In this document: positions 1-64,000 of the stretch, one piece after another
Numbering within the stretch: the first letter of the stretch is position 1
Layout of the letters: each line of letters opens with the position of its first letter
Assembly (NCBI GenBank): GCA_012064415.1
Contig: SSNU01000024.1
Coordinates: 62,001 to 126,000 of the forward strand
Direction of reading: 5' to 3'
DNA length: 64,000 nt
DNA from: Gyrodactylus bullatarudis
Taxonomy: Eukaryota > Platyhelminthes > Monogenea > Gyrodactylidea > Gyrodactylidae
Notes under the pieces: model-generated
Seen by the model: the letters and a program-made list of their open reading frames with translations, nothing else
Database searches by the model: none
Told to the model about the DNA's origin: nothing
Position numbers and translations under genes: made by a program

Positions 1-827
1 TTTACGCTCTTTTTAGTGGGGATATAATCAATTTCAGATCCCCAAGTTTCCATACCTAAAATTTATCAATTAAGCTTATTAAGCAACTGAAAACTACACT
101 ATTTTGGTTTTTTGGTCATAGCGGCCAAAATATTAACGGTAGGAAAATTCTGAAAGCTGATCTGAAATTAGGATTAAAAAATTTCATCCAAGAAATCTTG
201 TATCTGATCAAGAAACTTATAATTTTTTTCAAATCACCTCATCTACACCTCATTGTGTGTTGGAGGGGAGAAGTCTGTTTTTGTAAATTTGTACTTTAGC
301 AGATAGAGTTCAGGCAATTGTATATTTGAATTCTAAAGGTATAATTCCTCGACAAAAGATAAGTACAAATATACATGCATATTGAACAAATCAGTCATTT
401 TTAAATATTATTTTCTGTTTTCAATTTAAAAGTAATGCATTGTTGCTTAGCAGACTGTTGTTCTGTTCTATTGTCAATTCTAATGTAATCGTTCACTATC
501 GTTCGACTCAATTATGAAATTAAAATTTTCATTCAATGTTTTTTCTCTGTGGTCCAAAGTTCCTTTATCCACCTGTATAGTATACAGTGTATAGTCTCCT
601 TGCTATGTGTTGTATTGATAAAAGGGAATATCTCTACTGTTTGAAAGGGAATATCTAATTAGAATTCCTGTTGTTTTTTATGCATACATATACGACAATA
701 ATACGACACAGTGGAGATTTATAACAAAAGGTATTTTTAAAAATAGGCTGAATTTTATTGGAAAATTTGTCCATTTATTTTTCAAGCTTCAAATCTGAAG
801 ATAGTGATCTGATGAGGGGGAGGGGCT
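1..827. other. Intergenic DNA, left edge
   Basis: I see no gene in this stretch. It is AT-rich and stop-dense in all frames. The part next to the peptide gene at 828-992 is best read as that gene's 3' untranslated region, because two minus-strand AATAAA hexamers lie at 754-759 and 774-779. Confidence 0.6.
754..779 (-). terminator. Poly(A) signals of the small peptide gene
   Basis: Two minus-strand AATAAA hexamers (774-779 and 754-759) lie about 50 and 70 bases downstream of the stop codon of the peptide gene at 828-992. The spacing is normal for an animal 3' untranslated region. Confidence 0.55.
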
Positions 828-992
828 CTAGTCGAATTCCCACATCATTTCGGCTGCCCTCTTTGATGTTGATGCCTTGTCGAGGGGTCTGACAAGGAAT
901 CTTGGACGTTCCTCCAACAGACCCGACTCAATTCCACAAAATGAAATGACCAGCACAGCAAGAACAGCATAGAAAAGATTCATCTTAAGCAT
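828..992 (-). CDS. Small secreted peptide precursor, 54 aa, unknown
   Basis: This is a 54-codon frame, too short for usual ORF cut-offs, with all the parts of a gene. It starts MLKMNLFYAVLAVLVISFCG, a good signal peptide (a second in-frame ATG is at 983), and cleavage is likely near the following IESG. The remaining ~30 residues carry basic sites (EERPR, a dibasic KR) and end AAEMMWEFD. Upstream on the same strand are a TATAAA at 1123-1128, a likely 5' noncoding exon ending at 1075 before GTAAGT, and a CTTTCTCAG acceptor at 997-998 that places the coding exon at 996 downward. AATAAA signals follow the stop. I do not recognise the peptide. A neuropeptide or other processed hormone, or a secreted effector, is possible; there is no C-terminal amidation glycine. 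Confidence 0.65.
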   Translation of the reverse strand: MLKMNLFYAVLAVLVISFCGIESGLLEERPRFLVRPLDKASTSKRAAEMMWEFD

Positions 993-1122
993 AGTTCTGA
1001 GAAAGATTTGGAAAGATTAGCTTTATTCATACATTTTCCATGTGATGGTGGAAACAATCTTTTGAGAGACTTACACTATATTATATCACAAGTAGACTGT
1101 AAAATTGGAAGAAATCAAGTCA

Positions 1123-1128
1123 TTTATA
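1123..1128 (-). promoter_or_regulatory. TATA box of the small peptide gene
   Basis: TATAAA on the minus strand lies about 25-30 bases upstream of an initiator-like ACAGTC (1095-1100). A short noncoding first exon would then run to the GTAAGT donor below 1075, with a 78-nt 5' UTR intron (997-1074). Confidence 0.5.
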
Positions 1129-1130
1129 GA

Positions 1131-2248
1131 GGCAGTCATAATGGGCGATTGGCTGAAAATTCTATCATCTATCTCTTCAGATAAGTGAGATCAGTAAAGT
1201 TTGAACCAATGAGAATCATTCAGCACGGACACACATTCTCGCATGGAAATACAGGCCAGGATGCATGCGGTAAATTATGGAGTAATTACCAAAATCATCT
1301 TCTAGTCACATATACCTCTTTCTTGGGAAACTTGAGGGATACAGTGTCCGTCTGAATTTTTTACTTTCTATACACTTTTTTACTTCATAACACATCAGAT
1401 TCTTATCAGGGAAAAGTCATCATACACTTGTTTTAATTGTCATGGATAGTTGATGGGTTACAGATTACTAACAACTCTGTTAGTTTCAATGGAAAATCAG
1501 ATTCTAACCTCTCCATTGAACACTGTGTTCAGATACAATCGTGGACAGAGCTGGAAAGAAAAGTGCAACATATACCATCAGAATTTTGGAAGAAATTATC
1601 TTGAAGAAATCCAGAGAAAGGAAAATATGTTCATTAGAATCTACATGAAATGCGTTCTTTCTTTTGGAATTAAGAGAGTTCTTTAAAAACCCTTCTTTCA
1701 GATTGATGGAAGAATATATTTAGACACTCACAAGTAGTATTGGTATTTTATAATTTAATGACACGTGGCCAGATTCACGTTTGCCTCTTGCTCAATTTTT
1801 ATCGGTAAAAATGAAACTAGAGCAAAAAAGATTCATTTTTCTATTCTGTAAAATTTTTTCAAAGTGATAGAAATACATGATTTACGCCAATCTGTAGATT
1901 CTTTTACACTCAACAAATTTAGAAATAATAAATAAAGTGACTTCCACGAGTACCTTTTAAAGTCACATTTTATTACATTTTTATGATTGTAATTACTCAA
2001 ATCTATTACGATTAGCACTGCTTACATTTTGTAAGTGTAGTAGGACTAAGAATAAAAAATAGTTTACTACTTTTAATTCCTGATAGTCTCAAAAGAATAT
2101 TTCCATCTGTTATTATTCGTATTATTCGTGTCATTTACAATTTACATATGGATGAGTATTCGTAAATGAAAAGCAGTAAATATTATGGCACAGTTAAATA
2201 CAAATTTATATTAGAAAATTGAAATTCTGATAGGAAACATTAGTGATT
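1131..2248. other. Intergenic DNA, nothing convincing
   Basis: There is one 78-codon plus frame (about 1453-1686) with no homology I can recognise and no clear promoter or poly(A) signal. The right end near 2170-2248 is presumably the 3' untranslated region of the SURF6-like gene. Otherwise I see nothing. Confidence 0.5.
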
Positions 2249-2791
2249 TTAGGCGTCAGCGTTCTTGAGTTCAGGCAATAGATGTCCTTTCTTGAGCAAT
2301 TTTTTGTACTTCTTCTGTTTAACCTGACTTCGTCGCTTGGCAATATTTTCGTGACGCTTAACTTGACGATCCTTTTCAATTTTTTTCTGATTATTAATAC
2401 GACTCTTCCACTTCTTAGCAGAATGTTTGCGCACATTCGACTGCTTCTTTACTGATTTCTTAATGAGTGAAATGTCATCTTTAACCTTGACACCTTGTGC
2501 TTTGAGAGTGGCCACTTGCCATCTTTGTTTCTCAATATATTCTTTAGCTTTCTCTTCATCTTCTTCTTTCATATGTTCAAGACGCTTCTGGGCAGAAATT
2601 GCCTTTCTGAGTACCTTTTTGTTATTCTTTCCAGTGAATATTCCTAATTTTTCTATTCTTCTTTCCCTCTTTTTCTTTTCTCTGAGCAGCTGCTTCTCCG
2701 AAGACATTGTAGTGATGTCCTTGTCATCAAAAATATTTATACGGGAGAAAAAATACTGAAATAGTAATAATTTAGCAAAACTTACACTCAT
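2249..2791 (-). CDS. SURF6: SURF6-like nucleolar protein (minimal)
   Basis: Encodes the SURF6/Rrp14 C-terminal domain, a nucleolar RNA-binding factor for rRNA processing. Family signatures in order: a basic start REKKKRERRIEKLG; a helix ending EKAKEYIEKQRW; ATLKAQGVKVKDD; KKWKSRI; RHENIAKRRSQVKQKK; and the terminal KKGHLLPEL. Human SURF6 has about 360 residues. This protein has only about 152 from the ATG at 2707, so the long N-terminal half is missing. An alternative model uses the ATG at 2789-2791, a 30-nt intron at 2756-2785 (GTAAGT to TTTCAG) and a 6-nt first coding exon, in frame, giving about 170 aa. Which start is used is unclear. Head to head with gamma-tubulin. Confidence 0.8.
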   Translation of the reverse strand: MSVSFAKLLLFQYFFSRINIFDDKDITTMSSEKQLLREKKKRERRIEKLGIFTGKNNKKVLRKAISAQKRLEHMKEEDEEKAKEYIEKQRWQVATLKAQGVKVKDDISLIKKSVKKQSNVRKHSAKKWKSRINNQKKIEKDRQVKRHENIAKRRSQVKQKKYKKLLKKGHLLPELKNADA

Positions 2792-2889
2792 CGTTGAAAA
2801 AAAAGAGGCTTAAAACAAAAAACATTTTTGTTTCTTCCAATCAAAAACTCATTTGTTAGAGTTCAAATTCAAAAAAATATAACTTAAAA
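2792..2889. promoter_or_regulatory. Divergent promoter region SURF6/gamma-tubulin
   Basis: Fewer than 100 bases separate the outermost SURF6 ATG (2791) from the gamma-tubulin ATG (2890), or 182 if SURF6 starts at 2707. The stretch is A-rich, and I see no TATA box at a fitting place. It must serve both genes. Confidence 0.5.
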
Positions 2890-4344
2890 ATGCCCAGAGA
2901 CCTGATCACTTTGCAGCTTGGACAATGTGGCAATCAGAGTAAGTGACTTGAACTCATTTAAACTTTTAGTTGGAATGGAATTTTGGAAGCAGTTATGCTT
3001 GGAACATGGCATTACTCCTGAAGGAATACTTGAGGAATTTGCAACAGACAATCGGGACAGAAAAGATGTATTTTTCTACCAGGTACTTTACATTAAATAA
3101 CCGATAATTAGGCCGACGATTCTCATTACATCCCTAGAGCTGTTCTTCTTGATTTAGAGCCTCGTGTAATAAATGGCATCTTGAATTCTCCTTATGCAAA
3201 ATTGTACAATCCAGAGAACATTTTCCTCTCAAAACACGGAGGTGGTGCTGGAAATAACTGGGCAGCTGGCTATACACAGGGAATGAAGCTAGAAGAGGAA
3301 GTTTTCGACATCATCGATCGTGAGGCTGAAGGCAGTGATTGTTTGGAAGGTTTCTGTCTTATGCACTCAATTGCTGGGGGTACTGGTTCTGGTATGGGAT
3401 CCTTTCTCCTCGAGAACATCAAGGCTCATTATCCAAAGAAATTGGTGCAAACCTATTCCGTATTCCCATATCTTGATGATGCTTCCGATGTCGTTGTCCA
3501 ACCATACAACAGTCTATTAACCTTGAAGAGACTAGCGATTGAAGCGGATTCCTGTGTTGTCCTCGATAATGCCGCCCTTCATCAGATTGCTGTTGATCGA
3601 CTTCGTTTGGATAATCCGTCCTTCTCCCAGATTAATAAGCTCGTCTCCAAGGTACTCTCTATGTCGACTACAACACTCCGGTATCCTTCCTACCAGTACA
3701 ATCAACTCCATGGGTTAATCGGACCCCTTTCGCCTACTCCAAGTCTTCATTTTATAATGACTGGCTATACTCCGTTGACGACAGATGCTAATAGCTCAAA
3801 TATCCAGAGGACCACAGTTTTTGATGTTATGCGTCGTCTCCTGCAACCAAAGAACATGATGGTTAATACACCAACTCAAAAAGGCACCCTCGATCATAGA
3901 TACATTTCAGTTTTGAACATAATTCAGGGAGAAGTGGATCCGAATGAAATCGAAAAGTCTCTCATACGTGTGAGAGATCAGAGACTGGTCCAGTTCGTTC
4001 CATGGTCTCCAGAGGCAGTGTCTGTCATTTTGTCCAAACGTTCTCCTTACATTAAATATCAACACAAAGTTAGTGGCCTTTTGATGGCCAATCATACGAA
4101 AATATCAACTCTCTTCTATCGCACCCTGAACCAGTACAATAAACTAAGATCCAGGGGGGCCTTTCTTGATCAATTTCGCAAAGAGGAAATATTCAAAGAT
4201 GACCAGAACCTTACAGAGTTTAGCAATTGTCGTGCTGCTATCGTAGATCTTATCATGGAATATCAAAATGCCACACGACCCAACTATGTCGAGTTGATGA
4301 GCCAAAGTAATGAGAGGGCCAAAGCGGAAGCTGAAATTTTCTAA
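2890..4344 (+). CDS. TUBG1: Gamma-tubulin
   Basis: Gamma-tubulin, the GTP-binding nucleator of microtubules at centrosomes, acting inside the gamma-tubulin complex. Exons are 2890-2938, 2970-3082 and 3112-4344, giving 464 aa. The introns are only 31 and 29 nt but have GT..AG ends, and removing them gives the canonical start [16 protein letters not shown] and then [18 protein letters not shown]. The tubulin signature GGTGSGMGS is present, as are the gamma-specific [11 protein letters not shown] and [18 protein letters not shown]. Length is normal (human 451), with a slightly long charged tail. An AATAAA follows at about 4416. Its partner GCP2 lies 5.4 kb to the right. Confidence 0.97.
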
Positions 4345-4496
4345 CCTTCCAACACACATTCCAGATGTCAACCTGAAGATACAAATCAAAATCTTATGTC
4401 GAATTGCTTGTTGATGAATAAATAATTTATTGCTTTATTTGTTCGTTTTTACGTTGATATTAAATTCGAGTTACTTGCAAGTAGACACACAAAAAA

Positions 4497-5249
4497 TCAA
4501 ATCAAATAGAGAAGAGAACCTGGTTTAATTCCATAATTTTTCAGGGACAACAATGGATTCATTCGATAAATTCCCTTTTCCGTCTTTAAATATCTCTTGG
4601 CCACTGTCCGATCCTCCCGAGGATACGCTGCATAAAGGTATATTCGTATGACCTGGGAAATTCGCTCGTTTTCGCTGACCACAAGGCGAAGGCATTTCTT
4701 TTTCTCTCTTATGATGATGTTAAAGGACCAGAGATACAATTCTGCAATCTCACCAAATCCATAGTCCAAGAGAGTCTGTTCAGGGTCCAATTCCAGTCTG
4801 CTCTTGACACCGTGCATACTGTACGAGTCGTACGAGGTCCTTCTTCTTAAACATTTGGCCAAAATGTCCATCAATTCATCTCCCTGATCAATAACGACAT
4901 TATCAAATGACTCAAGCATCTTCAGGGTGACCTTGATCCTGGATCTCTTCCCTTCCCCTCCTCCACCATTTTTGTTGTTTATGCAGGTCCAGCCGAGATG
5001 GAACTTTACCTGGGACTCAACATTCTCCATACAGGAAGGATATCTCATTGCCTTTGTGTAGCGGGAGCCTGCCTTCTTCTTGGCAAGGAAAAAGCTGGCT
5101 TTTCCACTCTCAGGTCTCAGGAGTGTGTAGTCTCTGGGGTTGAAATTACTCCGATTCTCTGAGACCATCTGTATAATCCCCTGACAGACTTGGTTCTCAT
5201 CCACGTTCAGATTGAAGCATTGGTAAATGTCTATGGTGAGTATTTTCAT
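4497..5249 (-). CDS. Unknown 250-aa protein with ubiquitin-like C-terminus
   Basis: A single-exon 250-codon frame starting MKILTIDIYQCFNLNV, convergent with gamma-tubulin and 152 bases from its stop. I do not recognise the family. The last ~70 residues (LRLVVSENERISQVIRIYLY, then NPLLSLKNYGIKPGSLLYLI) look like a ubiquitin beta-grasp: the pattern of a central helix followed by 'L..YGI..GS.L.L.' is typical. The first ~35 residues could be another small alpha/beta module. The middle is basic with a GGGGEGKRSR loop. No signal peptide or membrane segment. A minus-strand AATAAA lies near 4432-4438. The coding quality and poly(A) signal argue for a real gene. Confidence 0.7.
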   Translation of the reverse strand: MKILTIDIYQCFNLNVDENQVCQGIIQMVSENRSNFNPRDYTLLRPESGKASFFLAKKKAGSRYTKAMRYPSCMENVESQVKFHLGWTCINNKNGGGGEGKRSRIKVTLKMLESFDNVVIDQGDELMDILAKCLRRRTSYDSYSMHGVKSRLELDPEQTLLDYGFGEIAELYLWSFNIIIREKKKCLRLVVSENERISQVIRIYLYAAYPREDRTVAKRYLKTEKGIYRMNPLLSLKNYGIKPGSLLYLI

Positions 5250-6070
5250 GATTTTCTACTCCACTTGTCTTGTCTAATTGTCAGTTGAAAACTTTTGTAG
5301 ACTAATCGTTTAAAAATATTTCTTTCTTATTATTACATTTGACCTAGTTTTCACTTTTGTTAACTTGTACACATTTCATTGGTCAGATTTTATGGATAAA
5401 TCAATGGAGGAATTCCATTGTTCGGAATTGAATCTGTTCGATGAACCCAGATGTGTCCCCATGAAAAGTTCTCATGATGAAAATGCTTCATGAGAAATTC
5501 TCGACAATCAAGTGTGATTATTCAACAAGAAATTGCTTTCTACTCTCAATCTTTCTCTCTCTTGAAGTCAACAGAAAGAAATACAAAATAATCACATTCA
5601 AATCGACTACAGTTTAAAGTCATCTCAGAGTTTAACAACAATAAGAACCTATTTCTTCCCACATACACACATTAGCAATGTCCAGATTGTACTAGCTTCA
5701 TTGAAAATTATTAAAATTCAATGAATGAATGAAAACTACTCTTTGATACAAGACTTTTATTTAACAGTTACACATTATTCATAAATAATATCTTTTCATC
5801 GTATCAAAGTTAAGGTTGATGATAACGAATATGACGACCATGATGGTGTTTATTTTAATAATATGAGAATACAATTATTATTATTATTATTAGAATAGTA
5901 GGATCCATGATCAAGGGACATTTATACACATTTATATATATATATCTGTTTGTCAATTATTATTATTATTGTTATCAGCAAACTCACAAGTCTATTATAA
6001 CAGATTGAGAGAACGGGAGGAGGAGGAGGTAAAGGGAGGTTTGGGAATTGGCGTAATAACTGTGTGAGAG
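5250..6070. other. Intergenic DNA / 3' UTR of the MYPT-tail gene
   Basis: AT-rich with ATT-type simple repeats (5876-5895, 5950-5975) and a GGAGGAGG purine run near 6016. No reading frame is supportable. The right part is downstream of the minus-strand stop at 6071 and is probably its 3' untranslated region. Confidence 0.5.
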
Positions 6071-7735
6071 CTAATCTCGCTTCAGTCTAGAGATTACTCT
6101 GGTCAATGCTCGATGTTCTGCCCGGAGTTTATCACTCTCTGAACGTAACTTCTCCATTTCCTTTGGTCAAAGATGGAAAAATGAAAGGTAGATGAAATTC
6201 TATAGATGGACTTACACGTTGATCACTGTCGGCATCCTTGGAAATGGATCCGATTGAGGAATTGGCCCGTTTTATTTTATCCTTCAAAAGATTGACCTCT
6301 TTCTGTGACTTTTCAATTTTCACCCGTAGCTCAGCGTTGTCACTCTTTTCCTGTTCGTAGTACCTCTTATACTCGAGGTTATCACTGACATTTGTGGAGG
6401 AACTTTTGCTACAATACGAGTTTAGGTCCTTTCATATCCATGATGGTGAAGGATGGCGAGAAAAATCGATTATTATAAATGAAAATTGAACCAAAACTTT
6501 AGTTTTTTAGCCTCTTAGTTTTGATTAATCAACTTGCCCATCCATGCCCCGTTCTATTAATCCAATCGAGAAAAAAACTCTAAATGAGATTCCCTTGATC
6601 CCATCTACTAATAATAAGAAGATTTTAAAAAAATATATATAAATTTCACTAATCTAAGGGCAATTAGACATGTGTTTGAGACTTTTTTTGGCAATATCGC
6701 TTAGACCTGCGTAATAACTGAGAATTTCCAATTTTAAATAATAACAGTTAAGAGAGTTTCTTACCGATGTCCACGAGGAACTGTTGCCGATGCCAGAGGA
6801 GGAAGAATTATTCGAGTAACTCGGATAATGAGCTGACGTTGAGGAATAATAACTTGGCGATGTTGGCGGTCTTGAAGAAGTTGTTGCTGTTGACGATGAA
6901 TAATTGTGATGATGCAGGTTGTAGGGGGTAGTTCCAGACGTCGAGGGAGTATTATTATAGGATGAAAGACGGAGTTGCGTTGTAGATGATGCTGTTGGCT
7001 TTGGATTTGTTGTCGTCGTTGTACTGCCACCTCCAGGCACTGCATCAGGCTATAAATACAATCAAAGGCAATAAAACTAATTAATAGGTACTGTTAAATT
7101 AAATATCTAGCCCAGCAATCTTCTCGTATCTCTTTTGTGTAATGTGAAATAGAGATCTTATCAAGTGTCAGCAGTGTCTCCCCTTCCCTCTCCAATCTTG
7201 GTTGGTAGTTGGTAGTGATGGTAGTCAGATGGCTTCCTAAATAAACATTCACCCACCCACCCCATCCCACTACCACCACAACCATCTCTCTAGGCATAAT
7301 TCCATCCAGGACTATTTGCTTTAGCTACACTCTTTAAAAGTTGAAGCATAACCAAAACCAAGTTCAAATATAACTGACTTGGAAGTCTAGAGGTTTATGC
7401 ATGACCAAATGACTTGATAAATGTTTCCATTTCTAAACAAACAAACTAACCTCATATTTACGCCTTGGCTGGGGTGTAAAATACGAAGATGACTGAGGAT
7501 TTATTACCAAATGAGATGAAGAGGTCCCCGCCCCTGATGCATTACGATCTGGTTGTGATCGATACCTAGATCCTGACCTCTTTAGGCCAGTTGAGGACCC
7601 AGTGGATGTCCCATGATGATAGGAAGATCCACTCCCCGTCGATGTACCACTTCCATAGGTTGATGAGGATGAATTGGTCGGATTTGAGGAATATAATCCA
7701 CTCAGATATGTACCCAAGGGTCCTCCGTATAACAT
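6071..7735 (-). CDS. Myosin phosphatase targeting subunit tail (short form)
   Basis: Four exons, 7451-7735, 6765-7049, 6216-6428 and 6071-6160, all phase 0, 290 aa. The C-terminus matches the PPP1R12/MYPT family: NLEYKRYYEQEKSDNAELR corresponds to the coiled-coil opening of MYPT1, and the last exon ends LRAEHRALTRVISRLKRD where MYPT1 ends ENGALIRVISKLSK. In full-length MYPT this part dimerises and binds regulators such as PKG. Residues 1-190 are Ser/Thr/Tyr/Gly-rich and disordered. The PP1-binding motif and ankyrin repeats are not found upstream in the window, so this looks like a tail-only gene similar in principle to the vertebrate M20/HS-M21 products of PPP1R12B. The acceptor of exon 3 (6429-6430) is the weakest call. 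Confidence 0.75.
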
Positions 7736-8754
7736 TGTGATAGGGTTTTGTCCTTTGATTTGTCAAATTAATCCAGTTTACTCCTTATAATCCATCACTT
7801 GTTATTCCTCTCGTTTTATAAACTCGTAGAAAGTCTCTCTGTGTATATATATATATTGTGGCTATTATTATGTTATCGTGAATATTTGTACATATTTGAT
7901 TCTCTTATGTTTCTCAAAAGACCACCTTAAAAATCTTTATAATTCATATTAGTAATTCATTAAGAATAATACAAAAATATTACTATCATTATGAATTCGA
8001 GGTGAAATTTCATTGGTCAAGATCAAACAAATTTGTGCATTATGAAATAGAATGCGTGGGCGTCCACAAACACATACACATATCTCTCTCTCGAATAGAT
8101 TTGTTACATTGGTTGGTATCTGCAATCGTACTACAATATATCTTTAGAATGGGATCACAATGATACCTACACCTCTCAGAATGTAATTCATGTAAGCTAG
8201 TAATATCTACGCATGTGATGTAAGGAGATCTCTGTTGTATTTGTGTATCCCATACTTTGTACATTTATTTTTATCCAATATAAAATACTTCTAGGTCTCT
8301 CTCTCTCTCTCTCTAGACACAGAAAAAGTGTATATATAGTTGAAGACATTGATTTTGTTTAGCATCAAAATGTGGAGAAATTGGGAAAGAGAGAGAGAGG
8401 GTTTTAAATCATCCACAGATCATGATCTATATAGGAAAAGTTACTTTTGTATGCAAAACTAGTGTACTTGTGTGTATCATTTGCATTGCATTGCGTAGTT
8501 TGACCTTTTCCCTAGATAAGAGCTTACCTTCCAATAATAATTCCACCCATATATTTTGTTCTATTTTTTATTATTCTGGCTACCTACTTGAAAGTAAATA
8601 GACGGATTTTCTTTTTTCATTCAGGTTGATTAATTTTTTGTCATCGTAGAATAAATAAATGTTGAACAGAAATTGCTTCATATAAAGGTTATACAAACAA
8701 GAACTGTAAAGAAATATTGGCTACAAAACGCAGCTTAAACGTACAATCCTGGAA
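7736..8754. other. Intergenic DNA between divergent genes
   Basis: Upstream DNA of the MYPT-tail gene (left) and the carbonic-anhydrase-like gene (right). It contains short TA and CT/GA microsatellites (about 7845-7857, 8296-8315, 8389-8400). Stop-poor frames on the minus strand (8040-8264) show no homology I can recognise, and I see no ankyrin-repeat exon here. Confidence 0.5.
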
Positions 8755-9666
8755 ATGATGCTCAAGATGCCGTTCGTGCAAGGATGCCTCCTTCTAATAA
8801 TTAGGCTAAGAGTCGGCAATTCAGAGTTCCTCTACGATAAACAGGAACGATGGCATGAAAAAGACCCCAATTGTGCCGACTCTATCCAGAGTCCTATCGA
8901 TATAAACTCAAACAATGTACAATATTCGAGTGAGCTGGGCTCCTTACACCTCGAATCGGGTAACGAGACAACTTTGTACCTCCAGCGGACTGGAGATGTC
9001 TATCTTGGCCAATTCCCCGAGGACCACCACCAGAGTTTTCTCCTCTTCAGGGGCCAGAGATTTCGATTCAGTCAATTCCACTTTCACTTTCACAAGTTAC
9101 CTGGCCATGGGGGCAGTCAGCACACCATCAACGGTCTACGCCACGATCTGGAATTGGAATTTGAGCTGGTCAACACAAACGGTAAGGCTGTATGGAGTTC
9201 CCTGTACCTCTGTGTCTTCTTCGCAGAGATGCAGATTGCTGAGGAAAATTTCATAGAAAAAATGCTTCCGTATGCCTTTGAGATGCTGGTTGAGGAACAG
9301 GTGACTGTGGAACGTCACAGAGTGGATATTGTCAGTCTTCTCCAAAAGTACGCTGATCTCAGCATGTACGTTCACTACGTTGGTTCGAGATCTATGGTCA
9401 ATTGTCAGCCAAATCTTCCCGTTGTTGTCTTGATGAAGCCTCTAGTGGTTTCACACTTGGAATTGCAACGCTTCAAGAGACTCCCGTTAAGTAGTGCTGG
9501 TCACAATTATCGTTGGACTCAGAACCTAAATGGAAGGAAGGTTGAGAAGAGCTACCTGGACAGGCTGCCTGAAACTCGCCGAGAGATGAACTCATTCCCT
9601 TGTCCTCATTACTCTCAACATGTCCTTGGTGTCCTTATGACCTTTATTTTCTCTCTCTCTCTCTAG
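8755..9666 (+). CDS. Carbonic-anhydrase-related protein, predicted inactive
   Basis: A 303-aa alpha-carbonic-anhydrase fold encoded without introns. The N-terminus (to ~21) is hydrophobic and acts as a signal peptide; CADSIQSPIDI is the family start. Two of the three zinc histidines are present in QFHFHF (H109, H111), but the third (CA2 H119, in ELHLVH) is Glu135 in ELEFELV. The gatekeeper pair is altered too: CA2 E106 is Gln122 (GSQHT), and the GSLTTPP loop is GSRSMVN. It should therefore not hydrate CO2 and resembles CARP/receptor-type proteins. The C-terminus is hydrophobic (VLGVLMTFIFSLSL), suggesting a GPI anchor or membrane tail. It ends 76 bases from the convergent GCP2 stop. Confidence 0.88.
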   Translation: MMLKMPFVQGCLLLIIRLRVGNSEFLYDKQERWHEKDPNCADSIQSPIDINSNNVQYSSELGSLHLESGNETTLYLQRTGDVYLGQFPEDHHQSFLLFRGQRFRFSQFHFHFHKLPGHGGSQHTINGLRHDLELEFELVNTNGKAVWSSLYLCVFFAEMQIAEENFIEKMLPYAFEMLVEEQVTVERHRVDIVSLLQKYADLSMYVHYVGSRSMVNCQPNLPVVVLMKPLVVSHLELQRFKRLPLSSAGHNYRWTQNLNGRKVEKSYLDRLPETRREMNSFPCPHYSQHVLGVLMTFIFSLSL

Positions 9667-9742
9667 TTGAATGAATAAAAATTGAAATTAAATTTTAAAT
9701 TAAAAATATTTCTTTATATAGGGTATTGGAAAGAATAAATTA

Positions 9743-12700
9743 TTATGCGGCATTCTCCTCATCAACGAATCCATCATGGTTACTGGAATACCTAGACTCG
9801 GATAGCCATTGACTGACATTATCCAAGTGTTTGGCCTCATTGGCAAGTTGGCCAATGCCAGGCCTCTTCCGGATGAGGCCGGGAAGGACGTTTGAGTTGA
9901 GTGGTTTCTCACATTCCTGTTCAATTTTGAGGAAACTGGACTGAAAGATATTCTTATCCCTCGGGTTAATGAAGGTTTCTACACGTTCCGATTGTGCATC
10001 GGTTAGTTCCAGGTCACCATTCTCTTCGACTACCTTCTTGGCTGCTTCAGCGTAAAAACCTTTGGCATCGATTCTAGAAAAAGAAAAAGAGTTTATAAAA
10101 AGTAACTATTCTCATCAATCACCGATGGCTTACAGGTTGGCAAGGGTCTTGAGTTTCGCACAATGCTTTCCATAATCCAAATTCAAGTCCTGTAACAGAT
10201 CATTGACGTGGACAACGAAACGGGCCGAGAATGATGCGACAGTCTCATGGAATTCTGGAAGGCTGGCGTAATAGTCAATGGTTTTTTCCATCACTTGTCG
10301 CTTAAGTTCGACAAGGTTTCGCTTCTCTTCCTGAGTAAGACTAGGAGGGAATATTTGATGAGTTGTAATTTTGGCGGGTACGCCGATTTGATAGGTGTTT
10401 GTATTGATTGATAAAAGGGAATTTATTGAGCTAGTTCGTCGAAGGGGATTCGAAGGGAGGGTAAAGTCGTGTGAAGTCAGGGTGCTTGGCGCAAAGGCTT
10501 CTGATTTTGGTTGATTCTGCGGGTCCTGGACAACTTCGGCCATTCCTTCTTCAAAGTTTACCAAGAGAGTATGAATAAAATCACCAAACTCGCTGCACAA
10601 TTCATTAATGTTGGCCAAGGCCCCAATCAGGTGATCTTTGCGCAATAGGGACTCGTGAAGGCAGGCTGAAATGCATTCTTCAACATAGGTTTTAACATCC
10701 TCCAGAGTCTTGGCCTAAACAGATAGATAGGAATTCTATTCGAGAATACACCAATACGGTTGCTTACATGTTTGAGCTTCTTGTGCAAATCATGAAAGGC
10801 AGGCTCAATGACGAATACATTGATAAACATTAGGTATTGATTGTTGAAGTGGATCATATTCTCGCCGAGTATGAGGGCTGGCAAGAAGAAGCTGCTATAT
10901 TTGGACAATGAGCCTCTTATAGAATTGGTCAGGGCCCATATACTAGATAATTTGTATTCGGTGATGATGCACTGGAAAATGTGCCGGAATAGAAGCTTGG
11001 AACTGTTCATAACCAACTCGTTGAGGACTAGTGTGATGGGCCAGGATATTTTCAAGTCCAAAACAAAAGCTTCCGCAAAAGTTCTCGGGGTACAGTCAAG
11101 GGCTGATAATTCAGACTTGGGCTCCTGACCTAAACACAACGAGATTAGCTTGGATTTTGTTGAGAAATAATTTCATTTATTTAGACTTGCTTGCGTGTTT
11201 TTTTATTCCAACAAACTCCCCCAAGAAGGTCAATGGGCTCATTGAGACCCTGAGAGGAAAATTATCATAAATATCATTAATGTGATAAAAAACAAAAGAC
11301 ACTTACAACAAATTCTTGCCAAGTGGATCCTTTGCGATAGAACTCTGACCAATGGCCGACTCCAGGTGGTTCTGGAAACTACCCAATTGTAGGCTTTCAG
11401 CTGAAAATAAATTTTCCCTTGAATTGATAAAACAAGCGTTGGTTATGAGGGAAAAGACTTACGATCATAGCATTGGAACAGTTCAGGAGTGGAGTCAAGA
11501 AAGTTTGTGATGAAATCCCTCTGATTGATGAGCATAAAGGTTTTAAATGAGCTATGAGAAATATGAAAATTACACCTTCATACGTAGAATCATGGGACTC
11601 CGCTGACTTACTTGATATGATCGTAGAGTTGAAATTTATCCACTAAAAAGTCCAAGAGAAAGGCTGAAGTCTTTTTGTAGACACCGTAGATTTTCTGGAT
11701 GTAGTCATCATCGGATTCTGTGGAATAGGTGAGGAGACCTTCTTTGTGCAAGTCCAGTCTTGACTCACATTGGCCGAGGATCTTTACATACAAGCCAGTC
11801 TTGAGGATGACTCCAGCCAATTGCTTATCGATAAAGGATGGTATTTGAGTGTGAAGGATAATGAGGCGATCTACCCAGGAACCATCAGTCTCCTTATCGA
11901 GAGAATCCTTGGAAATGTTGGAAAAATCATCGTTCACTGTTATATCATGCGCCAGTTCATTTTTGTCAATATTTTGAATGAAAAATTCACTCTTTGGATC
12001 GTTAAGAACTCCGCAAAAGATCCATTCGTTGAGGATTTCAAAGAAAGGCTTTGCTACGCACACAGCAATTTCTTTGAGTAATTCGTACCTCTCTGGATTA
12101 CCGGCATTCTTCAATAGTTCCTCGTGAATATAACTAAAGGTAGCACCACCAGTTAGAAAGTTAGTATTAATCTCCATGAGTAGGCGTACGAGTTCCTTTA
12201 GCCAAAAGTTGATCTTTTTCAGAGGCTGCTTCATCTGGACAAGAGTCATGCTCTCTTCCCTGTGCTTCTTGTAGATTTCAGTAATCTCCTTCTTGTATTG
12301 CAACATTAAAAGGTTGAGACATTGAGCCAGGGCTTGATTTACCTTGCCATTCTGGAGATTACGAACAGACTGAAGGGAATCCTGGATGAATGTGTGAAGC
12401 TTTATTGTCTCAATGCATTCACTGATGATAGGAATGAACTTTTGAGCTAAATGAAAGGATGAATTAAAATTTTCCAGTACAGAAAAATAGCCTCAGAAAA
12501 GAAACTCACGAACTTTACTGTCAACGCTAAACAATCGAAAAGCGTGTTCCTTATCATAACCCTTTGGGTATATTAAACTCGATGGAATACACTAGAGAAA
12601 ATGTTAATAATTTTACTGAGAACTAACTAATAAATTGTTGAAAATCTGATTGACGAGAATTGCTTCCTTTCCCTGATCTGATTCGTTGAGGAAATGTTGA

Positions 12701-12822
12701 AGAAACTAAGTTTTCGCAATAAAAAAGAGTTAAATTACTGTTGGGTTTTTCTGAGGCAAAAAGTCTGGATATGTGTGACGATATATACCGATAAAGAGAT
12801 CGTCTTCTTCTAATTCTGTCAT
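9743..12822 (-). CDS. TUBGCP2: Gamma-tubulin complex component 2 (GCP2)
   Basis: Ten exons: 12739-12822, 12628-12705, 12510-12591, 11612-12446, 11463-11551, 11307-11400, 11191-11249, 10768-11129, 10134-10714 and 9743-10073, giving 864 aa. GCP2 binds gamma-tubulin directly in the small complex. GRIP1 is seen in TLVQMKQPLKKINFWLKELV and EWIFCGVLNDPKSEFFI; GRIP2 in INQRDFITNFLD, DLKISWPITLVLN, LLFRHIFQCI and the end IDAKGFYAEA (human ISRLDFNGFY). These fit GCP2 better than GCP3-6. Introns are 33-63 nt. Intron 7 (11130-11190) only keeps frame with a GC donor (A|GCAAGT). Head to head with ATPSCKMT. Confidence 0.93.
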
Positions 12823-12896
12823 TTTTAAAATGTTATCTGTTTATATTTGCCATCAGTAGAAACACAATTAAACAAACAAACAAGTTCTTCTTTGAA
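12823..12896. promoter_or_regulatory. Divergent promoter region GCP2/ATPSCKMT
   Basis: Only 74 bases separate the ATG of GCP2 (12822, minus) from the ATG of the methyltransferase gene (12897, plus). No TATA box is evident. Both 5' untranslated regions must be very short or overlap. Confidence 0.55.
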
Positions 12897-13524
12897 ATGA
12901 ACGCAAGTTCGAGTGAAAGAAAAAAATGTGAGTATTAAGTTCTAACTTTAATTCTCTTTAGTTAACTCAAGTGCTCTTTTCACTGCTTCAGGAGTGGTAT
13001 GCTCCGTTCTATACTTAACTTATCAGTTTGTTGCACCTGCTTTTCGTAAAGTTTGCATCCCTTATTTGCCAGCTACGACAAAACATTTAGAAAATCTATC
13101 AAGGATCACTTCAAAACATAAGCTCAGAGGCCCGATTCTCGATATGGGAAGTGGCGATGGTCGAGTCCTTTTCCATTTGGCCAAAACATCTCCTCATTTC
13201 GGCATCTATCATGGGATAGAACTAAATAGAGTTTTAGTAGCTTGGTCAGCTTTTCAAAGATTGTTTACTGTCAAGAACAGTCAGGCATCAGTTCGATTTT
13301 ATTGCCGTGATATGTGGCGATATCCTATTGAACCTTACAATACTGTAGTCATATTCGGGACAGAATCCATGGCGGAGCCCACAACTCAAAAGATTAGCTC
13401 TGAGTTAAAGCCGGGAAGCCACTTGATTAGTGCTCGTTTCCCACTCCTCGAACAGAGCAATATTAGACTGATTGACAAAGTAGACGAAGAAGTCGATGCC
13501 CTCTATTTATACCAAATCAAATGA
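12897..13524 (+). CDS. ATPSCKMT: ATP synthase c-subunit lysine N-methyltransferase
   Basis: Exons 12897-12927 and 12962-13524 (intron 34 nt, phase 1), 197 aa. The family (FAM173/ATPSCKMT) is a mitochondrial seven-beta-strand methyltransferase that methylates a lysine of the ATP synthase c ring. An N-terminal hydrophobic segment (VVCSVLYLTYQFVAPAF) is followed by the family signature RKVCIPYLPATTKHLENL. The S-adenosylmethionine loop is LDMGSGDGR (motif I), then GIELN and the post-motif VVIFGTESM. Length and order match human FAM173B. The ATG at 12897 was chosen because splicing from it keeps the frame. Confidence 0.93.
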
Positions 13525-13771
13525 ATTTTCTAGTGTGAGTACCAACACTCTCTAATGAACGAATAGAATATTAAACTAGAGCAGTTTTCACTTTCTCATT
13601 TGGCTATAAATTATGAGTTCAGTCACATGAGTTTTAGTAGAATGTTTATACGCTCAATCAGTGCTAGTACTTTGTAATGTCAATTAAATACAGCAAGTGA
13701 ATGAGTTGATAATAAATCAATATAGTTTTGGTAACTTTATTCTTTGAAAATCTGAAATAATTTTAAATGAG

Positions 13772-15133
13772 TCAGTTATTCAGGGGCTGTCGTTTAATTG
13801 TAATAATCTTTTCTGAATTGTTGTTAAAAGAAATATGAGTAGTAGGTGAATTAGAATTACTCCGGGGAAGCAAGCTAGAAAGGAAGCCTCTAGATGAAGA
13901 AGAGGAGGTTGGACTCTGGGTGTCGAGGCCATCACCAAATTTAGAACGCCATTCGTGCATAGCCTTGAGGGAGTTTGGATTGACACTGGGTCTAATTCGT
14001 CTAAGGGAATCGTAGAAATCTCCCGAAGTGACAGGTCGTATTTCTTCAGGGCGAAGTCTAAGAATTTGCTGATGATTCAGGGATCTAATTGGACCCATTG
14101 CCGCGTCCTTTACAAGTTCTGTTAAATCTGATGAGGAGAATCCTTCTGTATTCTTGACAATCGAGTCAATGTCTGATTCATTCATCTTAAAAGAGATTTT
14201 GTCTTCTTTCTTGAGAAGCATCTTCAGAAGTTGCTTACGACCTTGCCCATCCGGCTGGCCAATATAGATTCTCTTGGGAAAACGACGGAGAGCCGCTTCA
14301 TCAAGAATTTCTGGATGATTTGTGGCTGCCAGTACGATAACTCTGTCTTCTCCAGATTGAACACCGTCAATTTCTGTGAGGAATTGGGTCAAGAGACGAA
14401 ATTGAACTTGGTTTGAGCTATCATTCCGGTTGGCCAATAGAGCCTCCACTTCGTCAATGAAAATAATTGAAGGCGAGGCAACACGGGCACAGGCAAACAG
14501 GGCAGCAACCAACTTTTCTGACTCCCCAACATACTTATCCATAAGGCTAGCAGCAGATATACAAAAGAAGGTACTGTTGCATTGATTGGCAATTGCTTTC
14601 GATAGGAGGGTCTTTCCGTTACCTGGTGGCCCATAGAAAAGGATACCCTTTGCAGGCCTCCTAAGTCCGGTAAATAGTTCTGGACGAAGAGCAGGGAGAA
14701 TAATCGACTCGCTAATAACACTTTTGGCCAATTCATTCCCAGCAATATCTTCAAAAGCAATCTTGGAATCTCTCTGTGTAATATTATAAGAAATTTCCTC
14801 AATCAATTTTTTGTTGTGATTTTTAAGCATGGGGGAAAATTTATCATAGAATTCTTTGCCAGTGAGAAAGATTCTTTCCGCACTACGTGGCTTTCTACTT
14901 GGATCCTTATTCACAGCAATTCTCAATCGAATATGCTCATGATATTTTTTGAGTTTAGTTTGACTTGCAGCATCAATTGGGCCCTGTTTCAGAGCGTCAA
15001 TAATCTTTCTCTGAGCTTCTTCATAATAGGAAATTGCATCAGAGGAAGAACCATTCTTTTCCTCGATAGTTATGGCCCGTTCAATATTCTTTTCAATTTC
15101 TGCAAGTCGATTCTTTATACATGAATTATTCAT
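13772..15133 (-). CDS. SPAST: Spastin, microtubule-severing AAA ATPase
   Basis: A single-exon frame of 453 aa. Residues ~10-85 form an MIT-type three-helix domain (AISYYEEAQRKIIDALKQG). The AAA domain begins IAFEDIAGNELAKSVI and contains Walker A GPPGNGKT (168-175), the substrate loop MDKYVGESEK, Walker B IIFIDE (D227, E228), AATNHPEILDEAALRRF with the arginine finger, and a spastin-like end RIRPSVNPNSLKAMHEWRSK. Spastin cuts microtubules in axons, midbodies and at endosomes. It is shorter than human spastin (616 aa), lacking the N-terminal hairpin region, but has an extra ~50-residue Ser/Asn-rich tail after the usual end point. Fidgetin or katanin is less likely because of the spastin-type MIT and C-terminal helix. 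Confidence 0.93.
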   Translation of the reverse strand: MNNSCIKNRLAEIEKNIERAITIEEKNGSSSDAISYYEEAQRKIIDALKQGPIDAASQTKLKKYHEHIRLRIAVNKDPSRKPRSAERIFLTGKEFYDKFSPMLKNHNKKLIEEISYNITQRDSKIAFEDIAGNELAKSVISESIILPALRPELFTGLRRPAKGILFYGPPGNGKTLLSKAIANQCNSTFFCISAASLMDKYVGESEKLVAALFACARVASPSIIFIDEVEALLANRNDSSNQVQFRLLTQFLTEIDGVQSGEDRVIVLAATNHPEILDEAALRRFPKRIYIGQPDGQGRKQLLKMLLKKEDKISFKMNESDIDSIVKNTEGFSSSDLTELVKDAAMGPIRSLNHQQILRLRPEEIRPVTSGDFYDSLRRIRPSVNPNSLKAMHEWRSKFGDGLDTQSPTSSSSSRGFLSSLLPRSNSNSPTTHISFNNNSEKIITIKRQPLNN

Positions 15134-15313
15134 TCATACTATTGCCAGTTTGGCAGAGAAATATCGATATCTTGTGGTAAAAACTAGAGATAATTTTTTA
15201 TTAAAATATTTGAATACATGACCTAAGGAAACAAGATTACCAATCACAGAAATAAATTGTTTAAATCATACACCAGTAAATAGTACCAATTTAAAAATGT
15301 TGGCTTAAAGGAA
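15134..15313. promoter_or_regulatory. Divergent promoter region spastin/Ly6
   Basis: 180 bases between the start codons of spastin (minus) and the Ly6 protein (plus). AT-rich; no core element is certain. Confidence 0.45.
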
Positions 15314-15742
15314 ATGATAACGACAATAGCAAGTCTTATTCTATTCTTTGGCTATGTTCAATCCTTAGGTCCTAGTAATTTAACATGTTACGAATGCGAG
15401 GTTGTGATGAGAGAACGCCAAATGCAGCTCAATTCATGTACACAAGAATTAGATAAAATGAACAAAATTGAAGGCTGTAATGCATGTATGAATGTTTATG
15501 AAACTATACAAACTGATCATCGTAAACCCCGATGGTTCCCAGATTTAAGAGAAGTTAAAGTCCAAAGTCGATTATGCGTAAGACGCTTTGAAGCTCGTTA
15601 TCCTATGGGCTGCAGAAGTTCTTATGGGATTGACTCTGTTCAGACTATTTGTTATTGTGATACTGACCTCTGTAACTACACTCAAAAAACTTGTTACTCC
15701 TCTCTACTATTTATAGTTTTTTTCTATTCAATAAATTTATAA
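15314..15742 (+). CDS. Ly6/uPAR three-finger protein, GPI-anchored
   Basis: 142 aa in one exon. The signal peptide is MITTIASLILFFGYVQS. The mature part opens LTCYECE (C25, C28) and closes CYCDTDLCN (C113, C115, C120), the hallmark of the LU/three-finger fold. Other cysteines are C42, C55, C58, C88, C100 and C127, giving the usual ten plus one. The last ~14 residues are hydrophobic (SSLLFIVFFYSINL), so a GPI anchor on the outer cell surface is likely. Family members modulate receptors or septate junctions; the exact role here is unknown. Introns, common in LU genes elsewhere, are absent. Confidence 0.88.
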   Translation: MITTIASLILFFGYVQSLGPSNLTCYECEVVMRERQMQLNSCTQELDKMNKIEGCNACMNVYETIQTDHRKPRWFPDLREVKVQSRLCVRRFEARYPMGCRSSYGIDSVQTICYCDTDLCNYTQKTCYSSLLFIVFFYSINL

Positions 15743-15960
15743 ACTCCTTTTTAGCTGGATTATAAAGATCCGTTGATGTAATACAATAATTTATAATTTA
15801 TTTTTGGCATAAATAATTTGACACATGCTGAAAGAGATTCATTCTAAAGACACTTTTTTCAAAGGGGATAACATTCTTGGAAGGAAGCTCTAAATATGTA
15901 TTTTTATAATGAGATAAAATGCAAAAGTTCTTTTCATTGTAAAAAAGGCTGAGAAGTCGG

Positions 15961-18900
15961 TTAGTTAGAGATTTGAGCTGCTTTCTCCATAGACATGATC
16001 ATTTCGTATTCTTCAAGCTTATTGAGGGCATCACGAGCTGTCTGCTTGGTGCTTCTCAAGTCTTTGGCTGAAATTGCGATAATTTCAGCCATTGGAACTC
16101 CAGGCATTGTGACGACAGTTGCTGGGCTCACTGATTTGCATTTGCTCTCATCGATATCTTCCATTTTATCCAGAGCCATGAGGACATCGAGCATTGAACT
16201 TTTGACCAGGTACTCGGCAAGACTTCGAGGTCCATTAGTGATTATGTTGTAGAGAATGTGAACACCACGGTGTTTTATACAAGGAGCATCATACGCGGCT
16301 AGACCCTTTACAAGATGAATCAATTTTATCAGAAAAGATCATTTGAATTTAGTAGTTCAATTTTAATTCACCTGGAGAATGTCGAACCAGTTGGAGACTT
16401 GAGTGATCTTTTCAATGATACCAGCATCATAAGACATTGTAGCCAAGGCACCAGCGGCTGCTTTAACCAGAAGAGGGTCCTCCTCAAACATGGCACAGTA
16501 GAGGACAATCAACTTGATTCTTTCAGTCTGACCCTGGACAATCAGGTCCTTCCCGATGGATATGTGGTCATCATTTAAGGGCAATGTTCCACCACATGAA
16601 ACAACAAAAGCATGGTATTGGGCCATATTGGCGTAACACTCGGTGGCAGCTCTTCGCAGCATTTCATGCTCCTCAAAGAGATACTGGTCAATAAGAGAGA
16701 GGCCCTTCTCGGCCATGATCCTATGTCGGTGGATTTCATCCAAGGATGCAAAATTTGTCAGGGCCATGAGAGCTTCAAAATTCTGAAGGGCAGTACATTC
16801 CACGTGGAGAAGACTTAGCAATGGCCTTATAACCTCTAATGACTAAAAAAAGAAATAAAGAAAGATTTCGAAAAGCTAAATTAAAAAGAAAGGCTAGATC
16901 TGTGATAAAATTAATTACAACTTGGGTCAATATTTGAATTCTCAGCCATGGGTTTCCAAACGTTTCGACGGTGATTCTCTTCACACGTATTCTTTAATGG
17001 GGTATGAAAAGCTTATCAAAAACAAAATACTATTTATATACTTTCATGATCTCATCCCAATCAGTTTTGTCCGATCAGATTAGAGAATAGAATAATAAAA
17101 GAAGCCTATGATAATAAAGAATTGATAATTATCAATTATAATCAGAAGAATGTAGAGTAATAAACCTAATTTTTCATCAGATTTAACTTCCTTCTTTTGC
17201 CAAGAAGCTGCTCCAACACTGCTCAATTTTCACTTCAACAACATTTCCATTAAAAGTCATCATTATTGCCAATTTCAAGTTTTAATAAATTTTATTATAA
17301 AACTAATCTAAGATCATTTTTCACTGAATCCGAAAAAAAGCAAAATTTGCTTACTCTTTGACCGGGGAATGTGACCCTGGGATCCATGGTTATCGATAAT
17401 TTGGCAAGGGCATGACTGGCGGCAGTTTTGCCCTTTTCTGTATTAGCTGGTTGGTTGGCCAAGGATAGGAGAGCCTTGCCGGCTCCATGTGAAACAAGGA
17501 GACCTCGTTTGTCAATGACATCAGCCAGTGCTAGGTAAATTCTATAAAGAGGTAACAATTGAGAGAACTTACTTGGAGATTAATTCCCTCAGGCCAGACT
17601 GAGCCATGACACTGTCAACAGCCATCTTTGTCAAAAGACCATAGATGAAAGGAGCCATATCCAAGTTGAGGAGACGCTCTCTACGATCAGCAACAGCCTT
17701 TGGCAGGTCCAGTTCATGTTCTTCTGGTATGTGTTGCTTGGCGAATTGAGCCAGCTCGACCAATTCTTGATTTATCTCCGGTCTCTCCTGACAATTGACC
17801 AGGTTGCCCATCAAGCTAGCCAGGGGATAGCCAAATTCCAACTTTTCCAGCTACAAGTGTAGAAGAAATTAGGCATTAAAAGGAAAGCTTTCATCGATTG
17901 ACTAACATTGATTAGGTTGAAGAGGATTCTCACAAACTCCTCGTCTTCCACAATGACCTGTTTGATTTCAGCATCAAAAGAGAGAAAGGCCAATCCGTCC
18001 AGGGCCCATTTGAGGTTCTGGAGGAAATCCTCCTTCTTGTGCGAGGAGTCTGGATCTTCTTCGCCTCCCTTCTTAGAGCCAGTAAAGAGGCCTAGGTTAT
18101 TGACAATCATACGCCGGCAACTTTTCATTAGGTTCATAGTGGAACCATCGCCGAGAGCTTTGACGTTGGCATCTGTGCCGCCGGCGACGCCCAACTTGCA
18201 CAAACCCACCAGGGCACGTATCTTTAGGTTATCATTAGAGCTTTTGTAAAGGTTCTGTAGGATGGGAACAGCCTGTTTGACAATGCCAAAGCATTTCTCT
18301 TTCTTGTTGATGGCCAGAATTATCGTGTCTAGTGCAATTGTCTAAAATTGTGTATTTAATTTGCTGTTAGGATTTCCTTAAGGGAAATAAAAGGTGGAAT
18401 TCAGGCTAGACCTACTTGATAGGAAAGTGTCTGCGATTCGGAGAGAAGCAGGAGTCCTTGGAGGATACCCTCATTGGATAGGAGGGCATTGCCCAGTTCA
18501 TGAGGTCCAAGGAATATGGTGCCAAGGATAGAGGCTGACTCGGCCTTACTCTCAATGTACAGGTCAGCAAATAGATCCCTAAATGGAAAAATGATATTAA
18601 GCTAAGCCATAGACTCAGAGAGAGTATTTCTTACATGATAAAGTCCGTGCAGGCTTTGATGACATAGTCTCTGGTCTTGTCAGAGCCAATGTCGTTCCAG
18701 ACTTTGGCCAGTAGACAGGCTAGACTCATCCTTGTATTACTTGTTGTGGCTACTGTCTTTCCTGAAATAAATATTAGTCTTGCCTCGAAAGGTTGGAGGT
18801 AAACTGCATTTGGTAAAACATACCGGAAGCAATGTTGGATTCATTGACAACAATTCCCTCCTCTTCATTCAGGTAATCAGCAATTTTGGAACGCTTCTTT

Positions 18901-20010
18901 TCACTTCTGTTGGTCATGAGGACAGTCTCTGCAACAGCACTGGCCAAGTCCATTAGACGGTCCACACAACTGGGCAGGTTGATGAAGAATTCACTAAAAT
19001 TGAGCCCATTCTCATCGGGAATGATTCGTATCAACAGTTTGAGGACATGATCTCGTGTGAGAGCCTTGAGACGATAGCTGTTGATGAGCTTTGCCAATTG
19101 TTCAATTATCGATTCCACAGCGATCTTGTACTTTTCTTCAATCTTTATACGCGGATACTTTGATTTGCAAACTTTGTTGGACGGCATTTTGTTGTACTCC
19201 TCTCTGGCCTTGTGATAGACCCTGACCTGGGTGAGGGATTCTAGGACACTCTCGAGGAACTTGATGCATTCAACTGAAATGGTAGAGTTCTTTGAGTGGA
19301 CATTGTTGATGAAGAACTTGGGTGTAAGATTCTGTAAGATAAACAACCCTTTTTCCGGGTCGTTAACAATGATTTTTCCAATCAGCGTTTGTGCTTGCTT
19401 CAATATTTCTACATCAACAGCCTTACAGAGGTCAATGATTTTGCCAAAGTCCTTATTCGTCCAGATTATTTCGATTGCAGATTGTGAATTTTCATTGATG
19501 AGAAAAATAAAATTATTGAGAGCTACAACGAGATCACTGTGACTCGAATCGTTTGAAGTGATCAACTTGTACATGGAGGAGACTTTACCACGAAGGGATT
19601 CTGATTCGCTTTTAATTGAAGCAAATTCAGCTTCAATCTTACGGCATAATTCACGAATTTGCTTATTCTCACAGTCCATTTGGTATAGGCGTCTAATGTC
19701 GTCAACTGCTAAATTCAATCTTTTTAGTTCATAATAAGCCTGAGCTCGACGATAAAGAGCTTTCTTGTCATGAGGATCAATGTCAAGAGCTGGAATAGTA
19801 AGTTAACAAATTACCCTTGTTTGTATGATAAACTGTTTTCTCATAATTTCCCATGAAAAGTTCACATTGAGCAATGTTGTTATTTATTTTAAGAATCTCA
19901 TCCTTGGATGGATTCAATTCGAGGCATTGCTTGTATTTTTGAAGAGCATTTTTGTAGTCTTTCTCCTTGAAAAAGGCATTACCTTCAGATCTGCACTTTT
20001 CGGTCGACAT
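15961..20010 (-). CDS. UNC45: UNC-45 myosin chaperone
   Basis: Nine exons: 19815-20010, 18824-19789, 18635-18761, 18416-18578, 17907-18341, 17573-17850, 17355-17541, 16372-16842 and 15961-16305, giving 1055 aa. UNC-45 folds the myosin motor domain with HSP90. The N-terminal TPRs are clear (SEGNAFFKEKDYKNALQKY, then ALYRRAQAYYELKRLNLAV), followed by a central domain and the UCS armadillo region (KIRALVGLCKLG, ITMDPRVTFPGQR, PLLSLLHVECTALQNFEALM, YDAPCIKHRGVHI). Typical UNC-45 has about 930-950 residues, so this one is longer. The TPR2/TPR3 join uses a 25-nt intron (19790-19814), another is 31 nt (17542-17572), and one is about 512 nt. The acceptor at 16306-16307 is uncertain by a few residues. 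Confidence 0.94.
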
Positions 20011-20133
20011 TTGAATTTACACGAAAAGATAAAGCAATAAATACTTTTTAAATATTTCTTGTTTCTCTTGACCAAATTGAAATGACCTCATATTAAGCGG
20101 ATATTCAAATATTTGCAAAATGCTACTGTAAAA
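20011..20133. promoter_or_regulatory. Divergent promoter region UNC-45/coiled-coil gene
   Basis: 123 bases lie between the UNC-45 ATG (20010, minus) and the ATG of the plus-strand coiled-coil gene (20134). It contains AT-rich runs but no clear TATA box at a fitting place. Confidence 0.45.
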
Positions 20134-23100
20134 ATGGAGTTAGAAAGAGACCGTAATAAAGAAGTCAAAGTGGATCTACGCATAAGGAACTATTCTCAAG
20201 ACTTTGAGGATGAACAAAACGATCTTTCTAGCATCAATTTACCCTCTTCAATACAGAGATGTTCCAAAGATGTTGATATGCTAGCTAAACTTGCAAAGAA
20301 GGGACCTCGTTCAAAATCTACAGTTAGTCTTTATAATGGTATGTATTATTTCAGGATCCTCGCCCTCACTCACCAAAACTAGAAGATCCCTTCATTAGGG
20401 ATGTTGTTAAAGAAAACGAACGTGAAAAACCTATCTTGGACTCACACAAACGGTGGTCAACAATAATTAGACAGAGTGAAATGTCTCAACAGGAAATGAT
20501 GAACTCTTACCGACTGCTGATGAATGATCATCTTCGATTGGAACGATTCCTTTCAATCATGACAAAAGATAATGAAATTGTGAGTTTGAATATGGTTCAC
20601 TTGGGAGTTGACTGATTGACTTCTAGGAGTTTCTTAATTTTGTATCATTCACTTTGATTTTATAACATTAATTCCATGAAAATTGAATTCAGATAAAAAA
20701 AGTACGTAGAAATTTTCTAATTTTAACCATCCTAACTAATAACTCATAAAAATTGAATTTAACAATTTTAGAGTAGTGTAGCCCTTCACAGAATATATTC
20801 GAATAGTCTTGCGTCAATATAAATTTGAAAATAAATTTTTAAGGCTCGAAACAGATTGGAATCGGATCTCTTGGACGCAATGATGTGCATTGAAGACCTT
20901 AAACAGGCTCTGGAGATAAAAATGGCACGTGTGAGTTATCCATTTCTTCTGATTCTTGATTCATTTAGCGGCGAAAAGTTGACCCAAGGGAAGCAGAAGA
21001 ACGTCGCTACCTCATCCGACAAAATAAGAAGCTCCTGAATCAAGTATTTTGTATAATTAGCCTTACTTCTTTACTTCTACTATAGCTCTATGATTCAGCA
21101 AAAAAGATTGAATCCCTTGAATTGACCAAACTCGAGATGCATGAGCAGTTGGACCTGTTAGACTTTCAGATTATCGAGACAGAGAACCAAAAATCCCTTG
21201 TGAGTATTGCACGTTTTAGTCCGTGAATTTTCTCTAATGGAGTTTATGTAATTTAAGCTCGAAGATGAACTAAACAAGCGAAGAATGCAGCAGGTCAATG
21301 TCCTAGTACAAACTGAGGACAACACCGACAACCTGGAGAATAAACTTTACAACCTCCAAGAGGAAATCAACTACCTCAAGCTAGAACATGCCGAGGAAAT
21401 GAAGAGTACTGTCCTTATGAAGGGCAAAATCCGCCAGTTACAACAAGAGAACAATGAACTCAAAGATCAAATCAACCGTCTCGAGGATAGCGAGAATTCC
21501 CTGGTTGAAAGTGACAAGCATTTACTGAGACGTCGTCAACAACAAGAGACGATTGCTCAGCCAGTCAAAGAATCAGCCTATGAGCCCATAATTGCATCGT
21601 TGAATAAGCAAGTGGATGAACTTCGAGATGCCCTCTATGCCATTAAAAAGCGAGAATATATTCAAGCTGAGAGCCAGTCAACGCCAAGGAACATGACAGA
21701 GGCCTTGGACGATTTGGAATTTATCAAGGTAAATTATTACTAATAATATTATATATTTGATTTTTAACCTAACATCTGGGTGAGATAAATTTTCAGCACT
21801 TTTTATGGTTGAGTTTATACAGATTAAAGACTATCAAGTTACCGCCACATTTCTCTACAAAAGTGTGTGTACGATTCATCTGTAGATTCGAATTGATACG
21901 CGTGCGAATTATGCGCATTTATCATCAGAGGATATTTATTTATTTGTGCTAAAAGACATTGGATTAATACTCTAACACTGTATTATTAGTGAGGGATTAA
22001 TTAATGGGTGTATAAATGCCACACGTTCATTCTTGATCTCTCAAGTTGACAGAGGGTACAATCGATCGATTCTTGAAATTCTATTCGATTCCATTACAAG
22101 ACTGTCAGTTACAGCAAAGAAGTTAATTGATTATTTTGCCTCATAGAAATTGCCAGATAACTTTGTCAATATTGACGATAAGCTTGTCTCAGATGTGATA
22201 AGAACCTATCAGGCAATGCTGGATGAAAAGGACGAGCAACTACGTCGTCTTCGTGCAATGCAGTCAACCTCGTCTTCTCTCGGTGATTCCAGTCAGAACT
22301 TGAATACTGAATCGAGTTCCCTTGAAGTGTCAATACAGACAATGCCAGATAATCGAATTGCAGCCATGGAAAAGTTGGTCAGCCAAACGGCCCTATTCCT
22401 CACCAAGGCAGAACTCCAAGAGCTATGGTCTGAGTTGACGTCGAAAGCCTCGAATTCTATCGACTCCCCTGATGAAATAACCTTTGCGGAAATCCTCGGT
22501 TATGTGAGACTCTTGAAGACATCCAATTGGTGAGTTATCCTATTTCCTTAGCTATTTTAGATTTATCATCTTTTAAAATTCAACTCTTTTGATTTCTCTT
22601 CCCACTTACAGTGCAAATCAAGATTAGTTTCCAACCATTCACCCACTCCCTTTATTTCCCACTGTCCTCCAATAATTCACACAATTTAGCCTTTATTATT
22701 TGTATACTTGTCATATTCTGATCCCCGAAATAATGTAACAACCCAAACCAATTACAGAAAAGAACCGAGACAGAGAATTACTTAGTATTTTTCCTAATCA
22801 TAATGTTCATGATCACAGAACGAAAACTAATAATACCTTTCACTAACAAGTCTCTCAATGTTCCCCTTGAGAAAAGAATAGAGCACAGCACATTCAACTG
22901 TCATGTTGCATAAGCCCATCTTTTGTGGGAGATTAACAAGATTAACTAACCAATCAGAATGCTACTGCTCTCTTATTGGTCCATATGTCACATTGCTCAT
23001 TCTGTTGATCATTTTGTTTTATTTTCATTCAAAATTACTATTATAATAGTACAGTCTTTTTTATTAATGAAATTCAACCAATCTTTATGAATAAATCGAA

Positions 23101-26100
23101 AATGAAATTAATACTACTCATTCATACTACTAGGTCCCATTGAATAGTTCATTTAGAAATGTGTTCATTCATTTACAAGACAGGTGGTGTGAGAGAGTAA
23201 ATACAGTGGAATTTAATTTGTATTAAAATCAATTTTAATTTCATCTTTTCCTTGTCCATCAATTGGTTGTTAAACTGTCTCTCTGCACAATGTCTCTTTT
23301 GCAGTCCACTGTTCTTCTCTCTATAGTTCACACAGTGTGTTCGTGTGTAATCTAAGCACAAAGTGTAATATTTAATCTTAGTAACGAATGTGTGTTCTTG
23401 TGATCCTAAAAATCAACTTTTGATCACTCTCTCACCCGAAAAATTTCATCTCAAAAATGGGTTGAATTTTTACAATCCGAATGAAAAAATCATAAATTCC
23501 CCTCCTCATGTATTAAATAGCTTTAAATTATATAATCAGATAATCAGAGCTAGTTAATAACTTTTAACTTAAGCTATGATATATCGTTCAATTTCCACTT
23601 TTTCTACACTCATAGATCAAAGAAACACTTATTGCCAGACGTGTTAAGGCTTTGATTTTTTCTTTCTCACTGCCCACAATCAATCAACGTTTTCTGTATA
23701 TTTATTAGATGAATTTGCACAGAGTCAGTCACAAATCGGTCCCTTTTTTCTTTGGATTGTAGAAAATGTGACTTGAATGTTTGTTATCTTGATGTTTTAT
23801 TTTCTTTTGATTTACGTCACTTTTAATTTTCTAGCCATCAGGAAATTAACCAGGAAATCTATGAGAACGGAGACTCGGTAAGTTATTCATATTTAAAAAC
23901 ACTGTAGTCTTGAGTTGATGAGAATTTGATAAACACACAACCTGACCTGGTGTTATCTTCTGAGTTGTATTGGTCCATCTGTGGGAAAAGGAAGCAAAGG
24001 GTGTAGAATTATTAGGGTCATGTAACTCTGAAAGTATGTAATTCATCACTTGAGGGAAAATTAAAAGCCTAATAGAATTAAAGACATGAGCCTGAAATTA
24101 TTCTCCAGATTTATCATTTTGTTACATTCGATTTGCCAGTGTCTTCTGATTACCAAAGGGCCAGGCAAATCATTCTACTTCGATAATTTTTTTTCAATAA
24201 AAGCGGTACTCTAACACTGATGAAAATAGTTTGGACTCACACAATAAATTCGAATACATGTCGTATCTGGCGGGAGATTTTTCAGAAAACATTAAACCTC
24301 ATCAACATTTCATCTCGCCTTGAATCAATCACATTCTAACCAATGATTTCCAATACATTTATATCCGATTTATATCTGTCTTGTTAGTGGAAATACTTGA
24401 GAATTTATCAAATCTGTTTTGTTGACTTCTTGATACGAATCCCTGCTTAGATTTTCGAAAAATTTAACCTATAGAATTTCATCATATCGGAATTTTCCAT
24501 GTAAAAGTTTCTTTCTGTGAATTTTGAAATTTAATTTTCATTTGTTTACAGATTGTCGCCAAGACAAAGGTTGACCATCTACACAAGAAACTAGAGGAAC
24601 TCATCTCAGAAAATATAAAGTGAGCACTTCTTCTCATCAACAGTTAGCTAGGCGACCATATTTTCTGGTTGATCTTTGTTTATTGACTTTACAAGGACAT
24701 ACAAATATTTGTTGATGCACTTTTTCTAATGACAGAATACAACACAGGCATATTTTTCACAAGGTATATGATGCAGGAGGTTGCACTAATCTCACCCACA
24801 CCTATTACTTCCAGTCAATAGGGTTAAGCATACCTCAAGGAAACATTTATCCCTTATATAACTGAAAAGTACAAACTAATCCAATTGGTATTTTCAACCA
24901 AAAAAAGGGAATTTCCAGAAGCTTATTTCCGTGAAATGAATGAAATTGGTAGTTCTTCGTTAGGGCAGAATAATAATTTATATTCCTATGGGGTAAAGTC
25001 GGTACGAAAATGAGGTTGAAAACTTCCACTCCCTACCTAACGACTGCATTCTGTGAGATTATCTAACGTATTTAATACATTCAATTTTCTCCATCTTTAT
25101 TGTTATTTCCGATTCTGTGTACTCCTTATAAAGTTTACTGCAAGAAGGATTAAATAACTTTACAGTTGATAAAATACCAGATTGCCTCGTTTTATTGGAA
25201 TGTCAAATAGATAGGTTACCTTACCTATTATGTATTCTATTAATACCTATACATAACCTAATCATTGTACCCTATTCAACTCCCTTCGCAAGTTTATAAG
25301 ATAGATTTTTCCTTTGCTAAAATTGTTTCTCTGATAAAAAATACAACTGTCACGAGGCTATAGGTAGAAAGCTAATGATGTCTTGGATAGAGCTGCATTC
25401 TCAATGAATTTGGGAAATAAAGATTTTTTCGGTGACCGATTCAAAAGGTACACACATTCACTGATTGAAGAAAAAAGTTTTAAATTTAGAGCTGGCGCGA
25501 TTTTTTCATTTATTTAAGCTTTGAGTTGAAAATTTTTGTTGATTCTAAAGTGTGAGAGAAATCAGACATCATTTATCTGGATCACCAATAGATAAGAAGA
25601 CCAAAAATGATTGGAAACATTTACGTGCGGATGTCTACTTCCTTTTTTCGATCATTTTTACTGCTTGGAATTTGGTAAATTACGATAATCCAAGATCAGT
25701 TCAAAAGGACGGTTTTTTTCAAAAACTAATTAATAATCAATTTCTTCTCTTTGTCCATTGGGGATCCAGATGAATGACGTTTCAACTCAAAGCGTAAAAC
25801 ATGAAAAAATCGCGCCAGCTCTAAATTTAAAACGTTTCATAATTTTTTTCCAAATTCATTGAGAAAAACAGTTTCCAACATGTAGCAGTTAGAAGAATGT
25901 TTACTTTCAGACTGATAAGTGCCACTCCTCTTCCCTTATTATTATTATTATTAGAATAGGAACAATTATCCTTTATAAAAGAGTAAGGCAAGAATTATAG
26001 ACAATGTCTCCTCTAGTTTATTGTGAATAAAAGTCTAGAATAATGCCAAGATTTAATTTGATTAATATTAAATGTCCAAAAAATGCGGTAAATTTCCCCT

Positions 26101-29100
26101 TTGAGCTTTTAAACTTGAGATTTAACGCGATCGAATACACGTTAGATTTTTCTAAACTACTAATAATAATAAAATTGATTTGAATGTTAATGAGAATTGG
26201 CCAGTTACTTGAAATCCAAAGAAAGTATCTGCAGACTAAAGAATTAATTTCATTTTTTTTCAGATGGCGAAGGCAGGCACTCAAGTCACATATGGAGACA
26301 CCCTCTATTCTTCTCTCCACTTGTGAGTCATTCCCTTTTAATTAAGTACAAAGTACACAACTTTAAATTGATACTACCGACGCCAAGTCCTCACTACACT
26401 TGTTGTAGTAAATTAAACACACTCACTTGGATATTGAACCAGTCTCGTATGCCTTCTTGGATTCTTTCATAGTCTAGTTATAGAGAAGATATATCATGTG
26501 CTAATATCATCATAAACAACATTGTTCTATCCATTGATTAGAGAGAGAGAGAGAGAGATCACGGGTCTTTTCTTCTACCTTGTTATCTCTGTTCAATTGC
26601 AAAACCTTTGGAAGAATTCTTATTGGCCAATCGAAAAAAATCCCCCACATTTTGTGTAGCCAATAGAAATTGATCACCACTTTCTATGGGGATGATAGGA
26701 ATCAAAAATAAATTTAAACTTTTTTTCATCCAACTTAATAAATCATAATAAAAATAAGACAGTGTATAATGGCCAATTGTAGCAGAAAGTGGAGACAGGT
26801 TTTCCTATAATTATATATGTTACCGATAATCTTGTTACTCTTGATAGTCTCAAGACTCCCTGGCAAATCAGTTAATCTTGTTACTCGGTTTCAAGATTAT
26901 CTGATAGTCTCAAGAATCCCGGGAATCTTGTTACTAGTAATAAGAATGATAAGATAATACAGCTCTATTTGATTACTTTTTAAACAAACAATTAACTTGG
27001 CTTTCAGTAACAAGATTAACTGATTTGCCAGGGAGTCTTGAGACTATCAAGAGTAACAAGATTACCGGTAACATATATAATTATAGAAATTTAGCCTTAT
27101 CGATCTGTTTGAAGAAAGTTTCATCTATCGGTTTTTCTAATTGCGCAATACTCGATACAAGAAAAAAAGTGTTTGTATAAGAATCTCTCTTTCATCTCTA
27201 GGCCAGTGAATGTTCTCACATGTTGTGTCAGGATGTTTTTGAGTAAATACAGTGCTCTACTCATTAGTGGTACTATCATTTCCTCCAATGTTTTCTCGGC
27301 TAATGTTCAGTTTAGGAACGCAGGTTTTTTATTGTACTTTATCCTGTAATTACTTACAAGTAGCTTCGAGAATTTATTAATAAGAGTTAAACGTTATTTT
27401 ATTTTTTATATTGACTCTATTCGGTTCGTGTGAAAACCTGATGAGTTGACAAATCTGTACTTGTGACATACAGTTTCATGTCTATATCCTTTTTGAGAAA
27501 GTTGGGGATACGACTTGAATTCATCAGAGACTATCGTTGAACCAGGTAATATTTTATTCTTGATAATCTTGAATAAAGTCTCTTTCGATAGATTTTTCAC
27601 AGTCTGCATGGATATATAAAGGTCCGCATTTGAGCCTCTCGCGCATCGGTCTTATAGCATACAGCGATGATGATCGTAAGAATTTCCCATATCTTGAAAT
27701 GGGATTTGCTGAAGAAGGTTCCTAAAGTATGTTAGATAAGGAAAACTAACCATCTCTAATCGAAATTTTAGCCCGATAAGGTGAGCAATGCCTTATGTTC
27801 TTATCAACTGACTTGGCTGATTTGATGATCTTCAACATTCTTCCACTTATGTTTTTTTTTTAGACTGGAATTAATCCTAAACGTTGACACAGTTCAACAA
27901 TAACAACTAGATCTTGCCGAAAGATCAATCCAGTTGATAAATTTTTATCACAATTTTCATGATTTACATATTTTATATTCATGAATAAATTTCGTAAAAA
28001 TATGCCGATAAAAACAAACTAAGTATCTTAAATAAGAACTTATTTTAAATAAAGATTCTATTTTGAACAGTTATCATATCGTTCAACTCTTATTAATGAA
28101 TTCTCGAAGCTACTTGTAAGTAATTACAGGATAAAGTACAATAAAAAAACTTGCGTTCCTAAACTGAAAATTAGCCGTTTTCTCTTTTGGCTAAGCCATT
28201 TCTCTCTTAGAGCTTAGAGGAAGGAGTGGGTTTCTTCATTGTTCAATAAAAACGAAAGAATCTTCTTATCTGGCGTATATATCCGAAAACTACAACACTT
28301 GTTTTATGAATAGTATAGTGAAATTCAGATTGATTCATACTTTTTATAATGACTGAATGAATATTCTATTAGATGGAACAGAGGAGACAGACACTTCTTC
28401 AGGGGAGATTGTCAAGAATCCAAACTACTTTAGTGATGAGTTCGAGAAACTGAAAACAAACACCCAAGTTGATTCCCTAAAGAGTCACCTTCAGATTAGC
28501 GAACGCCGAAAGAACGATCTGGAGAGGGCATTAGAGGAATCGGCCCGGGAGATTGTCAAACTCAAGAATGATTTTGAACTCACTTCAACAGAGTAGGTTG
28601 CTCCTCTTACCGTATTTATTATCACATTTTATTCTCTATTTATCTACCACTTTTAGACTTCAGGCAAGTCTGAGGACTCAGGCTAGTTTACGTAGACGCC
28701 TGTTAACAGCCATGGAAGCCAATGGAGGCGGCATCATCTCTTTTGAAAACAAGGCCAGCTCAAATCAGCGAACTGTGGTCAATAGTTTCTTTGGCACTGC
28801 TAGTCAGTTGAATGAGGACTTGAACGAGTATGCTTCGTCGCCATCTGACGTCACAGAAAGTGAACATTCTGTCAATGACTTGAAAATTCAGGTAAGTCAC
28901 CCTCATCAACTTGAGCCTTTTGAGGTAATAATGAGTAATTATTCTAGAACCATCAGTTGGAGAACCAAGTGAATCAGTTGAGCGAACTCATCAAGGTGAA
29001 CATGTCCAAGATTGCTGAGCAAAACAATCGTATAACCTGCATTGAGGCAGATAATAGGGCACTAATCGATCGAGTCAATACAATCCAATCAGCTGAGTCA

Positions 29101-29718
29101 TCCACACAAAAGGGCATTGTCAAACTGCAAATGCTCTACGAGGACATGCTCAGAGAGTACTCGGAATGCCAATCTCGTCAATGGCACGAGACCACAGGAC
29201 CCGTGAGGTCATCCTCAAGGAGTAAACTCAAGCATGCTGACTCGCAACAGCAAATCTCAAAATTGAAAAAGAAAATTGAAATGCTGGAGAAACAGACACA
29301 GAATCAGCCCCTCTGCGGGTCAACTAGTTGTGCTGATGTTCGTGTCTTGTTGAAGGCCTTCCAGAATCGTTTTATTATCACAGCCGATAAGCTGACAGAA
29401 GTCCAACAACGCTGCAATGATCTAGAGAGACTGATCCATGAGAAAAGGAGTCTCAACGAATCTGAGGAGCTCATCATCCCGACCGAAGATGTCCAATTGA
29501 TCAGACGGATATCTGAAAACATTCAAGGCATACTCAGTTCAAGTCAAGAAGTTGGCCTTCCAAAAGAGATGACCACAACACTGAAGGGTTGTCTTGACGA
29601 CTGTGATTCAGTGATCATTTGCTTTACCAACAGGAAAATTGAAGCTCAAACTGTTGAGGCTAGACTCAAGGCGAAATTATTGAGGAATATCAACCCAAGT
29701 TATCCCTCTGATCTCTGA
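20134..29718 (+). CDS. Large coiled-coil protein, 979 aa, unidentified
   Basis: Thirteen exons keep one frame: 20134-20322, 20355-20579, 20844-20930, 20969-21043, 21086-21199, 21258-21728, 22147-22529, 23835-23877, 24552-24619, 26264-26322, 28373-28592, 28657-28891 and 28948-29718. Introns 1 and 3 are 32 and 38 nt; the larger ones carry transposons. The protein is nearly all heptad coiled coil (for example DLLDAMMCIEDLKQALEIKM, SLKSHLQISERRKNDLERAL), with short Ser/Thr-rich breaks. The C-terminal ~80 residues (from EELIIPTEDVQLIRRISENI) may be a small helical domain. It resembles centrosomal or cytoskeletal scaffold proteins, but I cannot name the family. A 16-nt alternative last exon (22612-22627) would end the protein early as SNCANQD. 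Confidence 0.8.
25397..25866. repeat. Inverted-repeat element (MITE-like), ~470 bp
   Basis: Inverted arms of about 55 bases (25477-25531 and 25780-25834) share a core containing GAGCTGGCGCGA. Outside them a second matching pair (ATGAATTTGG at about 25403 and its complement ending near 25863) extends the inverted repeat, and the left arm has about 45 extra bases. It sits inside an intron of the coiled-coil gene. The plus frame inside it is not convincing. Confidence 0.6.
26805..27086. mobile_element. Foldback MITE with ~80-bp inverted arms
   Basis: Left arm 26805-26885 and right arm 27006-27086 are near-perfect reverse complements (one clear mismatch, CCGATAAT versus CCGGTAAT). The core carries a second, diverged copy of the motif 'ATAGTCTCAAGA'. 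There is no coding capacity. It lies in an intron of the coiled-coil gene. A diverged relative is near 39760-39880 in the PKG intron. Confidence 0.75.
27298..28176. mobile_element. Merlin-family (IS1595-like) DNA transposon relic
   Basis: An 879-bp element with complete ends. Terminal inverted repeats of about 95 bp (27298-27393 and 28080-28176) begin GGCTAAT and match almost throughout. It is flanked by an exact 8-bp direct repeat GTTTTCTC (27290-27297 and 28177-28184), the target-site duplication size of Merlin elements. Inside on the minus strand is a fragment of an ISXO2-type DDE transposase. It is inserted in an intron of the coiled-coil gene and is too short to be autonomous. Confidence 0.88.
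27406..27609 (-). pseudogene. ISXO2/Merlin transposase fragment
   Basis: A 67-codon fragment inside the Merlin element. It contains TIVSDEFKSYPQL (the second catalytic Asp region of the IS1595/ISXO2 DDE domain) and GFHTNRIES (the HTNxIE motif with the catalytic Glu), so the C-terminal half of the catalytic core is recognisable. The first Asp region and the zinc-binding N-terminus cannot be read in the remaining 470 bases. A full Merlin transposase is about 300 aa, so this is dead. Confidence 0.75.
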
Positions 29719-30575
29719 GACGACGAGAAGACAGAGAGAGAATAATAGCATTTGTACTACTATCTAACCATCATTCATCAGTATATATGTAATATGTACC
29801 TTGTATTGTTTCTTTGATTTTACTTGTAATAGATGGATGTTATTGCTAAAAATTGTTAAATTACCATAGAGATAACATGAAAATTTAAAAGAAACCGAGA
29901 TTCAGTCGAATATATATTATTATTATTATGTGTATAACTAAAAGCAAAAAGCAGGTCAATATGAATCAATTGTTTATTTTACAGCGGTTTCTATTATAAT
30001 ATTGAATTTTAAAAAGACAAATCTTGGTGAATATTTGGGAGAAATGAATAAATTTTATATAAATTACATTCATACTAAACATTGTCTGCTATTTTTATTA
30101 TCATTCATATGTCTACTAGGAAGTAGCTACAAGATGAGATTAAAATTAAATATTTGAGCAAAAAAAATTAGGAATATTCCGCGATTTTATGAAATTTTCC
30201 ATGGAATTTCAATTTCGGAAAAAGTTACAAAATTATTCGAATTTGAAATTTTTTATTTCGAAAATTTCTCCTTCCTGAATCACCGATTTTAGACTGTATT
30301 TTCAGGCATAATTACGTACTACTTTTTTTCATATTTGGATTATCCCCTTGGAAGTAGACATATTTGCTATAATTTGTATTTTGGACATTGCAAAGTGCCT
30401 CATGCATCTAAGCTTACTAAAACTATTCAAGGATAAAGACTCTTTTGGCCAAATAGATACTTTTTTTTATTGAATTCTGAACAAAAGAAAATCATTTCCT
30501 CCTCTTGCTTTTTTCGCTATCAAAAATAATCCAATCTCCGTTTTGCGCCACGTCGAAAAGAGTCGCCTGGGTCTG
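29719..30575. other. Intergenic DNA between convergent genes
   Basis: 3' untranslated DNA of the coiled-coil gene (left) and PKG (right). A minus-strand AATAAA at 30466-30471, about 105 bases after the PKG stop, is the likely PKG poly(A) signal. No frame is supportable. Confidence 0.55.
30466..30471 (-). terminator. Poly(A) signal of the PKG gene
   Basis: AATAAA on the minus strand, followed by an A-run, about 105 bases downstream of the PKG stop codon at 30576. Confidence 0.5.
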
Positions 30576-33500
30576 TTAAAAATCTTTGTCCCAGCCGGAA
30601 ACCTCTTCCTCTGGAAGTTTTGCGTCCTGCTCGTAAAGGTCAAAGTTTGATGCATCGACAGCACTCTTGACTTTGGGCATTATCGGCGGCTTTATTGTCC
30701 TCTTGGCCAGGCCGACCCAGTTGAATCCTTCGAACCAGACATGTTTCTTCACTTTGGCTATGCCCTTGCCATTTCCCAGACGTTCGTTGGGATTCTCCCT
30801 GTCAACACGAGAATATTTAATATGATACAATCTAAAGAGGTTCACAACCAACTTGCAGAGCTTCTTTATCAGATTGGAAGCGTTCCTGGTTATCTGGTCT
30901 GGGAACTGTATTGCAGAAATACCCTTTAGGATATCATTGTAGATAGTCATTGGCTCATTTGTGGTAAAGGGAGGCCTTATGAAGAGAAAGATAAATGAAA
31001 AGATCCCAAAACTCACAGTCCTGTCAACAGTTCAAACATCAGAATGCCCAGGGACCAGATGTCAGCACTGAAATCGTGTCCCTTATTGAGAATGATTTCC
31101 GGGGCCACGTATTCCGGGGTACCACAAAATGTCCAGGTTTTCGAAGCAAATCCAATTCGTTTAGCAAAGCCAAAGTCGGTCTAGAAATCATCGTAGTCAA
31201 GTTAAACCATACTTACCAGCTTACAATAACCCTTGAGATCCAGGATCAAGTTCTCCGGCTTCAGATCACGATAGATGATACCTTTATTGTGTAAATACTC
31301 CAAAGCATTTATTACACAGGCAGTATAGAACCGGGTTGTGGTATCATTGAAGGAGGTCTGATATCGAAGTATGGTCCACAACTCCCCCCCAAGACAAACC
31401 TCCATTAGAAAGTAGACGTAGTACTTGTCCTTGAAGGTCCTGAACAGCCTGACAATAAAGTCAGACTCCACTTCCAAGAGGATATTTCTCTCATTGATGA
31501 CATGCTCCTTCTGGCGCATCTTGATTATCGACTGCTTCTTCAACTTTTTCAGGGCAAAAGACTTGGCCGAGTTGGTCTTTAGGTGGACCTTGAAAGAGAA
31601 CAAGTTCAATCCAGGCTATAGTTATAAGCTCCCTGGGGGGAGGAATTTCTGGGAAAAGTTTATCCCTTAAAATTAATTCATCTCAGGGGAAAGGGAGAAA
31701 GATTTCTCTTGGTGTGTATTTCTGCTTCTTCTTTTTTCCATCTCTAGGATTATTATCTGGGGATCAGTTTAATCTTTTAGTGTGTTGGATAATGCCCTCT
31801 TCTCTCTCATACTCAAAAAAAGTTTTTCTGTGTACATAACGTAGAAAGAGAGTATTCAGGATGCCCAACTTACCAGTTCAACTCGTGCGAATCCTCCGAC
31901 CCCGATAGTTGTGACGTAGACGAGATCTGATATCTTCAAGTTCTTGTATTGTTCTCTCATCTCTTGGTTGAATCTAAGATGGATAAGAAAAAAAATCATT
32001 TTTCCCTACTTAAAAATCAATGAAATTCCAATTATCAAAGATCTATCAAAACCGTGGGTCTTTCAAAAATTTAATGCTAATATCCGTATTCCTTGTCTAG
32101 TTCAGATCCTGAAAAATCTCATCTGAGCACCTTGCCACTTTCAAATAAATAAAACCTGGTTTTTGTAAATACTTTTATTGTAAATTATCCCTTTTATTAG
32201 AAATGTTTCTTGATTCTTCTAACTATCAACCAGGGTACTTTATGAGGCCCTAGGTATTGTTTTTAATAAAGAAACCTACTTATTCTTTGGCTTCTCAGTC
32301 TCGTCTGAGTACTTCCTCTCGAGGGACTTTAGATCTTTTATCAGTAGGTTGTAGAATCTAGACAGAGAAACACAGGGCCATCTTAGATAAGAGATTGCAT
32401 TCTTTTTTGGTAGGATTGGACTCACTCTCGGTCAAGAACGAGACATTCTAGATTTGCACTATTGGCGATAATATTAGCTGTACGGGTGTCCTCACTAAAG
32501 GTAAAAGACATCATTTTTATATCCCCTTGATTGGGACTGGTAGGAGGAAACTTACAAGATTAAAGCCTTCTCGCCAAACCATTCACCCGGGCCCATGGTT
32601 CGTATGAACTTTTCTTCCAGCTTATTCGGTTGGTTCTTTGTCACTTTAACCTTGGAATAGAGAGGATGTTATTTCCAAAGCTTCACAACTTACCTGTCCC
32701 CGTGATATTATGTAGAAGGTGTCTCCCCTGGCACCCTCTCGAATGACATATTCACCCTGTTTATAACGAACCATGTACAGTTCATCTGCCACCTTGGAAA
32801 GGATTTCCGGACTCAACGAATTGAATATTGGAACGCTTGAGAATAATTGAATAATTTTATTACAGCATACATATGAAAAATAGTAACCAATGTACAATGA
32901 TAGAAAGCATCAATATTTAATACAGCTGCTGGCTAATTTTTTGATCTGTATTTCCATTTTAAAGAATGACATTGATGGGGAAAGTGACAAGTTGAATAGG
33001 ATTGGCCCTTAATTACCTGGCAAATGGACACTTTCTATAGACTTATCTTAGATACTTATCTTGTATACAAACTTTCTCAATGTTTCCCAGGAACAGAGTC
33101 AGTAATTTACCTTTTAAGAAAGTTTTTGTACTCCTCCAGACGTTTCATCCCAGACTGCATTGTGATTGTTTGGAATATTTGTCTATCGATGGCCCATAAG
33201 TTGCAATCAGTTATCGCTAAAAGATAACATTTTCAATCAAAAATAAAATCACAAACCAAAAATCAGGCCTAGTTGAGCTTTTGCACCATAGTCTCAACTG
33301 TTACTGCATTTATTTTGAAGAGTTTTTGGTGTTTCATCAGCTTAAATTACAATAAAATTCTCAAAACGAGCTACCTCTTCTAGTTTAAAAGCTATGCTCG
33401 GTAGTATCTCTCAAATCTCTTCTTGACGTTCTTAGGCATGGCACAGGAGACTTTTCTTATGTATAATAAGTTATTATACATGATGATATGTGAATAATAT

Positions 33501-36500
33501 GGCTGAAGATTATAAATATGCTTAGAAAATTACATGCTAAGTTGTGTTATCATGCTATCTCCCAGAATAAAAATTTGTAATTTAAAATATGTATGAATCG
33601 TAGCTTCCATCGAGTTTATTCTTCTGGAAAGAATGAATAAATCTGTACATACAAATCATTTTACATCGGAAAAGGGTGGTGTAGTCGCTGGGGATACATT
33701 GCTGGGTAAAATGAGACACGAGGAATTTAGATTAAATCTCTGCTTCTGCGCGATTCCTCCAGTAGTCATTGCTCAAATGTGCATAGTACGAATTCCCCCC
33801 TCCCAGAAATAAATGGTACATAAATTATTTTTCCAAATTATCTTAAAAATATTAATGGAAGCATGAAGACACAACAAGCAACCAGCATTGCATTCATAAG
33901 GGAAATTAATTCAGGGACATAAAGAAGACTAAAGTAAACAGTGAGCACTTCTACCACTCTTGATCGAAAAGACTTTCCAAAAGTACAGTTGATTTGGCAG
34001 ATGACTAATCTCATGTCTCTGCAATAGTTCGTTTTGTTGATTTCAAGTTTTGGATAAAATTTTTCTCAAGTATTTTGTGTAAGATTTTGTGCAAGCGAAC
34101 AACGTTATAGTCAATCCAAGATTTAATAATTAATCGTAATTAACTCAGCTCACCTCGGACACTTGCTGTCCTGATGCAGTTATAGAGGATGGCCAACTCT
34201 CCAAATATTTGACCAGTTGTCATTTCCCTGATTTTTTTGCCAGCCTTGGACACTTCAACGATGCCATCTGAAAGGAAATCAATCAAATTTCATCGATTTA
34301 ATAATTTCAGCTTATCGATAGGTTTTTTAAATATTTTATTCTCAAATGCTAGAAAATCTTGAAAACTAAATTTGAATGAGGTGTGAATATAGAGATATAT
34401 ATACGATCCCATATATGATCCCATTCGAAGATATTAAGTAAATAAATTCGGGAAAATGCTGAAATTTTATGCAAAACTAAGCACGCTAAGCATACCTAAC
34501 CACTCAGGATTAAAGAGCTGAGGGGGTGTACTTGAGTAATACTTCCTACCACACTCCTTGAGTCTGTCCAAGCGAAGGGAATCAAAATGTTAAAGTGTAG
34601 TCACTTTCACCCATGTAGGACTAAGAGTAGGCAAAGAATTGAAGATTTAACTTGATAATTAAATTAAAATCGAGACAGTTTTTCAAAATGAAACGAGAAA
34701 AATAAAACACAAAGAAGTCGAGGGGATTTGTGACAGAGAGCTTATGCTATCCTCCTTGTTTTGAGCATAGGCAACATGTCTTAATCACAAGATAAGCTCT
34801 TTATGTCTCTTAGCTAAGTCTTGGATAAATACAACGTAGATTCGTCTGTTCTCTTGGGAGAATATTACTGTATTCACTAACTGAAAGAATGTCGTTTATT
34901 TACTCATCCATTCGTTGTCTTGATCGGACAATATTGAGTGAGTGTGTTTACTCAATCTCTCTACAGAAAGATTATTACGATGAGAAGACAACAGATGTTA
35001 ACCAATCTTCTCAATGATACAATTGCAGACTGACTGTAAAGAGAACATTTTAAAAAGTGTCTAATTTCTTTCTTTCTTCACTAATGAAAACTATATACTA
35101 AGCTAGAGCCTTTGCACATGTGCCAGAATCTTGGATTACTTTTATTTATCTCGCCTGAAACCCTTCAATATTAACACAGTTCTACCGATCTTGATTTTTT
35201 ATTGACCACTCTGTACTTTCTCGGACATAGGTTTCAATTAAATTTGAATGTTTTTTTTAATCTTTCAAATAAAAAAATCTTATTTTATCGTGAAAGTTGC
35301 AAATTGAAACTCACTGCCAATAACGTAGAGAATGGAGCCGGTCTCTTCCTCCTTAATGATCCAAGAGTTCTTTTCGTAGAATATTGGATATATGGCGTTG
35401 ATTATTTCGTCAACTTGCTCTGGAGCGTAGTGCTTCATCAGATCGTTATTGGCGATCCCCTTGCGTATAAGGTCTTTGATTCTAATCGGATAATATCAAT
35501 AATTATAATTCATACTAAACTATTAGAGTGTGAAGGAATAATTTGCCATTGGCAATCTATTTTTTTATCCCTACAGAGGAATCTTGAGAAGAAAAATCAT
35601 AAATTCATTGATAAGTAAGTTAAGTGTATTTTCCATTCCCAAGTTTCCTAAAGCATTTGCACGCAATAATAATAATCATAAGAGAGTATACAGACAGCAT
35701 TTCGATCATGTAGGGGAAAATTAAGATAAATGAGACACGTTAGCTATAGACAATCTAAGCCTAATTGACATGAAGATGAGAATTTACTGAAGAACTCTTT
35801 ATTTATCTCCGGAAAGTCTGGAAAAAATAATAATTTTTTGAAAATTCAATCTGACCCAAATCTGGCCGTATTTTTCAAATCCAAAATTGTCATCGATTTC
35901 AAAGATTGTTTAGCGGTTAAATGCTTATATTTAGGGATCAACATTAGGCGAAGATTTTGAACTTGCCTGCTGAATATCACAAAAGTTCGTCATTCCTGTG
36001 TGAAATCGGATCATTAAAATTTTCTGATTAAGACAAGGGAAAATTATCCAGAATTTAACGCTTCAACTTTTTCTTGTGATCAGTAAGATTGTCTCAACCT
36101 CTACGGTCGAATTCGAGATCTTTGTCTATCCTAAATACATCAACATTTAACTACCCAGTAAAATAAATCTTGGGTTCGAATCAATAAAAATCTTCAGTTC
36201 AAAATTCGAAAAAATGTGTTTTTGACGCCAAATCGAAATTAGAAAGCATGCATCATTCGAGAAAAGCTTTATCACATTTGAATTTTGTTAAAATCGTACA
36301 ATTTTGTAAATTCCCAACTATTTTATATTTCCGATGTTTTTTCTTCACGTTTTTGGTGGGAATCTGGTTTTAAATAAAGACATACTCAACTAACAAGACA
36401 TCGTTGTGATGAAATATCAAAAAAGGGTGGCTACAATCTATTCATTTGGCTTCCCGAGAGAGGGGAATCCTTAGAAATCCCTTCATTAGTAGAGGTGAGA

Positions 36501-39500
36501 TTAGTAATTTCATATTGAAATAGGAAACTGTATCCCTGTGCAATGCATAAAATGTTTTCTTCTTTATTCTTCTATTTGGTAGGAAATTTTATTTACTCCC
36601 ATAAGACTACAACTGGGAATATGAGTGAGTGAATAAAATTATAATTAAATTAGACAAATAAATTAGCTGGATCATCAGCTGACAGGGTGTTTAACCATTT
36701 GATAAAAAGGGTAAACAAAGATTCCTGTTCAAGACATTGTGAATGTATGTAACTGGTCTATATATTCATGTACAAAGTTTTGTGTGTGTGTGTGTGTGTG
36801 TGTGTGTTGTTTATAGGAATGTAGAAGAGTCTCAGATATCGATAGAACAATAATGATCATAATTGTATTCTCATGAAACTGGTCCGCCAACCCATCTCTA
36901 ACCACTTCTTCAGTGAATCTGGTTCCCATCTGAATAGAAATATTTTTTCAAGAGAAACTAAATTTTTACTTTTGCTGCCATGGGAAAGTTCTCATCCATT
37001 CTGGAGTTCCAGTGTACGAGGGACGGATGATGTTGGAAAAGTTGAACCTGATTGAAATCCCAACCCCCGTACTCATTTTACTTTTGATATGTAAAAGGGG
37101 GGGGGTAGAGAGAGAGAGAGATAGCTTGTGATTGAGTATTGTCGGCAAGATAGAAAGACTCCCTATTTAAAATGGAAGGGACTATGGTAACTATGGAGTT
37201 AGTGGGCGAAAAGAATTGATCAAGTCTAAGGTTAAGCTACTAATTGATATAATAATGATTTTTACAAAAACCTCGATTTTTTCATCAAAAATTCGAACAT
37301 TTTAAAGATTTTCTGGAATCCTACTCATGTTGCCCACTTTTACCAGTTGAAGAAAAATATCCGAACTTTGAGTTTTTTAGGACCACAATAAGAGAAAGAA
37401 ATCAAATATGCTGAATTTGTTTCAGTGTATAACTTTATCAATGTTTGAGAATCAATATTCGATTTTTAAACATTTTTACTACTTGAAATTAATGATATTT
37501 CGACAAATCAAAATACCTCGAAAATGATGGATGTTACGAAAATTTCTCAGCAATATTCGGCTTTCTTGCCTTATTGTGATCCTGAAAATCAACTTTTGAT
37601 CACTCTCTCACTTTGAAATCAGTAAAAATTTCCAGTTCAAAGTTCTAAATAATCTTTAACACGATCGAATTTTTGAGAAAAAATATCAAGGTTTTCGTAA
37701 TAATCATAATAATCTATTCATTTTACCACCATTTTCGAGGCAGGCTTCACAACACAGATCAAGAGTTACTGATGTAAAATTTTACGTTGATTCCAAATAT
37801 GCCAAAAAATCCCATCGAATGAAAAGGTTATTTGAGTTTAAGTGTACTTGATCAACTTTTGAATGGTTTTATTTTTTCATGCAGCTAAAAGTACAAATCT
37901 CTTTCGTCTTGCTTAGAACTGATAGTTCTAGTCCTTGGAATCTTTTAAGAATGTCCTCTCTGAGATAAAAAAACATGAAGAATCAGACAGACAAATCAAG
38001 AGTAAAAAGAGATTATTAATATTTGGATATCAGGGTGGGAATGATATCTCTCTTCCCTTACGGATTGCTCTATACTCTTGTAAATTAAGAAGAAAAAAGG
38101 AGAGGGAAAGATTTCCTCTCTTTCAGCATTTAATTGATGATGAATTTCGATCACTTCCCATCCATTCCTTTTACCTTTAGACTTGATCATGACGATGTGA
38201 AAAAACATGAGAAAATAAAGGAATTTCTGCCCATCAAACATGCAGTAAGAAAAAGGACCAAAAGAATTAATTGATACTCTAAATATATGGTACATAGTTA
38301 GTACATGTTTTTTTTTACTTTCCCAAGAAAGAGGATGATGGATCAAGAAGAAATTCGATCAAAAAAAAAGAATATTTCCTTTATCCTCGAAATGTATAGT
38401 CCTTTTGAAAGGAATGCCTACATTAATTGCATAAAATTTCGAATTACAGCTACATGTATTTTTGAAACTTGGGAATTCCCTCTCAAAAGCTAATTCTTTC
38501 CATGATTTAATTTGATGACTAATTGAGAAATTTGATTAATCTCGTGAAATAAATTTCATTGGTTAACAGCTTGATTTGACCTCTAACCTGATAGGTTGAG
38601 ATTAAAAGTATGCCTTTTCATCATTAGTCTCCCTTGAGATGAGGAAGTTTTAGTTCGAAAAGAAATGCGATTTGTTTATTGAAGCTGACAAGTTTTAAAG
38701 CTATTTAAATTCAAATGGACTCAGATTAGTTGATGAAAAGTAAGGCAATTATTTTTTTCAAAATTAAAATAGTGAATTTGAACATACAGGTATAAACATC
38801 AAATTTTATGGCAGAAGACAATGTCCGATCAATTTGAAATTGGTCCAAATCGAAAGAGAAGAAAATTTTGAAAATTGAAATATGTCAAGAAATTTGAATA
38901 TTTCATCCAAATAAGAGCGTGAGTTGAATCTAAAACCCAAATTTACCATCAAATTTCAGGATTTTTTTTCAATGAACTCAACTTGATTTAAGATTTTATG
39001 CGCTAATTTTTGCTTTCTGCCGCACACATATATCAAGGATTTAATTGATTCTACTAATTGATTTTGAGTAATTTTTAATTCAGAATCAACATGAAATTTT
39101 GGATCAGAATCACTTTATTTTATTTTAGTACCTTTTGATCGAAAAAAAGTGACACGCCGTGTAATCGAAAATTTCAAATGGTTAGATTTCCTACAGTAAT
39201 GGCGAATTTCAGTGAACTTCTACAGATGAATTCGAATTCTTCGTTCAATGTTGATCCCAAATATCATTATTTAACAGCTTTGAATCATCGAAATCGATAA
39301 AAATTATGGGTTCAAAAGTTGAAAAAGTGGAAATTTGGTACATTTTTGAAATTCGAGAAACGGCCTAATTTTGGTCAGATTGAATTTTTTTTGAATATCA
39401 ACAAATTATTGGCTCGTTCTGTTTTAGAATTCAAAAATTATTTTTTTCTGTGAATCTGGAGAAAATTATTGAGTTTTTTTAAAAAAAATAGTAAATTCTC

Positions 39501-42500
39501 ATCTTCATGTCAATTAGGTTTACATTAGGGCCAAATGTACATTTCTTAAATAATCATCAGTGGCAATATTTTAATACAGATAAAAGTTAAGCCAATAATT
39601 TACAAGCTATGAATAAAATAGCAATAGTGGAGAGAAAGTGAAAAAGCTTACATAGGCCAAGGTAGTTGAAGATTAAACAAATAGTTTTTCTGAGCACATA
39701 AGTGTATTGCCACTGATGATAAAGAAATGTACATTTGGCCCTAATATATATTTGTTATTTTGATAGTCTTAAGACTAACGGAATAGTTTGATAAACTTGT
39801 TACCAGGTTTCAAGATTAAAAAGCTAATCAGGTATAAAATAAAGCTTGCTGATCTTGACACTGGGTAATAAGATTGGTTGACTGAATTAATTTTTTCTAA
39901 AATATAATATCATAAATTATGATTCATAATACAGGTTCGTAAACTGTTTGATTTCTAATAAATCCTTCAATGTTGTTTATCATTTAGGAAATAAATCTCA
40001 GAATTCGAAAATTCAAAAGGCTTTCTTAAGGCTATGAAGATTTTCTATCAAACAATTCAATTGTGTAGGATCCGGAATTGAGACTTCTTATACAGTGCAC
40101 TGCGGAACTCATGGATTCCAGAGAATAAGACGTATCAAGCGTTGAAATTCAGCATTCAATAGTATTAATTTTTCGTAAGGATTTTAAATGAATAGTTCGT
40201 TAAATTTGCTACCGGAATAGCAGGTTAGTGATTTAAATTGGATTTTCCGACGTATTTCAAAATTTACGTGAATATTTTAATCATAAATTAATCCAACAAT
40301 GATATGCCATAGAAAATCTCATGTAAAACTCAGAGATTATTTTGTTTGGCTCACTAAAGACTTGCTAAGGCTAGAGGAGAAGACTCTTTTCTAGTTTATA
40401 AATTGATACCTAGAAAGAGCTGCAACTTACAAGTAAGCAGGTTATCTATACAAGAGCGGAAGATCATGATCTGTTACAACTCTAAGTTGTATGAGTGGTG
40501 TGTGAATATATATTCTATTTGAGCTAACTATCCCTAACGTAGGATTGAGAACCTAGGAGAAGATAGAAGGACACGAGGAGACCTAAAGGAGAATTAGTAT
40601 ACTGAATTACTGTTCTTGCTTAGAAGATAGTTTAACAAGAATCTGTATTGCATCTCCAGCTGATTTGCATTTTATTGTTGTATGCAAGAAATTAGGAGAA
40701 AGATAAGATGGGACCAAGTAAGAGAATGACTTTTCAAAAGGAAATCTCTAGTAGTTATTAGTGTGAGGATAAAACCGAACCAATAGGATAGTTTTCTTGA
40801 TTTACGAGGGAACAGGGAAATGTTCGATAAATCTATCTGTATTAGTAAAAGTAGATTTTTTTGAGAGATAACCAACCCCTTCTACAACGCCTCTATTTCA
40901 GACCTTATTTTCAATGGTTTTTATCAAAGGGAAAAAATAAAAGCTTTCAGATAGAGAGAGTCTAGATTAGAAGCTTTGGAAAAATAATTTACAGATTACA
41001 TTTCAAGCTGAATTGAGTTAGAAAACTGATTTTGTGTCTAATATATAAAAAGAGAAGTAGTTGTCAATTAATTACAGATCTAACAGATCTAATTGATTCA
41101 TCTATAGGGTAGGAAGATCTTTTTCATAGATGTCACAAAAAGGATGCCTTTTCGTTGTAATTCCAATCGGATATTAACAATTTTCTTCCTCCCTCAAAGA
41201 AGACACCCACAAATCATCAGAATCACTTTTCTCTATGATCCTAGTTCGTATTTTTTTCGGATTAAAAAATCTCTCCTGAGTTAAGTAGGAGTTTAGCTCC
41301 TTGAAATGTCAATTAAAATTTAACAAGAGAATTATATATTTTATAGAGGTATGTGTTACATTTCGCCAGGTCTCGTCAGTCTCAATTCCTGGCTCAATAT
41401 TTTTAAATAAAACTTGTTGCAATGTAATGTCTATGAATGAAATTTTTAAAACCTTCTCTTGAGTAATTCGAATTGATGGAAAAACCAAAAGAATCTTTTC
41501 TAGTATTCAGGTAGAAAAGGAAAAAATTAAAAATCAATTGGGCCATGGTAGTTCTAAATTGTGTGTCTGTAGTCCTTTTGAATACACACAGATTTGAATA
41601 TCTTCCCTCATAATGTAGGACTTGTCTCTGATTCTGAGGTCCGTCAGTTGGTTGCCTCACACCTGTATCTGTCGAACTATTCAAATATTTATTGATCCTA
41701 ATCGCTAACCTTCTCTCTACGTTCGACCTATTTATATCTAGCTCCGCAATGATGCCTCAAGGATTATGAGGGTTGTTACTTTGGAAATGATTCTTATTAA
41801 TTTTAAAAATACTTGAAATAGAACCTAGGGTAAATCGAAATGCTCACAAGATTATCTACTAATCGGTGAATGGCGTTAAAAGCTTAGATTTGACACAGTT
41901 CTATCCGCAAAATCGATACAAACCTACACTAGCTAGTGACTGAGAGGGAATTGTTGTTCTTGTTTGTTTTTATATCCAGATCGTTAACAATATTTTTTAT
42001 CACAGTAACAGAATTTGAATTGAGTATGAGATGGGAGAAGGGAGGGGGGCTGGAAATCTCAATTATCCTGTCAAATTGGACTGCAAAAATATTAAAATTA
42101 GTTTTATTGATTCAGTTTCAGCGTCTCCTCTTGCAGCTTATTCTTTGGTACTAGTTTCAGAGACAATAACATCATGTCTAGTTAATCTTTTGTCTATCGT
42201 TTAGTGAATCTACAGTTATTTTTATTATTGGGTCCTTCTTTTGATACAAATCCCAACTTTCTCTGAATAAGTAATTAGCACGATTTTGATCGAATATGAT
42301 TAACAGGTTGAAACTAGTCCCAAAGGCCGCCAGATAAAACAAGAAAGTTGGACTCAACTTATTACGTATAAGGTTATAATTATTAAGATACTAAAGGAAC
42401 AGAAGCTAGGAATAAATTGAGAAGATTACAGAATAGATGGTGATTGCGTGTAATCACTCATTTCGTGTGTGGAATTCCCAGCTTTTAGGCAATAAACAAA

Positions 42501-45500
42501 CTTGTTATGATAGACGTGCATGTAAGGCAGTAAATATGCAATTTCTAGCATTACCAATGACTTGGATAAATTTGCGATATACAACCCAAGTGAGCCTACT
42601 CAGTCATTCGGGTTTTATTGGTAGTTGAATGATTTTCTTCTCATTTACACAAACCTTTTATATAACTTGATGGGCTGAGAAATTTCCTTGAATTATTTGG
42701 AGTATAAATTTATTCACTACTATTTTATCACTAAATCACTATTTTTGAATAAACAAAAAATCAATAAAAAGTACACATAAGTGCCAAATTAATATTAAAA
42801 GTTGGCATATATAACTAGACTGTTATGGCATTTCTCAACTCAAACCTTGATTTCACTGTTTCCAATTGGACTGTTGTTCAGAGAAAAAAAACAGATAATG
42901 TCACCCTACTCATAAGTAAACTCTTGTCCTAGATTTGAGAGCAGAGTAATTTCATTGAGAGTTATCACTCAAAACAATGGAAAATGTCACATTTGTGTGT
43001 GTGTGTGTAAGCTATTGTAAAATTATAATATTCTAGCATATTATTATTATAAGGCATAGTAAGAGGCAAACACATATTCAGTATAATGAGTCTCCCCTTT
43101 GGGAGGAAACGTGATTTATCCCTCAAAGTATACATTGCCTTCAGAGGATGGATATAGGAAAAAGTGTGAAGATTTATTATCACAATTGCAATAGACGTTT
43201 AGAATCATTACAGATGAAGAAGAAAAAGAAGAAGGAGAGAGAGGTCGTCAGCCAAAAGTAAGACACAAAGGAATTAATTAATAGATAATTCAGGCTACAT
43301 TTCAATCTGACGAGGAAGACAAGAAAATAAATACAAAATCAAAAAGGATATTACTACTAGTAATCTCCAAGATAACATGGTAATTAAACTCTCGTTAACA
43401 CACCCCCTGTTTTTTACAACTTGTATTCTCTTGTTTGAAATAAAATGAATAAAGTTGGTTTATATGAAGTTGGGAATCTATGGTTATTACAGAAATCTCG
43501 ATTTTTTCAATAAGAATTCGAACATGTTAAAGATTTTTTGGAATCCTACTCATGTTGCCCACTTTTACCAGTTGAAGAAAAAAATTCCGAAAAAAAATTA
43601 TTTTTATGAATTTTTCAAATTCCCATTTGGCGCCAAAATTCCATTTTTTGGACTTTAAGCTGGAAATTTTTATTGATTTGAAAGTGGGAGGTTGATCAAA
43701 AGAGATTTTTCACGACAAAACAAGAAAGCTGACTAGCACAGTCAAATTACCGACAGTTACCCCATTTTCGAGAGATTTTGAATTATCGAAATTTCATTGA
43801 TTTTCAAGTAGTGAAAATGATCAAAAAGTCGAATTTCAGCTCCCAAACGATAATAAGGCTATGTATCAGATAAAATTCAGGTGAATTGATTTTCTTGTCT
43901 AATCTTGATCCTGAAAAACATCAACCTCAGACTTTCAAATCAATAAAAAATTTCAGTTCAAAGTTCAAAAAAATGGGAATTTGTAAAATGACGATATTTT
44001 TCAATAAAATAATTTTTTCTTCAAAAGGTGAAAGTGGGCAACTTGAGTAGGATTCCAAAACATCTTTAACATTTTCGAATTCTTATTGAAAAAATCGAGA
44101 TTTCTGTAAAAGCCACAAAATCCCAACTTCATATCAATTAGCTTTACAAAATCAAAAGTCAAGTAAGAGGCTGAAAAATAAATTCGTTTACCATGTCAAG
44201 AGGAAAAGTAAATCTTCTGATTGAATACAACTAGGATAATATATAAAAGCAATTTGAGCTCATTTGATATTCCTGGATCTCCTCCTTTCTCCATGTTTAT
44301 CTGGTTTCAAAATGTATATTGTATTTCGTATTTAATAGCTTAACAAGTTTTTTTCACCTTGAAGTCAACATTCTAACCTTCTTCTACCAGGTCCAATTAT
44401 AGAAAGAATATGGAACGTGACTTTTGGAAGTTGTTAAACATATTCACTATTAATGAATTTTATTACTTGAAAGTAGTTATTTATCCTTTTTGATTTTCAT
44501 TTCTTTCTTTTGTGTGTTGGTCTTTAGAAAGGTGTTGAGGGAATCTTAGAGATGGACGCCCCAGAATTCTCTCCAAGTGTTTTTATTATTTGACGAAAGA
44601 GGGAAAGAGTAGAAAGACTCAAATGAGAATAGGACAATTTTTTAACACAATTATCAATTTGGGAAAATGAATCGATACAGTTTGTATTTATTCCGCAATT
44701 CAGCAGTGAATAGATGAATTTTTTTCCTATTGTTAATTAATACAAAACTGTGTTCAGATTCCCCAGACGAGAAACCAAATATGGAGGAGTGAGGGAATCT
44801 GAATTAATTGACGAATTTCATCCCTTCAATGTAGTTTTTATACCTAGGTTGATCTTGTTTTTTTCATTTAGCCCAAAAAACTTTTCATAAACATGTCACC
44901 ATAGTGATGAACCAATAGAGGAAAATAATAATAATTGGTCAATAGATATCCTTAATAATAAATAGGTAAGTAAGTAAGTAAGCATAATAATATACTGATC
45001 TAAAAATGTATCAGATAGGCAATCCCCTCTCCCCTTAACCAATTGGTAATGGCTAGCATGATTTTCATGGTTAGGCAAAAGTCAACTTTCTATTTCTCGA
45101 CCATTTTTACTGATTGAAAATTGATAAACTAGAATGTCTATTGGAGATCCTTGGAGAAAAACTTTTGATTCCTCGCACACCTCAAGTTGTTGTTGTTAAA
45201 AATGTCTCCTATTTGAATTGGTCTCAATTGAAAAACTCTTTGTAATAATCCTTACTTTCCAAAATTCATCGAGACCATAGCTTTATAAAGAGGGGAACTC
45301 ACGATTTCGATTTGGGGTAGACATTCTTGACGCCATTCTTGGTGTCATTCTGGGCAAGGAGAAATTGGCTAGACTCCCCAGATATGGCCAGACGTTTGAT
45401 GCGTCGTTTAACATTGAGCGTGGCCTCCTCGTGTGGTGAGGCAACATCTGTCATTTTTGCATTGACACCACCAGTTCCGTTACAGAGAGTCTCACTCTGT

Positions 45501-46318
45501 CCAAAAATTTTCAATGCTTTCCGATCAGCATTACTTTCACTCTGGTCATTGGCCATCTTCCCCTCTGATGCCTCTTGATACTTCTTCCGATAGTTTAGCG
45601 CTAGTTCGTTCTCCAGATTGGCCAGGTACTGGTCTTTCTCATCGAGGGCCTTGTACAACTTTCTGATGATTACTTTTTGACGTTTCAACTCGTCATTCTT
45701 TATGGTAATCAGCTCGTTGAGACTGCGCATGTTGTGGTAAACTTCTGGATAGTTTTTCATTGTGGAAATGTTCCTCTTCACAGTGCCTGGATACTGATGA
45801 TACTGCAGATGATGGTGATGATCAATGGGTATGATGTCAAGGGAAGAGGCCTGCGTCTGATTGCCATAAGAAGGTAGTTGCATTGACACCGGGTTAGGGT
45901 TACTACAACTACTGTTAATGTTGTAGGCCAGGCGATCATCGGAACCGTACACTATGGAGGAATTATTAAAGCTCTTCCTACGGCCCAGTGTTCCCACTGA
46001 GGACGAGACCATCTGTTTACCCTGATAATTGTAGGGAATACGGTCATTGGGATGTGGTATTATTTCATGTGAGTTATTATTATTATTACTGGAGTTGTTG
46101 TATCCATTGAAGCCTTGATGATGTGGACCTGGGCCTTCGTAATCACTAAAGTATACATGTTTCATTACTGCCACTGATGTCCGGGAGGGATAAAAGTCGT
46201 TGGAGTATCTATCATCTGAATTTCCATCACGCAGCATAGTCCAAGAGTGGAATGACTCGTCAATCTGACGAGATCCCCAATATTCATATTCACAAATTAT
46301 CCACCAATCAAAATTCAT
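30576..46318 (-). CDS. PRKG1: cGMP-dependent protein kinase (PKG I / foraging type)
   Basis: Thirteen exons: 45303-46318, 35315-35481, 34154-34267, 33111-33216, 32694-32835, 32556-32650, 32426-32494, 32280-32357, 31874-31973, 31217-31588, 31017-31180, 30853-30975 and 30576-30798, giving 922 aa. Order: an Asn/Ser/His-rich N-terminus (~200 aa); a leucine zipper ([20 protein letters not shown]); a pseudosubstrate-like [13 protein letters not shown] with [18 protein letters not shown] with [15 protein letters not shown]; and the kinase with [24 protein letters not shown] and the terminal SGWDKDF. It phosphorylates Ser/Thr targets on cGMP binding. The third Gly of the ATP loop is Ala. The N-terminal exon is split from the rest by a 9.8 kb intron. 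Confidence 0.95.
35757..36340 (+). repeat. Dispersed repeat family F, copy 1
   Basis: Begins CCTAATTGACATGAAGATGA. It matches the reverse complement of 38870-39523 over most of its length with substitutions and gaps (shared: AATTCAATCTGACC, GGGATCAACATT, ATCGATTTC). Noncoding. The two copies are in opposite orientation in the same intron. Confidence 0.6.
36781..36807. repeat. TG microsatellite
   Basis: About 13 TG units inside the large PKG intron. A shorter TG run lies at 42995-43008. Confidence 0.9.
37255..37715. repeat. Repeat family D, diverged copy
   Basis: The left part (to ~37362) matches 43488-43585 closely, including CATGTTGCCCACTTTTACCA. The right part (37651-37715) contains the inverted counterpart (ATCTTTAACACGATCGAAT). 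It is therefore an older copy of the foldback element at 43455-44147. The inner sequence near 37577 (TGATCACTCTCTCAC) also occurs at 23418-23435. Confidence 0.65.
38870..39523 (-). repeat. Dispersed repeat family F, copy 2 (inverted)
   Basis: The reverse complement of this segment aligns with 35757-36340. Its end (39491-39518) carries the shared terminal sequence around TCTTCATGTCAATTAGG. A small MITE (39528-39741) sits directly after this end. Confidence 0.6.
39528..39741. mobile_element. Short MITE with TA target duplication
   Basis: 214 bp with inverted ends of about 40 bases beginning GGGCCAAATGTACATTTCTT, and a shared inner part containing CAGTGGCAATA. It is flanked by TA on both sides (39526-39527 and 39742-39743), as expected for Tc1/mariner-mobilised elements. 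No coding capacity. Confidence 0.75.
43455..44147. repeat. Foldback element family D, ~690 bp
   Basis: Inverted arms of about 125 bases: left 43455-43582, right about 44020-44147. Each contains ATATGAAGTTGGGA, AGAAATCTCGATTTTTTCAA and CAACATGAGTAGGATTCC-like sequence in opposite orientation. The interior is noncoding. A diverged copy lies at 37255-37715. Confidence 0.7.
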
Positions 46319-46619
46319 CTCTAATTTGATTGGTCACATTGTTTTTTTTAGCATCTCAGCTATAACTAGGTTAGTGTTCCCTCTCTTTCGACGTTTAATT
46401 TTCATTTGAAGTTTCTCTGGTTAGAAACTCTAATCACTCTATTTGTAATAATATATCCCTTACAGCTAAACGAGTAGAATAATTTTGTTTGATCTCGGAA
46501 AATACATGTCCGAATATGAGGATAAACTGTATATGTTTTTTCTATTCTATTCTAAAAATGTTAAATGAGTGAAAAATCAAATCATCAATAAGTTAAAATC
46601 TTTATAGATATAGATATTT
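46319..46619. other. Spacer between PKG start and COQ8 end
   Basis: 301 bases of promoter-side DNA of PKG (left) and 3' untranslated DNA of COQ8 (right), both on the minus strand. No feature stands out. Confidence 0.5.
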
Positions 46620-49086
46620 TTAGCAATATTCAAGGAATAGTTTTCTACAATCAACAACCGATCTCAGTTTCGTGCAGAGTAGGAAGCAACCGGACATTTT
46701 CCTATGCAAGGAATAGGTTTCTTCTGGCGGTGGAACAAGACGGTGCTTGAGCATAACTGGAATGAGACCATTGACACGTTTGGTAATATTCTGGCCGCCA
46801 AAATCAAAGGGTTCTTTCGAGGAGAAAGCCTCGCCCAGAATGCTGACAGCTTCAATGTGAGCATTCTCCATTACCTTGGTCTCGTTGCCTGTGAGAAAGC
46901 CGAGGTTGACTGAATGCCTGAGGATGCCCTCCCGGTCACGTTCAGCTGAAGCCTTGATCACCTTGAGGTATTCATCGACAAAGTTTTTGTCAAACTCCCT
47001 GGTAGCGCCAAAGTCGAGAAGAATAATCTTGAAAGAGAGGGGAGAATTATTTTTAGTGATTCTATATACTCAAGATTTGAGCTTACTTTACCAGTCTTTG
47101 GATTGTACATGAAATTCGACCAGTTGGGATCTGTTTGCATGACATTCAGGTCGAAAAGCTCCTTCAGACAGAGTCTTAGGACGTGCTTGCCAATCTACCA
47201 AATGACAACAATGTTTGAATTTAATTCATTCGTGTAAATTTCAACTGATTTTCTCAATGAATCAAGCCTATTTCTCTACAGAATTACTAACAGGGTGTAA
47301 AAATACTACTTTAGAGATAAGCTACAGATTCATTCATTAATTAATTAGACACAGTGTATATAATTTTGAATGAGAAATATTGGAATTGATTGTACTATCA
47401 TTGGTGAAATTGGTGAAGGAAAAATTTCTTATTATTTGATCCTTTTTTCTTTTAAAAAAGGGTGAGTCTAGATTAAGACTCAAACCTGTATTATTGCATT
47501 CTTCTTAACTAGCAGAAAAAACATTAACCAACATTAAGTTTGAGTTAATTGACTAGAAAGACAAAGAAAATCAGGGGCATTGATAAGGTTTTAGGTCAGA
47601 TTTTTGATTTAGGTCGACTAGCTTGAAAAATAAACGCAAAGACTTTCTTAAAATTTGAATCCTTATACTGTGAAATAAATGAAAAACTGTTTCTCTTACA
47701 TAATTTCTGACTTCTTGAGAGTAATCCTTGGCCTTGTCAATGCTGACACCTTCCAGATATTCGGTGCATAGAATTTTACCTGTAGACAGTTCCTCGTAGG
47801 CCTTCGGGACGAGGAATATTTTGTCATTCTTGAGTTTCTCATAAAAGAGAGAGTTGAACTTGGCTTCCCTTGTGTAGTCACATTCCCAGGCCAACTCCTT
47901 CTTGGCTGTCTCTAGGGCATTTTTGGCAAACAGGCCCTTTGGGAAAAAGTTTAACCTGTCCAAAAGAAAGTACAAATTGTCAATGTCAGCATTTATGGAA
48001 TCAGAGACTCCGGGATATTGGATTTTCACAGCGACCAGCTGGTTATCCTTCAAGGTAGCCTTGTGAACCTGGCCAATGCTAGCAGCTGCAAATGGTTTCT
48101 CCTCAAACGAGTTGAACTTTTCACGCCAATTCGGGCCAAGTTCAGCTGACATTACTTTGTCCATCTGGTAGATTGGCATAAAGTCGGCAGCTTCACGAAC
48201 CTTTTCAAAAATCTCTTGAATCTTTGGATGGACAATGGACTCATCCTGAATGGATATCATCTGGGCTAACTTGAGGGCAGCACCACGCATTTTGCACAGA
48301 GTATCGACAATCTTTTGAATGTTGGCTTCAGAGATGCCCTGGGACATAAATTAATTTCAATTCGACTACCCATAATGAAAGAAATATCTAGTTGACAGAT
48401 TAATTAGTAATTACAAACAAGAAATGTAGTAAAATTCATTGATGAAAACTTTTTAATTGGAAATCTGTCAAGAAACTCCATGAGCAAATTTTCAAATCAG
48501 GAGTGATTTGAAGAGAATAGTATCTCTCCAACTATTAATTTAAGCAAATTTAATGGAATTGTGAGTTCCCAGTAGAAAGTTGTTAGGTTAAACTCACACC
48601 TAAACCAGAAGTGTCCTCATCAGTTCCATTGTAGCCGAATACAGGAATCGACTTTTTAGTTCGATCAACAAGAGTATTTACACCAATGCTGACAGCTAAA
48701 TTGCCGAAATTCATCACCCTGCCAAGTCGAGAGGAAGGAACCATGTTCATTTTTGAATCGCTCAGTTCCTTGCGTTCAGAGATCTCGACTTTGTCATACA
48801 CCAAAGGCTCAGAGTCATCTTCTTGGCTATTGGGAAATTGAATATTGGTTAGTACCGGCTTTGAAAGTTCCTGGGCAAGAATCATTGACTCCCTGACGGC
48901 AGTATCAAGCTTGTAGTAAAGTTGAGAAAAGTCTGTCGAACTTAACGAAGTTTCTGGTAGAGATGTTGAAATTTCCGCATTCTTTATTGTCTTGTCAATG
49001 TCAAAGATTATGACCTCTGAACCAGCTGAAATGATTTTTGATATTCCTTTGAGTAAAGGACGAAATTCGTTAATTCTACTCAACAT
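46620..49086 (-). CDS. COQ8: COQ8/ADCK3 atypical kinase for coenzyme Q
   Basis: Exons 48598-49086, 47700-48338, 47087-47194 and 46620-47027, all phase 0, 547 aa. COQ8 is a UbiB-family ATPase of the matrix face of the inner mitochondrial membrane, needed for ubiquinone synthesis. Seen: the RGAALKL helix; the Ala-rich loop AAASIGQVH in place of a Gly loop; AVKIQYPGV (Lys); the ExD-type [28 protein letters not shown] (metal-binding DFG); and the COQ8-type end [21 protein letters not shown]. The family motif KxGQ is K186-L-A-Q189 here, with Ala for Gly. The ATG at 49086 is 70 bases from the divergent PISD ATG. Confidence 0.95.
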
Positions 49087-49156
49087 TTCCAAATTTACGC
49101 AAAAGTTCGAAAAACAACAAATCCTTTTGACAAATAAATGTCTATAGTTTTAATAA
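49087..49156. promoter_or_regulatory. Divergent promoter region COQ8/PISD
   Basis: Only 70 bases between the ATGs of two divergent genes whose homologues are mitochondrial membrane enzymes. There is no TATA at an obvious place. The spacing makes co-expression likely. Confidence 0.55.
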
Positions 49157-50226
49157 ATGAATAATTTGTTCCGAAAACTTTCGCAATCTACCAGAGGAAT
49201 AAGAACCATTTTCTATGGATTTGGAGCGACTTCTGCCTACCTCAGTTTTCTCTATTTATCTGATGATGGAGTAAAATCGACTAACTATCCAGATGACGTT
49301 GAAGTAAATCTCAATAATTCATAATAAACTAATTTTAGTCTACAATTTTGAAGCAACTACCGTTCTGTGGCTTGTCAAAAGCCTTTTCTTTTATTGCTCA
49401 TTGGCAACCTCCGCGGACGGTCAAGGAAAAATTAATAAAAGGCTTTATTTGGTTAAACGAAGTTGATTTGACTGATTGTGACGAGGATATCATTGAAAAG
49501 TCTTCCAGTCTAGCTGATTTTTTTACAAGGCCCCTTCGCCTAGGGGCCCGCTCTATCGATCAAAACAGCTCTCTGATTAGCCCTTGTGACTCTGTTGTAT
49601 TAGTTAGGGGCAAAATCAATGATAAGAATCCACACATTCCCCAGGTCAAGGGATCGACTTTTTCAGTTGAAGAATTTTTTGGTCCCCTCGGCTACAAGGT
49701 AAATGTGAAAAGGAATGAATTAAACAAGGGACAAAAGACAAATATTTATTATTGTGTACTATATCTGAGTCCAAAGGATTATCATCGATTTCACGTTCCA
49801 ACTGATTGGAAAATTTCTTATCGTCGGTATTTCCCTGGAAAACTGATGCCAGTTCGACCTACATGGACTCATAAATTGCCTGGTCTTTTTGCTATGAATG
49901 AGAGAGTTTGCTATATTGGCCAATGGGGCCCCAAGGATACAAATTGGTTGATGGCATATGCCCCCGTTGCTGCATTCCTAGTCGGCGGTATAAATATTAA
50001 CCAGGACCCTGAATTTTCAAGAAAAACAATCAAAGAATTAGCTCAAAAGTCAGAGGAAAGTTATTTCGAGAAGCCATTAGAGGTGAAGAAGGGAGAAGAG
50101 TTTGGTAGATTTAATTTTGGTTCGACAATCGTCTTGATGTTCGAGGCTCCAAAAAACCTAGAATGGAATGTCAACAACAATGAAACAGTCAGAATGGGAC
50201 AGAGTCTAATCAAAAACAAATTTTAA
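49157..50226 (+). CDS. PISD: Phosphatidylserine decarboxylase, mitochondrial
   Basis: Exons 49157-49303 and 49339-50226 (intron 35 nt, phase 0), 344 aa. Converts phosphatidylserine to phosphatidylethanolamine in the inner mitochondrial membrane. The N-terminus is basic (MNNLFRKLSQSTRGIRTIFY) and then hydrophobic (FGATSAYLSFLYL), a presequence plus membrane anchor. Catalytic features: SPCDSVV (Asp ~133), KDYHRFHVP (His ~198), and the self-cleavage site FGST at 309-312, where Gly-Ser cleavage makes the pyruvoyl group. Length is close to human PISD. Confidence 0.95.
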
Positions 50227-50440
50227 AGAATTAATAAATTATTTAGAATCAAAGATAAATCCCACCCTATCTTGCAAACATCCTGTCATTAAAGTATAAA
50301 ATCTGAAAATTGAAAAGTACACGTGCAAAAGTTTTAACAAAAAATTTTATGATTCATGATGAATTTTGGAGAAGAAATTGATTTTAAAAATTACAAATTA
50401 TTTGAATTTAAACTTAAATTAAGTAACTTGGATATTTTTT

Positions 50441-51987
50441 ATGGACTCGACAAGTTTCGAGAATTACTTCCTCAAAGATGTGAGCTACAAAATTCCAGAA
50501 TATGATGAATTAAAGAAGAGACTAAATGATGGAGAAATCCTAGATCCTGTCCTGTCAACTGCCTTACAACAACAAGAGGATGAAATTAAAAGTATCCTCA
50601 AATCAATTGAAATGCTTAGAGATCGCCTTCATGACATTCAGGTGGAGAAAGAGAAGAAAATAGAAGGTCCCGATGACCAAGAGGATGGTGAGCCTGATTG
50701 TTGTGAACTCCTGGACGATTTTTTAGCAGAAATTGAGGAAGAAATTAACGAGTTCAGAGCGGAAAATGAACTCAAGTCTAACCAATTGAACCAGTTGGAT
50801 GCTATGATTGGTGAATTGAACGAAAAAATATCTGAATATGCCCAGAGAGAACACGACCTTTATGCGAATCAACCTGAGGTGACTGAAATTGATGAAGAGG
50901 ACGAAGAAAACGTCGATTTGGCTGAAGTCTACCGGGAAGGGGAGAAAAATTTTGAGCAATTTGTCCTTGACTACAACCATAAACTGAATATGCTAAACTC
51001 TGAGAACTCGGAAGAGCTCAATTCCCTGAATGAGCAGGCTGTCATCATCGTAGAGGATATCACCCAAATTCGTAATGAAATTCGGGCTATGAAAGAAGAG
51101 CTGGCCAACATCCTAGCCATGCAAGCAGACGTTTCGAATAAACGAGGTAATTCCCTTCTTGTCCAATCAGAAGAGCGCCTCCAGAGGGCCAAGACAGCCC
51201 ACGAGAAGAGGCTTGAACTCTTGGAGTCGGTCAAGGCATCTGAGGTTGCCCTCAGACTATCTCATCAAATGTCCCAGGCCAAAGAGCAGTGTCTCCCTGA
51301 TCTGGACATGATGGAGGTTTTGGTGAGTTCTCAATTGAAATTTTTAAAGTGGAAAATTGATTGATTCTCTTTAATCAAGAATGACAAAAGTCACATTGAG
51401 ACCTTGAACAGTTCCATTGAAAGCTTGAAGGGAAAGGTCAACAACATCATCAGAGATACAATGAACAAGTTCAATGAGGAATCTTCCCTCCTGCCCAAGA
51501 TACTCAAGACAGCCGGGGAGATTGGCATCAGTCGAGAGAGGCGCTATCAAATTCTTCAAGACTTGTGAGTGTATCTCAATTCAGTTAGAGGACAAGTTTA
51601 ACTGATTTCTTTATGATTTTTAATAGAAAAGTTTGCGTTGAACTGTACAAGGGAAACATTTTAAAGTACCGCAAAAAGATCCAACAGCAAAAGGATGCCA
51701 TACCCCTCTTCCAGTACCTAGACAACCTTGTCGATCTGGTCTATTTGAAGAAGAAGCTGGAGATTAATCCAAATCAAGACTTTGAGGTCATCTACCAGGA
51801 AAAGTTGAAGTCCACAATTGAAAGGAGATCCTTTCTCATGTCAACGGATTCTGTCCTTAATCCGAAATTGGCTCAAATTCACTCCAGCACGTCCAAGATC
51901 AGCTCTAAGCCAACACAGAGGACCCAGGAAAAGGCTCGAGTCTTGGGTGATTATCTCTGCGATTTCATCAACAAGAACAAGACCTAA
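50441..51987 (+). CDS. Coiled-coil protein, 475 aa, unidentified
   Basis: Exons 50441-51322, 51380-51564 and 51627-51987 (introns 57 and 62 nt). Mostly acidic coiled coil from residue ~40 to ~340 (for example EDEIKSILKSIEMLRDRLHD, ELLDDFLAEIEEEINEF), with an acidic break TEIDEEDEENVDL. A more globular helical C-terminus follows (LYKGNILKYRKKIQQQKD, PLFQYLDNLVDLVYLKKKLE) and then a Ser/Lys-rich tail. No signal peptide or membrane segment. The N-terminal PEYDELKKRLNDGEILDPV resembles structural subunits of spindle or ciliary complexes, but I cannot assign a family. Same strand as PISD, 214 bases downstream. Confidence 0.85.
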
Positions 51988-52841
51988 TAAACAACAATTC
52001 CTCAACTTGTGTATATACATAATAATATTAATATTGATAAAAATTCATGTTTAGTTATATATTATAAGGTTTTTTATTAATATTTTAAATAATAGAGTAG
52101 TAATAATTTAGTAAAAATCACTTGGTCAAGGTCTGGTCTCTCCTCCTCCACTACTCACTCATATTGGCTCACTTGCCCCACATTTTTAAACTGTCCCCCT
52201 CTCCATCCATACAAACAACAAAGTGATGTGGTACAAAAGTTTAGGTCTGCTTATTTTTCTGTCTATGGAGTCATCTCTCCATGTGGATAGTGACAATAAT
52301 AATTAACAAGGTGGATGTCTATATTTTCAATTCATAACAATAAGTAAGTAAATAAAAGTGGTAATCACAGATTTTCACATTTCCCTCGCTCCCCCACTTA
52401 TCTGGGAGTAAAAATGATCATAATAAATAAATTAATGAGTAAAAGGGGTTTGGCCCCAATTTTGTGCTCTTTAGTTCTCTTCTACGCGCGCGAGAGAGAC
52501 AGAAACAGAGTTGTAGCAGTAGTGGGTAGCGGGGGGAATTTAATTTAATAAATGTGGCACTAATCAAGGGAACTTCTCCCTTTCTGTCTGTCTGTTCATC
52601 TTGAAAGGGTGCATGATTCATTTTGTATTAGAATGATAAAGTAATGGAAGAGTGTATTCATTTAAACATGTATTCTCGTCCATGGGACAGGGGGCAGTGT
52701 GGAAAGATGGATTGGCTGGAGGGGGGGAAGGGGATAGAGAGACAGACAGAGAGAAAGAAATTCAATATTACTAGTATTTTGACTGATTTGGGCAAATTCG
52801 ATAGGTGGGCTCGGTTGGTCTGGCGGTCGAGAGAGTATTCT
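51988..52841. other. 3' flank of GRB2-type gene, noncoding
   Basis: Mostly the 3' untranslated region of the minus-strand adaptor gene, with the downstream end of the plus-strand coiled-coil gene at the left. C/T-rich tracts and simple repeats occur (52140-52205, 52480-52500). The plus frame overlapping 52644-53018 is a shadow of the adaptor's last exon. Confidence 0.55.
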
Positions 52842-55800
52842 CTAGTTGTGGCGCATGGGCATGCTCTCAGTGACAGTGACATAGTTGGATGGGAAAAGGC
52901 CGCGACGTTTCACCTTCTCATTCAAGGTCTCTCCATACCACCTGGAAATGAAATAGAGGACACATTAACTTGTAAATTAATTAGTTTCGAAGCCAGTGCA
53001 CCTCATTGGTCTATATGATATCCACCTAGAGAGAATTGTATAGATTTTCTCAAAGAATATGAAACAATAAATAAGTTACTATCATTTCTACTGTATTAAA
53101 GTCTTGAGCAAAGTCTATCTATTTTAATTTAATTACAATGGCACAAGAGAGGGAGTCCTATATCTGTCAGAGGGGAATTTATGCTAATAGTAAATTAATT
53201 GGATACACCACTATAGTGGAATAGTTATGAATATGTCCCTTTCATGTCCCTCAATAGCCTACTCCCTCAAGTTTGGTTCTCATTAGTTGAAGGCTGATAT
53301 ATCATCTTGCATGTTCATTCAATCATATAAAAACTTGTATAAAGTAGTCAAACGACAAGATTTGGTTCCAATTTGTTTTAAAAGAAGAACAATTTGTCAT
53401 ATGGAAACAGTTCTTAAGGGGTTTTCTCGATATTGATGGAAAAGATTGCCTTAAAGACTAACCAAAGGATATCGTAAGATAAACGGTAACTTTGTGTTTA
53501 TTCTCTTGACAAGTGCACAAAGGGGGTGAAGCAAAGAAAACTTTTACCTATCGGGGTAGATAAGCCTATTTTCTTAAGGGGATAGGATACAACAACAACA
53601 CCAAAAGGACAAACAAGAAAAAGTTCATGCATGGGCAATGCTAGGCAGATCAATGTATATAGATAGGGGAGTAGGGATGGATGGGTAGTGGCTAGGATGT
53701 CAAGTTTTGATTTGGGGAAATAACCACAAGAGATCAATAAGAGGAAATATGCTACAAATCCTTGACAAATTTTGGATTCCACTATTTCCTACATAGTTCT
53801 TTCACCTGTTTTTTTATACTACAGTGTTCTAAATAGTAAGTAGTATAGGTTTTATTTTATACAAGAACATCGATAGGGCATATTTTATGCGGATATGTAA
53901 ATATGAATTTTGAGGTCATTTTTGTAGAGGCCCAAATCATTAATTACAGGGATAAATAGAATGAGTTAGGGGATCTTATAGCATTTCTCTTTTCCCCCTA
54001 TACAACTGGAATTGAGATCCTCTCAGAATAATAAAATTGGCAAAAGTATACTCCCATACACTATATATTCATATATTCATATATATGCTAATTAGAATTG
54101 ATTTATATCCCTTCATGCATATTAGAGGTAAGGAGAGAGATAAAAAAAGACGTACTCACTCTAGAGATATGAAGACTCAAAATGCACTAAATACACCTAC
54201 ATACATTCAGAGTGAAGAGTCTAGACTTGGAGTGAGAATGTACTGGTTAGCTGGTAGTTGAATTCAATCTTGGTCAATAACAAGACATTGACAGTAGAAT
54301 TATAATCACTCTAAGCCTAACATGGACCTGATGAGGCACAGGGAAGATGCACCTTTGGTTATTGCAGGTGGAAATTCAGTGGACCACAATTCCAATCGTG
54401 AATAGATAGGCCAAGATAGCTCTCTATTCCCTCTTATGGGACCTGATAGAGGAGGGTTGGAGAGTTCCCTCAAAGGTGAATATGTGTTATATTGAGGTAT
54501 GAGATAAACACAGAGAATGGAAAGCCAAGGATGACTGGATAATATCGAATGAGAATTTCTTTCAACACCTTGAGAATAAGATGATTCTATTAGTATTCTT
54601 GATGAATTTCTTATTTTTCTTCTTGTCATAGTAGACTTTCCTATTGAATTAATTTTTTGAATCTCATTTGTCATTTTCTGAATGAAAGTTTTGCTCTTGA
54701 ATTTACGGAATGAAGGTTGTACAACTGGGATTGTTAATGAAATTAATTTCTTTCTTGTTGGCCTTTAAAAGGTACATTACACTAAGAACTATTCACTGCT
54801 GTTTTAGTTAGTTTGCAGAGTCTGACCTGATTCAAGATTACGGAGGAATCACCAATTTACTTGATCCCTAATTAGCAGTGATAACAACCTATATTATACA
54901 GATATATATATATATCGAGATAAGAATTATTGAAAATCCTACAAGTGTGTACTATATGCTGTTAGTCATATACATAACCGGATGCAAATTAGAGTCAAGC
55001 AATCATTTCTTCAAGAGGACAAAAAGTAAGCTCAAACCCACAAGAGATAGAGAGAGCAAGAGAGACACATACACACGCACAGTCCTCATGTGACCTATTT
55101 TTATACATGTATATATAGAATATCAGAAAAGTATGCAGGGGTTTCCTCGTTAATTCTCTCAATTGTGCTTGTAACAAGGCTACTACTATGGTTATAGGAG
55201 AGGATGTAACTCTTAACATGTTTCTTCTTTCGTGTGTGTGTGTCCAAGTTCTTCACTTTCTAATTCATTCATATACAATTTACATTATTATGTACATACT
55301 AAAGATGAGTGGTAGTGGTGACTAAATCCACATGAGAGAATTTGCATAAATCACCAACCATAGCTCTTTCTCTCTCAATCAATTATACATTCTACGTGTA
55401 ATACAAAAATGCAGCATTAAAACTAATTAATTAATGAGGGTCAAATATACGACAAATATCAATATATATATATATATATATATGAGTATAGAGTGGAATT
55501 AACTCATCGATAAGAATGCATGATGAAAGCTAATTATAATTGATGGAAGGTAAGAAATCCAAATCGTTTTATTCGTAGTAAAATCCATTGAAAAAATCTT
55601 GGCCCGTGTTCAAAAATTGTCAGAACAATGCTTAGTTTTCGATTATCTTCAAACTGAGATCAAGACAGGTGAAAAATTTGGCCTGTAAGCAAATTGTAAA
55701 TCGTAATTCTTTAACCCTCGTTCTTGAAATCGATTTTGTCGCAGAAATGATAATCTGGGTTGAAAACCACCCATAAAGTAAAAATTAATTTCAGAAGATC

Positions 55801-58800
55801 TAAAATGATTTATTTTATTAGCTACTCAAAACAATTGGAACAAATAATATGATAATGCTCTTTGCATGGAAAATTTGAACATTTCGAACACTTTCTGTAC
55901 CCTTTACGATCTTCTTTCCATGGACAAATCGCGCATCTTCCACTCTTTTTTGAGAACTTAGTCTGTTTTTCGGGGATTATTTCTTCAGTCTCTTCCTTGT
56001 CTCTCTTCTTAGCTTGGCTACTCAACAATAAATGGCAAAGATCTTTTAGAAATCTTCTTCTTGCAGTTTTTGGTTTTATTTTGACAAAAGTAGGATGTTT
56101 TTCACAATATAAAACATAGGCATTGAATGCGGCTGCATCTAGAATATTCCAAAATATAGCCATAGGCCACCGTCTCGTAGCCTCTTGCAAGATAAGTACC
56201 TGATAACTTGTTCCAAAGTATCAACGCCACCCTTTGTGGAGTTATAATACTGTATTATTTCTGGCTTTGGACCACTATCGTAAAATTTTTCGTGGAGAGA
56301 TGACAGAAGCACAACTGGTTGATTCTTTTTCTGTCCGAACCTTAAGATAGCTGTCTCTTCATTGAATATATATTGCTTTTCACCTTGTTCGATCTTATTA
56401 GAACAAAATTCCTTGGGTAGAAATCTTTTAGTTTTTCTACAAGTTCCTACTAAAGATGTTTCATTGGCGACGAGATACTTGAATAATTCCATTGAGGTGA
56501 AAAAATTGTCAGCGATTGCTGTTCGGCCTTTTTTGATATAAGGATGTAAGAGATCTTTCATTACTCGTAATCCTTGATTCTTTTCTGCAGTAGGTCCTTC
56601 TTTGCCTATATATATCTGGGCGTTTAGCAAGTAGGAATTTTTGGAATCGCAAGCTGCCCATATCTTTATTCCGTATTTGCCTGGTTTAGAAGGAATAAAC
56701 ATTTTGAAAGGACACCGTCCCCGAAAAGTAACAAGCTGCTCATCTACAGTTATTTGATCAGACGGCTCATATGCTGTCTGACAATTTTCGATGAACTGAT
56801 CAAATAAAACTCTTATTGGTCTCAATTTATCTCGATTTTCATCTTGAGGTCTTTCTTCCTTGTTATCAAATCTCAAAAATCTTTTCAATACATTGAATCT
56901 TGAGTAAGACATGAACTCTCCTATATTTATCGGTCCCCATCTTTCTTGCCATAGCTCTTGAAATGGGTGGAAAACCACCCATGATTACATTCTAGGGTTA
57001 AATGTTTACAAATGGAGACTGTTCAAGAATAGAGCAAATAATCTGAGAGCTCTTTAGAGAGACGATTGAAAAGGGAAATGAATGATAAATTTAACCAAGT
57101 GATGACACTATCAAGGAGAAGCCAACTGAGTATGTATACGATATCGATATGTAGTAGGCTATAGGGTTGTTTAATGTAATAGGTCCAATCTCAAACTTTC
57201 CTTTCATAGAGGCAAGGACATGAAAATAGACTTTAGATATAGGGTGTCTTGACTTGTCTATAGTTGAAATCACAAAATATGTTGATAAAAAGTTAAATAA
57301 AAAGTCTGTTATCTGATTTATTTACCATCAAGACTATGGATGAAGAAGACCCAGATTTGTTCTTGTTTGAAAAAGAAATTTGTTTAGAGATTGAGAAAAA
57401 ATAAATAAATACGACTCAAGTCTAAGGAATATAGAAATGAGTCCAATTTCTACTAGGATGACTCACCAATTTTCATCCTCCTCGCCGAGGACCAAGATTT
57501 GTTCATGAGGATGAAAGCCCAACTCTTCCGGGTACTCGGCTTGAAATTCAAAGTTTGTACGAACAATTTTACCGGCCATCTTACGGGTATATCCTTCTGG
57601 TATGGGAGTATTCTTGACATCGATTGAATTGGAAAAGCCATTAGTTGGATTGGGCGAAACCTGACTGGGTGACTTGAAGTCATTGTATGCCATCATTTTG
57701 TCAGCATTCAGATTTATAAGTTTCTTCACGAAAAGAGGAAGATAATTCATCAGGATTATATTACTATACTATGCTATGTTCAGTTGAAATATGAGTAGAT
57801 AATAGTAGGTAAGACAAAATTTTATTTTTCCCGAAAAATGTTTCATGTTGATGTTCTGATATACAAAAATCTCATCATTCCTAGAACCATCAAAATTTAC
57901 TTTGATTGCTAGGAATTTCTTTCAACATGTGGAAAAATACTCAATTTTTACTGGTATTTTTAAAATGTATTCAGAAAGCTTAATTTTGTCTTTTCTCGTA
58001 GTGAAATTCATTGAAAAAATCTTGGCGCGTGTTCGAAAATTGTCATTTTCAATCGAGATTTTGTATATATCAGAACAAACTCGAAAATGTATGGTTTTAT
58101 AGGAAAAAATGCTCAGTTTTCAATTATCTTTAAAATGAGATTAAGGCTAAAGCTGAAAAATTTGGCCTACTCTAGTAGAAAATAATCCTTGAGTAGGAGT
58201 TTTATTTTCAGGGGTAAATGCTTACTTATGAGTAGATCACTGTTTTATTTTTCATTAGAGAAGAAGATCAATAGAAGAAACTGTAGACACACGAATAACA
58301 AGTACAACAGGTACTCTAAAAGTAATCATTCAATATTCCACAAAGTGGTAGGAAGTATCATTCCATCATCATTGGTATACTACAACAACAAGTGTGATAT
58401 CTAAACATAAGTACCAAGAGTACTTGAGAGACTTCTTGACTCTTTTGTCTAATCTTGGAACATTTAATTACTTCTCCCGCATTTTGATTATGGAGCCAAT
58501 CTTGTCTGCAATCTACTACTATAAAGAAACACTAAACGTATTCAATTTCATCTGTTGCTCTTTACCAGAAAATTTACCAAAATAAAATTTATCAACTTTT
58601 TTCAAAAAATAAAAACCCTATTTATTAGGGTAATACAGAATTTTATTTTCTTTCTTACGACATGTGAAAGAACACTCAATTTTATCTATATGCCCTATTT
58701 TTATTCAAAATTTTGCAAAAACTATTCAAAAATCTCAATTTTGTCTTTTCTCGTAGTGAAATTCATTGAAAAAATCTTGGCGCCTGTTCAAAATTTGTCA

Positions 58801-60569
58801 TCTTCAAACGAGATTTTGAATATATCAGAACAAACTCGAAAATGTATGGTTTTATAGGAAAAATTGCTTAGTTTTCGATAATCTTTAAAATGAGATTAAG
58901 GCTGGGAAAACTTGAAAAATTTGGCCTACTCTACTATTTTTATATACAAAACTCACATTGTTATTATTGTTAGATGGGATATTCTTATTGGGTTTAGTAT
59001 TGTTGTTGTTGTTATTAGGGATGGTGGCGTTGTTGGTGTTATTATTTTGTTCAGCAAAAGAGGAACTCTTGAGTCCCTTCTCGTCCATGTTGTCATTGCT
59101 GTACTTGTTGCTGGGTAGGAAATCCCTAAGAATGGTATTCTTATTCCCATAGATTGTGGTGGTTCTATGGTGTTCGATTAACTCATTGATCGACTTGAAC
59201 GTAGTCGACCAGACGTAGTATTTGCCTTCGGTTGAGAGGAAGACGCGAAAGTGTAAAACATTCTTGTCCAACTTGACTGATATGCTGAAGAGGCCGGGAT
59301 GATTTTCACTATCACGAAGGATGAAGGCTCCATCAGGTTGGAGGTATTCATTGTTTGGGAGACGCTCGAGGAGGCGATCCTCGGCCTCTTTCCTCGTGCA
59401 ATTACGAATGTACCATGGGTGAGGCTTCATCTTGATATAATTCGTGGGTATCATGCCTTCACGGTCATTCTGGCGGGCCTTGAACCAATGAGGATATTCC
59501 TGCATGCTGATAATCTAAAAATGGAGGATAAACTCAAAAGTGTAAGCAATCCAACATGAAAGGTAACCTCATGATTTTCATTGAGAGAAAATACCATAGC
59601 AATGTACTTTATTCTCTGGTTATTTGATAAAAATGTAGATGACCTCGACAAATATCATTTGAATGGAAAAAATGATTTTTTCATATTCATGTTTTCAATG
59701 AAAAAATTACAACTTTTCTGAGTAGTAGTAGTAGTGATCAATACGCTAGCTAGTTTGTAGGGTAAGCCCATATTAATCTTAATGGGGGTGTGAGAGAATG
59801 TCACATGAGGTTGGATTGGACACTCTATTTCTCTCCCAAATTAGGTAAATAAGAGAGAGACACGCGGCCATCATTGACTCGCCAATGGTTAGTGGCATAC
59901 GTTCTTTGATATGCAAGAGAAAAACATCTAGAATACACACTAAATGTCTAGCAGAGAGAGAGAGAGAGAGTAGAAATTAAATAGAAAAACCTTGATATTT
60001 AAGAGATAGAGATAGAAAAGTACTTTCTCCATGGTAGTAGTGATAACCAGAGAATGAGAAGAGAACATGCTGTGTCATTATCATCAATGTAAAAATAAAA
60101 ACACGGCAAGACACACAGAGAGAATGAACCAGAGTTTAAATGAAATCGTGAATAATCAATCAGAGAGAACTCTGAGAAAGCCGAGAAATAAAAGTAAAAA
60201 AAATACTTTAATAGTAGAGAGAGAGAGAGACTAACCATGTGTGCATCAAACTGTGAGAGTCAAGCATTTTGAGTATAACTTGAAAATCATGACCCATGAA
60301 GGAATCATTATGAAATTCAACTTAAACTCAAGCTATTAGAACTGGGAAATGTCCACGACAGGTAGGATAATAGTGGTAAAAATTATTATTTAATATAAAT
60401 CTGAGAATAAATGATAAACATAGGAGACATTTGGAGGTAAACATGTGCAAAGAAAGAGGAGAGAACAGCATTTTTTCATGTAAATACTCACCAAAAGCTC
60501 AGAGGACTTCCTGAAACTGAGTTCATCTGGCTTGGTAGAATTAAAGTCGTATAGCGCTGTAGCTTCCAT
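52842..60569 (-). CDS. GRB2: GRB2/drk SH3-SH2-SH3 adaptor with long linker
   Basis: Exons 60492-60569, 58957-59514, 57467-57723 and 52842-52941, 330 aa. Links tyrosine-phosphorylated receptors to SOS and Ras. SH3-1 starts MEATALYDFNSTKPDELSF and ends GMIPTNYIKMK. The SH2 runs from HPWYIRNCTRKEAEDRL through GAFILRDSEN (binding Arg in the RDS position) to the LINELIEHHR-type end. SH3-2 has NFEFQAEYPEELGF, DENWWYGE and GLFPSNYV, with its last third in an exon 4.5 kb away that finishes MPMRHN. GRB2 is 217 aa; the extra ~115 residues are an Asn/Thr/Ser-rich linker (polyN) between SH2 and SH3-2. The start of exon 3 (57723) is the least certain junction. Its last intron holds a piggyBac relic. Confidence 0.93.
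55560..55700 (+). repeat. Intronic repeat family G, copy 3
   Basis: Matches 57995-58160 and 58748-58925 (shared CATTGAAAAAATCTTGG, GAAAAATTTGGCCT), with the middle part deleted. It lies directly left of the piggyBac TTAA at 55711. Confidence 0.6.
55715..56996 (-). mobile_element. piggyBac-family transposon, deleted copy
   Basis: 1282 bp bounded by TTAA on both sides (55711-55714 and 56997-57000). The ends begin CCCTCGTTCT (left) and CCCTAGAATG (right, minus strand), like the CCCTAG ends of piggyBac. Both subterminal regions carry GAAAACCACCCAT. The transposase lies on the minus strand and starts right at the element's right end, so its N-terminal part is missing. It sits in the last intron of the GRB2 gene. 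Confidence 0.85.
55822..56978 (-). pseudogene. piggyBac transposase, truncated and frameshifted
   Basis: The DDE_Tnp_1_7 domain is clear. The three catalytic Asp regions are TVDEQLVTFRGR, AIADNFFTS and STKGGVDTLEQ. After GGVDTLEQVIRYLSCK the frame changes (around 56175-56190) and continues as TRRWPMAIFWNILDAAAFNA in another frame. It ends in a cysteine-rich zinc-finger tail (CAIC..C..C...C..H...C..C). The upstream frame has a stop just before the first domain, so about 150-200 N-terminal residues are absent. Together about 400 codons remain of a usual ~550-600. Non-functional as it stands. Confidence 0.88.
57900..58175 (+). repeat. Intronic repeat family G, copy 1
   Basis: A direct repeat of 58660-58935 at high identity. 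It contains ATTCATTGAAAAAATCTTGG and AACTCGAAAATGTATGG. With copy 2 it brackets about 480 bp of unique sequence in a GRB2 intron. Confidence 0.75.
58660..58935 (+). repeat. Intronic repeat family G, copy 2
   Basis: Second copy of the direct repeat at 57900-58175. Its right end stops about 20 bases before the donor of the SH2 exon (58956). Whether the pair are solo copies or long terminal repeats of a lost element is open. Confidence 0.75.
59515..60491. other. GRB2 intron 1
   Basis: A 977-nt intron between the two parts of the first SH3 domain. It contains GA microsatellites (59954-59970, 60218-60230) and no gene that I can see. Confidence 0.7.
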
Positions 60570-61195
60570 TTTATATCGGCAATGTAATGGGTGATTTGAT
60601 TACATGCGGAAGAGGAGAAAAATAACTATTCAATTTATGGATGCAAATGAGATGTATTATTATTTATTGAAATTGATTTGTTTAAACAAAATTTATTCTA
60701 AATATTTGAGATTCCTGCGTGTTTAAGTGATGACTTGGCATTATTTGAAAAATGAATACCAAGTATTCAAATTATTTGAATATTTCCCCTCAAATTATGA
60801 GTCTAAATTATGTTGAGTCGATATTTTCAAGAGTTTTCTGATTCATGAATCATTTTCTAAAGCATAAAATTGACTTGGAGAATTTTTATCATTAGTTTTA
60901 CATGTTTACTTCCGAGTAAAAACATAAAAATAAGTAATTTAAAATAAAATAGCCCACAAATAAATAATTATTATTTAAAATTTTTTTTCGACTCTGAAAT
61001 GAAAAAGTTTCTTATTAAAGCGAAATTTTTTTTTATCTTTGACTTTTTGCTCAAATCTCTACTCAAATCTCACTCTTTCTCCTTATGATTAAATAGAGGG
61101 AAATTAAATGACTCTCTTTCAATACCACCCCCGCTAGACGTACTTTGAACTGGACCTTAAGAAAAATGGAAATGTATTATCAAGCATCGAGAGCT
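60570..61195. other. Spacer between GRB2 start and micro-exon gene end
   Basis: Promoter-side DNA of the GRB2 gene and 3' untranslated DNA of the micro-exon gene, both on the minus strand. AT-rich with T-runs (60981-60988, 61026-61034). No reading frame. Confidence 0.55.
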
Positions 61196-63984
61196 CTACT
61201 GGGAGATTACAAACTTTTTTGATTTTTTTGCCTTCTTCTTTTTTGCTGCTTTCTTTTTCCTCTGACTAAATTAAGGATCAAGATTAAACACCAGACTGAT
61301 GAGAGAGGAAAACTCACCGAACAGTAACATTTACTCTTTAATTTATTGGAATGTTAACGTAACTTGAGTCTTACCTTGCCCTCTGCTGTCTATAGAAGAA
61401 AGATTTCACTCGATTTTGGTCAAGATTTCAGTCTACTCACAGGCTCCTGTAACCAAAATTAATTCTCCATGAGACCAAGAGTCATTTTCTTCAGAGTTAA
61501 TTCGATAAGCTACTGTATGATAAATATCTCACTTGAGTACATGTTCGGGAATCCTGAAACAAGACAAAAAACCAATCAATCTTAAATATGACTAAGCTGC
61601 TAAAGCAATAAGCATTTGGATCAGTGAATAGAAGACTCACACTGGCTTTGTCGGTCTTGGCAATATCAAAGGAATCTCAAGTAACATCAGATTCTGATGG
61701 GAGTTAGCCTAGTCATAGTTAAAAAAGAGTACTCACACCACCTTGGTTGGTCTAATTTTGTTTATAAAATGGATTGACTTGAACCCGTTTGTATCCATCT
61801 TGGAGACATTTTATTAAAAATCAACTTACACTGGTTCCCCGCCCCTGAAGATTAGAGAAAACTTGATCAATGAAATTCAATTTTCAATTACTATTACTAT
61901 TGGAAGAAGGCAAACTACTCAATAGTACTTACGCATCATCCCTAATCAGAATGAATGTCTAAATTACATTTTCAAATCTTACTCACTCCAGTTGAATAGC
62001 ACTGTCCAATGGATATAATTATTGGCCAATCAGAATGAAGCGAGTAAATATGATCAATAATTTCATTGAATATTTGTAAAATTTACACTGTCCTGAATTT
62101 CTGATTGGTTCATCTTGGGTTATAATTTATAACCTTTAAATAATAAATATTTAGTTTACTTTGACTGCAATCCAAACTCACGGTAGTGCTGGGGCTGTCT
62201 TTTCTTCATATTCAATTCTTTAAAAATCGAGTATTATCCAGAAATCATGTTACAGTCGTTTTTATCATTTTCGATGTAAACTTGCATTAATTTTTGTCTG
62301 ATTTTATAAAAGATTTAATACATGAGATAATTCTCACTGGTCCATATATATAGAACGTACTCTTCAAGTTGAATTAGCCAACTATGAAACAAAGGGGTAA
62401 TTTGTAAAGTTAGTATTCATCAGGCAGGCTTAGATTGATCAAAACAGAGTGGGCTCAACTGACTTACTCGACAAGATTGGTCTCTTTACTGCACGGAGGA
62501 AAGATTTTAGTTGAAAAGAAAGTAGTTTTTTATTTTATCACATGAAACCTACGCTGTCAATGCATCTAGTCTATTTTGATTAGGAAACAAAGTTGATATC
62601 ATTACTCTTTGAATTTATTCCTGTCAACAAGGTTATATCATACTTCATTCGAATGAGTTCTTTCTTACATCATTTGAATCTCGAAACTGAACAAGACAAT
62701 AAAGTACACATGTGGAGTATTTTACGTACTTTTTCTGCTGATCTCTTTCGGCCAGTAATAAGAAAGGGTCCAAACTTACTGCATCACTTTAAGTATGCCG
62801 CTAACATTTTGAGTCAAGCTGAATCAAAGGGATGGCCTCACTTCAGGGTTTCAATTCTAATTTTCAAAAGGATAACATCCATAGGTCGTGTTTCTTACCT
62901 GGCATCACGTTCCTTCCTGTCCGGGGAAGAGAAGGAAATGAAGATAGGCTATTTTGAAATCGGAAACTTGCACGTTGGCTGCCTTTCTCCTAATTGAAGA
63001 AAAGAGAACTGATCAGAATCTTTCTCACTTCAACACCCCGCCAACATGAAGAAATAATCCAGGCCTGCATGAGATCTCTTTTCGATTCTGATTGTTCATT
63101 TTAGGCCTTTCTTAAATTCTTATTGGCTTAGTGAATACTCAATGATGATTGGTTGTTATTTTGGAGTAACAATTTCTGATGTCTAAGTTACTCTGCAAGC
63201 GATTGACTGGAAGAATGAGAAAGTTTTATGAAAATATGATTCTAACGATTTCAGTGTTGGGTAAACTAACGCTCTATCAACCTTGCTCCTACAAAATAGA
63301 ATAAGGGAAGAAGAAAAAGAAGGGTCCAACTCACTTGGACTTGAATTCCCGGCTAATTCAGGCACTCTGCTAAACATCATCTTTCACTTGCCTAGTTACG
63401 TATCTTTGTATTTGTAAGGGGCAGGTGCAAACTATAGACTACTCACTTATTGAGCACTTTACTATATATTTTATGATAGGTTATCATATCAATTCATCCT
63501 GTTTGATGTCTCTTACAGGTGTCTCTCTCTCAGACTTTATGATGAATTTGAATTACTCAAATGCTCTTTTACTCTTCCAGGATTTTCTTTTGTCTGGATG
63601 GATTAAAAATTTATAGGGTAAGTTAACGAACGCCATCTTTTCCTTCTTAATACTGACCCAGCCAAAAACAGGGGATTACAGAAATGGAAAAATTGTTTAA
63701 TTACGCATCGGCTACTTTGCTATATTCAGAAATGCCTCGTCAGGGATCATGTTTCAAAAGACATACTTGATATCCTCTTGGAGGTTTTCACTAGGCGAGT
63801 TATGGAAAAGATGTACAACTTACATTTCCTCTTCTACTTTTCTGCATTTGAAAGTGAATTTGATTGGCTGTCTATTTTGAGTTCGGACTTACTCCATTTC
63901 CTCATATAATCTAGAGAGGAAATCGATTAGTCTACTCTGCAAAAGTAGTCAAGGTTTACTAACAATTCGAGTTCCCTTTCAACC
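61196..63984 (-). CDS. Micro-exon gene: coiled-coil protein, 37 exons seen, 5' end off window
   Basis: Exons (minus, 5' to 3'): 63964-63984, 63893-63910, 63824-63841, 63767-63790, 63705-63719, 63632-63652, 63573-63593, 63517-63534, 63447-63461, 63335-63352, 63271-63288, 63192-63206, 63029-63064, 62972-62989, 62899-62916, 62842-62856, 62780-62800, 62730-62744, 62669-62686, 62606-62620, 62553-62570, 62468-62488, 62361-62381, 62322-62336, 62286-62297, 62182-62217, 62087-62092, 61987-62001, 61933-61941, 61830-61844, 61737-61751, 61641-61655, 61533-61553, 61441-61446, 61375-61389, 61318-61335, 61196-61265. All but the last are 6-36 nt, every one is divisible by three, every junction is phase 2, and introns are 24-127 nt. 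The joined frame is open for 234 residues: acidic/basic coiled coil (IENLQEDINKVAD, ERDARIETLNGILKVM), a Pro-rich part (VPTKVVPTKP) and a Lys-rich tail ending KKFVISQ. Family not recognised. Least certain: 62087-62092 (12-nt alternative 62089-62100), 63029-63064 and the donor of 63632-63652. Confidence 0.85.
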
Positions 63985-64000
63985 CTAAGGAACGGAGGTG

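What the first reader, a model, noticed from the sequence alone, without database searches (positions are those of the whole stretch)
61196..63984. A micro-exon gene with at least 36 consecutive 6-36 nt, all phase-2, exons
On the minus strand, strong donors (GTGAGT, GTAAGT and relatives) recur every 50-120 bases, each preceded 6-36 bases earlier by an AG acceptor. Each interval is a multiple of three (most are 15, 18 or 21 nt) and all splice in phase 2, so any internal exon could be skipped without breaking the frame. Concatenation gives one 234-residue open frame that reads as a coherent coiled coil and joins in phase to a normal 70-nt last exon with a Lys-rich C-terminus and stop. Micro-exon genes of this kind are known from schistosomes and relatives, where they mostly encode secreted variable proteins. 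A long intracellular-looking coiled coil built almost only from micro-exons would be a different use and could give a large isoform repertoire. Open reading, phase uniformity and splice signals are directly seen; variability is inference.
Basis: partly seen in the sequence, partly recalled or inferred. Interest (0 to 1): 0.96.

Follow-up and report, generated by a model that had tools for sequence, protein, structure and literature searches.

The report
Flatworm array of 60-80 micro-exons
In a genome that is probably a parasitic flatworm's, a 9-kilobase stretch carries some 60 to 80 predicted exons of mostly 15-21 bases that keep one reading frame, so the animal could likely skip any of them and so would make many versions of a predicted coiled-coil protein.

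Summary
GTGAGT/GTAAGT donors on the minus strand are dense from 61.3 to 70.3 kb, 6.3 kb past the window edge (44 in 12 kb, 35 in the other 78 kb). Picked without a frame rule, 38 of 44 acceptor-donor intervals are multiples of three; 2 of these 38 have a stop in phase 2, against 19 and 15 in the other frames. Chain models give 59-81 micro-exons, 21-27 in the window; 36 in the window was not reached, and 34 only where controls yield many too. Mitochondrial code and gamma-tubulin point to a neodermatan flatworm, perhaps a gyrodactylid. On predicted structure the array meets a published micro-exon-gene definition but has several times the exons of Schistosoma mansoni MEGs. No homologue or Pfam family was found, and no clear signal-peptide exon in 6 kb upstream. 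It may be one gene or two abutting genes. SmVAL6 (38 exons, same-phase small exons, no signal peptide, 35 isoforms) is a precedent. Splicing and isoforms are untested. New variant of a known kind.

The parts
61196..61265 (-). Last exon, 70 nt, phase 2 at its 5' end; Lys-rich C-terminus ending ...KKFVISQ and stop
61375..61389 (-). micro-exon 15 nt (QQRA)
   Evidence: in all three model settings
61441..61446 (-). micro-exon 6 nt
   Evidence: all three settings
61533..61553 (-). micro-exon 21 nt (IPEHVL)
   Evidence: all three settings
61641..61655 (-). micro-exon 15 nt (PTKP); 10 of 15 bases match the one at 61737-61751, not more than chance
   Evidence: all three settings
61737..61751 (-). micro-exon 15 nt (PTKV); strong donor, weak acceptor
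   Evidence: all three settings
61830..61844 (-). micro-exon 15 nt
   Evidence: all three settings
61933..61941 (-). micro-exon 9 nt
   Evidence: all three settings
61987..62001 (-). micro-exon 15 nt
   Evidence: all three settings
62087..62092 (-). micro-exon 6 nt
   Evidence: all three settings
62182..62217 (-). micro-exon 36 nt
   Evidence: all three settings
62286..62297 (-). micro-exon 12 nt, GC donor (GCAAGT)
   Evidence: all three settings (models that allow GC donors)
62361..62381 (-). micro-exon 21 nt (WLIQLE)
   Evidence: all three settings
62468..62488 (-). micro-exon 21 nt
   Evidence: all three settings
62553..62570 (-). micro-exon 18 nt, lower confidence
   Evidence: not in all settings
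62669..62686 (-). micro-exon 18 nt
   Evidence: all three settings
62780..62818 (-). small exon 39 nt
   Evidence: all three settings
62899..62916 (-). micro-exon 18 nt
   Evidence: all three settings
62972..62989 (-). micro-exon 18 nt, GC donor (GCAAGT)
   Evidence: all three settings (models that allow GC donors)
63192..63206 (-). micro-exon 15 nt
   Evidence: all three settings
63271..63288 (-). micro-exon 18 nt, GTTAGT donor
   Evidence: all three settings
63447..63461 (-). micro-exon 15 nt
   Evidence: all three settings
63517..63534 (-). micro-exon 18 nt
   Evidence: all three settings
63573..63593 (-). micro-exon 21 nt, lower confidence
   Evidence: not in all settings
63705..63719 (-). 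micro-exon 15 nt, lower confidence
   Evidence: not in all settings
63824..63841 (-). micro-exon 18 nt
   Evidence: all three settings
63893..63910 (-). micro-exon 18 nt
   Evidence: all three settings
63964..63984 (-). micro-exon 21 nt (VERELE); GTTAGT donor
   Evidence: all three settings
61196..64000 (-). window part of the array; it continues beyond the window (extended coordinates 64065 to about 70350, = G000:C252:126065 to about 132350)

Best explanation
This is very likely a protein-coding micro-exon array, predicted to hold some 60-80 internal exons (mostly 15-21 nt, in phase 2), in what is probably a monogenean flatworm, and it would work like the micro-exon genes of other parasitic flatworms. 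How it works: each short intron (median about 86 nt in the model) is likely recognised by its own donor and acceptor, and the exons are joined in phase 2. Because the internal exons are multiples of three in one phase, any of them could be left out without a frameshift, so the locus would likely give isoforms that differ by 2-14 residues. The array probably grew in part by duplication of exon-intron units, as four related 24-nt exons near the 5' end suggest. The product is predicted to be a long protein with a helical, coiled-coil-like part and a Lys-rich tail, and it is perhaps intracellular. The array may be a single gene, or two same-strand genes that abut near 65.0-65.6 kb, each with 32-41 model micro-exons. 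Shown from sequence: donor density, multiples of three, phase-2 openness, codon-position composition, the related 24-nt exons. Inferred: transcription, splicing, skipping, start codon, location of the protein.
For: Donor enrichment confined to about 61-70.3 kb, minus strand. Frame-blind intervals: 38 of 44 multiples of three; stops in 2 of 38 in phase 2 versus 19 and 15; stricter acceptor scoring gives 15 of 18, with stops in 1 versus 5 and 7 of 15. Phase-free parse with generic splice profiles: 21 of 23 exons phase 2-2 at penalty 4; at penalty 5 score 32.6 versus at most 9.9 in 17 control tile-strands. Phase-2 chain: window part 192.4 versus at most 14.9 in 54 control tiles (profiles were trained on this gene). 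In the 38 frame-blind exons, mean codon score 0.129 bits in phase 2 versus -0.005 and 0.021; codon-position composition of the model follows frames elsewhere in the window at positions 1 and 2 (G 0.33/0.28 and 0.11/0.13). Four 24-nt exons: best pairs match at 17, 16 and 15 of 24 bases; 0 of 500 random draws reach that. Flatworm mitochondrial code, neodermatan gamma-tubulin relatives. A second small micro-exon gene, picked by eye, in phase 1, lies elsewhere in the genome.
Against: No transcript or relative was seen. The exon list changes with settings (63, 59, 65-81). Many acceptors are weak: at the strict threshold only 18 of 63 strong donors had one, and at the loosest 13 of 57 had none. The codon-score difference is small and position 3 differs from other genes. 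No homologue at E <= 10 in two protein searches, so no conservation test. The six other exon-size classes tested show no related copies beyond chance. The start and any signal peptide are not settled.
Confidence: 0.78

Rival explanations
1. Two abutting micro-exon genes on one strand rather than one: gene A (about 70.35-65.56 kb) ending in a short exon with a stop (65579-65558, ...VIRQEGM), and gene B (about 65.05-61.196 kb) starting near a split ATG (MDDEFEF...).
For: The stretch 65742-64983 has only two model exons, with poor donors (scores 1.2 and -4.0); outside it the longest introns of the three models are 280-289 nt. An in-frame stop follows a plausible acceptor at 65579-65558, and a strong donor stands at 65051. 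The gap is like the 0.6 kb from the array's stop to the start of the GRB2-like gene.
Against: Reading frame and phase continue across the gap in the one-gene model. In another model an intron of 455 nt lies at 69.9-69.5 kb, so a long gap alone does not mark a gene end. No promoter, trans-splice or poly(A) evidence was tested.
Confidence: 0.45
2. A secreted micro-exon-gene protein of the schistosome kind whose signal-peptide exon lies far upstream or was missed.
For: MEG proteins almost without exception are secreted or membrane anchored (PMC5825161, passages read). The 5' end here is unproven. The start of a possible second gene near 65 kb was not searched for a signal peptide.
Against: Of candidate ATG exons between 69.9 and 76 kb (at least 12 residues, donor score 1.5 or more), three have an 11-residue hydrophobic stretch above 1.6. 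Two end in phase 1, which fits neither the 8-nt nor the first 24-nt exon. The third, in phase 2, would fit, but is a 76-residue frame with a polar start and its hydrophobic stretch inside. The 121-residue core of the downstream part has no Cys.
Confidence: 0.25
3. An ordinary conserved animal gene that has become intron-saturated in this compact genome.
For: Short introns, coherent composition of the C-terminal part.
Against: No Pfam family over its cut-off, PDB best E-value 5, no protein match. In the phase-free parse the exons found in other tiles of this contig have mixed phases and sizes.
Confidence: 0.08
4. Non-coding run of splice-like sites (decoy or pseudo-exons, decayed gene).
For: No transcript seen; no homologue.
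Against: Multiples of three and phase-2 openness would not be kept in non-coding DNA.
Confidence: 0.03

Closest known systems
Micro-exon genes (MEGs) of schistosomes and tapeworms (PMC5825161, PMC10526429, PMC7653826; passages read)
   Same: Runs of symmetric exons of 6-36 nt, 15 nt the commonest size in S. mansoni and here; basic Lys-rich C-terminal part; flatworm.
   Different: S. mansoni MEGs have 10-20 very short exons, proteins up to 189 residues, introns of 100 to almost 5000 bp and an N-terminal signal peptide; here 59-81 model exons (or two sets of 32-41), introns of 38-369 nt in the middle model, no clear signal-peptide exon found.
SmVAL6, group 2 venom-allergen-like gene of Schistosoma mansoni (PMC2270263, PMC4350168; passages read)
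   Same: 38 exons, 17 under 20 bp, many small exons in the same phase, no signal peptide, one GC donor; 35 isoforms among 67 cDNA clones.
   Different: SmVAL6 has an SCP/TAPS (CAP) domain before the small exons and spans ~60 kb; none of 51 listed CAP matches in this genome lies within 80 kb of the array.
Aphid bicycle and megacycle genes (PMC9168663; abstract and passages read)
   Same: Many micro-exons, almost all phase 2; a megacycle gene has 118 exons.
   Different: Insect genes expressed in salivary glands; the megacycle gene spans ~100 kb and has 15 long repeat units. Any relation to this gene was not tested by sequence.

Membership tests
Flatworm micro-exon gene (definition used in PMC7653826) | micro-exons = exons under 70 nt divisible by three; at least 7 exons, at least half micro-exons, at least 4 consecutive | tested here: met
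   On predicted structure only: 71 consecutive exons of 6-42 nt in the middle model (which imposes multiples of three and phase 2); frame-blind check 38 of 44 multiples of three.
Flatworm micro-exon gene (MEG) | short exons make up most of the coding region | tested here: met
   Predicted: 1278 nt in 71 model micro-exons plus a 70-nt last exon; first exon unknown.
Flatworm micro-exon gene (MEG) | N-terminal signal peptide, secreted or membrane-anchored product | tested here: inconclusive
   No clear candidate from 69.9 to 76 kb; one phase-compatible frame has an internal hydrophobic stretch. First exon not proven; start near 65 kb not searched.
Flatworm micro-exon gene (MEG) | isoforms by exon skipping | not testable with these tools
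   No RNA data.
Schistosome MEG families | sequence similarity to known MEG proteins | tested here: inconclusive
   No match at E <= 10 in two searches that scored 251 and 7995 candidates; no MEG protein was compared directly, and the queries are hand-merged predictions.
SmVAL6-like gene | CAP/SCP domain encoded upstream of the small exons | tested here: not met
   51 CAP matches listed in the genome; nearest on this contig at 215 and 224 kb, array at 123-132 kb.
SmVAL6-like gene | small exons in one phase, no frameshift on skipping | tested here: met
   On predicted exons:
Aphid bicycle/megacycle gene | internal exons almost all phase 2 | tested here: met
   On predicted exons:
Aphid bicycle/megacycle gene | present in aphids, phylloxerids, coccids | tested here: not met
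   Flatworm mitochondrial code and neodermatan gamma-tubulin relatives.

The most novel reading that the evidence does not exclude
A single flatworm gene with 60-80 consecutive same-phase micro-exons encodes an intracellular coiled-coil protein whose length and binding faces are tuned residue block by residue block through exon skipping: a splice-programmed molecular rod rather than a secreted variable antigen.
Probability: 0.22. Interest if true: 0.85.

Novelty: new variant of a known kind. Interest (0 to 1): 0.66.

Why it matters
Micro-exon genes are known mainly from blood flukes and tapeworms; my searches of the held library with the spelling 'micro-exon' showed no report of one in a monogenean ('microexon' was not searched together with monogenean terms). 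If confirmed, this would be one of the longest runs of micro-exons: of those in the passages that I read only the aphid megacycle gene (118 exons) is longer. It is packed into 9 kb with short introns. That makes it a compact test bed for how a spliceosome joins exons of 6-21 nt without error, whether uniform phase is kept by selection for skipping, and whether micro-exon genes arose before monogeneans, tapeworms and flukes split.

Tried and rejected
Rejected: chance splice-like sites (controls); a tandem-repeat artefact (two short arrays in the window, both far away); a known RNA family or tRNA in the window (none found); a VAL6-type composite gene. Led nowhere: Pfam, PDB and protein searches with the predicted protein. 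A genome-wide pattern for two successive micro-exons gave 137 matches against 220 for the control pattern read backwards, so it is dominated by chance; among the places shown (the list is cut short) only this array has three within 10 kb, which says nothing firm. Following one of its matches gave the second micro-exon gene. The two 50-nt matches elsewhere in the genome look like a dispersed AT-rich repeat in an intron, not a paralogue.

Circularity to bear in mind: the splice profiles were trained on this gene; some searches were not. Thresholds were set after I had seen the region; the three settings agree. In one search I added one 24-nt exon (69325-69302) by hand before the count; it is not in the three chain models, and the intron after it would be only 37 nt.

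Full report
Where it is. The window is G000:C252:62001-126000 of a 77.3-Mb genome in 471 contigs. I fetched the next 26 kb and use extended coordinates (window, then on past 64000). A 14,926-nt contig holds the mitochondrial genes; its cox1 and other frames give the conserved motifs best if AAA is Asn, AGR Ser, ATA Ile and TGA Trp, the flatworm code (the canonical motifs are recalled). The window's gamma-tubulin frame has as its best named relatives Trichobilharzia, Schistocephalus, Hymenolepis, Dicrocoelium, Clonorchis and Mesocestoides (above them stand a row with a camel name at 58% identity and one without a name; only the 7993 candidates with most shared words were scored). Gyrodactylus assemblies are 67-91 Mb with GC 31-39% (PMC12677651, passages read), which fits this genome's size and the window's GC; 'gyrodactylid' remains an inference.

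Is it real? GTGAGT/GTAAGT on the minus strand: 44 in 60001-72000, 35 in the other 78 kb; plus strand in the same 12 kb: 5. I then chose, for each strong donor, the most pyrimidine-rich YAG 6-45 nt upstream with no frame rule: of 57 donors 44 had one, and 38 of these 44 intervals are multiples of three. Of the 38, stops fall in 19 (offset 0), 2 (offset 1, phase 2) and 15 (offset 2). Stricter settings give 31 of 34 and 23 of 24. Controls in the same call at the loosest setting: 3 of 11 (same region, plus strand), 13 of 31, 6 of 24, 6 of 10 and 4 of 6, together 32 of 82. An earlier, stricter acceptor score kept only 18 of 63 donors, 15 of 18 being multiples of three. Split at 65.3 kb, both halves hold: 24 of 27 and 14 of 17. 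One of the exceptions, an 8-nt interval at 70299-70292, would take phase 0 to phase 2 and so may be the first internal exon after an ATG-ending exon near 70350 (inference).

A parser with generic splice profiles and free phases chose phase 2-2 for 21 of 23, 18 of 20 and 16 of 18 exons at three penalties; 17 control tile-strands reached at most 9.9 against 32.6 at the same penalty, with mixed phases. In the 38 frame-blind exons the mean codon score is 0.129 bits in phase 2 against -0.005 and 0.021, a small difference. Codon-position composition of the model resembles that of twelve frames elsewhere in the window (3079 codons) at positions 1 and 2; position 3 is more A-rich and less T-rich.

How many exons? 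Phase-2 chain models give 63, 59 and, with GC donors allowed, 65 to 81; 65 are common to the three settings. In the window: 22, 21, 23-27, 24-27. The middle model has 71 micro-exons with a median of 15 nt (23 of 15 nt, 12 of 18, 9 of 21) and introns with a median of 86.5 nt, range 38-369. A still lower penalty gives 34 in the window, but control tiles then have a median of 12 and a maximum of 18. Two window exons use GCAAGT donors; SmVAL6 too has a GC donor.

One gene or two? Between 65742 and 64983 the two model exons have poor donors, an in-frame stop follows an acceptor at 65579-65558, and a strong donor stands at 65051. Against a break, another model has a 455-nt intron elsewhere. I cannot decide between one gene and two abutting genes, with 32-41 model micro-exons upstream and 32-36 downstream.

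What it encodes. No Pfam family over its cut-off, PDB best E-value 5, no protein at E <= 10. A hand-merged 121-residue predicted stretch before the Pro/acidic part has 17% Glu, 12% Lys, 13% Leu, no Pro or Cys; its 3.5-residue moment is reached by 14 of 500 shuffles. The upstream part shows no such periodicity. Four 24-nt exons at 70216, 69953, 69474 and 69325 (the last added by hand) are related: best pairs 17, 16, 15, 14 and 14 of 24; 0 of 500 draws reach the first or the third. The other six size classes tested show nothing beyond chance. So exon duplication is shown for one set only. A search for a signal-peptide exon from 69.9 to 76 kb gave three hydrophobic candidates: two in an unfitting phase, one in a fitting phase with a polar start.

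Company. 0.6 kb downstream on the same strand is a GRB2-like gene (SH2 domain E 2e-19, SH3 below its cut-off; start read, name recalled). Upstream and divergent, about 17 kb away, is a C2HC zinc-finger frame. A second, small micro-exon gene lies at C28 about 43.9-44.5 kb on the minus strand: of six small exons picked by eye five, and an 86-nt last exon, were placed by the script, in phase 1, open to a stop. Uniform phase thus seems a property of each gene, while the phase differs between genes; this rests on two genes.

Compared with what is known. MEGs: about 80% of coding sequence in symmetric exons of 6-36 bp, nearly always secreted or membrane-anchored (PMC5825161, passages); S. mansoni MEGs have 10-20 very short exons and up to 189 residues (PMC10526429, passages); an operational definition is in PMC7653826 (passages) and is met here on predicted structure. 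SmVAL6 shows that many same-phase small exons can sit in a protein without a signal peptide and do give isoforms, 35 among 67 clones (PMC2270263, passages; see also PMC4350168, passages). Aphid bicycle genes have almost only phase-2 internal exons and a megacycle gene has 118 exons (PMC9168663, abstract and passages), so a similar architecture exists in distant animals. I found no paper in the held library on micro-exon genes in monogeneans (the one paper with both terms speaks of a myxozoan MEG, PMC7923790, passages). PMC4398949 (passages) names micro-exon gene organisation as a proposed neodermatan gain, citing works that I did not read (one was asked for by a recalled DOI and is not held).

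Verdict. Very likely a genuine, unusually long, same-phase micro-exon array; a new variant of a known kind.

Noticed in passing
G000:C28:43901-44546 (L040:3901-4546, minus strand): A second, smaller micro-exon gene in phase 1 with an 86-nt last exon, picked by eye; one 6-nt exon is unsure.
   Followed up: partly
window 56142-56984 (-): Transposase frame with a DDE_Tnp_1_7 match (E 1e-54).
   Followed up: no
window about 63111-63162 (-); L002, L003: A ~50-nt AT-rich stretch inside an intron of the array recurs at 86% identity on two other contigs; probably a dispersed repeat.
   Followed up: partly
G000 contigs C118, C194, C442, C470: Many clustered CAP (venom-allergen-like) matches among 51 listed for the genome, suggesting local expansion of that family.
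   Followed up: no
L005 about 8735-8805 and 5870-5945 (-): Two similar tRNA-like stretches upstream of the array, seen by eye; no tRNA search was run there.
   Followed up: no
G000:C13:1-14926 (L008, L009): Mitochondrial contig readable with the flatworm code.
   Followed up: partly
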